Of a stretch of 64,000 bases of DNA, positions 1-64,000 are shown piece by piece. This DNA comes from Catenaria anguillulae PL171. Lineage: Eukaryota > Blastocladiomycota > Blastocladiomycetes > Blastocladiales > Catenariaceae. The DNA is taken from positions 496,001 through 560,000 of the forward strand of contig MCFL01000007.1 in NCBI GenBank assembly GCA_002102555.1. Reading direction: 5' to 3'. Made by a program: the position numbers and the translations under genes. How positions within the stretch are numbered: the first letter of the stretch is position 1; the number at the start of each line of letters is the position of its first letter. The notes under the pieces were generated by a model. It had not been told where the DNA came from and did no database searches. It worked only from the letters and a program-made list of their open reading frames with translations.

Positions 1-94
1 TTCTGTACCCCCAAGCGTCATTTTCGCCGCCTCACTCACTTCGCGCGACGCTTGGGATCCCGTCATGTGTACATATGTCTCTGTTCAATAACAG

Positions 95-1439
95 CAAATC
101 AAATCCGTCCCGAAAGACGAAATACTCGTCTCGCCCTCGGGCATCTCATTCTACTGCCCTCGTCCGGCCTACGACCCGGCCTCGCCGCACACGCCCGCGA
201 CAGCCGCCACGTCGGACCCGCGCACCCAAGAACAAGTGATTGCCGACGCCATGCGGCTGCTCAAGCCGCTCGCAAAGCAGCCGTGCCTGTCGATTGAGCA
301 GGGCTGGTGGCGGTACGACTACTGCCACGAGCGGCGTGTGAGCCAGATTCACGAGTTTGGCGAAAAGGTGCCGCCCGCAAAGTACGTCCTGGGCCAATAT
401 GCTCGCGGTGAGGACAAGCCCGAGCTGCATGTCAAGGCCGGCAAGCGGTATGTGAGTGTGCGGTACCGCGGCGGGGATGTGTGTGATGAGACGGGGCGCC
501 CGAGGACGGTCGAGATTCAAGTATGTTTTCGGATGATTCGTTTGTTTCGGAAATCATCACACACAGAGTCGAGGGGTTCTCACAGTTCATGCCATATGAC
601 TCGCTCAACAGTACCACTGCTCGGAATCCGCAACCACAGATCGCCTTTCGCTCGTTCAAGAAACAGCTCTGTGCAACTACCATGTGACGCTCTTTTCCCC
701 ACGTCTATGCGCCGACCCTGCCATGGCCAAACCCAAATCGTCCCTTGTCCATACGCAATCGTGCCATCTGGTCGTGGACAACAAGGAATCGATTGGCATT
801 TGGGCCCGCGAGCCCAGGGCGTACCTGCAGCACATGAAGCTGGGAGTACTTGGCGCAGACGCGTTTTTACCCCGGTCGGTGCTCTTGCCACCACGCGGCT
901 CGTCGCTTGACCGCGCAAAGGCCAGGGTTAAAGCGTCGGCGGCAGCTGCGGCAGCAGGTGCGGTCGACACGCCGCCTGGGTTGACGCCGCGCAAGTTGAC
1001 AGGAGAGCGTGGGGAGGGCACAAAGCGGATGGGCGCGCCGGCAACGACATCGGCCGACGCGCAAGAGTCGACGAGTCCGCCGGCGGCCAAGCACAAGCGC
1101 GTCGTCAAGGGCGGCGAGGAGCAGCCTCCGGCCTTGTCCGACATGCTTGTTGAAATAGCCGAGTCGCTGATTCGCAAGTACAAGGATCAGAGCAGCGAAC
1201 CGGACAAGCGCAAGGTGCCCGCGGCTGTCGCACAGGGTGAGGATGAGGCGCCGCAACTGTACATTGTCACCGAGGATGGTGTGGTGCCATTGGATTCGTG
1301 GAAAGGAGATGAGGATCGTGAGGAAGGCGCGGAGGCTGCAGGCGACGGCGTCGGGGTGACGGGAAAGGACTCCGAGGGGGAGGACGTGGATGGATTGGAA
1401 CCAGAGAGTCCGTTGTTGTTTGGCGAAGTACCGATTTGA
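95..1439 (+). CDS. OS9: OS-9/Yos9-family ER lectin, 5' partial
   Basis: ER-lumenal lectin that recognises trimmed N-glycans on misfolded glycoproteins and hands them to the HRD1 ubiquitin ligase for ERAD. Two exons are visible, 95-520 and 612-1439, joined by a GTATGT...CAG intron (521-611). A further 5' exon must lie upstream, because frame 2 meets a stop at 89-91 just before a plausible acceptor at 91-94. The MRH domain is recognisable: a GWW double tryptophan followed by Y-x2-C and I-H (about 299-355), then CDETGRPR, then across the splice a YHCSES and an ETALCNYHV stretch ending in an LC pair. These supply the W, R, E and Y positions of the family's sugar pocket. The C-terminal third is acidic and low-complexity and ends GEVPI, so there is no HDEL-type retention signal. 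Identification is strong; the N-terminus is missing. Confidence 0.88.
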
Positions 1440-2311
1440 GGACGAGAGCTATGACATACAAGGTCTTGCTCCCTCCCCAAGCTTGAGGCCCATGGCATGT
1501 TCCAGAAGCCGGATTCCATTGGGCTGGTGAAACAGGGGCATCCAATCTTTAAACGTGTTAATTTCACACGAATGATGAAACATCATTGTTCTGGATCCAC
1601 TGGCTCCCACGTGGTCCCCGCATGAATCAATTCAGCGTGTGGCGTCGATCGAGGAAATCGATTGGTGCGATCTAGCAGATCAAGGACCTTGTGACTTTTG
1701 GGTGTGCGCGGGCTGGGGCGTGAATCATCACATCATTTGAACCTTCACGCGTCCAATGCAAGTCCCTGAGAACTTGTTGCAGTAATCCACATCAACCAAG
1801 GACAACTGGGAGGATGGAGCAAGAGGCGCTAGTATCCGTCTCGGGTCGTTGGGCAGAGACTGCACGGTATTGAAACCTCATTGGCTTCTTGGCGCCAGCG
1901 AGGGCTTGTCACGCTGGTTGTATACGTAGTAGGGGTGCCAGACAGCTCGTGGCGGTTGAGGGCTCATGGTGAAGCGTTTGAGTTGCAATGCAATTGCACC
2001 GCCTCCACCCCGCCGATTCACTGGATCGTCTGTCCATTCATTCATTGCTGCCGGTGCCGTCCTGGCCTGATCCGCCCCCGAAGATCGGTCTTGACCGTCA
2101 GCTCGCCCGCTGCGACCTGTCAGCCCGCGAGTATAAAGCCCGAGCAGGCCCGTCGCCACACGCTCGCTCGCCGGCTTAGGTCGCCATTCATCTTGCATTG
2201 GACAGGACAATTGCTCATTCACACTCAACCACTCGTCGAGCATCATTAGCAGTAGCTGCATTAGCCGCATCGCCCAAGAGGTCAGAGGCCAGGCACAGCC
2301 CACAGCCCAAA
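1440..2311. other. intergenic region between OS-9 and the Pro/Gln-rich gene
   Basis: No convincing gene. It holds the 3' region of OS-9 and the promoter of the downstream gene. Short frames here have no recognisable domain and are not supported. Confidence 0.5.
2132..2137 (+). promoter_or_regulatory. candidate TATA box (TATAAA)
   Basis: GTATAAAGCC lies 180 bp upstream of the ATG at 2312. The same core, GTATAAAGAC, precedes the universal stress protein gene. The distance leaves room for a 5' UTR of roughly 150 bases. This is inferred from position and consensus only. Confidence 0.35.
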
Positions 2312-5300
2312 ATGCAGCAACAGTACCACCACCACCCAAACCCGCCCCCACACCCGCCCCATCCCCAGGGCCACGGCCACGGTCCGGGCCCGCCGCCTCA
2401 AGGCCCTCCCGCCCACCTTGTCCAACAGCAGCAGGCCCATGGCGCCAGCCCCTCAGCACAAGTCCCACCTGGGCCTGGACCGCAACCCCGCCCAAGCAAT
2501 GCTGTCAGCTCTCCGCCCGTCCAAATCCAAACCACGCGTGTGGGCGACTACTCATTCAACGGCGACCGGTTCCCGCTCCACCTCGTGTACACGGACCTCA
2601 ACAACGGACCCTGGTACATGAATGCCCGCGATGTGGCGCGCCTGTTTGTCGGCGTCGACGCTCTCAATCCTCAGGTGCTCCAAGATGATCGCGTGCGCGA
2701 GCGCCTGCTGCCCGATCCCGTCACGCCACAGGGCCCGCCGTGTGTCGAGTCGGGCATGCTTGCCGAGCTGGCCAGGGCCTGGTCCATGCCGCAGATGGAG
2801 GAGCTGACGAGGTTTGCGCCAAGGGACATTTTGGATTCGGCGTGGTCGGGCCGCAATCCCCACATTGCCCAGTTGCTCAAGTCCCTGTCCCTGACGCTTG
2901 CATCTGAGACGGCACCGCCCGTGGCCGTCGCTCAGCAACCTCAACCGCAACCTCAGGGCCCTCCTGCGCCGCCGCCGCCGCCGCAACCCCGGCAACAGCC
3001 TCCCCAACGTTCGTCTTGATGCCATGTTGAACTTTCGCACACATTGACATCGGCTAACGCTGTATCTTTCCTCTTGGCGCCGTACTTCAATAGGCATCCA
3101 ACAACAGCAGCAACCAACCGCCGCGCCAGCCGCCGCCGGTCGATCCTCTGGCCCTGCTCAAATGCAAGGCCAAGGTCAAGGATCGATCCCACCGTACCAT
3201 TCTCAACAGACTGCCCCGCCTACGTCAGCTGACCCGCGGTATCGTCCTACTCCCGACAACCCGTACCAAAGCCCACCGGTCGGCGACCATTCCCATTCCG
3301 GCGGCGCCCCGCTCGCCCAGTCGACCCCACCGACACAGGGCCAAGGTGGATACTACACCGGTGGCCCTCCGCCGCCTCCCTCAGCTTCGCTTCCTCCTCA
3401 GCAGCATCAAGGGTACCAGCCGCCGCATCCCGGGTACTCAGACCAACAACAGCAACCGCCCCCGCCGCAACAGCAGCAGCAGCACATTCTGAATCCCCAA
3501 CAACAACATTACCAACAGCAGATGTATGCCGCTCAGCCCGCTGGGCGTGAGTATCAGCAGCACCCGCAACAGCCTGGTCCTCCGACCGCGTCGGGTCCTG
3601 CTTATTCGAGCAACGCGACAAGCAGTGCCATGCCGCCAGCCATTGGCCACGATCCAGGCTTGAACGCCGCGCGGCGACCCAGGGGTCCATCCATGAGCGA
3701 GTACGTCAGCCCACCTTTTCAGTTTCGTACCATTTTTCGCACTCTTTCCTAACATTCGATCATGATCTCTCTTCTTGCCAGCCCCCGCGCCGGCAAACGG
3801 CCCCGCTTCGATGACCCTGGTCAGCCGCACCACCAGCAGCAACAACAGCATCCGTCACCCTCCCAGTCTCAATATGCGCAACAACCCGCACAACAAGCAT
3901 ACGGTGGTCCGCCGCCGCCTCCACAATCTGCCGGTATTCCGCCAACAGGCCCCTACTCTGCCCACATTCCACCGGGTCCGGCCACCGCGCCGCTCGCCGC
4001 CTACAACAATGGTCCCGGTGCACCTGCAGCGGCCCCATCGCTTACGGACCGCGTCCCCGCCATGGCACGGCGCCTGTCGGTCGGCAACGCGGCCATGGCC
4101 ATGTCGAGCGAGCAAAAGTCAGAGGTGGCGCGCTTGTACGAGCAGCAGCAGCAGATTGTCGCTCAGCGTCAGCGGTCGGGAACCATGTCGAGTGGCTCGG
4201 GCGCGCCGCCGCCGCCGCCTCCACCTTCATCCACGGCCATGTCGACACAATTGCCAATCCAACAAAATCAATCGTCGCCCGGGCACGCAAAGAATCCGCG
4301 CGGACTCACCATCACGGCTGTGCCTGCATCGGCGGCCATGAGCGGCGCGGGTGGCCCTGGGTCCGGGTCCGGGCTCGGGTCGGCCGGGGTGCAGTCTGCA
4401 GGGCTCCGACCGACAACGCCAAGGACAACCTTGCCCAAGCCCGGTCGCCAGTCGCGGATTCCTGCGGTCGGGCCGGAGGCATCGGCGTACCGGCCAGGGG
4501 GTCCGAGTCCCATTGTGGACGAGGTGTACGACGTAGGCGGTGCGGCTGCACCGTCGGGCAGTACAAGCAACAACGGGACTGGCGCGCCGCCGTCGTCGTC
4601 TTCGGCACACTCGCCGCAAGGCTACCTGCGCGGCCCGCCCCAGCCACAAGCGCATCTGGCCGCCGCCGCTCCGGCTCCAGAGATGCTTGCGGACATGGGC
4701 CACGCGGCGCGCGCCCGATTTGTGCTGGCCATGGAATCTGTCTTTGACGCGCTCATGGCTGCGGCACACACCAAGCGGCGGCCGCCGCGTCTGCCGCGGC
4801 AGTCCCCTCAGCGACCCGAGCGCGGTCGTGGCAGATCAAGTCGCTCAGGCACTTGGGCCCATCACGGCCGCGCTGCACGACGTTCAAGCACGGCTTTTGG
4901 CATTGGAGCGAGCCGCGGCCGGACCCGCGTACGCAGCGCCCGCGCCCAATCAGTATCCCGCCGCGGCGGCCGCACGCGTGGGCGACCAAGGAGAGTATGT
5001 CCCACCGCCGCCCCTGGGCGACGATGGCATGGATGTCGACGACCCAATTGACGTAGGTGATTCTCCTGGACCGCCGCCACGGGCGCTGCCAGCAACCAAT
5101 GGACACGCTGGTGCGCTCGACGCATACACCCCGCCGTCCGTGTGCAGGCTCACGCCCGAGTCGCCCAAGGAAGCACCGGCTGTTACGGGGCCGGCGGCCA
5201 CGTTGGATCCGTCGTCGCCGATGGATGCCGACAACTCGGATGCAGATGCGAATGGGCCCGAGGGAGCCGATGGCGCCGCGCATCCAAAGCTCGTGGCGGC

Positions 5301-5486
5301 ACGCCGGTCCAGCGTCGCATCCATTGTACCGCCCGCCACCATTCACGAGGAGCCGAGCCCGTGTCGCCCGCAGAGGCTCTGGGCGGTGGGGACACGAGTC
5401 GCGATGCGATCGAGTCGGGCAAAACGTCGCAGGTGGGCGCGATCGAGGCGTCCGTCAATGGGGATGCCAGAGAGGTGTCCATGTAA
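2312..5486 (+). CDS. Pro/Gln-rich putative nuclear protein with an N-terminal globular (BRO-N-like?) domain
   Basis: Function not recognised. Exons 2312-3008, 3094-3700 and 3782-5486, with donors GTTCGT and GTACGT. The ATG at 2312 opens a low-complexity H/P/Q stretch. Then comes one ordered block (about residues 75-195) running from VGDYSFNGDRF through GPWYMNARDVARLF to ARAWSMPQ and a leucine-rich helix. Its layout, a short beta strand, a PWY-x3-RDVA segment and a VESG-x-L helix, resembles the BRO-N fold, but only weakly. After it come poly-Gln, PPPP runs, a basic AGKRPRF patch that could be a nuclear signal, and an acidic tail ending EVSM. Composition suggests a transcriptional co-regulator. 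Frame breaks near 4770, 4815 and 5350 each need one extra base. They rejoin poly-Ala, then VVADQVAQALGPIT, then the tail. Confidence 0.6.
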
Positions 5487-5975
5487 GCCGGCAAGTAAGG
5501 CTTTTTTGTGTTTTTGGCTGGAGTGCACTCATTCTTGTGGTTCATCGTTTATTTATTCGTGCATTATCATACAGATATCCGTTCAAATTGCTGGCGTTTT
5601 GGAGATGGATGGAGTTGGGATGGTGTATTGGGCATCGAAATGAAAATCACCGGAGAAATGGAACTCGAGGGGAATGAACAGGAATACAGACAAAACCGCG
5701 AGGTAGCAGTAAGCTTGTACCGATGACAGAGAATCGGTGAATCAAAATGTATTAAAGAAAGCACAACACGGCATCCTGCACAGTGACAAGGGAAAGACGG
5801 GAGGACAGGAAAGGACAGATGAACGAATGGTTTGAAAACAACGAAGCCTCGCCCAGCTTGAAGTGGGTTGGTTGAAATCGCGGACAAAGTCGAGCTTTAC
5901 AAATGCACACGCGCACACACACAAGTCCTTGCAGAAAACGGCGACCTACAAGTCGCCCACAGCAAAAACAACAAT
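5487..5975. other. convergent 3' intergenic region
   Basis: Lies between the stop codons of a plus-strand and a minus-strand gene. I see no coding potential or RNA gene; it should hold both 3' UTRs. Confidence 0.5.
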
Positions 5976-8254
5976 TCAATCCCGAACCAACCGTCTCAAT
6001 ACTGCCTCGGTCGCGCCCCTCTCACGCCGCCCAACATCGACCACCTGGTTCCGCTCATCGTGCACGCGCACAATCACACACCCTGGCAAATCAAACGCCC
6101 ATGCCATCTTGGCCGCCAGCTTGTCGAGCGTCCACTTGCGAGCAAACTGGCCAAGTTTTGCCGCCATTGCGGAAGGGTCCGGCATGGGCCGCGAAAGTGG
6201 GACTCTGTCGTTGGTTCGAGACGGGTTGGCGGCCGCGGAAGGTGGCGCGGCAGGGTAAAACAAGCCGCCAACTGGGCCAGGCGGGGTGTACAGCATGATG
6301 ACCATGTCGTGTGCGCGCAAATCGGGCGGGAGGTGGACAACACCGACATGAATCGAGTGCGCGGATGAAATGGCAGGATGCATCTTGTAAAACGGGTTGC
6401 CGAACTCGCCCGATTTGGAATGCGTGAGGGGACGTGAGGCGAGAATGTCAAACAGTGGTTTGGGCAAGGCCGAGAGGCTGGGAAGCGAGTCAAGCTTGGA
6501 CGGGCGCTGGATGTGTGCGTTTGCCGGGTTAAGCACAACTGGCGTGAGCGGGTCGGGTCGGGTGATGTTGGAAGCATCGGCAGCTTGCGCAAAAGCCTTG
6601 AGTTCTTGCCGGATCGCCTTGAGGCTGGCTTGCGAGCGAAACACAAAGGTTGGAGGGTCTGGAACTGGATCAGAGTCCACATCCATGGAGTCCTTCCCAT
6701 CCTTCATGTCCCTGAGCGCTTCTGATTTGCGGCACACGCTTTGCTCCAAATCAGCCCAGTTGTCATAGGACGCATGTTCCTTGACTGCCTTGTCCGCTTT
6801 CATGGCAAACAGAGCCTTGAAAGATGGAAATGGAACAGCTGCATTGGTCTTTGCTGTGACAGCTCTTGGCATTTGGAACAACCTCTGGGCGTACTTTGCC
6901 ATCTCATCCTCCCAGCAACCACCTGAGCACCCACAAAGTCAAGCACATCCTGGTCGAGGTCTGCAGCTCCATAGTCACCCACGACTTTGACTTGGCCTTG
7001 GGAATCGACTTGGCAAACAAGCGCACGAACAGTCCCGGCAAGTGCAATTACAGCTACGCCGTCTTGCAACACGGTTGCGAAACCACACGATGTACCACCA
7101 TCCACACTGGCAATCTCTTCGACAGCAGCAGTAAATGAATCAACCGTCTTCTTACTGATGGGCGGGATACCTGGAGCTGCAGCAGAACCAGAACCAGGTG
7201 ACGAAGCTTGGTGCACCTTGAAGAGGGGGTCCAGATGCGTCAACCCATCAATGATTGCGCCCTTGTGCTTCCAATACGTTTTGAGCAAGTCAACCATCTG
7301 ATCCAGGCAAATCTCCTTGTCCAGATCATTGGCCCACGATCGAATGTAAGCAGTGACGTGGTACAAATCTTGGGGTCTTGCCAGTTCCAATCCAACAAAG
7401 ACAACAACTGGAACAGTTTGCCCAACGAGTCGGAATCGTGCAGCGCTTGGGCGGCGTAGCCATATTTTGAAGGGCCAGAGGTGAGCAGGTACATGGGGAT
7501 TGGCAGGTCGTCTGTCACATTGACGTCGTCGCGGCAGATTGCATATGAACGATCAATCACCATGTTCCCACACGGCTATGCAAAAGAGAGAGAATTACGT
7601 TACGAGTTGGGGGTTATCTATCGCACGAAACGTCGGCGAAAATGGGCGTACCTTGGGCTTTGGTGCAGATGCTGCTGAAGGTGGAGTGAATGTCAATCGA
7701 TTGTGCGCGGGTAGTTGGGATTGAGAGAATTGCTGTCGCATGGATATCGCATCGTTGGCCCAGCTGGGTGGTGGCTCAAAGCCAGAGACTTCGATCAAGT
7801 GTGGCGGACAAGGGTAGACGTGGTGGATTTGGCCATGTTTCTTGATCCGAAACGAGTTTGTGCGCCATGCAGGGGAAAGAGTCGGGTTTCTTGCAAACCG
7901 AATCGAGTGTGGTAGGGCCGGAAGTGTCGAGAGCTCGGCACTTTGCGCCGGCGCCGTGGTTGTGATTGACGAGTGATCGAGTCGGGATGGCGTGGGTGGA
8001 GGTGACGACGGCGTACGATCGTGTTGGGGAAGTGCCAAGGTTGATGTAGCGATGCGGCTATGGTTTGAAGGCGACGGCGATGGCGGTGTTCCCGATGAGG
8101 ATGAGCCAGATGTGGCATCGCCGAGCAGCGAGCTGAGTGGAGCCAGCACCTTCGTGGGTTGGGAAGAGCCCATGTTAGGGTCGGTGAAGCGATCGTGAGC
8201 GTGAACCAGCAATTCTGGCGAGTCTCTAGGCGAGGGAAATGCAATTGTAGTCAT
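5976..8254 (-). CDS. uncharacterised protein, about 700 aa
   Basis: Not recognised. The chosen start is the ATG at 8254 (MTTIAFPSPRD); the longer frame upstream begins at a TTG. Exon 1 (8254 to about 7650) encodes a Ser/Pro-rich region ending in a basic segment and VYPCPPHLIEV. A GTACGC...CATAG intron (about 7650-7578) leads to PCGNMVIDRSYAICRDDV and a mostly alpha-helical region. Frame breaks near 7393 (LLSLLD/LELARPQD) and 6908 (GRM/MAKYAQR) are each repaired by one missing base, giving one continuous protein to the stop at 5976. The C-terminal part contains GVVHLPPDLRAHDMVIMLYT and a GCVIVRVHDE segment, which looks like folded beta structure. No signal peptide or membrane segment is seen. 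It is divergently paired with the gene at 8528. Confidence 0.6.
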
Positions 8255-8332
8255 TGCGCCCAGTCTTTCGAGGATATTTTGGGTGTAGGAAAGCAATTCA
8301 TCATTTTTTTCGTTTGTTCTTTTTCACATTCC

Positions 8333-8342
8333 TTGACGTCAA
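8333..8342. promoter_or_regulatory. palindromic CRE/ATF-type site in a divergent promoter
   Basis: TTGACGTCAA, containing the full 8-bp palindrome TGACGTCA, lies in the 273-bp gap between the ATGs at 8254 (minus) and 8528 (plus). TGACGTCA is the classic site of CREB/ATF bZIP factors. Control of both genes is inference. Confidence 0.4.
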
Positions 8343-8527
8343 GTTCAAGAGCCTTTGAGAAGCCTTTGTCGATCGTGTCGTGAGCCTCCGATCTAGTTCC
8401 TTCGTCTGGCTCGTCCATGCCTTGCGTTGGATGTTCGCACTGGTCGCACTTGCTTGATGTGCGTCTCGCGTCGGGTCAAAACGTGTGCAGGCAAGATTTG
8501 ACATTTGTGTGAGCATTCAGTCCCGCC

Positions 8528-9613
8528 ATGCCAACCTCCCTCCCATCCGTGCGATCCAAGCATCCAGAAGCGTCCCCCGGCAAACGACCGAGCCTGGAAA
8601 TCAAAGGCGTTGGCTCCGATGTCCCACAGGTGTCAGTCCCAGTCCCATCAGCGGCTCGTCGCTCATCGCCTGAAAAATGCCTGAATGGATGCCGCTGCGC
8701 GAAATGTACCGGAGAAAAGCGATCTCCTATACGCCCGCCGCGAAAGCTCGATCCGGTCGTGAAACCGCCTGCTCGCAGGCCAGATTTACAAAAAGTGGGC
8801 GGTAGTGTTGATGCGAAACCCGCGTTGCCGACGTCTGGACAGGCTGCTGAGAACTTGGTATCCGATGTGAGCAAACAAGGAGCCGATTTCGCCACTGCAC
8901 GACTTGGGATTGTACCCCTGGTGGACCCGGCCACTGAACCGCCCATTTCCAGCAACATCCCGATCCTTGACTTGCTGCGATCCTGGCCATTCCCAACGCC
9001 AGTGCCAACCGACACTGAACCGCATCCAATCATTCCCATTCAGCTGACACATCTGTTGGCTGCCTTGGACTACGCACAGTCCACGAGCAAGACCCCCATC
9101 ATCCTCGACAAATCAGGCAAAGTCGACGTCTTTTTTGCCCATCGTCACTCGGTCATTGTCGAATGCAAACCGCTCGTCCTCGACGTGTTCATGCGTCACA
9201 CGCTGACCGCAGCCGACGGTGCCCGTGTCCTTGCGGACAAGATCCGTGGTGCCATGCAAGTCGCGGCGTATCTCCACTTTCGCCTGACTGATTCAGCACC
9301 AAACTTCAAGAAACTGGCAGATGCGACGCTCAATGAATCGATTGGCGAGATCATGCATCACGCTGCGTGGTTTCCATATGCCGATGTCTTTGATGTCAAG
9401 GCTGTTCGCGACGATGCCCTCGTGGCAAAGTTGGATCCTTTGAATCATCCAGGCGTGGTTCGCAAGCCAAATGATGCCCCGCTCGTCGTCCGCGAGGGAT
9501 TTTCCGTGGTGGTGACGAGCAAGTTTGATCCAGAGGATGCGGTCGAGTTCTTGACGTCAAGCTTGCCATTGTCCAAGTGCCAGTTCTTCCACATCGCCGA
9601 CCCGAATGCATGA
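8528..9613 (+). CDS. uncharacterised protein with Cys cluster and PD-(D/E)XK-like motif
   Basis: Single exon, 361 aa, no frame break. Residues 1-140 are disordered and basic, with a compact cysteine cluster C51-x3-C55-x-C57-x2-C60 that could bind zinc. From about residue 141 the protein looks globular. It contains GKVD200-VFFAHRHSVIV-E212-C-K214, followed by a helix DKIRGAMQVAAYL. A D, 11 residues, then ExK at the end of a hydrophobic strand, with a Gln-bearing helix behind it, is the layout of PD-(D/E)XK phosphodiesterase-fold enzymes. I cannot confirm the fold, and the motif is short enough to arise by chance. A nuclease or nuclease-derived protein is therefore only a hypothesis. No signal peptide or membrane helix is seen. 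Confidence 0.7.
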   Translation: MPTSLPSVRSKHPEASPGKRPSLEIKGVGSDVPQVSVPVPSAARRSSPEKCLNGCRCAKCTGEKRSPIRPPRKLDPVVKPPARRPDLQKVGGSVDAKPALPTSGQAAENLVSDVSKQGADFATARLGIVPLVDPATEPPISSNIPILDLLRSWPFPTPVPTDTEPHPIIPIQLTHLLAALDYAQSTSKTPIILDKSGKVDVFFAHRHSVIVECKPLVLDVFMRHTLTAADGARVLADKIRGAMQVAAYLHFRLTDSAPNFKKLADATLNESIGEIMHHAAWFPYADVFDVKAVRDDALVAKLDPLNHPGVVRKPNDAPLVVREGFSVVVTSKFDPEDAVEFLTSSLPLSKCQFFHIADPNA

Positions 9614-9881
9614 CCGACACTATTGTCTCACACCTGGAAAACATGGTGCCAACGTGAACAAGAAAGGCCGTGGAAAAACAGAGCGAGTGTGCTACTGTAT
9701 CGGTACGATGGGCCTGTGTAAATTATATTCATCACATCAAGCATCAAGTCAAAAATAGTACACTTTCCAAAAGGAGTACCAAAAACTGAGCAACAGGAGA
9801 GCGAGAGAGAGCAAAAAGAAGTGTGGGACCCACGGGAATAAGTACAAAGAAATACAAATGGTGAGCGAGCGAACGCAATCG

Positions 9882-12801
9882 TCATCCATTCACCTTTCTC
9901 CAATCCCACCACTCGTTCCACGCTTCCAAGACTATGTGATCCAACGTCACCGACGGCTCCCTCAACACACCAGGTGGATCTGCTTCCCACCCTTGACTGT
10001 TGAGTGACTGATCCCACCCTGCAACCTCCTCCACCACGTCCTTACCGGAACCCTTGAAATACGTCCACAGGAGCGCCTCCATGTAGCAATGGAGCGCTCG
10101 CGGTGAAAACACAGAGTCGATGAGTGCATTCCCGCGGGCCGCGACAATCGCCACACGGGACCATGGCATGGCCGCAACCACAAGCGCAGCAGCATCGTGG
10201 GCAGCAGAATCGACAACGCCTTCGCCTGATGGCGCGGATGAGCCCACATGAGTCGGGTCCACGGGCACCGCGTCAAGAATTGCATCGACAATCTCTGGTG
10301 CATACGTGCGTCCGCTTGCCGAATGGATATAGGCATCTGTCGCATTGGATATGCGCAACGCAGGCACACGTACGTAATGCGTCGCAACTTGAAATCCGGG
10401 TGTCCAGTACCCACTGGGCAATTTGAGCGACTTATCAACGGCAACGAGCGAGCCACACTTGAGCGCATCCTGTAAACCGCCAAGAAGCGAGAGCGATGGC
10501 CAACCCTTGGACAAGTGCTTTGGCCGTGTCGGCGGTTTGTGGGATGACTGGGGCGGTGAAGCAGCCAGGCACTGAGCCGGAAACATGACAGTCCGCCACA
10601 TGCACGCGCTGGCAACCATAGACGATGTAATGTCGCACCGATCCAAGACGAAGGTCCCGTTCCGCTTGGCCATAAACGGTACATCGATCAACGGAACGGA
10701 GGCAGGGTTGTTGCCCAAATCGTCAAAGTACGGCAAATACAGTGCATCCTTGGCGTCCAGTGAGGCAAAGGCAAGGGAACCACGAGCTGGTTTGCCGACT
10801 GGGATTGAGGGCGCTACCATAAATCGAGTGTGGACCGTATCAAACAAGGTCGGGTTTGCCTTGATGGCGTCGCCAAGTGCGAGCATGGCACTGAGTACTG
10901 GTCGGTCCAGGGTGACGTTGTAGTAGTCGCCGTGAAAGTGGATCTGGCCAAGCGTGACAGATACGTCGAGGCATTCGGTTGCGTTGAGTGTACCGCTGGG
11001 GCCGCTACACCACTTGCGTACGGACTCGATGTCGGCAAGCGAAACAGGGGCGGATAGCTTCGCAATGGTGCCAGTGAGGTTGGCGTAGGGAGTACAAATG
11101 TGTGTGTGGGGTGGAATGGAATCGTCCGCCGGTTGGGCAAGCGGGGCGGGTGGTGTTGGCGCCTTGGATCCCTGTAAATCGCCGCTGTCTTGTAGGGGCG
11201 GCAACGGCGGGGGAGTAACTGGAAGCGTGGGCGATGATGGCGAGGTGGGTGTGACAGGTTCTTTGGCACGGGCAAACGGCAACAAGATCGGTGACGAATC
11301 CGGCAACGTTGCGGCCGAATATGCACTTCCGAACACGAGCGCAAACAGTGTGATTCCGATGACGAGCGCAATTGTGCGCATGAGCGTTGCAATCGGCTTA
11401 CTGGGGCGCTGGGCGGCGACCCACAATACGCCCATGGCTGTCATGGCAGCGCCGAGCACCTGGCCGGCATTTGGCAACCAGTCGTCAGCCGCGCGAAGCA
11501 ACATGCCCGGGTCGGCCAAGATACTCTTGAGTGAGTAGTGCGCAACCCATACACCAGTCAAGTACATGAACGCAGACTCGGCGCCCGTGGTTGGGAGTGA
11601 GATGGATGCTTTTGGGCGGGAGGCGTTGGCGCCATGGTCGTGCAAAATGAAGAACGGCAGGAGCAAGTGGAGCAGCACGTCGGCGGCAATGAATTGAAAG
11701 TTGACAAAGATGAGCCGAACAGAGTCACCTGCCCAGTTTTCGTGTGAAAGAGCGAAAGCGCCATTGAAGACAGCCATCATCTGTGGATTGTTGGAGGAGC
11801 AAGAGTCAATGGCGGTCTGGGAGGAAACACGGCAAGCGAGTCTGCAGCAACATACGAAGCTGGTGAGCGAAATGTAAGTCAAGATGGTCCACGGTGGCAG
11901 GGTAAAGGTTGCATGGCGGAAACGGAGGGGACAGAGCTGAGGAAGCTTGCGCTCGAGTAGGCCAATTGCAAGTGTCCGAAGAGAAGCATCGGCAAATAAA
12001 ATGAGGCAGGTCGTGAATGGTAGTTGAGACCCATTCGAAAAGAGAAACAGATGGCCGCCAATGGAGACGAATGCCATGCCGAGAAGCCGTGAGAGAGAAA
12101 AGTTGTTGCCAAAGAGTGCCCTGCAGAAACAAACGTGAGTCGGTGAGCTCGTGCCATCAATTGCAATGGTGAGTGCAATAAAAAGATGCGTACTGTGAAA
12201 CGGTCAAAAAGAGCGGAACCCACGGGTTGTGGAAGCCGACCAAAAACTGCGACCGCAAAGCAAACGACCCCCACCATAGTGTTCCCTGAGAAGCGATAAA
12301 CGGTAGCCATCCGAGAAACACTGTCTTGCTAAACGCTGGATCCTCGGACCGGTCTGGCGGGGTGATGGCGGCATCGGCCATGGCTTGCAACAGCTGCTGA
12401 GAGGAGGCAGACGCATGTCGCATGTGCGCTGATCTTGGCGGGCGTGGTGCAAATGATGACAGCTGCACGATTTCTGTCTTGTCATTCCTTGGTAATGGAG
12501 TTGGAATGCGAAGACCATCGGTATTGCTGCTGCTGCTTGCACCTCCAAGGCCATGCTGTGGAGTGCCGTTGTCGTCGTCATCCTTGACCGGCTGGAACCC
12601 AAGCATGGTGCTGGACGGCAGAGTCAAGCGAAGGAATAGGGCAACAAGGCAGACAATGGCATGGATGGACACTGCCTCAATGTACTGGATGTGCATGGAC
12701 GAAATCAGGACGTGAGCAGCGTCCGTCACGACATACGCCCATGCCACCAGCAAAATGACGGCGACCCCGGCCACCCGGTACATGATGTGTCGCAGGCTCA
12801 T
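9882..12801 (-). CDS. multi-pass membrane protein with a large lumenal/extracellular domain, unknown
   Basis: Family not recognised; about 920 aa. Exon 1 runs from the ATG at 12801 to about 12195. It has two early hydrophobic helices, then a Ser/Pro-rich cytoplasmic-type loop, then another hydrophobic segment. A GTACGC...CTGCAG intron joins TVSQ to ALFGNNFSL. A second intron, 11855-11781 (GTATGT...CACAG), is exactly 75 nt and stopless, so the frame reads through it. Spliced, it gives YISLTSF-MMAVFNGAF. Several more membrane helices follow. After a Pro-rich linker comes a soluble domain of about 500 residues with sequons (NLTG, NATE, NVTL, NGTF, NATD) and paired cysteines. This suggests it faces the ER lumen or cell exterior. 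The order, membrane bundle then glycosylated domain, suggests a transporter-like or receptor-like protein, but no motif fixes a role. Confidence 0.7.
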
Positions 12802-13265
12802 TGCAACGTTGGCACCGCAGAGTTGTTCGAGTGGACGGCGGGATCAGTCTTGGTTTCGGGCTTGGCTGGGAGCTGACGGGCAAAATGGGCGACGTTTAGA
12901 GGGCGATTACTTTATTGGCGGAGATGGGAATGGTCGATTCCATTGCATGGGGATACATTTCAACTCACATGCATGGCGTTAGGGCCAGTCGTAGTGCAGA
13001 GTGTATCGATATCGAACCAATCTGCTCTTGATTCAATCTGTGCGTTGCGCCAACGGTTCACGATAGAACAACTTTCGTTGCTTCCAGTTGTGTTCTCGAA
13101 GCGCGCTGCGTGAGACCACATCAACTTTTCGCATTGATGAAGTGACACGATAGTCGGTTTATGCTGAAACTGAAAGAAGCAGGGACAACAGAAAAACTAC
13201 CAGCAACACTTCACATCGCCAATTGGCTGTCCGGTCTCTGAGGAATTGTGTAACGATTGGGAGTC
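12802..13265. other. intergenic region upstream of the membrane-protein gene
   Basis: Holds the promoter of the minus-strand gene starting at 12801 and the 3' region of the chitinase-like gene. Nothing else recognisable. Confidence 0.5.
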
Positions 13266-14723
13266 TTACAACGGGGCGACCGCGGCAGCTCCAACCGCCA
13301 GCGCTGACAGGAGCCATCCCGAATGCACAGAGTTCACGGACGAATCCGAAGAGCCTGCCGACCCTGCGGATGTCTCAAATTGGTTCCCACCGCCCGTCGC
13401 TTGCACGACCGATCCAGTGGTCGTAGGTGTTGGCGCCTTGAAGTTCGTACCCGGCAACGGATTTGGCTTGCGGTTGCAAGTTCCCTCGACCGGCTGGCCA
13501 GCCCACGTACGACTCAAAGCCCACCACAGAACATCGCTGTACCGCGAGTTTTCGTTGACTCCATTGCCAACAACCGACAACTTTTCGCAAGGCACGCCCC
13601 AGTGGTCCGCGGAAACGTCAAACAGGCCGAATCCTTGGAACGTTTCGCCCGTCATGGGAAACCTCGGCCAAAAGGTAGTCGAGTTGACCAGAGTCGCGGG
13701 GTCCGCGTAATCGCCATTTTGCGCATCAAAGTAGGCCTCGTATCCGTTACCAAACCCAGGCAAGGTCACTGTGACTTTCTTGCCATTGTTGCGTGCAAAG
13801 TCAATCCAGGCATTGAGCGACCTCTGGAACCCGTCTGGGTTGGGAATCAACGAGCATGACGTTGAAGACAGAAAATGCACATTGATGTTGTCGACAAGAG
13901 ACAGTGCGCTCGAGCCCGAGGTCAAGATCCGGTCCGCATACGTGGGCCCAAATAGGGCGTCGGGGAAATCGCAGCGAGGTGAGACAGTGACCGTCAAGGG
14001 GTTTGATCCGGCGAGTCGCTTGAGTTCTTGGATCATGGCACCGTATCCGATGTATTGGTCGGTCCGGAGAGCTAATTCAATCCCGTCGAGCTTGCGAGCG
14101 CCAAACGGACGTTGAGAGTGCTGGCCGCCAAAGAAGAGATTCCACAATGTGTTTGCAAATTGACGGCCACGGTCGTCGCTGCCAAGCGACGTGACGGGAG
14201 CTGGATTGGATATTATCACGCAAACATGATGAGTGAGGACAAGTTCACCCTGCCCACTGCACGTACGGCGCATCGTTCAGGGCGTACAAATGGTCAAAAG
14301 AACCTTCTTTCCCTTTTCTTGGCAGGCTTGAATCCCATCGCGAATCGACGGGCAAAACAATGGCGCGAATCCAGACACTGGACGCTGGGTCTTGTACCTG
14401 GACAAGCTGACGTCGTTTGGGAAAGAGCAGTGCTTTGAGAAATCGATACCGGGCAAGTCGTCAATGGCAAACGGGTCCCTCAGGTATGCCAGGTGGACAT
14501 GCGTGAATTGGGTCAACTTGCAAAAGTCGCTCAAGGACTGTTCTGTACGAGCCGCGTCTTGGTAGAGGTTGGACGACTTGCTTTGGCCCCAATACGCAAT
14601 CATGGTGGGTGAGCCTGAGGCAGCAGCGGACGCGAAGGACGAATCGGAAAGCATAGTTATGGCGCCGCAGACGATGACGGCCATGACCATCAGTAGTCTG
14701 CGATGCTGTTTTGTCCTTAACAT
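13266..14723 (-). CDS. GPI-type GH18 chitinase-like protein with degenerate catalytic motif
   Basis: Class III/V chitinase fold (GH18, hevamine/Cts1 type), secreted and probably GPI-anchored. The N-terminus (from 14723) has a signal peptide of about 33 residues, then IAYWGQ and a cysteine-bearing FCKLTQFTHVHLAYL. One intron (GTACGC...CAG, about 14273-14200) joins KKVLLTIS to PVTSLGSDD. The hallmark DGxDxDxE motif reads DGIELALR at about 14083-14060. The proton-donor Glu is Arg and the preceding Asp are lost, so hydrolysis is not expected. Downstream landmarks persist: NINVHFLSSTSC, GKKVTVTLPGF and a late DVLWWAL. The C-terminus is a Thr/Ser/Gly-rich linker and a hydrophobic tail ending AVGAAAVAPL, typical of a GPI signal. 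It probably acts as a cell-wall chitin-binding protein. No frame break touches the motif. Confidence 0.85.
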
Positions 14724-15120
14724 CTTGTTTCTCAGGTATAGAGTCGATTTGCGTCCGGTTTCGCTGGCTCTGGTGGATATTGTTTGGTGAGAGAGCTGTG
14801 ATCCTTGAAGGTGCCAGTGCCGGTTTTATGCAAGAGTTGGCCGTTCAATCTGCGACGGTGGGAGCATTGTGGACATGGAGAAACAGGGCGATTCTTCGAT
14901 TCTTCAGATGCACATTATACTGTATCAGAAACCTTGGGTTCAGAGCTCTGCTTTGCTCTTGTTCACGGGTTTTTGAACCAAAGGCACCGACAGAGAGTTG
15001 GTTCGCGATTTCCCACGTTCTCAGTTTGCACACTCGTGAACATGTCTTACTCTCAACTTGATACGGCTCGATCAATGATATTGTTTCGAAATCCAACAGG
15101 ATCAATGACCTCGCTTCAAA
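14724..15120. promoter_or_regulatory. divergent promoter region (chitinase-like / DRC9)
   Basis: A 397-bp gap between divergently transcribed genes. I see no TATAAA core or clear palindrome. Short frames here look non-coding. Confidence 0.4.
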
Positions 15121-16795
15121 ATGCCCTCAGCAACGTCAACTAAACCTCCTCCAACATCTATCCCGACCTTGCCCCCCTATCCACGGTACCCTGGGGTCGC
15201 CAACGGATCGTCCATTTCACAACGGCCGCAAGCACGCCAAAAGCACAAGGCGGAACTGCCGGTACACAGTCGCGTCAAGGGTCAGCCGGTTCACATCCAG
15301 CACAGGCTATCAACTCGCCAACAAAACATCATGCTGCCGTTGCAGGTGCCCAGACAACCACCCTGGGCGGTGCACACGCAGGACACGCGAGCATTGGCGC
15401 ATCGTTGACGGACGTGCATGCACAGCGCATTGTGGCCGTGCTGAACGAGGTCTTGTCCAAGGTGGACATTGTCATGTCGTTGCCACCGGTCGTGGATCGT
15501 CGAGCGCACAACATGCTGGGAGGCGATTTGGCGGGTGAGATCGAAGTACGCTGCCATGGCAACTTGACCCAGTTCAAAGGTAGCAGGCGCGAGAATGACC
15601 TGCGCTGTTGCACAGAGATACAATGACCTTAAACGGCAGGTGAATCACGCCTCGTCACACGACTCGACAACTTTGGACATGCAAAACTCGATCCGAAACG
15701 TGTGCCGCATCCTGCTGCACGACCCTGACAAGCGCCAGCAGCTCTCCATTTACAATGCTCACGACGTCAACCAATCGAGCATGCGCCGGTCTATCCTAGC
15801 CATGGACGCTGATGGCGGCGACGACGACGCGGCCAATCCGTCGGCCAGACACGTCCAGGCCGAAATGGACGTGCTCAAGCAATTGCTCGCGTCCTGCAAG
15901 CTGTTGACCGTGGACAAGTTGACGAGGTCAGCACAGGATGAAGAGAACAAGAAGCTCGAGTTGCAGCGCGTCGTAGAACGAGAAAAGAAGATTCGCGATG
16001 AGGTAGAGCACATGCGAGCACAATTGGAGAAGGCAAAGAAGGAGCGACTGTCCGAAATAACGTCAAGAACGACTTGATTCGCAAACTCAAAGGTGCTTGA
16101 TACTTGTCGCTGTCCCATCGTATGTTTCATGGAAAGCTGACGCGGCCGTATTGCTTTTTAGACGAGCTAAAGGACATTAAGCAAACCGCCGAAGACGTTG
16201 CCCGGCGTCTGGAAATGCGGACCAAATCCAAGGAAGAGTCCGACTCTGTGTCGTACTCTGAACGCGAATCGACTTGCAAAACGAAATCAAGCAACTGCAA
16301 GCGCAGCTCGCGCGCAAATTGCGCTCACCGCGAAGAAGAGCTCAACCTGCGCAAGCGCCGATTTAAAGTTGAAAGCGAGGTGGATGCGTGGATCTCCAAG
16401 TACGACCAGGACATGGAAGAGAAGCAAGCCGAGCTGGATGACCTGTCAGCCATTTACGCCGAAGAAAAGGCTCAGCTGGACGACTTGCAGTCAAAGTACG
16501 ACGAGTTGAATAAGGAGTACCAAAAGATTATGGACGAGCGCCGGTGGCATGAGGTGGTCAAGGCAAAGTTGGAGGCTGAGCGGGCCAAGCGGATAAGTGC
16601 GCCATGAAGATTCAGGCCTTGTGGAGGGGCTACAAGGTCAGGAAAGAGATGCGGGAGGCGGTACGGCACTTCTTCATTCACGTTTATTCTATGCCCGAGT
16701 CTTTCTGACAAGGCTCTTCTTGTTGCTGCGAATAACAGAACGACAAGAAGCGTAAAGGCTCCAAGAGCGCCAAGGGCAAGAAGAAAAAGAAGTGA
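15121..16795 (+). CDS. IQCG: DRC9/IQCG-like nexin-dynein regulatory complex subunit
   Basis: Axonemal protein of the nexin-dynein regulatory complex, which controls flagellar beating. The N-terminus (ATG 15121) is low-complexity, then HAQRIVAVLNEVLSKVD. From about 15870 it is nearly all coiled coil, including RIDLQNEIKQLQAQLARKL and SEVDAWISKYDQDMEEKQAEL. It ends with an intact IQ motif (IQALWRGYKVR, about 16611-16645) and a lysine-rich tail from the last exon (16739-16795). Introns at about 16095-16161 and 16659-16738. A 36-nt GTAGCA...CACAG segment near 15580 is either a tiny intron or another break. Frame breaks near 15250, 16055, 16255, 16330 and 16598 must be crossed. The coiled-coil pattern plus the C-terminal IQ motif match IQCG; a related coiled-coil IQ protein is the alternative. 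Confidence 0.75.
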
Positions 16796-16884
16796 GCAAC
16801 TTGCCTCGAACGATATTGACATTGTTCACCAAGTCACGATTTGCAATACAGTCTGCTCATTCCAAGTTCAAGTCAAAGGGTCCA

Positions 16885-16890
16885 AATAAA
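16885..16890 (+). terminator. candidate polyadenylation signal AATAAA for DRC9
   Basis: A perfect AATAAA lies 90 bp past the stop codon at 16795 in a short convergent gap. Assigned on motif and distance only. Confidence 0.35.
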
Positions 16891-17046
16891 AAGAAAGTAT
16901 TCTTGCATTTAAGTGCATGAAGAAAAGTCACAGCAACAATTGAATGGCAGAGAAAACAATTACAAGATACATAAGCAGAGCGCGGCCGTGGGAAAGTTGC
17001 AAAGCACGAGCACTTCCAGCAGCACCACAGACAAAACACACGGAGC

Positions 17047-19048
17047 TCACCTGTGAAGATGATTCAGGACTAGTCCATGTCCGAAGCAACTGCCGCATTG
17101 CTGCGTAGCCCCCCACCGACTTCCTCCTTGGACACACGGCGGACTGCAAACAGCCATCTCGGTAGCCTGCCCACCGTTGCCATTCTTTTCACCAGCGCCA
17201 ATGTCCTTGGTCTTCTCGACTCCCAGCATGGACATGTTTGGCTTGTTGGACCCAAGCGAGCTTGGAATCGCCCCAGCGCCCGACTGCAATGCAACCACAT
17301 CTCCATCGTCAGCCAAATCGGCAAGGTTGATCCCGTGCTTGACCTTGCCATACGTTCCACCCTCTGGATGCTTGTCGCCCTCGGACCCCCTCGGCCGGCC
17401 ATGCGACGTCGAGTTCATATTTGTCAGGAACGGAAGCAAGTGATGCTGGTCAATCCGGTACAGCCACCCAATAAGGCCGGGCGGAATCTCCGACTCTGGC
17501 AACGGGCCCTCGTCCTCTTCGCTGTCACTGTCGCTCCCACCCGCTCCACCTCCTGCCTGCGCATTGCGCTGTGCCGCGGACGAGTCGGCAATCTTGAACT
17601 TGTTGATCATGAATGGCGTGAGCAAGTTGATGCCATACACAGTAATCACAATCACAAGGACGGCCGTGCCAAACATGAGCGACCGCTTTGTTTCATCTAA
17701 CGACTCGTTATCGAGAAGCCCGACGGCCAACGCAAATGCCACGGCCCACGCAAGCCGGCAAACCACAAAAAGACCTGGTGTCCCCACGGCACCGGCTTTG
17801 CGGGCCCCGTCCTCCGCGTCGTGTACGTGATCAAGTTTTGTGCCCACAAATGAAAAACACATGTGTCCTGCCCGCGGCAAGGCAACGAGAGCCGCGCAAA
17901 TCATGTATGGGGAGTAGACCGCGTTGGGGAATGCCAGCAACCCATGCCGAGGTACATGAAGATGAAGCAATCGGCCATGGCTGAAAAAATGTGCAAAATG
18001 TGCTTTGCCACCAGCACCGACATGGACGTCATGTTGGGCTTTGCGTAATGCGCCATGGCAATGCCCGTGAAAAACACAGAGATGATGCCTGTGAGCCCGA
18101 GCACGTCGGCAAGCAAGTAGGACGAGTAAGCAAAACGAGTAGCATGATGACTTCGACCGTTTCCGCGTCGTGCGTGAGGCGCTGGTGCTTTGTGAGTTTG
18201 GCAAATAGGAACGCCAGGCCAATACCCACGGTGAATGAGCCGACAAACACCCATACGGATTGCAGGACAGAGAGCAGGAACAGGCCAAAAGTGAGGCGGC
18301 CATGGTCGGCGGCAGCGAGCCCGCAAAAGAAGCGGTACAAGATGATGGCGACGGCGTCATTGAGGGCAGACTCGCCAAAGATGGTGATGTAAAGAGACCG
18401 GTCTGTTTCCTTGGGCAGCATGGCGAGGATCGAAACGGGGTCGGTTGACGAGACAAGCGCGCCAAAGATGAGGGTTTCGAGCAGCGACCATGGCGTGGCG
18501 GTGACGGCAGTGGCGAGGTACATAATCAAGGCAATGACGATGGTGGAGAAGATGCCGCCAGCAAATGCGAGGGCCAAGATCATGGGAATGTTTTTGAAGA
18601 AGAGCATGCGATGGACGCCATAACCTCCCTACATCGTCGACACACGTACTCTGGTTAGGATGTGTCACCAACTCAACGGGGGTTGGAGTCCAAGAGTACG
18701 TCAGACCTCGAAAATAATGGGAGGCAGCAAGACCATGGAGAAGAAGTTGGTCGACATTTGCACATCCTTGAGAATGGGCTCGGCTTGCACGATCGAGTAG
18801 ACGACGCGAACAGACAAACTTGTTACCAAACCTGCTCAGCATCGAAGAATCAGCAAAATGGCCAGCATTCCAGACGAATAATGCTGATATGATGCCATAC
18901 CGACAGTAATGAACATGGCCGTTTCGCCAAAGTACTTGAATTCGCGCTTCTTCATCCAGCCCGCGATATTGAAGGCCAGCGTGATGAGGGCCAACATGGT
19001 CAGCGCCTTCTCAAAGAGGGCATGGGTTGTGTTGTGCGATTCTGTCAT
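17047..19048 (-). CDS. endosomal/vacuolar-type Na+/H+ exchanger (NHE/Nhx1 family)
   Basis: Cation/proton antiporter of the CPA1 NHE family, setting lumenal pH and ion content of endosomes or the vacuole. From ATG 19048 (MTESHNTTHALFEKAL), exons give GETAMFITV, then GLVTSLSVRVVYSIVQAEP, then LPPIIFE joined to GGYGVHRMLFFKN. Next come FGALVSSTDPVSILA and the ion-binding FGESALNDAVAIIL, where the Asn-Asp pair sits. About twelve hydrophobic segments are visible. The C-terminal cytosolic tail has an acidic SDSDSEEDE cluster and Ser/Gly-rich sequence. Frame breaks occur near 18130, 17945 and 17745. The last splits GLRG from AVAFAL, where GGGCC needs a fourth G to restore the invariant GLRGA. The end is uncertain: one frame stops at 17047, another at 17070. 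LPPIIFE-GGY and the short tail favour the NHE6/8/Nhx1 branch over plasma-membrane NHEs. Confidence 0.88.
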
Positions 19049-19823
19049 GGTGGCGAATAGGTTGGGGAGCTGAGCGAGATGGACTTGTGGATCGCTGAGA
19101 AATTGACTTGACGCTCGATCGTAGACCGTATCGGCAGGTTGATGCAGCAAAAGACAGATGCCCTGCGATCGTCGCGATGAAAGTGCACAAGAGCAGATTG
19201 CACCAGAGCTGAGGCGAACGAAAAACGGGATTGCGTGCGGTGGCAATGTAGGAACAGTACATGGGATATGACGCCTCGTTCGGTTGCAGTTGTGAATGGA
19301 ATGGCTTCTGTCTGGAAGGACATGGGAAACACGCAGAAAGGAAACGACGAGAGGGAAGGAAAGAGCGCGTCGATCGCGCACGGTCCGCCGATCGGACGTG
19401 ATTTGTTCTCACTGCTCAGCCACCAGTCTCATGTCCCAACTGTTGGACATGTGCAGGCGCCTGTTTTCGCTGCCCGCTCCCCGGCGCTATACATACACCC
19501 TGAGTTGAGGTCGCACACTATATTCAATACTCGGTCCATCAACAAGTAATCGCTCACCAGCCGCCGCCACAATTTGCTGGACCCCCACCCCAAGACCCAC
19601 CTCCCAATTCTTCCTCCACCAGCACCCAGCACCAGCAAGGCCACCACCACAAGCATCCCAGCCTCCCGCTGCCCACATTCGACGCACACACCAATCTTCC
19701 CTGAGCCCGTCGCAGAAGAAGCAAAAAAAAAGTACTCGCACCGCCCACCATCCTCCGCTCGTGGTCGTTGCACGTTCGAGTATTGCACCGTACCATACAC
19801 CACATCAAAAGCTCTGCAACGAC
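19049..19823. promoter_or_regulatory. divergent promoter region (NHE / PH-domain protein)
   Basis: A 775-bp gap between two start codons. The part near 19700-19820 is open in the PH-protein frame upstream of the chosen ATG, so that start could lie further 5'. No other gene seen. Confidence 0.4.
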
Positions 19824-21648
19824 ATGGCACCGTCACGACGCCCGTTGGCCAGCGGCCCCCTTTCCATCCAAGAGCCCTCGCGCAGCCGGTTCCGGCTCGG
19901 CGGACCAAAATGGCGCCTGTACTATGCCATTCTAGAGCGCGGCAATCCGTACTTGTCACTCTTCCCTTCCAACGACACCTCGGACCCGCGCCGATGTGTT
20001 GCGCGCATCAACTTCAACGATGAGGCCTCTGCCCGTGTCATGGATTCCGTGGATTCCGTTGGCGGCTCCTTTTCCAGTGGCAGTGGTTCCAGCGGTCGCC
20101 GCGGAAGCCAGCAGTCAACCATCATCCAACTGCTCAACGTGGCTGTCACCAAGGACCCATTTGCCCCCCGGCCGGAATCAAAGCCCGCCAAGGTGCTCGA
20201 CCTGGATGCCCACTCGCCAGAGGCGCTCAAGGTGTGGGTTACGGCCATCAAGTCCATGCTCACCTGGCTCAAGCATGGCACCGAGCCGACATTTGATGGG
20301 GACTCGTCGTCCTTCAACAACCACCATCCCGACGAACCACTGACTTCAACGGTCAAGAAGGACGAGGAGGTAGATGTGCACGATGTCCTTGGCCCAACAA
20401 CCATCATGACTTCGGGCCCGTCGTCCACCAGCAATGGCAACTTGCTCTCCGTTCCCGGCTTTTCTCGAGGACGATCCAATTCGGCCGCCTCCAACGCCTC
20501 GTCACTTCTTCCTTCGCCGGGCTTGTACACCCAAGAACACAACAGCCATTTGCCTCGGCTGCGGAGGACAGTATGTCGACGTCGGCTGGCAGCCGCCGTC
20601 AAAGCATGGCAGATTCCACCTACTCGTCGGGCACTCGCTCGTACCGCCGCACCTCTGGTCCCATGCTTGCACCCATCTTGTCGCCTACTTACTCCTCTTC
20701 GGCCTCATCGGGCCCGGCATTGATTCCGACGGCTGGACCGCCCCAACATTCCCAGCACCACGCATACCAGCCTCAACAACCCCAGCAACAACCTTTGCAG
20801 CAGCACCCTCACTACTCGCAGCAACAGCATCCTAACTACCCCCACCAACAGAACGGATTCACTGGTGGAGCAGAGTCCCGCGGCCGCGACACGGAGCGCC
20901 CACCAATCCGCACCAAGCCAAAGTCTCTTTTATCGGCACAGGCGCCTCCCATCCGACCCCGCCCTCGTCGCACTCTTCTGGCCGACTGGCCATTGGCTAC
21001 CACGGTTCCGGATCCGTTGACGACGGCCTGCTGCCTAGCCCAACGGCATCGCACCACTCGTTCACGACCAACAACTCATCCTACAGCCGCAGCCGGTCGG
21101 TCGGCCCACCTGTCCAGCGCGCCATGCCCTCGAGAATCGAAGACCTGATGGCCGCTTTGCCTACCCCAAAAGCAGCGTCCACAGCCAACCGCGCACTCCC
21201 ACGGCCAACATCCATCATGTCGACTGCGTCGCGTGCGGCCCCCTCGAAGCCGACATCGCTGCGGTTCACCAACCCGAACCGGCTGTCGACCGCATCTTCT
21301 GCAGACACGTCGGCATCTGCCCCCGCACATTTAGCGCGGATGCACCACCAGCAACAGAGCGTGCCGAAACGACGATCGCAGGTCGCTATGCAAATGGACT
21401 CGCTGCTCGACGACTTGGACGAGGTGCTGCAGAGTTTGCAAGACGAGGATGTTCCGCCCGTGCCGCCGTTGCCCACAAGCTTTGCTATGGACAGGGTTTC
21501 TACACCCGCATCAATGCAGTCGCAGGCGAGTTATGGGAGCCAAGGGCCCCCGACGGCCACGGCGATGGAGCCATCGACACATCGCGACAGGGTCATTCGG
21601 CCGCCCCAGATTCTCAGGACGCCCAGGGTTGCGTCGCCTTTGCAATGA
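19824..21648 (+). CDS. PH-domain protein with disordered linker and C-terminal LD-like helix
   Basis: About 610 aa. Residues 15-155 read as a pleckstrin-homology domain: FRLGGPKWRLYYAILE, the usual first strands, then YLSLFPSND. A Ser/Gly insertion follows (SVGGSFSSGSGSSG), then IIQLLNVAVTKDP, and the closing helix SPEALKVWVTAIKSML. PH domains bind phosphoinositides or proteins at membranes. The linker is Ser/Pro/Gln-rich with PxxP motifs. Near the C-terminus MDSLLDDLDEVLQSL has the leucine/aspartate spacing of LD motifs, followed by PPVPPLP, a possible SH3 ligand. These features suggest a cortical or cytoskeletal scaffold, but that is inference. The ATG at 19824 is used, although the frame is open further upstream. 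Breaks near 20550 and 20930 each correspond to one missing base; the second lies in a TTTT run (KSL/FIGTGAS). Confidence 0.72.
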
Positions 21649-22000
21649 TCCTTTGTTTGATGTTGCATCAATCGCTACATTCTTTCCCCCCTTTAGACGG
21701 CATTCCCCACTTTTTTTTTGCTGAATTGTTGAGGTAATTGCCACCCACATTTTCGTCCGTTTCCCACTCTCTTTTCTCTGTCATTTGACTTGCAATCGTC
21801 TTGGCACATTCCCTCCTTTTGAACTCGACTCGTGACTGTCCTTTTGCACTTGTATGCCATTTCTTTCAATTCATTGTGTGTTTTGTTGTTGTTTGCGTTG
21901 CTGTTCTTCAGTTACCAATCCACTCTGTTGCCATGTGTGAGACAAATACATCGACTCTACAATCATTGCAACCGACGACAAGGGTCGACACTTTTCCAAT
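21649..22000. other. convergent 3' intergenic region
   Basis: T-rich and without coding potential, between the stop of the PH-domain gene and the stop of the acetyltransferase gene. Confidence 0.5.
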
Positions 22001-22746
22001 CTACTGCTTGCCAGCAACTGCCAACTCCAACTCTGCGACGGTCCCCGCAGGCGGCTGATACTCGCGATACCTCTCCAACCGCTCGCCATCCACACGATAC
22101 ACGGTCCATTCGTCCTGGGGCTTTGCGCCCACTTTCCCCTTGTAAAATTGAATGGCTGGCTCGTTCCAATCGAGCACCCACCACTCGACACGCTTGGCCT
22201 TGTGGTGGACAAGAGCGTGTCGAATCACAGATTGCAACAGGATGGACCCGTAGCCAAACGCGCGGTATGGCTCGCGGATGCACAAGTCTTCGACCCACAC
22301 GTTGTGTTGACCTTGCCAGGTCGAGTAGTTGAAAAAGTACAGGCAGAAGCCCAAGTACAGACGCGTTGGGTGGACGGCGGACAGCGGCAGTTTCAAGGAA
22401 GCGGGCGGGCTGAGGATGCAACGGGGAATTGAAGTCAGGACGGAGAAGTGCAAGACCATGTCAGAATCGACAGAGCAGATGAGAGTACGCACACTTCGCC
22501 ATCGGCCAACTCGCGCTCAAGCACCACGGCACGCGCAGACTTGACGGCCTTGCCCGAGAGCACATCGGCGTCGCTCGGGAACAGCGAGGCGCGCAAGTCG
22601 TCGACCGTGCACACAACCTGGTCGGGCATCTTTTCGTATTCGGCAAGTTCGTAGATCATTTGCCAAATGGCGGGCAGATCGGCCTCGACAATGGGCCGGA
22701 TGGTCGGCGTGGGCAGCAAGGGTTTGGCGGCGGCGGCGGTCGACAT
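22001..22746 (-). CDS. diamine/thialysine N-acetyltransferase (SSAT-like GNAT)
   Basis: GNAT enzyme of the spermidine/spermine N1-acetyltransferase family, which transfers acetyl from acetyl-CoA to polyamines or thialysine in the cytosol. The start is ATG 22746 (MSTAAAAK). Exon 1 has TIRPIVEADLPAIWQMI and ELAEYEKMPDQV. An intron of about 85 bp (GTGTGC...CCTCAG) leads to exon 2 with YLGFCLYFFNYSTWQGQ, VWVEDLCI, and the acetyl-CoA loop RAFGYGS (R-x-x-G-x-G). Then come VEWWVLDWNEPAIQFYKGK, with the family's WNxxAI-FY signature, and an EW near the end. At about 220 residues it is slightly longer than animal SSAT because of a C-terminal extension. Substrate choice cannot be read from the sequence. 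No frame break. Confidence 0.9.
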
Positions 22747-23383
22747 GATGGTTGGGTGATTGGCAAATGCTTGGGGTGGTACTTTGCTCAACCGAGATTC
22801 GTTCATGAGGATTCAAGAGGCTTTTGAAGCTTCACATGTAGTTGTGTCTCGCGGTCGTGTCCGTTCCGGCCCCAACCATTGCCCAAGTTGCCGGCGCGCA
22901 GGGATATTTTTGAACCTTGGCTGCTCAGGTGACAATGAGTCAAAGGCAGCGAATAGCGATCCAAACCGAAGTTTGCAAACGACGGACAATAGACATGCGT
23001 CGGTAAACTGGATCGATGACTCGGAGATATGGGGGCCGAGCTGGCTGTAGTGATAATGGACCCATCCTGATCATCACTGCCGGATCGATATCGAATTTAT
23101 TCATACATGGGACGGCCGCTGGCTCCGCTTTCAGTTGGAGCCGCAGGATTCTGGGCCACAGTATGGCTGGGTATCTGCATGACAGGGTGGGAACTGGGTG
23201 GGAAGTTAGGAACAAATGTCAAGCAGTGTCAAACCAGCAATTCAGAAGGTGGGCCGTCGATCGAGCGCAAAGAGAGATCGGGAGACAACATAGTCACACA
23301 TGGACGACCCAAAATCTCCGATCACATTCACATGCAAGGATCACCCGGCACTTGGCCAGCACACATGCAAACGCCCTGAAATC
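22747..23383. promoter_or_regulatory. divergent promoter region (acetyltransferase / NAA15)
   Basis: A 637-bp gap. An in-frame ATG at 23300 could extend NAA15 by 28 residues. No RNA gene or other coding signal found. Confidence 0.4.
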
Positions 23384-26338
23384 ATGCCCCCGAAGCGCAA
23401 GCCCACCACAAAGCCCCCGCCCGCCGTGGCCGCCGCTGCCGCCGCTGCTGCGGCAGCCAAGAAGCCCCAGTCAGCAGCCGCCGCGACGTCCGCATCGGCC
23501 ACAGCTTCTGCTGCTCGTCCGACTTCTGCTGCTGCTGCCACCACCGCCAATGCCCTGACCACAGGCACCGCCAATGCCGCACATGCGATCAGCACCCCTG
23601 TCAACGCTCGAGCTGTCGCCTCGGGTGCCGCTGGACCTGCAGCCGCCGGTGGCCAACTCTACAAGCGGTGCCCACCGCTTGCCTCCAAGGAAGCCGGTCT
23701 GTTCAAGCAAGTCCTCAAGCTCTACGAGATGAAGCAGTACAAGAAGGGTCTCAAGACGGCCGAACAGATCCTGAAAAAATCGCCCGACCACGGCGAGTCG
23801 CGCGCTATGCACGGCTTGCTCATGTTCCAGCTCGATCAGAAGGAGGATGGGTATAGGGAGATTGAAAAGGGCGTTGAATTGGACCCTGGATCGCACATTG
23901 TGTGGCATGTGTACGGATTGGCGTACAGGTCCGACAAGAAGTACGAGAGGCCGTTAGGTGTTACTTGAAGGCTTTGACGTTGGATCAGGTGCGTTTTCTT
24001 GCTTCGGGATTGCACCGATTTCATATTCTTGCCAACTGACTTGACACTGTGTTTTCATCAGCACAACTTCCAAATCCTCCGTGACCTGGCGTCCATGCAA
24101 ATCCACTGCGCGATTATGCAGGTTACCTTGTGCGTTCTTCCATTTGTGTCTCCCTTTTCGACCCATACAGGACGCTCACCGTCAAATACCAACCATGCCA
24201 ACCAATAGGCGACCCGCGAAAAGCTTGCACGTGCAACCCGTGGCCCACACCAACGCATCCACCTGATTGGCATGGCGATCGCCAACCACCTCTTGGGCAA
24301 CCACGCAGCCGCCATCCAAGCGTGGACCTGTACGCAGACACGTACAAGCCTCACCCGCCGCCGCGCGACTGGGACTTTTCCGAAATGCTTCTGTACCGCA
24401 ACCAAATCCTGCACGAGTCTGGCGATCTCGACACGACGCTTTCGCATCTGGACGTGATTGAACCGCTCGTGTGCGATGTGCGTGCCGTGCGTGAAAAGCG
24501 CGCCCAAGTGTTGCTTGAGATGGGCCGCCAAGAACAGGCCATGATGGCATATGCCGAGTTGGTCAAGACCAACCCGGATTGCAGGACGTACGTGGATGGA
24601 TTCATCAAGGCGAGCGGCGAGCGCGCAGAGGACGTGCTTGAGGGCCTGGTGGTGGATTACCCAAAGAGCAACCTCATGCCCGTCATGTACCTGAATGCCT
24701 TGCCTGCCGACTCGGATGCGTTTGAGTCTGCGCTGCGCAATTACCTCGAAGCAAACATTGTGCGCGGCGTGCCCTCCTTGTGGGCCAACCTGCGCCAGCT
24801 CTACGATGACCAAAGTACCGACAAGCCTGCCATCCTTGTGCGCGTCGTGTCGTCGCTGCTCGAGTCCCCACGGACGCCATGGTCAACGGCCGCGAACCTT
24901 TCCGGATGTGGATCGAGTACTTCCTCGCCCAGCACTATGATCGTACGGGCGAGTACGCCAAGGCCATTGAGCACGCGCAACGCGCCGTGGCCGAGCAGCC
25001 GCCAAAGGATACCGACTCTGGCAACGGCGGCGACGCCGTCACCACGACGTCCTCGTCCTCGTCGGCCGTGACCGTTCCCGAACTCTTGCTGCTGCAAGCG
25101 CGCATTTACAAGCACGCGGGCAATGCTGCACGTGCACGTGACCTGGCCAATGCTGCGCGCGAGGCCGATCTCAAGGATCGGTACGTCAACACAAAGTGCG
25201 TCAAGTACATGCTCCGTGCCGACGACCTTGCCAGTGCGCAGGATACCATCAAGTTGTTTGCGCGGCCCGACATGGCCGACCCGCTCAAGGATCTCGAAGA
25301 GATGCAATGCCAATGGTTTGCGTTCGAGTCGGCGGCCTTGCACTCGCGGCCAACGCCTACGGCTTGTCGCTCAAGCGCCTGCACCAAATCATTGCGCACT
25401 TCCGCGAGTTTGACGACGACCAGTTTGATTTCCACACGTACTGCTTGCGCAAGATGACACTGCGTGCCTACGTCGATATGCTCCAATGGGAGGACCGGTC
25501 GCGCGCGCACGCTTACTTTGAACGTGCAGCCCAGGCGTGCGTGCGCGAGTACATTCGCTTGTACGAAGCGCCCGCGGCCGTGGTCAAGGCTCAGGTCGCA
25601 GAGGCTGAGGAGGCTGTCAAGGTAGCAAGAAGGCCGCGGCTAAGAAGAAGAAGGAAATGGCACAGGGCAAGGACCCGGACAAGGACAAGCATGGGTCGAG
25701 CATGCCCGACCCGGATCCGCTCGGGCTCGAGTATGTGGGCGAGGCCGATCCGCTTGCGCAGGCGGCCAAGATTGTCAAGATGCTCGAGGCTCATCACGCA
25801 AAGAGCGTTGCAACGCACGTGTTGGCGTTTGATGTGGCGTATCGCCAAGGCCGCTGGGTCATTGCCATGCGCGCCGTGCAAAAGATGGTGAGTGTGAGCG
25901 TGTTGGGTGCGGGCGAGCCCGAGATGCATGTGAGGGCAATGATGCTCGCGCAGCGGGTGGGCAAGGACGATGTGGACGGCGCCGTGCGCGGGATCGTCAT
26001 CAAGGGCTTGCACGAGTTGCTGGCCGCTGGCGAACCGGTGCCGAGCGAGTTGGATGTGGTGGCCATGAACGCGCATTTGTTCAGGACCATGGCGGCGCCA
26101 GCTTGTTGGGCAAGGCTGCCGTTGCTCGAGTGTATGTTGAGGTCGGACAAGCGATGAGGCCAAGTCGGTGGTTGATGGCATGCTCGCACTCGGGTCGCCG
26201 TGGTCTGGCACCACGTTCAAGCAGGCACGGCAAGTGTGGGAGTTGGTCGGCGCGGTCGGGTTTGGTGGATCCGAGGAGGCGGCAGAGTTGGCTGCGCGGC
26301 TGGAGGAGTCAGCCCGGGCATGGTTTGCGATTGAATGA
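23384..26338 (+). CDS. NAA15: NatA N-terminal acetyltransferase auxiliary subunit NAA15
   Basis: Ribosome-docking TPR scaffold of NatA, which acetylates nascent N-termini together with NAA10. From ATG 23384 there is a poly-Ala/Lys/Pro extension of about 100 residues. The conserved protein starts at LASKEAGLFKQVLKLYEMKQYKKG, read here in parts: KEAGLFKQVL, YEMKQYKKGL, HGESRAMHGL, HIVWHVYGLAYRSDKKYE. Introns 23990-24060 and 24121-24170 flank a small exon encoding HNFQILRDLASMQIHCAIMQ. Later landmarks are LLLYRNQILHESG, WIEYFLAQHYD, ARIYKHAGN, DRYVNTKCVKYMLRAD, LEEMQCQWF, DDDQFDFHTYC and the Lys-rich KKAAAKKKKEMAQ. All are in the family order. At least seven one-base frame breaks (near 23948, 24200, 24330, 24870, 25345, 25625 and 26100-26150) must be crossed. 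The poly-Ala extension is unusual. Confidence 0.9.
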
Positions 26339-26800
26339 GAGTGGGAAGGCGCACTCTTTCCAGAGAACAAATAGGCTGCATGTATTGGTATAGTAATGTG
26401 TTGTTGATGTTTGATTGTGTTTGCTCTAATTTTCTCTCTATGCTCCAGTTCCTTTGGTGTTTATCAGCAGCTCATGGTCCACAACGCAACGCAATGCAAC
26501 ACAAAGAGAGCATGGGGAATGGGGAGTGTGAGTCGATGATCCGCCAACAGATGGAGATCGATGGCCGTGACACGAGTCATTGATCTAGAGTTTGAATAAT
26601 AGTGACCAGAAAACAACATCCTCGTCCTGTTTCTTCCATGGATCTCTGCTAGCTCAGGCAATCTGCGCCCTCAACCTCCTCCGCCGCCGCCCTCCTCCCT
26701 TACCCATTAACTTAACACTTCAAGCCGTCTCACATTCCCAACTCCACTCTCTTACTGTCGCCCCTGACCATTCTCCCAAGCAACACAGCGGCATATCAAA
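26339..26800. other. intergenic region between NAA15 and the E2 gene
   Basis: Tandem gap of 462 bp with a pyrimidine-rich stretch just upstream of the ATG at 26801. No other gene seen. Confidence 0.45.
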
Positions 26801-28702
26801 ATGGCTGACAAGCACCTGTTCCGCATTCACAAAGAGCGTCCGTAGCTCATTTCAGCCCGTTCCTGTTCCTTGCCTGCACTGCATCTTGGCCTTGTGCGCC
26901 GTGACGATCAAGGAGGGTTTTGACCAACTTGTCGTCCTCCATTGTCTACAGTCCGAGACATTCAACGAAATCCGGACCCATTCTTTCACTTGCACTATGA
27001 CGAGGAAGACGTTCGCTCGCTCAAGGGTCCGCCTGATTCCCCTTCGCATCATTCCTCGTCGTGCGCACACATGTGTTCACTCCTGCGCCAGTCGCCACAG
27101 CCCTTATCGTTGGCTCGCCGGAAACGCCTTATGCCTATGGCCTCTTCACTTTTGACTTCAAGTTTCCCGAATCTTACCCGAACGAGAGTCCAAAAGTGGT
27201 CATCACGACAACCAATAACCAAAAGACTCGCTTCAATCCAAATGTCCGTTGCAATTGCCCGTGCCCAGTGGGTGAATCCGCCTTGTTTGCCACGTTCCTG
27301 TAACCATTCCCTTACGATTTTCGCAGCTGTACGCCACGGGCAAAGTATGCCTCAGTTTGCTGGGCACTTGGCGTGGCACGGCCGTTGAAAACTGGAATTC
27401 AGGTCCGCTTGGGTCGTTCTTTTCTTGCAACGCATCCCGTTCAATTGCTCAATTGCTTCCTCGCCTCGATAAGCGCATGGAATCTCTTCCGTCCTCGTCT
27501 CAATTCAATCGCTCATGAGCGCCAACCCGTACGAGAATGAGCCCGGATTCGAAGAGCAAAAACCCGAGGAAAAGGACAACGTCGAGGCCTACAAGCGCAA
27601 GATTACCCATGAAACCATCCGCATCTCTGCCTTGGATCGGTTCGCTTCTCATGTCTCGCGCGGACGGCAAGGTTCGCCATCGACTCACTTCCCTCGTCAT
27701 GCTAGGATCGATGCCTACTTCAACAATCGCAACCGGTCCGACCTCCCCTTTGAGGACGTGTCTAAATACCTCTTTATGTGCTACTACCGTCAATACCTTG
27801 TACGCTCTTGGCTATCTGCTACCAAATCTCCCACCTCACACAAATATCTCACTTGATCCTATGCCTTTGCCCAGGCCACCATCGAGCGCGAGCAGAAACT
27901 CGTCAAGGATGGCGATAAATTCGTCGAAATGCCCTTTGAAGGCCACGGCAACACCATGATGGGTACATTCCAGTACTCCGCCCTCACTGACCGACTGCAT
28001 GCGGCGTTCAAGCGGCTGGTGGACGAGACCCAAGAGTGGATCGAGGCGTCGCAGTCTCCGGCCTGGTCGGAAATGGAGTCGTTGAGTTACAGCAAGATGA
28101 TGGCAGAGTACAAGCAGTTGGTCGAGTCCAAGGAGTTTGACGGGCTGCTTGACCTTTCCTTGGCGTTCGACAAGAATCCGTTTGTTTGGAACGTGTCCTT
28201 GGTTGGGCCAACGGGGACCAATTATGAGTGCGTTGATTCTCTTCCGAAACCCGTTTTCTTTGACAAGCGTTTTCTTACTTGGTGACCGTTTCATAGGGGT
28301 GGAGTTTTTGCCGTTCGTGTCGTCTTTCACAAGGATTTCCCAACCATTCGTCCTCGCGTCACGTGCGTGCTTTCTTCCTTTCTATCTCCCTCTCTTTGCT
28401 TGATTTCTCACTCGGCAGCGGCTCATCATCCCATCTCTTGTTTTGCATGACAGATTCACTACTCCGTTCCACCATCCTTGCGTCTCCGAAGACGGGATCC
28501 CATACTATCAGCCAGAACGCATGGACGATATTTCTTCCCACTTGTCGGCCTTGCTCAAGCTCATGACTGACCTCCCGAAACCGGACCCAATCACACACAC
28601 CAACCCAAAAGCCGCGCATCATGCTTTGGAGACAAGAAAGCCAAGCGCGAGTATGGACAAGCCGTGAGGCGGTGCGCAGAGAGGTCGGCCGAGTATAGCT
28701 GA
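26801..28702 (+). CDS. UBE2Z-like ubiquitin-conjugating enzyme fused to an inactive second UBC domain (copy A)
   Basis: Nine exons: 26801-26837, 26952-27026, 27101-27243, 27327-27402, 27474-27639, 27706-27799, 27875-28227, 28297-28362 and 28454-28702. They total 1,259 nt, so one missing base near 28640 makes exactly 419 codons plus stop. Domain 1 is a class E2 fold: FRIHKELRDIQRNPDP, ALIVGSPETPYAYG, RFNPN then LYATGKVCLSLLGTW with the active-site Cys at about residue 93. ISSVLVSIQSLM and NPYENEPGF follow, as in human UBE2Z and its HETIR helix. Domain 2 (about residues 275-419) is a complete second UBC fold: WNVSLVGPTGTNYEGG, FHKDFP, FTTPFHHP, then EDGIPYY where the catalytic ICL should be. 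The Cys is lost, and NPKAA precedes the C-terminal helices. This looks like an E2 carrying its own UEV-like domain. Substrate is unknown. Confidence 0.9.
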
Positions 28703-29108
28703 GATTCCCACCCACCCCATGATTTCTGCTGGATTATGCGTCAGTTGGTCATTGATTGAATCATTTTTTGATTGTCTTACTGTTCATATGCACACATTTC
28801 GTTCAACACCTATTTACGCCGTCCATTCTTTTTTTGCTTCTCGATTTGTTGGACCACGGACCCTTGCTCAGAAAACATGACAGTGTCGACATTAACAACG
28901 ACTCGAGAGGCCCGACGAGCTAAAACCAGCACAAACTCCATGCAATATCCAAACTAGACTTGAAAACGTCATAACACTTGACAATAAACTTGGTCACAAG
29001 TGCAAGTCATGTCGCCCTCCCGACCTGGATCGTCAGCCGACGCGAAACACCAACGGAGCCCACACAGGTGATGCGGGCGGGGCGCACTCCCAAGGCCCGA
29101 AAGGGATC
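28703..29108. other. intergenic region before CFAP44
   Basis: Contains AATAAA at about 28983, a possible polyA signal for the E2 gene. The CFAP44 5' end is uncertain: an upstream ATG at 29009 opens a short frame that stops unless bases are missing. Confidence 0.35.
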
Positions 29109-32100
29109 ATGGACCATCAAGCGTTCAACGTCAACCCGATATCAATCGGCGGCGGAGAATTACTCGATACGTTGTACTATCCAGACGAGTACATTTTGAA
29201 GCCCTTGATTCCAGGCGAGCTTGACCGCGAGCGTTTGGCAACAACGTACGCATACCCTGCTTCGTGCGCTGGCGTGCGGTATGACTGATTCTACATTCAT
29301 TTGCCATGTCCAGGTTCACTCTTGGCTTTCCAGCAACCCAGCGTCAATCATTTTGCTTTGTTTCCCCGTCCGTCATCGCGTTCCCATCCGGAAATGCCGT
29401 AACCTTGCTCAACGTCGTCACCATGGAACAGCAATTGTTGCCTGGACCAAGGTGTGGCGGGATATGTGTCGTTGCTGTACGTGCATCGCCAACGCTACAC
29501 ACTCGAACCTGACATTGACAAACCTTTTTGGTCGGGAAACGGACCAGGTTCACCCAGACACGACTTTCATTGCCGTTGCCGAACGCCACCACAAGGTCCA
29601 AACATTTACATATACTCCTACCCAGACCTGCGGCTGTACCGCGTTCTCAGAGGCGGCGCCGACCTCGGCTTCTCGCACTTGACGTTTAGCCAAGCCGATG
29701 GCGGTGCCTACTTGGCATCTGCCGCTTCGGACCCAGACTACACGTTGACCGTTTGGGACTGGCGCAAGGAACGCGTTGTGCTTCGTGCAAAGGCATTTTC
29801 TCAAGACTTGTTCCATGTCGCATTCTCGCCAATCAACCCGCTGGCCATTGTCACGTCCGGCGTGGGACACATCAAGTTTTGGAAGATGGCGTCCACATTT
29901 ACTGGGCTCAAATTGCAAGGATTGTTGGGCAAGTTTGGTGCAACCGAACTGACGGATATCCCATGCTTCATTACGTTGCCGAGTGGCAAGGTATTGTCGG
30001 CGACGGATTCGGGCATCCTGCTCTTGTGGGATGGAAACTTTATTCAATGCGAAGTGTCGGGCGGTTGGGGAAAAAGTGCCACCAGGGAGCAATCGAGTAC
30101 ATTGCCGTCGAAGACGGCGATGTCATTACCGCGGGCGAGGATGGATACATTCGCACATGGGATTTAGAAGCTATCGAGGGCCCGGAGCCGACAGAAGGCA
30201 AATCACCAACAGCAACAACCGTGTTTGAGCTAGAGCCTTTGGACGAGCTGTTTGTGGGCAAAGACGTCAAGATCAAGTGCATGCGCCGGATGCCAGTTGA
30301 TACCACCACCGCAAAGGCAAACAAGGCGTCGGCCACGGCTGCCGCGGCCGGTGTGGATTACTTGGCGGCGGACGGGAATGGCGCCCTTTGGCGGGTCAAT
30401 CTCAAGTCGCGCACATCGGAACGGATCTGGTCGTTTCCCAGTGGGCCCATCCACGCCATTGATACCTGTCAGTCTGCTGTGCATCATTTGGTCATCAGCG
30501 CCGGCCAAGATGGCACCGTCCGTGTCAATGACCCATTGACGCGCAGCCACTCGCAATTGCCCGTCACTCTGTTCCGGCGACATGCATCAAGTATCTTCCC
30601 GGTCGTTAGATGCCCTCGGGTGCTCGCTCGTCGCTGGGTTCGCCGATGGCAGCATTCGATTCTTTCGCCATGCCGTACCCACACCGGGGAAATCGTCAAT
30701 TGCTATTGCACGCACACATGCCCTCCGTCCGCACGCAACGGCTGTGGTTTCGCTCGTGTTATCATCGGATGCAACCGTCTTGGCCACTGCCAATGAGCAC
30801 GGAGACGTGTTCTTTTTCCTTGTTCGCAACATTGGTGTCACGTTTGATCGGAGCACAGCCGTTACGCCCATCGGATTCTTGTCGCTAGGTACGGAGATTC
30901 GGTCCTTGACGTGGGGCCTGGACCCACAAGCCAAGTCGACCTCCAACCGGGTTCGCGGGCGCTACTTGGTGGTCGTCAAGTCGGGAGACACCCTGGTGCT
31001 TACCGTAAACCTCGACAAATCGTACGAGCGGGACCACAATTTTGTCATTCCTACCAGCGACTACGACGTGGCACCGTGGACTTTGCAAAAGTATGCCGAG
31101 TCGTTGACCACTAGTTCAATCTCAGCGCCAGCACCTGGTGCACCGAGCGATCGTCCCGCGACAGCAAGTAGTTCAAAGACAAAGCCCACGGCGGACACTG
31201 CTGACGGCCAAGGTGGATCGGATGGAATGGGCGAGCAGGGCAAGGACGCGGGTCAAGCAGCGGCATCCGGGCCTCCTCCCGTTACACATCAAGTGACCCA
31301 AGTGCTATATTTTGAGCAAGATCATTTCGTGTGCGCCATTGAAAGCAGCAATGGGACCACCGAAATCCGTTCATGCCTTTTGGGCGACTCCAAGATCAGT
31401 CGTTTACTCTTGACCCTTCACAATCACACGTCTGTGACGCATCTCGGCACATCCCCAACACTCAAGGCCCTGCTTATTGGTTGTGGCGACGGGACTGTTT
31501 ACTACCGACCAGTTAGCTTTGACGGCGACCTCAACTTGAGCAACACGGGTGGCCACGAATCTTGCTCTTGTCTGACGAGTACTTTTGGCGTTCCCACGTT
31601 CACGCGGGCAGCACGGTTGGATTCCGGGCCACGTTCGACGATGCCATTTTTGTTTCTGCCGGCGCCGACGGATCCATGTTTGTCATCAAGTCGGCCATTG
31701 ATGATTTGGTTCAGCGGGCATTGTCAACGGACGGGATGGTGCTGCCGACACTGGAGGATGCCGAAGACTTGCCCAACAAGTACACGATTCAAGAAGCCAA
31801 GATGATGTTGCGGATTGACGAGGAGAACGCGCTCGCTGAGCAGCGCAAGATGGCTCGCAAGTCAATCATTCGAGACCTACAGAGGCAATTGGATACGATC
31901 CGGTCTGAGAATGCCATGTTGCCTTCCGCGCTGCAGTTGCCTGAAGAGGCGTTGCACGTGGACCCGCAGCTCAAGGATCGTATTGGTAGGTTGAGTTGAA
32001 TGCTGGCTCAATCCGTTTTCTTCCCATCGGCGTTGACACTTGGTAATGCGTATCTCCAGCCGAGGAAACCGCAGCCAAGGTCGAGAAAGCCAAGAATCAG

Positions 32101-35100
32101 CTCTTGTGGCAGAGCGAAAAGATTGCCATTCTCCTTCGCAAGCTCAAACAACGTTTTCACGACCCTGTTGCGTCGTACGTGTCGACAGTTGAAGGATTCC
32201 AGGTGCGGATTCACCCATTCTCCCCAAGGTCGGAATGACTCTGTCTGCTCACTTCCGCACTTCTTCAACACAGAACGGTCTAACCCTCAATTCATTCCGC
32301 ACGGAGAAAATCGAGTCTCATGATCTCAAGCCCATGTCGCCTCAAGCTGCACAACAGCATAGACCCAGTCAGCTCAGTCCGACGGTGCAACCAGAGTTGA
32401 AGGTAGGCTTATCCAGATCATCCAAAAGCAGGAAAATGTTTCTGATTCTGCTCGCTCAATGTCACAGGGCAAGCACGTTGCCGTTGCACAGGGCGATGCT
32501 TCTTTGGCGGCCCCAGCCATGGCGTCAACGACCAAAAACACCGCGGTCGAGAGCAAGGCGGATGCGTCCAGACAGGTGCGGACACACGCATGTCCAAAAT
32601 ACAAACGCTGCACGGACTGGTTGACATTGTTGCCGATTCACTGTAGACTCAAGCCAAAACCCATGCACATATGGATCAGAACGCTCGATTGGAAGACCGA
32701 CGCCGTATCAAGAATGAACGCATCGAGCAATGGAAGCAGCTCATGGCGGGTAAGCCGAGTCCCACCAGCGAGGATCCACGAGATGCGGCCGCAATTCGAT
32801 ATGCAGAAACACACATGGGCGATTACAAGCTCAAGCGCGACAAGAACTACATTGTGCCCGAAAACGAGCGAGTGAATGCCGAGATGAAGCACAAACAGAT
32901 TGCCATGCTGCAAGCGAGTTTGGTTCGAATCATGGAGGTGCGTCACCCGGTTTCATGAAGTAGTGTCCGGATCGCCAGCACTGATGTCATGCCCGCATCG
33001 CATCCGCGCTGACACAAATACCCTGTGTAGGCATTCAATGGCAAGGTACATGCGCTCAGGAACCGTAAACAGCAACTCATCCAAGAGATGGAAGCTCGCA
33101 ACCGCCAGTTGACAGCTGCGCAGTCTGCCCTCGCGACATTTGGAAGTGCCGCTCGACGAGTACATGATCCTTGTCCGAATCAGCTGAGAGGCGCATTCAC
33201 TTACTCGTTCCATGCCTTTGCCCCAGAACATGTCCGATATCGCAAGCACCGATGTTTCGTCCGAACATTTATCGTCCCAAGATCAGCTCGACCGCAACGC
33301 CCATATTCACCGGTTGGAGCATTTGATACTGCGTCTCGAAAAGGTACACATGTTGGCTCAGGTGACACATGTTACGAGTAAACTGACATCTCGACTTGCT
33401 CCCACGCGATAACAGGCGAACGTAGACGCGGTTTCCCAGTTTGATGCTACCCTGGCGCTGCTCTGCCGTGAGCGCTTGTCCATTGCGACCGACATCAAGT
33501 CGGGCGAGATTCGTCTTTTGCTCCTCTTCCAAGAGTGGAAGCTGCTCAAAGAGTTTGAAAAGCACGACACGAGGTTGTCTGAAAAATTGACAACCAAGAA
33601 GGCAGAAAAGGCTGACATTGACATCAAGGTACGCTTGCTCAGCTCGGTGGTGCCGTTGCGGCCCCCGGCACTCAATGTTCTCTTGTTAATGACAGATTCA
33701 AGAAATCCAAGCCAAGATTGTGGAAAAGCGCAACGAGATTGAACGTGCAATGGATGCCCGTAAATCGCTTGAAGCCAAGCTGACGGAAACGATTGGTGAG
33801 AGCAGCAAGTTTGAAGAGGTGCTTGTCAAGATATTCCGCAAAAAGATTAAGCGCCGACGCCGCAAGGAGAACCAAACCCAGCAAACAAACGGCGACGAAG
33901 TGACTGAAGGAAATCCACCCGAAGACGAGGAAGAAGAGGAGGACGAGAGTGAGGATGAGAGTGATTCGGACGAAGATTCCGGCGATGATGCCGTCAGCGA
34001 CGATTGCCCTCCAGGTTGCGACTCGGCCGTGCACAAGGGTGTGCTCATGTTACGCGAGAAGCGGTTAGATCTCGAAGAGTCACTTGCGGATGTGCAAAAG
34101 AGTGTCGATGGTCTCAAGAAGGATCACGACATCTTTTCCAAAAAGGAAAAGGTCATTTCGGCCGCTCTGCGGCAGACTGAGCAAGAAATTCAAGAGTTCC
34201 AGAGCCAAAAGCAGCAAAAGCTCAACGAGCTCGATGTCGTGGTACGTATCTGCGATCGTTGTCCGAAATGCAGAAGGCTGATGGAGACTGTTTCTGACAC
34301 GCGCACTTTTCCTTCTCATTGTATAGGTTCCGCTTGCTTTCCATCAAATCCAATACTTTGAGGACAATCTTGAGGACTCACTCGTGTTCCCACATGATGG
34401 GCTGGATCGACTCAGGCATCGTATTGTTGAGACAGAGGCGGAGACGGAGCAAGTGCACAAGGATCACAAGGAACTCAAACGTGAGCATGTCACTTTACTC
34501 TCCATCCGTAAGGAGAAGCGAGCCAAGGTATATTTTCCCGGAAAAGCGTTTGTGTAGTTTCGTCGTGCTCTGACCACTTCATCTTTGTGTCGACACAGCT
34601 GCAAGAGTTTGAGTCAAAGTGCACCGAGGTTCAGATGCTGAAGTTTGGCCGCATTGTGGATTTGGATCGCTTGGAAAAGATGGGCGTCAACAAGGCAGCT
34701 GAAGATTTGCGAGTGCAAATCGCCGAAAAGGAAAGACAGCAGGCCCGGGAGTTGGAGGCGTGGGATGTACGTAGCCTTGATCTTGAGCGGCTAGTGGACC
34801 TTGGACACTGACGGACCCGCGGCTGCTATATTCATTTGTACCCTTTATAGCACAAGATTTCAGAGTTGAAGAAGCGACTGACTGCCGCCGTCGTCGAAAA
34901 CACCAAGCAACTCGAGGCCATTTACGAGCTTACCGTGAAGCGTAAGACGCTGGAGCAGGCACTCGACACGGAGCAGACGGCGGTCCTATCCCAATATGGC
35001 GGCCCGAGTCGACAAGAGATTGAAGAGCAGAATCGCCTCATCTCGACAGTCCAGAGACAAGCTCAGGAGATTGAGGAGCTCAAGGTTGAGTTGACAGATC

Positions 35101-35270
35101 TACTGCGCAAGCCTGGCCCGGTGGTTCCACCCATATTGCCCAAGAGCACAGGGCAGTTCAAGAAGGCAGGCAAAGCTGGAAGCTCAACTACCCTGCCGCC
35201 TCTGCCGCGAGAGCAGCCGCAGGCTCAAGCACCTCCACCCATGGTTGACTCCAGGACTTCGTCTGCGTAA
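29109..35270 (+). CDS. CFAP44: CFAP44 (WDR52) flagellar axoneme WD40/coiled-coil protein
   Basis: Component of the axonemal tether/tether-head linking inner-arm dynein f to the doublet microtubule. The first half (to about 31990) is WD40 propellers: YIYSYPDLRLYRVLR, DPDYTLTVWDWRKE, RAKAFSQDLFHVAFSP, SGVGHIKFWKMASTFTGLK, GDVITAGEDGYIRTWD and ATANEHGDVFFFLV. These appear in the CFAP44 order. The second half, over many small exons, is coiled coil with an acidic insert (about 33920-34000). It ends in the family's KFGRIVDLDRLEKMGVNKA segment and a Pro-rich tail with stop at 35268-35270. At least ten introns are visible, with donors mostly GTACGY or GTGCGN. Several one-base frame breaks occur (near 29450, 29600, 30065, 30590-30605 and 31560). 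The start is a guess: ATG 29109 is the first in the frame leading into YYPDEYILKPLIPGE. Total is about 1,700-1,800 aa. Confidence 0.9.
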
Positions 35271-35515
35271 AAGAAAATTTTTTTGTCGTTCTTTACATTT
35301 TATGAAATGTGCTTTTTGTTTATGTCGTGATTCTGGCCCTCCCGCAGCCATTTACATATGGTTGGAAGCAGGCGCTGGTGTGCTGAGCCTGAACGCGTCT
35401 CTCCTCAATTTGGCTCTGCCGACGAGCATTGGTTCCCACAAGCCAATAAACAAGAGCTACTGATGCTATTCAAACGGATGCAAGCACATTGCCATCGCAA
35501 TACAGTCGCATCACC

Positions 35516-38500
35516 ATGTTCCGGCGGAAAAGTTCATTATCCAACAGTCAGAGCGAGGGTGAGCGAAGCCCCACTTCGGCATTCTCGTTCTTGTCCCGAA
35601 AGAGTTCCCTTGACGCCAAGTCTATATCACGAAAGAGCTCAATGGACGGAAAGTCGGCCTACTCCGACACCGGATCAGCAGCATCAGATTCAAAGAGCAC
35701 CACCGGATCGCTCAAGGGCAAGACGCTTGACCTCGCGCTGGCGACTGGCAGCGACGTGCTCCTCCCACCCACAAAACCATCGCGTGCTGCGATTGCCACT
35801 GCCCTCCTCAATCATTCACCCGACTTTAAAGCAACCGTCGAGAAGAAGGTCTCCAAAATTAACAAGTTGGACAAGGACAACAAAAAGGGGCCGCTGCACT
35901 ATGCGTCATTGTTTGGCACCATTGACGAACTGCAGGTCATTCTCACGGTCGGGCATGCCTCAATCAATGTCAATCTGGCCGACGGGCTTCAGCGGACTGC
36001 CTTGCATTACGTATGTCAATGACAGCATGGATCCGTCGATCCACTTCCGTTGCCTTACAATCGGTTGTGTGCTCTCTCGATGGGTAGGCTGTGATCGCCA
36101 AACGGTTGGACGTTCAAGATATTCTTCTTCGACAAGAGGGCATCAACGTCAATCTCTCCGATAAGGCATGTCGCTCGTATCGTGTCTATTGCCAGTCCAA
36201 ACCATACAAACCTCTCACATGTTCCGTCTCACATGCACAGTTTGGATATACAGCAATTCATTACGCCATTGCCAACGATGACCCCGATTCAATTCAGTCC
36301 CTCTTAGGCCGTGAGCCTGATCTAGACCATATTGTGGTTTGTTTTCTCTTGGTTCTTTTCCAAACACCGCGAACCGATTCTTATGATTGCTCACGTCTGA
36401 TCCAATGCAGGCTGGCGAAACCTACCTTCACTTTGCCACTCGAATCGGCAAGGCCAATGCAGCACTTGCACTGATATCCCACCCGTTTCCAAACGTCAAT
36501 TGCGTCGACGTCGCTGGCGATCGCACCCCATTGCACTTTGCTTGCGAACTCCAGCTTCAAGGTGTGGTTGCGGCTCTCATCGAGCATGGTGCCGACCCAA
36601 CCCGCGTCGACAGAATGGGCAAGCTTCCAATTGACTACCTCAGCAATCACGAGGACTTGCGAGAGTACCTTACCCTCAAGACTCTTTCAGTTGAAGCGTC
36701 TCGCAAGATTGTGAAAAAGCCCATGTTTGCCGACGATCCGCCTGCCAAACTGAGTAGCTATGTCGTCCAGCAAAAGGCTATCGCTCAAGAATCCGTCACG
36801 GTCGAGCAAGCAGAAGCATTCGATGACGTTTTGGAACCGGTCCACGCCAAGTCATCTACACCTGGAGGCGAGTCTGTCGTGAGAGTCGAGGCTGTGAAGA
36901 GCGCAAAACCAGAATTCAACTACTCTGGGCTGTTGGATGATATCAGTGACGATTCCTTGGTATGTACAACGACACCTTGTTTGTCGGTTGTCCACAAAAC
37001 GACTGACACATGATGCGTTTTGCTTTCATTATAGAATGGGAGCAAGGGGGTACTCGAGACGACCGAATCATTTGCAGCAGCCGACGTCAACAGTGACCAG
37101 GAGATTCTTGATCAATCGCAACTAGAACCAACCACATCCGGCCCCAACCCAAACCGGTCAGTCGAGTTGAATCCGTCTCCACCTGCAGACAAAAGTGCCC
37201 AGCCACTGCTGTCTGCTCAATCAAACGTGCCCGACACTCCCGACGACAATGCAGCAACATCTGTTGATGACTCGTCCGACTCATCCAACATCTTGTCCAT
37301 CCTGGACGACTTGCCTTCAGAGCTGAATGCTTCCAACCACTCCGCAGGCAACGTGTCAGCTGGCCCCGCCATGGATCCCACGGTCGTCGAGGCACCACAT
37401 TCCGCGTCATCATCCGCACAAGAAGTGGATGCAGCTGCCAATCATGAAACTCAGTCGACAGCGTCTCGCTCGTCATCATCTGGTTCTCTATTATCCAACG
37501 CGCTTGGTGGTGCAACCAAGGCCTTTTCGAATATCTTTACCAGTTCCCGAGCCCATCTTCTGGCCCGGCAGCTTCATTGACATTACCAGTGGGGCCATCA
37601 ACAATGGCTTCTCTTGGCGCTAGACCTGAAATGGGCGACCCAGCCCCTGCTCCATCGGTCCCTCTCCGGGACAGCGCCACAAAGGAGGTGGATGAATCCG
37701 GCGGCTATTTGGATGAAAGCTTTGAGATGGATATTGAGGAGCTGCTGTCAGAAGCGGATGCGCCGTCCAATCCAAACGAGCGGCCCATGCCGATAACTGC
37801 AGATGCAGAACTGCCCGAATTGCAAGAGACGGTTGATGAAGAGCTCTCCGAATTGCAAGAAACTGTTGATGAAGAGCTGCCCGAAAATGGATCAGTTATC
37901 ATTCACGACCCAGATGCAGACACCCCCATCATTTCACCAGCAGCATCGCCACGTCCACCGCCCTTCTCTTTGTACACGGAATCGCTTTTCACGAGTCAGA
38001 GGTCCTCTTCAACCGGGTCTGCCGTCGTGATCTCATCCATACTCAAGCCGGATCCCTCAGTGCACCATCGCCGGCTCCAGCGGACAGCATTGCGTCCGCC
38101 GGCTCAAACGACAGCAAAACCCGGCGCGTTTCATTCTCGTCGCCAATCGCGTCGCGACTCATGTTTGAGCCAACCGACCCAGGCTCAACTGTGGCCGAGG
38201 AAGGGCAAGAGGAGCTCAGTGATCATGCAACCGAGTCCGAAATGGCAACAAGCGACACGTCCATCAGCCAACCATGCTCGCCTTCCCCACGCTCCCTTTT
38301 CACACCGATGGTATTGGCTCCACTCGCCCCTCCAAGCAGCAGCAGGCCACCATCCCAAGAGGCGCCTCTATCTGCTGTTGCTGCCGACGGAATAGATGCT
38401 TCGGGCTCAACCACGGCAACAAGCGCCATTTCCGAACCAGACAAGGGACCGAGTCGGTCTTCAACCGTCTCGAGTGACCTGTCACGCGAGGTGGACACAT

Positions 38501-41500
38501 CGTCCTGTGTGGACGAATCGTGCTGCGACGAGGATGAGGTAGATGGCTTCTCGTTCATTCCTCCGCCACCCCCGGAACCCATCCAACCGAGATTCTGGCC
38601 AAGGCGACAATCCAAGCAGCCGCAATCCCGTTGCCGCCCACGCCCGCAAAACCTACTTCTGAGGCCCCGCTCAAGAGTTCGACGCGAATATGAACCCATC
38701 ATCATCCATCCTCTTTGCGACTCCGGTATTACCCAGCCAAGAGTCACCACGGCCAGTCCTCAGCATCGTCACTTGTGCCACGCCGACCAAATCTGTGCGA
38801 CCGACCGTGCTCCAGCCAAATTCCGCTGCCACCCCTGGATCAACCGATTCAGCAGCGATCATGTCACCGCGAGAGGTGCAACTCAGCGAACAAGTCGAGC
38901 AGCTCAGCGCACGCATGAAGGAACTCGAACAAGCGGCGTCTGCTCGACCACCGCCCTCGCCTCTCATGGGAAGTCCAGTCAAGTTGCGACTCGACCTCGA
39001 GGATGCCCAAGCGCAATTGTCGACGGAAAAGGCACGGGCGCGTCGGCTGCAAGAAGAAGTGGAGCGGCTCAATTCTCGGCTCAAGGAAAAGAACTCGCAG
39101 CTTGGCGAGTGCGAGATCAAGTTGCAGCGAATGAAACTGGATCGCGACCACTACGCTCGCAAGTGTGAGGAGGCGGCCGAGGAATTGGAGATTCGGATGC
39201 ATCAGGAGCAGCAGCAGCGGCGACAGCTGGAGCGGGAGCTGAATGACTTGCAGCAAACATACCGGGATGAGATGACGCCATGCGCGAAGTACTTCGGTCA
39301 ACTCAAGCAACTCTCGAAGCCAAGAGCCAGCAATTATCGGCCATGTCTGAGGCACCATCAGAAACGCAGCAGTCGCCATCACGAGCCAGTCTCGGCATCA
39401 GCAACAGCAGGCGAAGGACGAGGATGACTCGACCTCGCTCGCTGCCTCTCCTGGCCCTCTGTCCGCTCTCGAAGGGCCTGCGTCGACTGTTGCACAAGCG
39501 CTTGACATGCTCGCAATGAGCCACAAACTCAGCGAGCAGACCTCCGAGGCCGCTGTTCTGCGCAAGAAACTCGAGGAGTCGCAATCGGAACGTGCCTCCC
39601 GCGAAAAGTCGTTGGACCAAGAGCTCAAATTGACCAAGCAAAAGCTCGACGTGGCCAACCAGCAGATCCAAGCACTGTCTTCACAACTCATGACTTTGGA
39701 GGGACTCGAGCAAAAAGCCAGATCTCGCATTGCGAACACGAAAAGGACGCCGCAGACGCTCGCGATGCAGCCACGACATGGATCGTCAACTCAGTTCTGC
39801 AAGGGACACGGCCAAGCGAGCACAAGACGAGTTGCAGCTGCTCAACTCAGAGCATGTCGCCATGCGTGCCAAGCTCGAGTCAATGCACAAGATCAACAGC
39901 GAGTTGCAAGTGATTCGAGACGAGCGCGACTCGTTGGCGGCTGAAGCTAATCGTCTCAAATCGCAGCTGCAGCAGCAGTCCAACCAGGCCAAGATCGATT
40001 TGCAAGCGTTGACAAACACCCATTCGGTCACGTTGCATACACAAAGTGCCAAATTCAAGGCCGACATGTCAGCATTGACAGATCAGATGGCGGCCATGAG
40101 TGCGGAGCAGCAGAGGCTATCCAAGCTCAATGTTCAGCTTTCAAGCGACAAGGTCGAATTGGAAACCAGGGTCATGCACTTGTCCAAGTCCCTTGACCGC
40201 ACTGCAGCCGAACTCGCATCGTTGCGTGAGGACATTGCAGCCAGCGAGCAAGGAAAGTCGTCCATGGGCGAGCTGGTTGGCCGGCTGCGTACAGAAAAGG
40301 CTGCTCTCCAGTCGAGCTTGGACGAGAAGACGGATGCGCTCACCAAGTTGGACCGCGTTTGTGCACAGTTGCGTGCGGATGAATCTGCTGCGCGTGAGAC
40401 GGTGACATCTCTTCAGGCCGAAGTCATGCCACTGCGGACAGAGTGCCACAAGTTGAAAGCCTTGATTGCCGAAAAGGAGCGGCGCTCTTGGTCATAACAG
40501 GCAAGTGGATAAACTGCGGGCCGATCTCCAGGTGGTTCAGACAAAGGCCCATAATCAGCAGATTGAGGTGGATCAAGCAAAGCGCTCAGCAGCGGAATTA
40601 TCGGTGGAACTTGCCTCGATTCGTCAAGAAAGGGATCAGTTGTCTGGCGCTATTCGCGACTTGCGTCGGAGCCGGGACGAGGCTGTGACGATTCTGAGCG
40701 TGCCGTGGGCAAGCTTCAAAAGCTGGACTCTGCCAATAAGGAATTGCAGGCAGTCGTCGCTTCGCATGTTGCCCGGATTGCTCAGCTCGAAACGCAAGTC
40801 GAGTCGGTCAAGGTCCAATACGATGCAGTCAAGAAGTCCCACGCTCAATTGCAGGTCGACTTGAAGGTGTGGTTATAGAGCGCGACGTGGCATTGAAGAA
40901 GGTGTCGCAGTTGCGGGAACAATTGCAATCTTTGGAGACTCAATCGGCCACCGAGTCCAAAGGATTGGTTGAGCAGCTTCGAGGCCGTATTGCTCAACTT
41001 GAGGTGTCCCTATCCGCAGCCGAGGATGGGAAACAGGCCTGCGCCGTGACTTGGACCGCGAGCTCAATTCTGCCTTGCATCTCCGACAGGAGCTGGACGC
41101 ATCTGCGAATGCCAACAAGGCCTCAATAGCGATATCGCCAAGCTCAAGAACTCCTTGGCAGACACTCAGTCTCAGCTCCACAAAGCCCAGCTCACCATCA
41201 AATCACTTCAAGACGATCTTCATGCCGCGCACGACACTGCCCGCCGCTCTCGCGATGAAGCCCTGCTGGCTCGGCATCGGGCGGACCAAGAGGTCGAAGC
41301 CATCCGTTCGCAGTCTCCACACGCAGAAGGTGCTCGAATGCACAGCGATGCCACATCCAAAGCCTTGCTTCAAGACGCGCAAGATCGGTACCGCGACGCA
41401 CTCGTCACGATTGCCAAACTCGAGTCGCAACTGGAGTCACTCACGCTTCGCTTGGCGCTCAAGGCGGATCTTGCATCTGAAGCCAATTCTCGCGAGGCCG

Positions 41501-42368
41501 AGCTCAAGGAGACGGTGGGCATGCTGCGCCATCAACTCAAGGACGCCGAGGAAATGATTCTCGTCGAGAGAACACAGGCAATGGACAAGGTCAAGGCCGT
41601 GATTGCAGAGCTGGAGCGCGAGAACCTCGGGTCAATGGCAAAACATGTTCAGAGCATGATTGAACGGTCGACCAAGGGTGTGTTGGACGAATTACAGAAT
41701 CGGGTTGCTCAAGTTGTTGCCGGCCAGCAACATGGTGGTGGTGTGCCGGCGCCGGCAACGCCTGGTGTTCCCAGCGCTGGTGGTCGGCTTGATAGGAATC
41801 ATCAGAATACTCCCATTCACGTCCATGTCCATCACAATGGGCATACGGTCGTCGAGGAGGAAGCTCCTACAGCAACCGCAGCCGAAGAAACGCATGCGAC
41901 TGGGGCGGCCGCTGCTTCCAGACGCAATCCTCCTGCTCGCCCTTACCAGCCGATCCACCACGACTACCGCGACGCGCAAAACCGTCAGCACAACAGGAAA
42001 TGGCCGGCAAGATTGCCTACCTGGAGGAAAAGCTGCGGTTATTGACCGACAACCAAGCTGCTGTTGCCTCCTCGATGCGCTCCATGCCGATCTTGTCCTC
42101 ATCACCACATGCACATACGAGGTCCTCGGTTTTTTCGACAGCCGGCGTCGCAAGCAGCGGATACGCTATTCCAGTTTCCAGCCACCGATTGGTGCGCCTT
42201 GTGTCGCCCAAGAAGCCTGCGCCATCTGCCGCCAGTGATGCATCAGCCGTCAGAGGCAATATTCGGGACACGATTGCCAAGCTGAAACAGCAAAATGCGG
42301 CATTGGTAAGCAAGTTGGACTCGCTTGCGAGGCGGAATGAGCTCTACGGTGTCGCACATAGACGATAA
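35516..42368 (+). CDS. giant ankyrin-repeat / coiled-coil protein
   Basis: About 2,100 aa if one gene. The N-terminus (ATG 35516) is Ser-rich and basic, followed by at least four ankyrin repeats: KKGPLHYASLFGTIDEL, INVNLADGLQRTALHY, GYTAIHYAIANDDPDSI, GETYLHFATRIGKANAA and RTPLHFACELQLQGVV. A disordered Ser/Pro/acidic linker of about 700 residues carries a 33-bp tandem repeat (37808-37885). From about 38870 to 42000 the protein is nearly continuous coiled coil, ending in two short helical segments. The domain order matches animal ANKRD26/ankycorbin-type scaffolds; orthology is not claimed. Introns lie at about 36012-36088, 36166-36240 (GC-AG), 36338-36410 and 36960-37034. At least ten single-base breaks occur (near 37560, 38060, 38590, 38690, 39275, 39430, 39740, 39775, 40490 and 41040). 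Two adjacent genes cannot be excluded, but every break rejoins in the expected direction with no stop-promoter gap. Confidence 0.7.
37808..37885 (+). repeat. 33-bp in-frame tandem repeat, about 2.3 copies
   Basis: Units 37808-37840 and 37841-37873, then a partial unit to 37885. They encode ELPELQETVDE, ELSELQETVDE and ELPE. Small synonymous differences show the copies have diverged a little. The repeat sits in the acidic linker of the ankyrin/coiled-coil protein. Confidence 0.85.
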
Positions 42369-42724
42369 TTTGATTTGATCCGGTTTTGGTTTTTGCATAT
42401 TCCTTTTGGTCCACTGACATTCTTGATCCTGAGGAGCACTATTTGATATACATTCTTTATATTACATGACCGTGAAAATGATGGAAATGAACAGACAAAA
42501 GTGGTTGAGGAAGAGAGGCGAGAGCGCCGGAACGGAACATTGATCGTAATGAGGAAAGAAACGGGGCATAGCACCAGGTCAACAAGCGGTGAAGACGAGT
42601 GGGGATCAAGACACATGAACGCAGAAAAACGGGAGAGGACACTCCAAATGGCAACAACGCATGACGCCATCAAGGAACACAGCAGGGTGGACGGAAATCA
42701 CATGGAACTGGCAAGAGGTACGGC
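42369..42724. other. convergent 3' intergenic region
   Basis: A 356-bp gap between the stops of the ankyrin/coiled-coil gene and E2 copy B. Purine-rich with no supported gene. Confidence 0.45.
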
Positions 42725-44723
42725 TCACATGTACTCAACGCTCCGATCCGCGCACCGACGAGCGTTGCGGCCAAACTCGCGCCGACCATCCTTGTCCGCA
42801 AAACACAGACGGGCGGCTTCTGGGTTCAGATGTGTCGTTGGATCAGTGCTCGGGTCGTCCGTGAAGAGGGAAAGAATGGCAGCAAGGTGGGTTTTCACGT
42901 CGTCCATGCGTTGGGCACTGGTGTCGGAAGAGTATGAGATACAAGCCGCGGTGAATCAAGGACAAAGAATGTCGAGACATACCGGTACCATGGGATGCCG
43001 TCTTGAGACACGTTCGGGTGGTAGAATGGCGTGACAAAGCTGTGAAGCATGATGAGGAATGTGGGATCATGTGAGTGCAAGGACGGATAAAGAAATCAGA
43101 CCGGAAGACATGCGGATTCGTACGTGACACGAGGCCGAAGTGCCGGGAAATCTTTGTGAAAGACGAGGCGAACACGGAACATGCCACCCCTACGAGCCAA
43201 CCGATTCCATGTTCGATATGAGGCAAGTGAGCGACCTGCAAACGCTCGCAACATCGAAACCCGATTCCAAGGACGTACTCGTAATTGGTGCTCGGCCGTC
43301 CAAACACGGTCGCGACCCACACGTACGGGTTCCCCGCCTCCTCGAGCTCCAAATCCATCTGCCCATCAAAGTCCTTGGACTGAGTGATCTGCGTGAACTG
43401 GCCCGTGAGATTGTGGAATGTGAGGCAATCGGCCCCCGACCACTCTGGCGTCTTGGACAAATCAACCCACGACTGAGTCTCGTCCGATACCCGCTTGAAA
43501 AGCTTGTGCAAGCGCTCAGTCAAATCCGGATAGTTGAACTCACCATCCATGGTGTTGCCACCGCCCTCGAAGCGCATCTTGACAAAGCGCTCGTTGACGC
43601 CAACCTTGGCGGATTCGGTCTCAATGGTTTTCTACACTCAGGACATGCGTTGCATGTGACAGTTAGTGAAACCGTTCGTTTTCCGGCGAAAAAAAAGAGA
43701 GGGAAGCGAAAATGTGACGTACAAGGTACTGGCGATAGTAGCACATGAACAGATACTTGGACACATCTTCAAACTTGCGGTCGGCGTTCAAGTGCCCGTC
43801 CAGACACTTTTCAATCCTGGAAACACGAGTGGTCATGTTTGAAGTCACTGACTGACTCTGGTCATTCAACAACAAAAAAATGCGCACCGATCAATGACTG
43901 AAATGCGAATGGTCTCGTGCGTAATCTTGCGCTTGTATGCCTCCACATTCTTCTCTTCCCCAGGCCCCGGGTTTTCGTGCCCCGGCTCGTTTGTGTACGG
44001 GTTTTCACCCATGAGTGACTGAATTGAAATGAGAACCGAGAGAATGCCATGGGCTGTGTGTATCCAGTAAAAAACGAGGAGATGAGAAGAGCATGAGCGT
44101 AAGCGTCATGACGTCTCAGGAGCCAGAAGAAGAAAAGGGCTGTCGCACCAGAGTTCCAAACCTCAGATGGATGGCGCGCTTGCCAGGTACCGATGATGGA
44201 CAGGCACACCTTTCCGTTGTTGTACAGCTGAACAAACGGACGGGAAATCCGGTCAGCGAGCGAGCGCGTGAAGGGAAAAGGACAGCGTAAGGAAACGAGG
44301 TGTGCTCATACGTTGGGATTGAATCGAGTGCGGCCCTGGTTGGTGGTGGTTATCACCACTTTAGGGGCGTCGTTTGGGTAAGTCGCGGGAAAGTTAAACT
44401 TGAAGGTAAACATGCCGTAGCCGTAAGGCGTGTCCGGCGAGCCTGTAATCATGGCTGCAAATGACCAAGGAATGGAAGTGGCCGTTGGTGGGTGATCGAG
44501 TCGATATGTCTGGGCGCAAGACGAATCGAACCTTCAATGCAGGTGACATCCTCCTCATTGTACCAAAGCTGGAAGCAGCTTTCCGGTGATTTTTGAATGT
44601 CGTGGACTGCGCAAGCGCGACGGACAAGGTCAGCAAACGGGATCCAAGGAGAGGCGAGCAATCCTTGGTAGAGCCAAGATACAAACTTTCCCGGAGGATG
44701 CGGAATGTCATTTGGTTTGACAT
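42725..44723 (-). CDS. UBE2Z-like E2 fused to an inactive second UBC domain (copy B)
   Basis: Paralogue of the gene at 26801 on the opposite strand, with the same domain order and matching exon boundaries. The start is ATG 44723 ([12 protein letters not shown]) in a short first exon. The next exons give [33 protein letters not shown] with RFNPN, then [15 protein letters not shown] with the active-site Cys (about 44205). [21 protein letters not shown] follows, then [14 protein letters not shown] and [17 protein letters not shown], almost identical to copy A. The second UBC domain reads [49 protein letters not shown], so again the catalytic Cys is absent. It ends with [19 protein letters not shown] and stop at 42725. 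Introns fall at the same codon positions and phases as in copy A. This indicates gene duplication after the fusion and intron gain. Confidence 0.87.
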
Positions 44724-46450
44724 GTTGGGCAACGCTCTTTTCCAGCGACTGGATGAAGAAACGGCTGCGGGGTGCGAAATTTTGGGACAGCTTGAATGTG
44801 TACGCGAAGCCTTGCAGAAGGAGCCAACGTGGCAATGCGAGCGAGGTCGGGCGTCCGGTATTTGACGAAGCGCGAGTTGAAGGCCAGTGTGCGCAAAGTT
44901 CCTTGAGTGTATTGAAAAGGAGCACGGTGGATGGATACATTGGTACATGTATATAGCTATGGCTACCACAGTTGTGGCACGCAAACTGAACGCTCTGCGC
45001 TCATCAATTTTAAATTATGGGGATCTGCAGACACACCGATCTTAGGTCGTTTTCGAGTCAAAACGAGTGACTCAATCGCTGTGTGTCATCCTCACTGTCA
45101 GCGAAATATTGGCCGGTGGTGGACGGACACCAATCCTGCAGACCGACATTACGTACGTCTATACCTTTGAAAATTGTTGATACCCATCGTCGCATCCTGT
45201 CGCACGTCACGTCGCCAGGCCCTTTGGATTGTGAATGGCACCTGCACAGTCGTACTGATCGGTCCATGTCTCACACCAACTGTGGTAGCGTAAGAGTATG
45301 GTTGCATGAAGGGAAAGAGAGACTTCAAGGCCTAGCGCAACAACTGCCTTCTCTACTGCATGACGCATGCAGTTTCCGGACGGATTGGCTGTTGTCCGAG
45401 ACAGTAGCCGCCACATTCATTCATAAACAAACAAGCAGATAGGCACAATGAGCGGTTGTATTGAAGCCTGATCTCTGACAGCCACCTCCACCTGAGGCGT
45501 TCAAGGCTGAACCTCTCACCACTCTGCATCCAGTTCTGATTCAACTCGTGTTCCTATGTTCTTATCCCTCTCCAAAGCCTTCATGGGCCGATGAGGTACA
45601 CATGAATCAATCATGCACATGTGAACCACAACTGTCTCCACGGCACGATTATTCAAGTCGCTCACGCGCCACCAAGTTTCTCGAACGAAACTGTCATGAC
45701 AGTCGATGGCGCCACCTATTCTTTTTGAGGGACCTCGGCATTCTGCTACAATAACCCACATGAGGATCCAAGCATACCATGACGTACAGTCTCCTTGGGA
45801 AGCCGCCCGCGATGCAGCACGTTCAAGCGTCACATACTGCCTCGGATTGAGTGAATGGACGATGAAGTGGGTTCAATGCATTGGCGGAGCAGGGTCAGCC
45901 TGCAGCAAGCTGCTGGTTCGCATGTAAATATTCATTGGCCCCTGCAGGGAGTATCAGGCAAGAGGATGTGTTATTGCGCATACGTATTTCTGTTTCTGAC
46001 TCTGTACACCACACGACCTCAGCACCGATCGGGGGTGGAAAGGGTTGTAAGCAGCGAGCGCATTTGCGGCGACCATCATACCTTATTTACTACATGCCAC
46101 CATTGAAAGCAGCGCCATTCCCGGCCTACAAGAATGCGAATGTGCCCGCTCTTGCCTAGCCTCCGAGCGCACTGTTGGCCTTGTCTCACCACGACAGGTT
46201 AATACTTCTTCTCTTTCGACTGATGCTCGATATTCTGTTGCTTCGTCACTCCGATCGATCCTTTCCGTATGTGCGCTTTGACCCATCTTGATCCCCGAAG
46301 TGGCCAGATGCCCAGCGTTATACCTAACGTGAACCCAACCATCGATCGCGAACTGACCAATCCGATGACGCTGCGCCTCCTCATCAGGTCTGCGACCCGC
46401 GCCACTTGCAATTGAGCTGTGTGTGTTTGTGCCCTGAAGCTTGAGACAAG
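44724..46450. other. large intergenic region, divergent promoters of E2 copy B and HSF
   Basis: At 1.7 kb this is the largest gap in the window. I found no tRNA, no open frame with a recognisable domain, no tandem repeat and no clear heat-shock element array. It may hold regulatory DNA or an unrecognised non-coding RNA. Confidence 0.4.
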
Positions 46451-48407
46451 ATGGCCAACATTAACACTGCAGCATCCATCCACGCTCGCAACTTCAATTC
46501 GCTGCATTATTCCGCCCCGGCCCCGCTCTCCGCACCTCGCTACTCTCTGCAACGCAACGCAACGTATCCGTACCCTGGCGCTCACGTGCAGCCCTCTCCC
46601 AACTCCAACGCAAACGCCAAAGCCAACGCCAACGTCAACGCAAACGCAAACGCAAACGCAAACGCAAACTCCCAGACCCTTTTGCGCCCGCCACCCACCT
46701 TTCCGATGAGCAGCGTCACCACCTGCCCGGAAGGCTTCCTCGCTCCGCCCACCGTCATCCCGACCTCCCCCACTCCGTCCGCCACCTCGCTCTCGTCTGC
46801 GGGCGGTGGTGGCGGCGGCGGAGGCGGTTCTCCCGGCTTGCTTGCCACTTCGCCCATGCTCTCGCCGAGCGGGTCTAATTCGCAGTCCTTTGTGCACAAG
46901 CTGTTCAAGATGGTCAACGATACCACCACCGACCACATTGTGCGATGGACCGGCTCGGGCGAATCCTTCATCATTGACCAGGTGCCCGAGTTTGAAAAGC
47001 TGCTGCCGCGCTACTACAAGCACAGCAACCTCTCGTCCTTCATCCGGCAAGCAAACATGTATGGTTTCCACAAGGTCAACAAGGCGCCGCGCACTCGCGA
47101 GACCAATGTCCGCGATTACGAATTCGCCAACCCAAATTTCAAGCGAGGTCGGCCTGACTTGCTCGACAATATCCGCCGCAAGCAGCCCGAAAAGTCGCCG
47201 TCCACCAGCTCGACGGGCAGCAATTCAAATGACCCGCTCAAGCAGCTCTCTCCCGACTCTGCCCAGGGACGGATGCGTTTGGTGACTCGCAGGCATCGTC
47301 CACCTCAGCGTCCATGTTTGGCTCAATGGACCCGTCCGCGCACCTCATGACTCAGCCACTCGAAGGTCAAGCATTCGATTCGGTCATTGCGGTATCACTT
47401 GCATCTTCAGCCTCAAACCTGTCCCTTTCCTCCTCAACACCGGCAACCGGCGGCGGCGGGTTTGCAATGGACGGCATTCTCTCCCAAGGTATGCAGCAGC
47501 CAACAACGCCAATTCCCAAGCAGCACCACCTCAACGTTGGCGCAGCACCCATGTCCACCATGCTCAGCATGTCACCTCCCGAAGTTTCCCACTCAGCGTC
47601 GGGAGTCAGCAGCAGCAGCAGCATCATCAACAGTCAAGCGCATCCCTCCAATCGCACCTCAATCACATGCACAATCGAATCCACATCCTAACCGAGCAGC
47701 TCTCGGAACAACGCCGAATTGCCCAGTCACACGAGATTGCACTCATTCACATCTCGTCATGGTTACGGCAACAAGGTGTGAACATCCCATTCAACCCTTC
47801 GGCCGCTCCCGGCAGCCTGGACGCGCTCAGCAACCAACAACAGCAACAGCGCCAACACCAGCAAGCTCAGGTCGCTATCCAGCTCAACGGGCAATTCATC
47901 CAAGACGAGTCCCTCGCAGCACGCGGAGGTTACACGTCGCCAACACCCACCGGCTCATCCCTGTCGCCCACCGCGTCCATGGGCATGGATCCCCTGTCCC
48001 TTTCACGCACAGGGTCCATGTCCCCGACACAGCTCGCGCTGCTCGCTGGCATGTCCCATGTCTCGCCCGGGCTGACGGCCAGTATGGCCGCCCTCGACAT
48101 GACTGCGTCGCCCAACATGCACATGCTGCACGTATCTGGACCGGGCAGTCGTCGCGGGTCCATGGACACGTCTGCTGCGGGCATGATGGGGTTGGATCCG
48201 GCCATGCTAATGCAGATGCAACAGATGCAACAGCAAAATCAGCAGCAACAACAACAGCAACAGCAACAGCAGTTGATGATGCAGATGCAGATGCAGGCTC
48301 AAGCTCAACAACAGCATGCAGATGGCACAACGCCTCTGTCGATATCCTCGGCGTTGGATCCCATGTTTATGACACAGCTCAACATCAACGGGCTCGGCCA
48401 CCAGTGA
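46451..48407 (+). CDS. HSF-type transcription factor
   Basis: Heat-shock-factor DNA-binding protein. ATG 46451 opens a disordered N-terminus with an Asn-Ala repeat and a poly-Gly run. The winged-helix domain spans about residues 145-245: SFVHKLFKMVND, IVRWTGSGESFII, FEKLLPRYYKHSNLSSFIRQ then ANMYGFHKVNK. The recognition helix reads SSFIRQANMYGF where most HSFs have RQLN. A later segment MHNRIHILTEQLSEQRRIAQS could be the oligomerisation coiled coil. The C-terminal third is Gln/Met/Ser-rich, including a polyQ run, as in activation domains. Two frame breaks (near 47280 and 47640) each need one extra base and link DBD, linker and coiled coil. Whether it is the true Hsf1 or an Mga1/Skn7-type relative is unresolved; no response-regulator receiver domain is visible. 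Confidence 0.85.
46607..46669 (+). repeat. AACGCA hexanucleotide repeat (Asn-Ala)
   Basis: Imperfect then perfect copies of AACGCA encode alternating Asn-Ala or Lys-Ala residues in the N-terminus of the HSF-like protein. A likely length-variable microsatellite. Confidence 0.85.
48214..48272 (+). repeat. CAG/CAA polyglutamine tract
   Basis: Mixed CAG and CAA codons encode a Gln-rich run with a few Met and Asn residues near the C-terminus of the HSF-like protein, in keeping with a glutamine-rich activation domain. Confidence 0.8.
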
Positions 48408-49157
48408 TTTAAGGATTGGCATCGTTCGCAGGCGCTTTGCGTGGGATTCCGGTGTTGAAGTATCGGCGCAGGTGTTTTTATTGCTTCCTCCTCCTCTTGA
48501 GTGTTTTCAAGCTTCAGGTAGTGCCCCAGCAGTTTATTTATGTATTGACATTCTCTTCCTCTATCCCCCCCACCCCCTTGGCTGGCTTTTGCGAGCCCCC
48601 TTGTGTCTGCATTGCCGTCCCCTGTAATTTACTTTCCTTTCCCCCTGCCCGCCGCCGCCATAGTTTGGCATCTGATTGTTGTGTCGTTTGTGCATGTTTC
48701 TGTTCTTCCTTTTCTCGTTCATTTCGTTTTTCAGCATTTTCTTCGTCGATTGTATTTTCGTTCATGCAATCGCATCACTATGTGTGTATACAATGGGCAT
48801 ATCCTGTTCTCCTGCATGATTTTGCGAGGTGCCGGCTATCGCCTCTCTGGGTGATGAAGGGAGAGCACAAGACGAAGCGCCAACCGCGACAATCAGCGCT
48901 AGAGTCACGAGCCTTTGGCTTGCGCATTGAATGCAAGTCGTCGTGAAATGCAGTTCCCACGTCTCGTCTACCGTCAAAAGCCAACTGCTCCCATCATCTC
49001 CCCGCCACTTTCTCCCTCCCAGTAGTGCCTACCTAGCCTTGCAGTCCATGTCAAGTCATTGAGCTGTTGCATAGCCTCGCCTTGTTGTTGCGTTTTTCCG
49101 TTTTCCTCGCTCAATTGGTCCCATCTTCCCCCATCGCTGTCGTTTGCCAGTTTTGCC
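48408..49157. other. intergenic region between HSF and F-box genes
   Basis: T/C-rich, 750 bp, on the same strand as both neighbours. The F-box frame is open upstream to 49059 but that part looks like 5' UTR. No other gene. Confidence 0.45.
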
Positions 49158-50506
49158 ATGTCTCCCCGGCCTTCTCCCACCTCGCCGACGGCGGCAGCGA
49201 TAGCTGCGGCAGACCGGCCCTCGTTGCCAATCTCATTGCTAGACTATCCCAGCGACATTGTCCTGTCCATTCTCAAACATCTTCCTGCCAACGACCTCGT
49301 CCAACTGCGTCCAGTCTCCAAAACCCTCGCCAAGCTCGTCCTCGAGTCGCCCTGCCTGTGGCGCCGCGTCAACATCAGCTTCCGGCAATACTGGCAACAC
49401 TGGTCGGGTGTGCTTTCGCTGCTCACAAATCAATCCAAGTATATTCGCCACCTCACGCTCAACAATGTCCGCGACGACGTGATTCACGCGCACCTGCCAC
49501 TGCTGCAGGGACTGGAGTCGCTCACCCTCAACGACTGGCTGACACTGTCAGACCTGGCATTCCGGTCGCTCAAGCCGCCCATCGACCCCGACATGCCCCC
49601 TGCCCTGTCGTTCCCCCGGCTGCGTCAATTCACGCTTGTCCACTTGTCGTCGAGCTACTGTGCCGTTGGGGCAAGCGCGCTCACCAACCTGGTCCGTGGA
49701 TCGCCCATGCTGGAAGAGGTGCACATTTGGTGCAATGTACAACTGTCAGCCGCATTCACTCGGCATTTGCCCGTGGTGTGCCCGCGGGTGCGCGTCTTGT
49801 CCTTGTCATCGATGCAGTGGCAGACCGAGCATGATTTGGCGGCCATGTTTGCTGGACTGAACAACTTGGAGTATTTGGCCATGTCCATGTTTCAGTTGGA
49901 CAATGCTGGGCTTGCGAGGCTCGCAGTGTGTGCGCCGAGGTTGAGGACGTTGAGCATTCATGGCACGGGCCAGATATCGGATTCGGGGATGCGTGAGTTG
50001 GCGACGAGGTGCAAGGATCTGAGGACAGTCAAGTTGTTTGATTGCCCTAATGTTTCGCTGGGCATCATGGACGATGTACGAGTCGTTGACATTGCCACGT
50101 TCTTCTCTGCCTGCCAAGTGGACTGACCATTCAACCCGGAATTGTGTTTGTACAGCTCGGGTTCGAATCTGTGCTTGTGACGTCCGACATTAGACATGGC
50201 CCGTGCTTCAAGTACGGCATGGGCATGGGCTTTGTGCGCATGCGGCCCATGGTCAAGTCGCATTCCGTGCTTTCGCTCGTGACTCAAGACGACGGGCAAC
50301 TTGCCGCCTCGTCGGCTGTTGCGTCAGCCCAGGACATGGCCGTCGAGTCGGCCCTCAACGTACATACTAACGCGCACTCTGTTCAAATGATCGTTGCTTC
50401 GGCTCGGACAACTGACGGACCAGCTATTGCCATGGACTTTTATACAGGTTGCTTCACCCACGTCGTCTATCCAAGTGATTGCTTGAATCGAACCGCCTTG
50501 ACTTGA
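49158..50506 (+). CDS. F-box protein with leucine-rich repeats
   Basis: Likely substrate receptor of an SCF ubiquitin ligase. From ATG 49158, after a short Pro/Ala-rich start, the F-box spans about residues 22-70: SLLDYPSDIVLSILKHLP, NDLVQLRPVSKTLAKLV and CLWRRVN, the usual LP-x6-I...L...R.VCK-like layout. Degenerate leucine-rich repeats follow, such as SKYIRHLTLNNV, LEYLAMSMFQLDNAGLARL and RLRTLSIHGTGQISDSGMRELA. An intron (50076-50156, GTACGA...ACAG) joins LGIMDD to LGFESVLVTSD. The tail after that is less repeat-like, and the stop at 50506 may follow another unrecognised intron near 50447. Substrate unknown. Confidence 0.8.
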
Positions 50507-50820
50507 TCTGGCCGCGCTCAAACGACTCGTTCTTGATCTTTCTCGGTTCTCAGTATCCTCGCACTGGTTGTTTGCGATTTTCAATGTCACGGCAAGGTTG
50601 CTTTGCTACCTAATTCTCACTATCCCCCGATTTCTTACATATCTGCCTGCCTGCTCCAACTCTTATCTCTATATTCTCTACCATGCTGTTATTTCCACTC
50701 TCTCCAAATATCCATGTCTACCTGTCTTCATTTCTCAGTACACCCCCTCAAAAACAAATGCCCATCCAAAATGAATAGACATGTCACTCCAATTCATCGA
50801 CTTATCGGGGTACCCCATAT
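50507..50820. other. convergent 3' intergenic region
   Basis: A 314-bp pyrimidine-rich gap between the F-box gene and the SNAPC1-like gene. No gene seen. Confidence 0.5.
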
Positions 50821-52134
50821 CTACAAATCCACCTGCATTGCATCCTCATCATCCAAACTCCCGCTCGTCCTCGATCCATCCTGGCCCAGGCCCACGTCTT
50901 CCCTACCCATTGCCCACCGCGTTACATCGTTTGGCCTGCCACCCTTGTTGAAATGAACCACGGGCGGTTCAAACCCGCGACCGTGGAGGCCTTTAGTCCT
51001 CGATCCAGATCCAGCCGGATTGCCAAGGTGCGGTGGCGACTTGCCATCGTGGTCCTTGCGCTTCCTGCCGCCCACTTTGCGAATCTTGTCCACGGCATCC
51101 CTCATGCTTGCCGCGCGCTCGGCGTAGTATCCGGCAAGTGTACGCTGGAGCGTGCCCGTCAAGTGTGTGAGGTGCGGGGGAGCAACCTGGTGCGGTGGCG
51201 GATCACGCGTGTTGGCGTGTTGGTGTGCTTGTGTTTCTTGTGTGCACAAAGACGTTGAGGCGGCCGGTGCAACCACGCCAAGCTGGACAAGCACGTCGCG
51301 GTGCGCCGCGTACCGGTGAGCGTGCGTGTCGAGCCGTGCCAGGGTGGGTGACGGGAGCAAGGGCGATTGGGCGTGGCGTTGCAACGTGTGGCGGATGTAT
51401 GCCATGCCCGAAAGCGCGTTGTTGGAAGAGTTGGTGAGTGAAGCAGGTGCGCTTGTTGCGGTCGATGGTTGCGCGGTCTCGGGTGTGTGGTGGGTGAGTG
51501 CGAGTTGGCGAGTCCAGCCGTCACCAGCAACGCCTTGTGTCCATCGATGGTTGTTGGCGGTGGGAATGGGTTGGGCATTGTGGTCGCCGCCAACCCAGGC
51601 CGTGAGCACAAACATGTTGTGAATGGCGTGCTTGAGAACCTCAACAACGTCCGACAATTGCATACCGCGTTCCTTGTTAGCGCCGGCGTCCCGTACAACC
51701 TCGTCAATGCGATCAATCAACCACTCGAGTCCCAGAGGCGTGATGGGGACGGGGACTTTAGGGCCCAGATGGCCCGGCTGCGTGCGCCACAGTGTTGCTA
51801 ACGCATACACGGCGAACGCGACGCTTTCACTTTGGTGTGCGTACTCGAGCAAGAGCGCATACCAAGCATTGATCCACGAGTCACGGCCAAATGGGATGGG
51901 CGTGCCCAGGTGGACAAGAGCGAAATTGGAGCTACTCCAAATGCGCAGAAATTCTGGGTAGCCGCCATCTTGCGCCTGGTCCGCGTAGGTCGAGTAGAGC
52001 CGCGCAACGTCGGCGCGTAAGGCGGCAAGCGGAAAGAGGTATGGACCAATGGCTAGACTTTTTGCCCGACGGAATGCGGTCAGATAGGTCTCGACGGGCG
52101 AGCCGTGGTCATGATCACGGTGGCCTTGTTGCAT
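50821..52134 (-). CDS. SNAPc subunit 1 (SNAP43)-like protein
   Basis: Single open frame of 437 aa from ATG 52134. The N-terminal half matches the SNAPC1 pattern: an early helix VETYLTAFRRAKSL, FLRIWSSSNFALVHLG, a W-x4-W-x-LLLEY segment, VAFAVYALATLWRTQP and a late ITPLGLEWLIDRID. In the family these correspond to the F-x2-LW...F-x2-I-x2-G core, and the ALY-x-LY-x-TQP helix. SNAPc binds the proximal sequence element of snRNA promoters and recruits RNA polymerase II or III. The C-terminal half is disordered, with His/Thr-rich repeats, a basic GGRKRKD patch that could be a nuclear signal, and an acidic end. Conservation is modest and no second SNAPc subunit is nearby. Treat the name as probable. 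Confidence 0.6.
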   Translation of the reverse strand: MQQGHRDHDHGSPVETYLTAFRRAKSLAIGPYLFPLAALRADVARLYSTYADQAQDGGYPEFLRIWSSSNFALVHLGTPIPFGRDSWINAWYALLLEYAHQSESVAFAVYALATLWRTQPGHLGPKVPVPITPLGLEWLIDRIDEVVRDAGANKERGMQLSDVVEVLKHAIHNMFVLTAWVGGDHNAQPIPTANNHRWTQGVAGDGWTRQLALTHHTPETAQPSTATSAPASLTNSSNNALSGMAYIRHTLQRHAQSPLLPSPTLARLDTHAHRYAAHRDVLVQLGVVAPAASTSLCTQETQAHQHANTRDPPPHQVAPPHLTHLTGTLQRTLAGYYAERAASMRDAVDKIRKVGGRKRKDHDGKSPPHLGNPAGSGSRTKGLHGRGFEPPVVHFNKGGRPNDVTRWAMGREDVGLGQDGSRTSGSLDDEDAMQVDL

Positions 52135-52604
52135 TGCGAGATGAGTGTGAGAAGGGGCAATGGAGGGTGAAAGTTGGAGAAGGGCCTAGGGAGGTGACGC
52201 TCACATACATACTGGGTGCAATGCATTGCGCTGCGTAGGGTGAAATCCAAGGGGACGTGTGTTCCCAGCGCCAACGCAAGTCCGAGTGGGCGGCGCGGTC
52301 GGAAGCACAAGGTCGCTTACATGGCCCTTGGACGTGCATGCGACGGCAGATCGGCGGACACTTGAAGCTGGGTCGTGACAGCGATCTCAAACCAGGCACT
52401 CAACTGCACTTTGACCCTCAGACTCGAAAGAGTCGCATAGATATATCAAGTGAATACTTAAATTGGGGTGCGTATGCATGACATGAAATGTCCACAAAAG
52501 ATGAGCAAAGACGACGCGACACGCGTCTACACAAAAGAAAGGTAACGCTGCAAGCGACAAGCAACATCAACACCTCAATTCCCATTCGCTCAACTTTGCT
52601 CGTT

Positions 52605-54797
52605 TCACAACTTTGCCAACTTGACGGGTGCCCGCTCGCCCTTGAGCAAAGGCCGAATGTACTCTTGGTACCCCTTGGCCACGCCCTTGCCGCCCTGCTT
52701 CTGGTTGATGGGATCATCCAACGCACGCTGCAAGAGCGCCTCGTAAATCTTGCCGTCGGACCGGCCAATGGCCGAATCGAGCTCGTAATCCGTGTATCCC
52801 CATGCCTCTACCAACCCAACGGCATCCTTCATCATGTCATGCAAGGCCGTCTTGAAGGCCTGACGCAAACATTTGACCTGCGCCTGGCTGAGATACCCAT
52901 CCTCGGTGAAATCGCCGACATTCTTGAGCATCTCGGACAGGGCAAACACATCTGCCACGAGCTTGAGCGCCGGATACACGGCCATGCTGGCGTCTTGCTT
53001 GAGCAGCTTGTGCAGCGTGTTGTGGAACGACGACACCATGATAAACTGCGAATGTGCCACCGACACGCGCGCACACTCGACATTGAGGTCGGCAAACGGA
53101 ATGCCCTCGTGCGAGATCTGGTGCGCCAACTCGCCCACGAGGCGCGCAGCGCGGTGCGCAAACGCGGCGCGCTGGACCGAGGGGTTGAACCAGTCGGTTG
53201 GCGACGACACACCCGTGCATTGCGCCTTGATGCCGCCCAGGCTCACGAGCTCGAGGTATTCGACCATCGGGTGGAGCGTTTCCGACTGGGTTTGATGCTT
53301 GTGCAGCTGCTTGAGGAGGTAGCGCGCAGTTTGTTGCGTGAGAAGCTGGTTTTCGCCCTCGTACGTGACGTTTGGCGAGTAATTGGCCATCAAGTAGGGC
53401 AGACCGCTAGACATGAGGAACCCATGCCCACCACACGCACGGCGCAACTCCTCAATGCCGTCGAGTGCCAAGCCGGTGCAGTAACTCTTAAGAGCTGACG
53501 AGTTGGCGTGAACCGCGGGCAACGTCGACACATCAAACGACTCGAGCCGGTGCATCATGTCGTGGTACATGGACTCGATCTCTTGTGCCGTAAACAGCGT
53601 CGCATACGCCTCGGCGACGCGCGGGAACATGCGCGCTTGCACCATCGGGTACATGATGACGGGCGTCTCGTCACTGGACCGCATTCCGATTTGCTGCTTG
53701 GCCGTGTTGACCACGGTGAATTGCCGGCGCATCGCCGCGTAACGAACGGAAATGGTGGCCGCCTTTGCGAGCGCATTGGCCGCCATGCGCACAAGGTTGG
53801 TCCGCACAAACACCATCCCCGAGTAGGCCAGCTTGGCGTGAGGCGGCTTGACGTACTGGCCCTTGCTGGTGACTTGCGAGAAGCGCATGAGCAGGTTGGT
53901 GCGTGGAATGCGGTACTTGTGGAACAGGATCCATCCATTGTCAATCAAGTTGAAGCCCATCTTGGGCCCAATGTCGCCCACACGCACACCGGGGAAGGGT
54001 ACGTGCGTCTCTGGGTCGCGAATCGGCACAACAAACGGGTGCGGTCCATAGTCCTTGTTGTTGATGATGAGCTTGGCTTGCACCAGCGTGTGCGTCGACA
54101 TGACGCCGAGCGATCCAATCCACCATTTCGCGGCAGTGATGTCGGGCGAATGAATTTCAAATTCGTCCGTCTCCTGAATGTAGGTAGCCGTGGTTTCCAG
54201 TCCCGACAGGTTGGATCCGTGTGCGAGCTCGGTCTGCGCATACGACCCAATGATCTTGTACTGCTCGGCCAGCGGGATCCAGTACTTTGCCTGCTCTGGC
54301 GAGCACTGCGACCGGAGCACGGGCAGAAACATGCCCTCGTGCAACGTGATGACGATGGTTTCGTCGACAAGCGCACGCAGCGTCCACATGTCGGCGTCAC
54401 TGAGCTTGTGGGCGTCGCGGATCTCGATGAGGCGCTTAGACATTTGCATGGAACGAAGCATGCGGTCCTCGCGCGAGCCGTGGTGGCGGTTGGCCTTGCT
54501 GAAGACTGGGTCGGATTCGATCAGGGCAAGCAGTTCCTTTTTGCGCTTCATGACATCTGTAATCGAAACAGCGACTTCCATCAATGTACATGGCGGCGAC
54601 AAGGATGTGGGCAAGCAGGAGATGGGCATACCAGGCGAGCCATGGATGATGTTGGACAACTTGTCGACGGGGAACGACACGAGCGAGCGGGCAGTGTTCA
54701 AGTCGCGGACGGTTTGGGCACGGGCCGACCCGGGCGGCGCCGGCGGAATCACAAAGGCCGGCGAGTCGCTGGCAGCAGGCGAGGTTGGCTTTGACAT
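52605..54797 (-). CDS. peroxisomal acyl-CoA oxidase
   Basis: First enzyme of peroxisomal beta-oxidation: FAD-dependent oxidation of acyl-CoA to trans-2-enoyl-CoA, producing H2O2. The start is ATG 54797 (MSKPTSPAASDS); the longer frame begins with TTG. A 75-nt stopless intron (54631-54557, GTATGC...TACAG) joins NIIHGSP to DVMKRKKELLAL. Landmarks follow in family order: FLPVLRSQCSPEQAKYWIPL, the FAD/substrate segment TELAHGSNLSGLETTATY, WWIGSLG, GPKMGFNLIDNGWILFHKYRIPR, the RRACGGHGFL region, and YEGENQLLTQQTARYLLK with the catalytic Glu. It ends KLAKL, where AKL fits the PTS1 peroxisomal signal. Length (about 700 aa) is normal. No frame break is needed. Confidence 0.95.
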   Translation of the reverse strand: MSKPTSPAASDSPAFVIPPAPPGSARAQTVRDLNTARSLVSFPVDKLSNIIHGSPGMPISCLPTSLSPPCTLMEVAVSITDVMKRKKELLALIESDPVFSKANRHHGSREDRMLRSMQMSKRLIEIRDAHKLSDADMWTLRALVDETIVITLHEGMFLPVLRSQCSPEQAKYWIPLAEQYKIIGSYAQTELAHGSNLSGLETTATYIQETDEFEIHSPDITAAKWWIGSLGVMSTHTLVQAKLIINNKDYGPHPFVVPIRDPETHVPFPGVRVGDIGPKMGFNLIDNGWILFHKYRIPRTNLLMRFSQVTSKGQYVKPPHAKLAYSGMVFVRTNLVRMAANALAKAATISVRYAAMRRQFTVVNTAKQQIGMRSSDETPVIMYPMVQARMFPRVAEAYATLFTAQEIESMYHDMMHRLESFDVSTLPAVHANSSALKSYCTGLALDGIEELRRACGGHGFLMSSGLPYLMANYSPNVTYEGENQLLTQQTARYLLKQLHKHQTQSETLHPMVEYLELVSLGGIKAQCTGVSSPTDWFNPSVQRAAFAHRAARLVGELAHQISHEGIPFADLNVECARVSVAHSQFIMVSSFHNTLHKLLKQDASMAVYPALKLVADVFALSEMLKNVGDFTEDGYLSQAQVKCLRQAFKTALHDMMKDAVGLVEAWGYTDYELDSAIGRSDGKIYEALLQRALDDPINQKQGGKGVAKGYQEYIRPLLKGERAPVKLAKL

Positions 54798-55753
54798 GGT
54801 TTGGTTGACTGATGTTTTGATGGAGGCTGGAGGCAAGCATGCACGACGCGACTAATGGCGGGGAAAGAAGGACGGCGGGGTGGCGGTGGGGTTATGTACG
54901 AGCGCGGGTACTGGTAGAGGCCGCGGTCAGGTTGGAAACTTTGTGAGGGTATTGCTTGCTTGACCTGCTCGGCTCTCGGCCATGCATGTTTGCCGTTCGC
55001 GAGTGAGTGATGTGAGGATTTCACATTGGCCTCGATCCGATCCGCGATCGCTGGCTCATGAAAATCGGCAAAGGGCCCCACCTCGGTCGGTTGGGATGGC
55101 CACTTGGCTTGACGGGACTGCCCCAAGTTGCGGTTCGCCGCAACCAAGTGATGTAGTTTGCACGTGAAGGTTGATCACCTGATATATCTGCTGACCTGGA
55201 GAAGGCTTGCTCTCGAGCTCCGACGACTGACTGACTAATTCCGTGTCACAACGCGTCGGCCAAGCAAGGTTTTCTGTCTCACGTCTCAAGATTTGGAAGG
55301 GGGGTCGTTGACTGGCAATTACAAACTTTGCAAGTCGACTCGACAGCCAGCGCTCGGGCAAGCAAGATGGGACCCAGCCGTCATGATGGCAAATGGGCTC
55401 TTGCTGGCATGGAGGACTCTGGACTGGGCCTCGATGGCTCATCATGAGCAAACAAATTGTTGGCCTAGGTAATTGGAATCGTGGTCATGGGCCATGGGCT
55501 CTGGTCGGCGCGGTGGCCACGAACCGCGACCAGTTTGTCGCGTTTGGTTGTCGTCAATGCCCTCAGTGCGCCAACGCGACCAAAGGGGCAACTCAAATTT
55601 CGCGGCGTCAGGCGGGCGTGGTATAAAGACCAGCAGTGGCCCCGGCCGCCCATTTCCCTTTGTGCCTCCACCATATCCAAACCGCAAAGTATTTCACATA
55701 TCACATTGACAGATCGTCAACGGAAGTCAAGACCCCAATCTTCATCCTTCATC
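54798..55753. promoter_or_regulatory. divergent promoter region (acyl-CoA oxidase / universal stress protein)
   Basis: A 956-bp gap between divergent start codons. Apart from the TATA-like core listed separately I see no gene or repeat. Confidence 0.4.
55622..55627 (+). promoter_or_regulatory. candidate TATA box (TATAAA)
   Basis: GTATAAAGAC lies 132 bp upstream of the universal stress protein ATG at 55754. It is followed by a pyrimidine-rich stretch likely to include the transcription start. Confidence 0.45.
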
Positions 55754-56623
55754 ATGCCCGCCAACAACAACCCCGCTGCCGCCGGCGCCACCGCCGCTGC
55801 CCCCAACAACCACACGGAAAACAAGTCGCGCACCGTCCTCATTTCGCTCGACCATTCCAACCATTCATCTTATGCCTTTGAATGTCGGTGCTTGCCGCTT
55901 TCGCTCCCACTACGCGTATCACGTTCAGCTCACTGACCCTTCTCTGATGCCGTATCTTCGATCAACATAGGGGCCAAGAAGAACCTGCTCAACCCGGCGA
56001 CCGATCTTGTTGTCCTCGTCAACGTTCGTCCGATCGCCGTCGGCCACGCCTCCTTCTACGAGGACATGGGTCAACTCGTCCGCGACGTCGAGGAGGAAAA
56101 CCGCACATCTTCGCACCGCCTCTTGCAACATTATGGCTACGACCTCAAGCGCCAAGGTTTCCTCGTGCGCGCCATCTCTATTCGGGGCGACACCAGGTCG
56201 GACGTGGTGCGCAAGGCTCAGGAATTGAATGCCACGGTGCTCGTGTGTGGAAGTCGTGGTTTGGGCACACTTCAGCGCGCTTTCCTTGGTTCCTGCAGGT
56301 TCGTGGCACGTTCCCTATTGACAATTCCTACCCGACCAAGTCGCTGACACGTGCTGTTTTCTCGTCACTTCAACAGTAACTACCTTGTCAACCATGCACC
56401 ATGCCCCGTCCTTTGCGTGCGGCCGCCCAACGACTCTGATCTCGTTCAAGGCAACCGTGGCGCCGAGCGCGCGCCTGTCCAGGCCACCCAGGAGACTGCT
56501 CAAGTGCCAGTCGATCAAGAGTCTACGCCGCATGAGGAGAGCTCGGAATTGTTGGCAAGCAAGGCCCAAGCAGCAGACCCAGAAGTGCCCAAGGCCGAGG
56601 GTATGCACGCGACCAATGTTTAA
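55754..56623 (+). CDS. universal stress protein (UspA) domain protein
   Basis: Small cytosolic ATP-binding stress protein. Three exons: 55754 to about 55884 (MPANNNPAAAG... RTVLISLDHSNHSSYAFE), about 55973-56299, and 56379-56623. Splices give FEWAKKNLL (donor GTCGGT) and GSCSNYL (donor GTTCGT). The domain shows SRTVLISLD, LVVLVNVRP, TVLVCGSRGLG and CPVLCVRP. The nucleotide loop GSRG-x9-GS exactly fits the G-x2-G-x9-G(S/T) signature of ATP-binding USPs. The tail after the domain (about 60 residues) is acidic and disordered. No frame break. Confidence 0.9.
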
Positions 56624-57203
56624 GTGATTCCCGCCGTCGTAATCGTGTCAATTCTCAAGTTTTGCCTACCGGGTGTGGTTAGTCACTGTCCCCCTTATTC
56701 TTTCCTCTCTCTGTTTTGTCCCGAGCCTTCTCGTCCTCCCGTCGTGAAGCCTTGTTTTCGTCCTTGTTTCGTTTACATCGGCGGCCGTTGCATGTCTATC
56801 GGCTGGCCGCCCTGCTGTATATACACCATTATCGGATTGATTTCTCGGAGCACGCACACGATGTTGAGGTCTGCACCTCGTGCGTTGGTGCGTGGCCAGA
56901 CTGCTTTGCCAAATGAAGCTGGCTGCTCCGGTGTTTCAACATCGGCTTTCCATCCATCCATCCATCCATCGGGCAAGGCCAAATACCTGGGCTCGCCTGC
57001 CGTCTGCAGAATAGCTGTTTGGGCTGCCAGGTTGCATCGCTATCGCCTTCCTCCAAATCCTACATATACATACAAATGCCAAGTGTCACCTCAAGGGCAT
57101 ACTGGTTCTGCTTGGCTGCCCAACCTCAAGCCGGATGTCTCACATGCCCAAGCCTTTTGCCACACAAGCCATGACCCGACTGACCCCCTAACTTGTAACC
57201 AGT
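56624..57203. other. intergenic region before the metallopeptidase gene
   Basis: Includes a CATC microsatellite and probably the unlocated first exon of the metallopeptidase. No domain recognised in any frame. Confidence 0.4.
56951..56970 (+). repeat. CATC microsatellite, five copies
   Basis: Five perfect CATC units in a non-coding gap. Confidence 0.85.
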
Positions 57204-58971
57204 ACACTACGCATTCTCTTGCTGCTCGTTAGTGCCAGTACGCTCGGCTATGCAGCTGCGGCCAATCCAGGTTCGACACGCATGACCCAGCATCTGTCAC
57301 CGCCTCTCAACGACCCCAACCCAAGCTGACTGCCTTCAATGCTGGCCAATTCAAGATCGACTTTGCATGCGAATCCGCGGACCCATTCTTTTGCGAAAAT
57401 GCTGTCGCCGCCATTCGCCGAGCTTGCCGCCGGGTCCAATCGCAAATCAAGTTCAAACGCCCGGTCACGGCTATCATGGCCATGCATCGGCCCTGCGGCA
57501 AAGCACAATTTGATCCCAAATGTGCCGAGAATGGGCCCATCGGATGGGGCACGCCGACGCACATGTACCCAGTCAAGCACAAAGATGACGGATTGGTGTA
57601 CGGATATCCGTCTTCCCTATTACGCCAATTGGACATTGTTCCCGACGATATGTCGGTTGCATGGCCAAATACGATCTGATGGTTGCATTCAATTCGGTGC
57701 GATGGCGGCTGTTGTCAGTTGCCAGAGACATTGGCGCTGCTTCTCGCTGACTATCTGGCAAACGGAATGTGTCTGTGTAGCATCAACTGTGTTGGTTCCA
57801 AGGCGAGCCCGCCGACATGTTTTCGTCCGACTTTGAGTCTGTCGCCCTGCACGAGATCCTGCATGCCCTCGGCTTCGGGGCCGCCGCCATGTCCTACCTG
57901 GAGCAAGTGGGCGGCGAAAACTCGCCGCTCGTTTCCCCAGGATACGATGAATTTGCTCGAGGATCCGCCCCTGCTGCGATTGCAAGTCCGTTCGACTTGA
58001 GCTCGTCGCGACAAGAGCTTCGCTTTTATTATTTAATGCGCCCCACGATCTTTGACCGATTTTTGCGCATAGCTGATACCACCTCGCCCAGTGGATCGAC
58101 TGCCATGGATTTCCTCGCCAAGATGCAAGCTAATCTGGACCGGTTGATCAAGGCAGGAGCCGTCCAACAGTTATCTCCGGACGCCGCCAAAGCCGCAAGC
58201 GATCGCCTCGACTTGACACCAGAGGAAAAAGAGCTTGCTGCTAACACGACCCAAGTCGCCTACAGCCCAACCGACATCAAATCGGCCCTCGTTAAGGATG
58301 CAGAGACCAACGCGCTAATGGCCGCAATGCACACCACCGTCACCACGCCCAGCACGGTTCATTTTGCCTTTTCCGCTTGGCCGCCAGCCGCGGCACAACT
58401 GTCTCGCCTGCTTCCCAACCTCAACCTAACGTCTCCACTTACACTGGAAACGTCGCTGACTCCGTTTTCCGCCAGCTCGCTCCCGCACGTCCAGCGCTCA
58501 CAAGCTCACATTGCGTTCGACCGTGACGCCCAACACTCTCCGCGCGTGCCGACCGTGCACGACTTGGGCCCCGAGTTTATCATGTGGGCATCTGACGAGC
58601 CCGTGCCACTGCACGACATGTGTGTGATTTCGGGCGTGCCGTCTGGAATCGGGCTAAAGACACTTGCGACGCTCGTGGCGTTGGGATACACGCCTGCGAC
58701 GGCCGACACGTGGATGAGTCGAAGGGATGTGGCCGAGTTGGTAAGAGAGGAGGCGCCCGTGGGTCTGCCGCTGGGGCCGCCCATGGTGTTGGATGCCGAT
58801 GGCGTTGAGACTGCAGTGCGCCCACGGACGCCGCCGCGAGTGAATAATGTGGTGGGCGGGCAACCAGATTGGATTGCTATGGTTGTGGGAGGTGCAGTGG
58901 GTGGGTTTACGGCGATGGTGTTGGCTTGGGTAGGGGTGCGGCGATCCGTGCAGTTGCATCGGAAGGATTGA
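57204..58971 (+). CDS. membrane-anchored leishmanolysin-like (M8) zinc metallopeptidase
   Basis: Putative secretory-pathway metzincin. The first recognisable residues (57204) are a signal peptide, TLRILLLLVSASTLGYAAAA. The frame is closed upstream, so the ATG must sit in an earlier exon. After one missing base near 57280 the frame continues through TAFNAGQFKIDFACE, Cys-rich HRPCGKAQFDPKCAENG and KYDLMVAFNS. An intron (about 57700-57780) follows, then SVALHEILHALGF. HExxH-x2-GF is the leishmanolysin zinc motif, with the third ligand far downstream. The VHDLGPEFIMW segment (about 58555) supplies a candidate His and the Met-turn. The C-terminus has one transmembrane helix (WIAMVVGGAVGGFTAMVLAW) and a short basic tail, so it is type I anchored. 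Substrate unknown; assignment to M8 over another metzincin family is probable, not certain. Confidence 0.7.
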
Positions 58972-59349
58972 GGATGCATAGATCAACTCACATGTATCGT
59001 ACCCTTGTACACGCCCAAATGTATTCTTGGTCATCCGTCCCTGGTCAGACCTTGAGTCATTACTCGTTGCTTCCTCTGATTCAAGCCGGGTCTATTTGCT
59101 GAGACCTGAAGATATTTATGTAGTTCCGTGTATACCTGAAGAAGCCATGACAAAACGAAAGAAGCGGACGATAGCTCAAGTGACGAAGGAGAAGGAGAAG
59201 AAGCGCAGGTCAACCAACGAAATCTCAACACTGCTAGTCAACCAGTCCAAAAAAAGAACGGGCTCGGAAACAAAAACAAGACGAGTGACCCATCGCAACA
59301 CGCACGCTCGCTGATTTTCCGTCAATTAACTCTTCCGTGTGCAAGGTAT
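58972..59349. other. convergent 3' intergenic region
   Basis: A purine-rich 378-bp gap between two stop codons. No supported feature. Confidence 0.5.
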
Positions 59350-60926
59350 TTACAGCGGCTGCATCACACGGTTCCCGGACTTGACGGGCTCGGGCATGCG
59401 CACATGATAGTCACCGTTTTGTGTAATGTACCGCACCCACGGCAATGCTTGGTATCCGCTCTTCTCGACAATCTTGAGGTAGCGCACTTGGATGCCCGAG
59501 ACGGTAAAGTATGGGATTTCAAACTTGACCGAGATTGGCGGACGCTTGTCAAGGTCCTCTGCACAAGTGGATAATGCAAGCAGGTCAGAATAATTCACCA
59601 TAGATTAGGTTCTGAGAGATCTCGTACCATTCTTCACCGTGGGCAAACCAAAGTGCGCACGCAACAAGAAATCTTTGCCACCCTGGAACTGCTTAATCTT
59701 CCACACAATCGCGGACTTTTCGGGCACGTACGCGGCCGTACCCATGGTTGTGCGGAACTTTGGCGAATCTGCATCTTCGGGCACGGGAATCAAAATCTCG
59801 ACATTGTTTGCCGTGGACCGCCGCTTGAACTGGGCCTTTGCGCGAATCATGTACTCAATCCTCGTTCCCGAATAATTCTCCACAGCTGCCTCGCACAAAA
59901 TCAGGGGCTTGAGCTGTGTCGCCTGACGGTACGACATGAGCTCGAAATCGCCATCGGGCGGGATGAATGAGATGGTCCGGTCGTTTTCGAAACGCGACAG
60001 CCGCACACATTGGTGGAACTTGACGTCGTCCATTTCAATGGCCTTGCCGCGCGGTGTGCGCCCGCTCGCGTCAAACATGACCTTGTCGTTGAGGCCGAGG
60101 CGTAGCTCGGGCATGCCCGACAAGTAGCACCGCATTTTGATGGCGCCAAGGACTTCGCTGCGAAGCACATTGCCGTTTGGTGCAACCTGATTCATTCGCC
60201 ATCTTGCGTGAGCATCGCTGGCCATGGAAACGGAAGGGCGATATGTAGAGTACGAAAACGATCGTCGGACGCACCAGCATGTTGACTGACTCGACCACAT
60301 CCAAAAACACCTCATTCTTGCGGTACTTGATGCCCTCGGGGCGCCATGATACCGCATTGGTAACGGCCATGGGTGGGCGCGTGCCAATGTCGAGCTTGTG
60401 CGACTCTTGAGTAATGTACTGGGTCAAAATCTTGGATTCGGTTGTCTGCGGATATCCAAAATCCATCATTTCGTCGAGCAGCTCGTAAATGATGACGAAA
60501 TTGTCCCGAATCGACTCCTCCTCGACCTCCTTGAAGTACTCGATGAAGACCTCGGTCAGACGTTGCAGGAAGAGGAAGATTGTGGCGGCATTGGAGTTTT
60601 TGCGCGTGAGGGCAACCACTTTGTGTGATTTCGAAATGCACGCAAAGAGAAGTGCGGCGATGTTAGGTGTACTGCGAGCGTGGTTGAAATGATGATGAGG
60701 GGGCCAAGCAAATACGCACGGTACAGGTTGTTGTACTTCATGAACAGGTAGTGGATGCCAGTGTCTGGATCGGACACGACGGGTGCTACCTCGGCGCCAT
60801 CCTCCTCATTGTCTGTGACGAGGGTCATGAATTTGTCGATGGCGCTCATGGGAATGTCGCCTCGAAAGTTGCGGGCAATCAGGACCTTGCCCTTGAGGTC
60901 GAGGATGAAAACGGCGGACGCGACCA
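59350..60926 (-). CDS. AP1M1: clathrin adaptor AP-1 mu subunit
   Basis: Medium subunit of AP-1, which sorts tyrosine-motif cargo between trans-Golgi and endosomes. The start is ATG 60926 (MVASAVFILDLKGKVLIARNFRGD), here the longin-like N-domain. An intron (donor GTGCGT) joins YNNLY to LVALTRKNSN, with LTEVFIEYFKEVEEESIRDNF next. The middle has ESKILTQYITQESH and AVSWRPEGIKYRKNEVFLDV. The C-terminal mu-homology domain includes GAIKMRCYLSGMPE, VRLSRFENDRTISFIPPDG, AIVWKIKQFQGGKDF, and YFTVSGIQVRYLKIVEKSGY. That last segment is the AP-1/AP-2 signature, and its wording and length favour AP-1. Introns lie near 60700, 60250 and 59600. Minor frame ambiguity only at the exon joins. Confidence 0.93.
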
Positions 60927-61434
60927 TGATGATTCCTGGAGGCTGGCGAAGGCAATAGGAAAGAACGCGAGAGTATGAGCGTGGTGCGAATGGCGTTGTT
61001 CCAGTGTGTTGGTGTTGGTGGCGATCAGGTGCCGGAACCAAGTGAGACTTGAGGGGGCTTGCGGCGGATCAGATGGGCGGTATTGACGAGTGGCCAGACA
61101 ATGCGCCGGGTCGGAAGAGCATACGTGGCAAGTTCAATACCAGGGGTTCATTCGCGTCAATCAGATTTATGGTGAGATGTTTTCGTCAATCTTGTGGCGT
61201 CTGTTCTGGCCGCTCTGACTGAGGCAGATCGGAGGCTCACACGGGGCGGCGATGCATGGACATGACACATGACTGGCAGCTTACCATGGATAGCATACGA
61301 TAGTTTGGCCACTGGCCGTGCATTTACTGCATGCCAAGCCAAGGAAAAACAGAGGTCATTTCTGCCAAAGACGAATCAGAACCAGCAAATGAAACAATTA
61401 CATTGCTGGTCTCGTTAGCACAGCCTTGGTACAA
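60927..61434. promoter_or_regulatory. intergenic region between AP-1 mu and GRP94
   Basis: A 508-bp tandem gap on the minus strand holding the AP-1 mu promoter and the GRP94 3' UTR. No other gene. Confidence 0.4.
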
Positions 61435-64000
61435 TCACAACTCATCGTGCACATCAGACTCACTCTCGTCCTCCTCCTTGCTCTTTTCCTCCTTGTCCTT
61501 GCGCTCCTGAACCTTCTTGGCCGCCTCGGGATCCACCTCGGGCGCGTCCTTGACCTCCACCTCGGGCTTGGCCGCCAAGTCCACCATCAATCCCAACCGT
61601 ACTGCACTCTCAATTCGCTTGGAAATGCCGTCCACATCCTTGAGCGGGTACCCGCCGCGAATGAGCGCCAAATCAAACAACGAACGAGCCAAATCCCTTG
61701 TATCATCGTTATCCGCCTTTTCGTCCTCAACGCGCTCCAAGAGTGCCTTGATCACCGGATGCTTGGGGTTAATTTCCAAGACGCCCTTCTTGCGCATGGC
61801 ATTCTCCCACATTTGCGCCATCCACTCATTGTTCTTGACCTGGGCCTTGATCTGCGTCTCAAACAACTCCTGCATGCGCGCCGACATACCGTCGCCCGAA
61901 GCAACAAGTGCCGTGGCGGACGTGGTGAGGCGGTTGGACACGACCGTCTTTTCGACCTTGTCGGAGAGCAGCTCAGTCATCCACGTGGTGAGCGGCTGGA
62001 ACTCGTCGGCAAGTTTCTTTTCCAATTCCTCGCCGTCCTTGTCCTCGTCGCCAAACTCGAGCTTGCCCTTGGCAATGTTGATCAACTTGATGTCCTCGTA
62101 CGTGTCAATCGACTCGGCCAAATGCTCGTCATACGGGTCGTCAAGCAGCAGCACCTCGTACCCGCGGGCAGTCAGTGCCTCCAAGTAGGGCGACTTGCGC
62201 ATGGCAACGACATTGGTGCCCGCCAAGTAGTAGATGCCCTTTTGGCCCTTGCGCATTCGCTCAACATATCCGTCAAGCGACGTCATGCCCGCATCGTCGG
62301 CCGTCGAGTGGAATCGCAAAAGACGCACGAGCTTGATCTTGTTGCGCGAGTCTTCGGCAACGCCCGCCTTGAGGTTGGTCGCAAATGACTTGTAGAATGG
62401 CGCGTAGGCGGTTTCGTTGAGCGACAGCGTGCGGATGGCTTGCAGGGTCTTGGCAATCACCTTGGTCTTGATGGCCTTGATGAGCCGGGTTTGCTGGATC
62501 GTGTCACGAGAAACGGAGAGCGGGAAGTCGTCCGAATCGATGACCCGCGGAGGAAGCTGAGGTACCGAGGGAGGAAGTCGATCAACTATATTTTTGTTTT
62601 GTTGTGTTCGCGTTGGTCAGTATCTCACAGCGCCAACCGGGAAAAACGTGAGGGTAGCAACATACCTCATCCGTGATGAACACGCGCCGAACAAACAACT
62701 TGATGTTGCGAATGTACGATCGGGTGCAGTCTGCATCAAGTTCATCTCTGGCCGCTTGGGAATGTACACGAGTGCCTTGAAGTTTGTGTTGCCCTCGCCC
62801 GCAAAGTGCACATAAGTCGTGGGATCCTCAAACTGCTTGAAATACGACTTGTAAAACTCATTGTGCTGCTCGCTCGTCACCTCGCTCGGCGGCCGCGTCC
62901 AGATGGGCTTGTTGGTGTTGACCTGGTCCCACACGGTCACGTTCTTGGTGATGGTCGTCATGCCGTCGTCTTCGGGCTTCTTTTCCGCATCTTCCACCTT
63001 GAGATCGTCCTCGTCGTCCGTGTCGTCGCCCTTTCCTTCTTTTCCGCGTCGGCGGCCTCGTCGCCCTTGGGCTTGTCGGCGTCATCGGCAGAGGGTTCCT
63101 TGGGCACCTTGATTTCTTGGGTCTCGATGCGCGACATGTAGATTGGGAAGTCAACAAACTCCGAGTACTTGTTGATAAGGTCCTTGAGCTTGGACTCTTG
63201 CAGGTACTCCTTGGCCTCGGGCTTCAAAAACAAGTTGATGCGAGTGCCGCGCTGGAGATCGGGGCCTGGGAAACACATGCGGGAAGCAACGTCAATGGAA
63301 ACATGCATGACGATGGGTACAGCAAAGAAAGCGTGCCTTGCGTGTCCTCGTACACCTCGAACGTCTCGCTGCCTTCCGACTCCCACACGTACTGCTTGGT
63401 GTCGTTGAAGTGGTGCGAAATCACTTGAACCTTTTCGCCACGAGGAAAGCAGAGTAGAAACTGGATTCGTGACACAAAGGTGAGCTTAGTGTGCTGTGGC
63501 TGCACTGGAAACAAGCGGGATTGTGAGCAGTACGTACCCAATACCGAATCGGCCGATCAAGGACGAATCCGACTGTGCCTTCTTGAGCTCTTGCACAAAC
63601 TCGCGCGTGCCCGACTTGGCAATGGTTCCGAGATTGTTCTATCATACCCAGCAGTGCCATGAAGTTTCGCCTCGTTAGCAAAAATGCGCAAGTCGTCATC
63701 CACACATTCGTCCAGCGCGCGAGCGCACCTTGAGATCCTCTTGGTCATGCCGACGCCCGAATCACGAATACTCAACACCTTGCGCTCGGCATCCGTGGTA
63801 ATGGTGATGTTGAGATGCGGGTTGGCCTCGAGAATCGACTTGTCGGTGAGCGACAAGAAGCGCAGCTTGTCGACAGCGTCCGAGGCGTTGGAAATGAGTT
63901 CGCGGAGGAATGCATCTAACGCAGGTCCAGTGCACAAGCGTGAGTTGGTCGGCGATTCCGCTGGATGCGAGACGGACGTGAGCGAATTGGCAACAAACCT
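61435..64000 (-). CDS. HSP90B1: GRP94/endoplasmin, ER-lumenal HSP90, 5' partial
   Basis: ATP-dependent ER chaperone. The gene enters from beyond 64000. The N-terminal ATPase domain shows [17 protein letters not shown] (about 63910) and DSGVGMTK (about 63763), the Bergerat-fold Asn and Asp-Gly motifs. The middle contains [29 protein letters not shown], an acidic Lys/Asp/Glu linker, [12 protein letters not shown] and [19 protein letters not shown]. The C-terminal dimerisation region runs through [13 protein letters not shown] to an acidic tail ending VHDEL, so the last four residues are HDEL. That retention signal and the length mark the ER paralogue rather than cytosolic Hsp90. Introns occur near 63470-63540, 63260-63330 and 62590-62680. 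A frame break near 63050 needs one extra base. The signal peptide is outside the window. Confidence 0.93.

Follow-up and report, generated by a model that had tools for sequence, protein, structure and literature searches.

Can an inactive E2 domain act in cis, on the same chain as an active one? This question is raised by two genes of the fungus Catenaria anguillulae PL171 (Blastocladiomycota), copy A and copy B, which lie in the window (the whole 64,000-nucleotide stretch of DNA that was analyzed, part of contig C425, one of the 457 contigs of a draft assembly of 41 Mb). The original prediction held that each gene encodes a UBE2Z-like E2 with an intact GKVCLS active site, followed in the same polypeptide by a complete second UBC fold whose catalytic position carries no Cys. 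To our knowledge, the additional domains of the class IV E2s UBE2O and BIRC6 are not UBC folds, and among the papers listed in searches of the open-access PMC literature, none was seen to describe a protein with two UBC domains. Based on sequence, gene structure, predicted folds and conservation, we consider it probable that these genes encode a single-chain fungal E2 in which a UBE2Z-type domain and its helical extension are joined to a RAD6-like pseudo-E2 that serves as a non-catalytic module in cis.

Each gene encodes one chain with both domains

Both copies were modelled from the raw sequence, ahead of any annotation, and both models equal NCBI proteins, so a UBE2Z-like E2 with the GKVCLS motif is indeed encoded twice (Table 1). 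The protein of copy B is flagged as partial by NCBI. The end first proposed for copy A, position 28702, had to be given up, as the assembly's own frame stops at 28667; the 1,260 coding bases of the original prediction depend on restoring one base. All introns of both genes are GT-AG. Every one of the eight introns of A has a counterpart in B, and the first eight exons match in length between the copies except for one codon in exon 4. Exon 7, which is 353 nt long in A and in B and open throughout, also contains the stretch that codes for helices 232-256 and 268-283 of the B model. Because this exon forms one open frame over the domain junction in both copies, a single polypeptide per gene is indicated beyond chance. 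Therefore, each of A and B encodes one chain with both domains, as had been proposed.

Table 1. Positions in the window of the two genes and of their exons and domains
Feature	Position	Strand	Details
Copy A gene	26801..28667	+	9 exons, 407 aa; spliced translation identical to NCBI protein P0004
Copy A, exons 1-5	26801-26837, 26952-27026, 27101-27243, 27327-27402, 27474-27639	+	
Copy A, exons 6-9	27706-27799, 27875-28227, 28297-28362, 28454-28667	+	
Copy A, UBC1, UBE2Z-like, with active Cys in GKVCLS and loop-LB Trp	26801..27639 (exons 1-5)	+	UQ_con at 8-155; Cys and Trp invariant in alignments
Copy A, exon 7, end of extension and start of second UBC in one open frame	27875..28227	+	No stops in this frame; the other frames contain 3 and 6
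Copy A, remainder of second UBC domain, Tyr at catalytic position (DGIPYY)	28297..28667	+	As assembled, shared frame lost near C-terminus
Copy B gene	42725..44723	-	10 exons, 420 aa; spliced translation identical to NCBI protein P0001
Copy B, exons 1-5	44723-44687, 44606-44532, 44454-44312, 44227-44149, 44053-43888	-	
Copy B, exons 6-10	43816-43723, 43631-43279, 43189-43124, 43039-42983, 42917-42725	-	
Copy B, exon 7 (residue 199 on), joining UBE2Z-type extension to second UBC	43279..43631	-	No stops in this frame; the other frames contain 1 and 5
Copy B, second UBC domain, residues 262-420, Trp355 (DGIPWY)	42725..43442	-	HPN retained

The first domain resembles human UBE2Z

The predicted structure of B (pLDDT 94.9, pTM 0.92) includes a UBC core with the catalytic Cys and the loop-LB Trp, and a helical C-terminal extension packed on that core, all as in human UBE2Z/USE1, a class IV E2 whose structure (PDB 5a4p) was the best match. 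Indeed, human UBE2Z superposes on residues 5-248 of the B model over 226 of 227 residues at 1.6 Å. The ordered portion of the human protein (PMC4705383) stops at residue 326, just short of where the fungal second UBC starts. At the other end the two proteins differ: PMC4705383 gives human UBE2Z an N-terminal extension of about 100 residues, which is absent from the fungal protein. The B model begins at helix 1, and in 120 homologues the number of residues ahead of B residue 6 has a median of 5 and a maximum of 36.

Homologues were collected as full-length matches from the best 120 of 3,092 and the best 120 of 2,257, which together gave 162 sequences, A and B included; many are metagenome sequences and four are shorter than 400 aa. 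The UBC1 Cys and the loop-LB Trp are each present in 161 of these 162, the sole miss of both being P0245, which has a gap or a misaligned stretch there. Across 120 sequences, 46 of the 140 columns of the first domain are at least 95% identical. The first domain would accordingly be placed, by its sequence, as a working class IV conjugating domain of the UBE2Z type, with catalytic activity presumed.

PMC4705383 describes UBE2Z/USE1 as working with UBA6 and as also loading FAT10, which is restricted to mammals. It further describes how the N-terminal extension and loop LB of the human enzyme exclude UBA1, and how removal of either makes it loadable by UBA1, far less efficiently than UBE2D3. UBA6, the partner of the human enzyme according to the same paper, was not found in the Catenaria genome in one six-frame PF10585 profile search of one draft assembly. 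This search revealed three E1 places, namely two UBA1-type genes and one piece of a SUMO E1 (UBA2). The UBA1-type genes are 916-aa frames that differ by one residue and score 1204 bits to UBA1 as compared to 701 to UBA6. They are located on separate contigs (C90:71959-72708 and C349:10605-11354) and are perhaps two haplotypes of the assembly. Because UBA6 was not found, UBA1 is the most likely enzyme to load ubiquitin onto the first domain. The fungal proteins lack the N-terminal extension but retain loop LB, which counts against easy UBA1 loading. A UBE2Z-type enzyme in a genome where UBA6 was not found, carrying a UBC fold in cis, raises the question of what such an E2 does without UBA6 and FAT10.

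The second domain is a RAD6-like UBC fold without a catalytic Cys in Catenaria

Each of the two proteins contains two stretches that match UQ_con (PF00179), and residues 224-420 of B match it by themselves at 1.4e-15. Pfam UEV matches are below the cut-off and are located in the first domain. Structure prediction bears out the second block of B as a UBC fold, since RAD6/UBE2A and UBE2G2 superpose on residues 262-420 of the model at 1.6-2.0 Å, and the model ends in two C-terminal helices (389-395 and 399-419). The expectation of a complete second fold in each copy thus holds for B and fails for A as assembled, which misses the last helix. The predicted Tyr (A) and Trp (B) at the catalytic position were both recovered, and the Cys of canonical E2s is absent from both copies. 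In A (P0004) the second-domain HPN reads HPC.

In a search of the PDB with a second-domain profile, a RAD6-type E2 was the top match (4.1e-23), and no UEV was named among the best 60 of 269. Unlike RAD6/UBE2A-type enzymes and UBE2G2, the Catenaria second domain lacks the Cys, has a short post-catalytic loop and is joined to a UBE2Z-like domain; the loop, between G352 and V365, spans 12-14 residues in all 162 homologues. A UBC fold without a catalytic Cys is also the mark of UEV proteins (Mms2/UEV1 and Tsg101). According to PMC8232796, Tsg101 likewise has Tyr at the catalytic position and hMms2 has Asp, and the Tsg101 UEV is without the two C-terminal helices, whereas the B model has both. An origin of the second domain by tandem duplication of the first appears to be disfavoured, since the two domains of B match each other at 28% over 103 residues (2.4e-7), as compared to 4e-23 for the RAD6-type matches.

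With 22 of 160 columns at least 95% identical (120 sequences), fewer than in the first domain, the second domain is constrained, though less so than its neighbor. Among the residues kept are G352 (120 of 120), H345 (118), Y356 (114), R410 (118) and R411 (116), and the conservation of G352, H345 and R410 suggests that the domain has been retained for some purpose.

The joined form is widespread in fungi and often carries a Cys at the second site

The original prediction called for a survey of fungal proteomes, and the joined form was indeed found across many fungi. Its named carriers come from Blastocladiomycota, chytrids, Zoopagomycota, Mortierella and related fungi, Calcarisporiella, and Ascomycota, among them Neurospora crassa (P0270). 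Therefore, the joined protein represents a genuine design that has attracted little notice, and not a peculiarity of the Catenaria genome. Database labels for these proteins include 'Ubiquitin-conjugating enzyme E2 Z', 'UBC-like', 'RWD-like' and 'hypothetical', and UQ_con was found in all 74 of the homologues scanned. Among the matches listed (the best 120 of 3,092 and of 2,257), no names from Basidiomycota, Mucorales or non-fungal organisms appeared.

The second catalytic position varies widely in the 162 listed homologues: it is Cys in 101, Tyr in 29, Phe in 26, Trp in 2, Ile in 2, Ser in 1 and Ala in 1. Other early-diverging fungi among the matches listed resemble Catenaria in lacking the Cys, mostly with Tyr or Phe in its place, and the named Cys carriers belong to what we take to be Pezizomycotina. 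In every one of the 101 Cys-bearing sequences HPN is replaced by H-x-[RK], so that the HPN Asn is lost there. Arg or Lys at the third HPN place occurs in just 2 of the 61 homologues without the Cys, both from Orbilia and accounting for the Ser and the Ala at the catalytic position. When the second domain was searched by itself, the best 120 of 455 matches were all short proteins, which were taken as exon-length pieces and excluded from the 162-sequence counts; Cys was present in 120 of 120, with H-x-R in 119 and H-H-A in one.

Saitoella (Taphrinomycotina) and Lipomyces and Limtongia (Saccharomycotina) are without Cys at the second site, which places the gain inside Ascomycota. At least two Cys changes are needed on a 35-sequence tree made without that stretch, and we interpret these as acquisition of the Cys in Pezizomycotina and its loss in Orbilia. 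The description of the second domain as inactive is thus correct for Catenaria, as judged by sequence, and may not extend to Pezizomycotina. With Cys in 101 of the 162 homologues, a purely non-catalytic role need not apply in all fungi.

Possible roles of the second domain

In the explanation that we prefer, the first domain would carry ubiquitin on its Cys, presumably after charging by UBA1. Behind it, the UBE2Z-type helical extension would lead into a RAD6-like UBC fold whose catalytic center has been lost in Catenaria and in the other early-diverging fungi among the matches listed. The chain would fix this second domain in place, in an arrangement that is expected to persist in solution, where its most likely role would be to bind a partner, whether substrate, acceptor ubiquitin or E3, and present it to the charged first domain.

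The best of the alternatives is a single-chain analogue of Ubc13-Mms2, in which the second domain would dock as Mms2 does and orient the acceptor ubiquitin toward one lysine linkage. The complete UBC fold of the B model, the missing Cys in Catenaria and the predicted fixed arrangement of the domains (pTM 0.92) are all consistent with this idea. Mms2 is a separate protein, unlike the fungal cis domain, and both the RAD6-type leaning of the second-domain profile, which named no UEV in the best 60 of 269, and the Cys at that site in 101 of 162 homologues argue against it. The analogy depends chiefly on the missing Cys, and we regard this alternative as unlikely. Slightly less likely again is a purely structural second domain that lends stability to the protein without binding any partner, as might be suggested by the loss of the catalytic residue in Catenaria, the short loop that follows it in every homologue and the lower conservation relative to the first domain. 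Nevertheless, the surroundings of the former active site (G352, H345 and Y356) are conserved, as are R410 and R411, a pattern that could equally be structural.

A third alternative, an E2 with two cysteines whose second domain was reactivated in Pezizomycotina, seems improbable to us. The canonical-position Cys and its invariable company of H-x-[RK] would fit such an enzyme, as would the reading of the tree as one gain with a loss in Orbilia; the same sequences, however, have lost the HPN Asn and still have a short loop after the Cys, and the Orbilia pair has Ser and Ala. Finally, a gene-model artefact in which two adjacent genes were read as one can practically be dismissed, as nothing was found in its favor, the joined form aligns across 31 sequences, and two separate genes were rejected on the evidence of exon 7, which is open over the domain junction in both copies.

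Beyond the cis-module explanation itself, a more ambitious picture can be drawn, which we hold to be doubtful. It would consist of a widespread fungal E2/pseudo-E2 polypeptide that assembles ubiquitin chains unaided by a partner UEV and is charged by UBA1 rather than UBA6, with the Cys regained in Pezizomycotina, where the second site might perhaps be active or redox-sensitive. A Cys arising at a vestigial catalytic site offers a dateable case for the question of whether pseudo-enzymes can be re-activated, and the N. crassa homologue makes the question of what the chain does approachable in a standard laboratory organism.

Copies A and B are paralogues

Copies A and B align at 57% identity and are paralogues, not alleles. 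A comparison of the two copies as far as residue 395 gives a dN of about 0.36 and a dS of about 1.9, the latter saturated in UBC1, values that point to constraint, loosely measured. Two trees of 29 and 35 hand-picked sequences cluster A and B with Blastocladiella britannica (support 92/93 and 97/93). Because the branching order inside this trio is weak (88/70 and 90/51), the A/B duplication may date back to the divergence from B. britannica. In the 29-sequence tree, the branch of A (0.85) is about three times that of B (0.26) and about as long as that of B. britannica (0.9). In the assembled sequence, copy A departs from the shared frame close to its C-terminus and so lacks the last helix of the second domain, unlike B and its relatives, in which the C-terminal end is intact; the gene may be decaying or have taken on a new role, or the assembly may be in error.

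Duplication of the whole neighborhood was rejected, since pieces of A and B are the only window frames of 50 aa or more that match each other. Rfam and tRNA searches of the window found none, an NCBIfam search with two proteins gave no match, and a viral contig search gave 7 pattern matches, of which 0 were confirmed. Upstream of A, a frame at 25609-26157 (+) matches a NatA acetyltransferase auxiliary subunit (PF12569, 1.2e-13), and downstream of it a frame at 29403-30167 (+) resembles an EML-type beta-propeller (PF23409, 1.4e-24, just below the cut-off).
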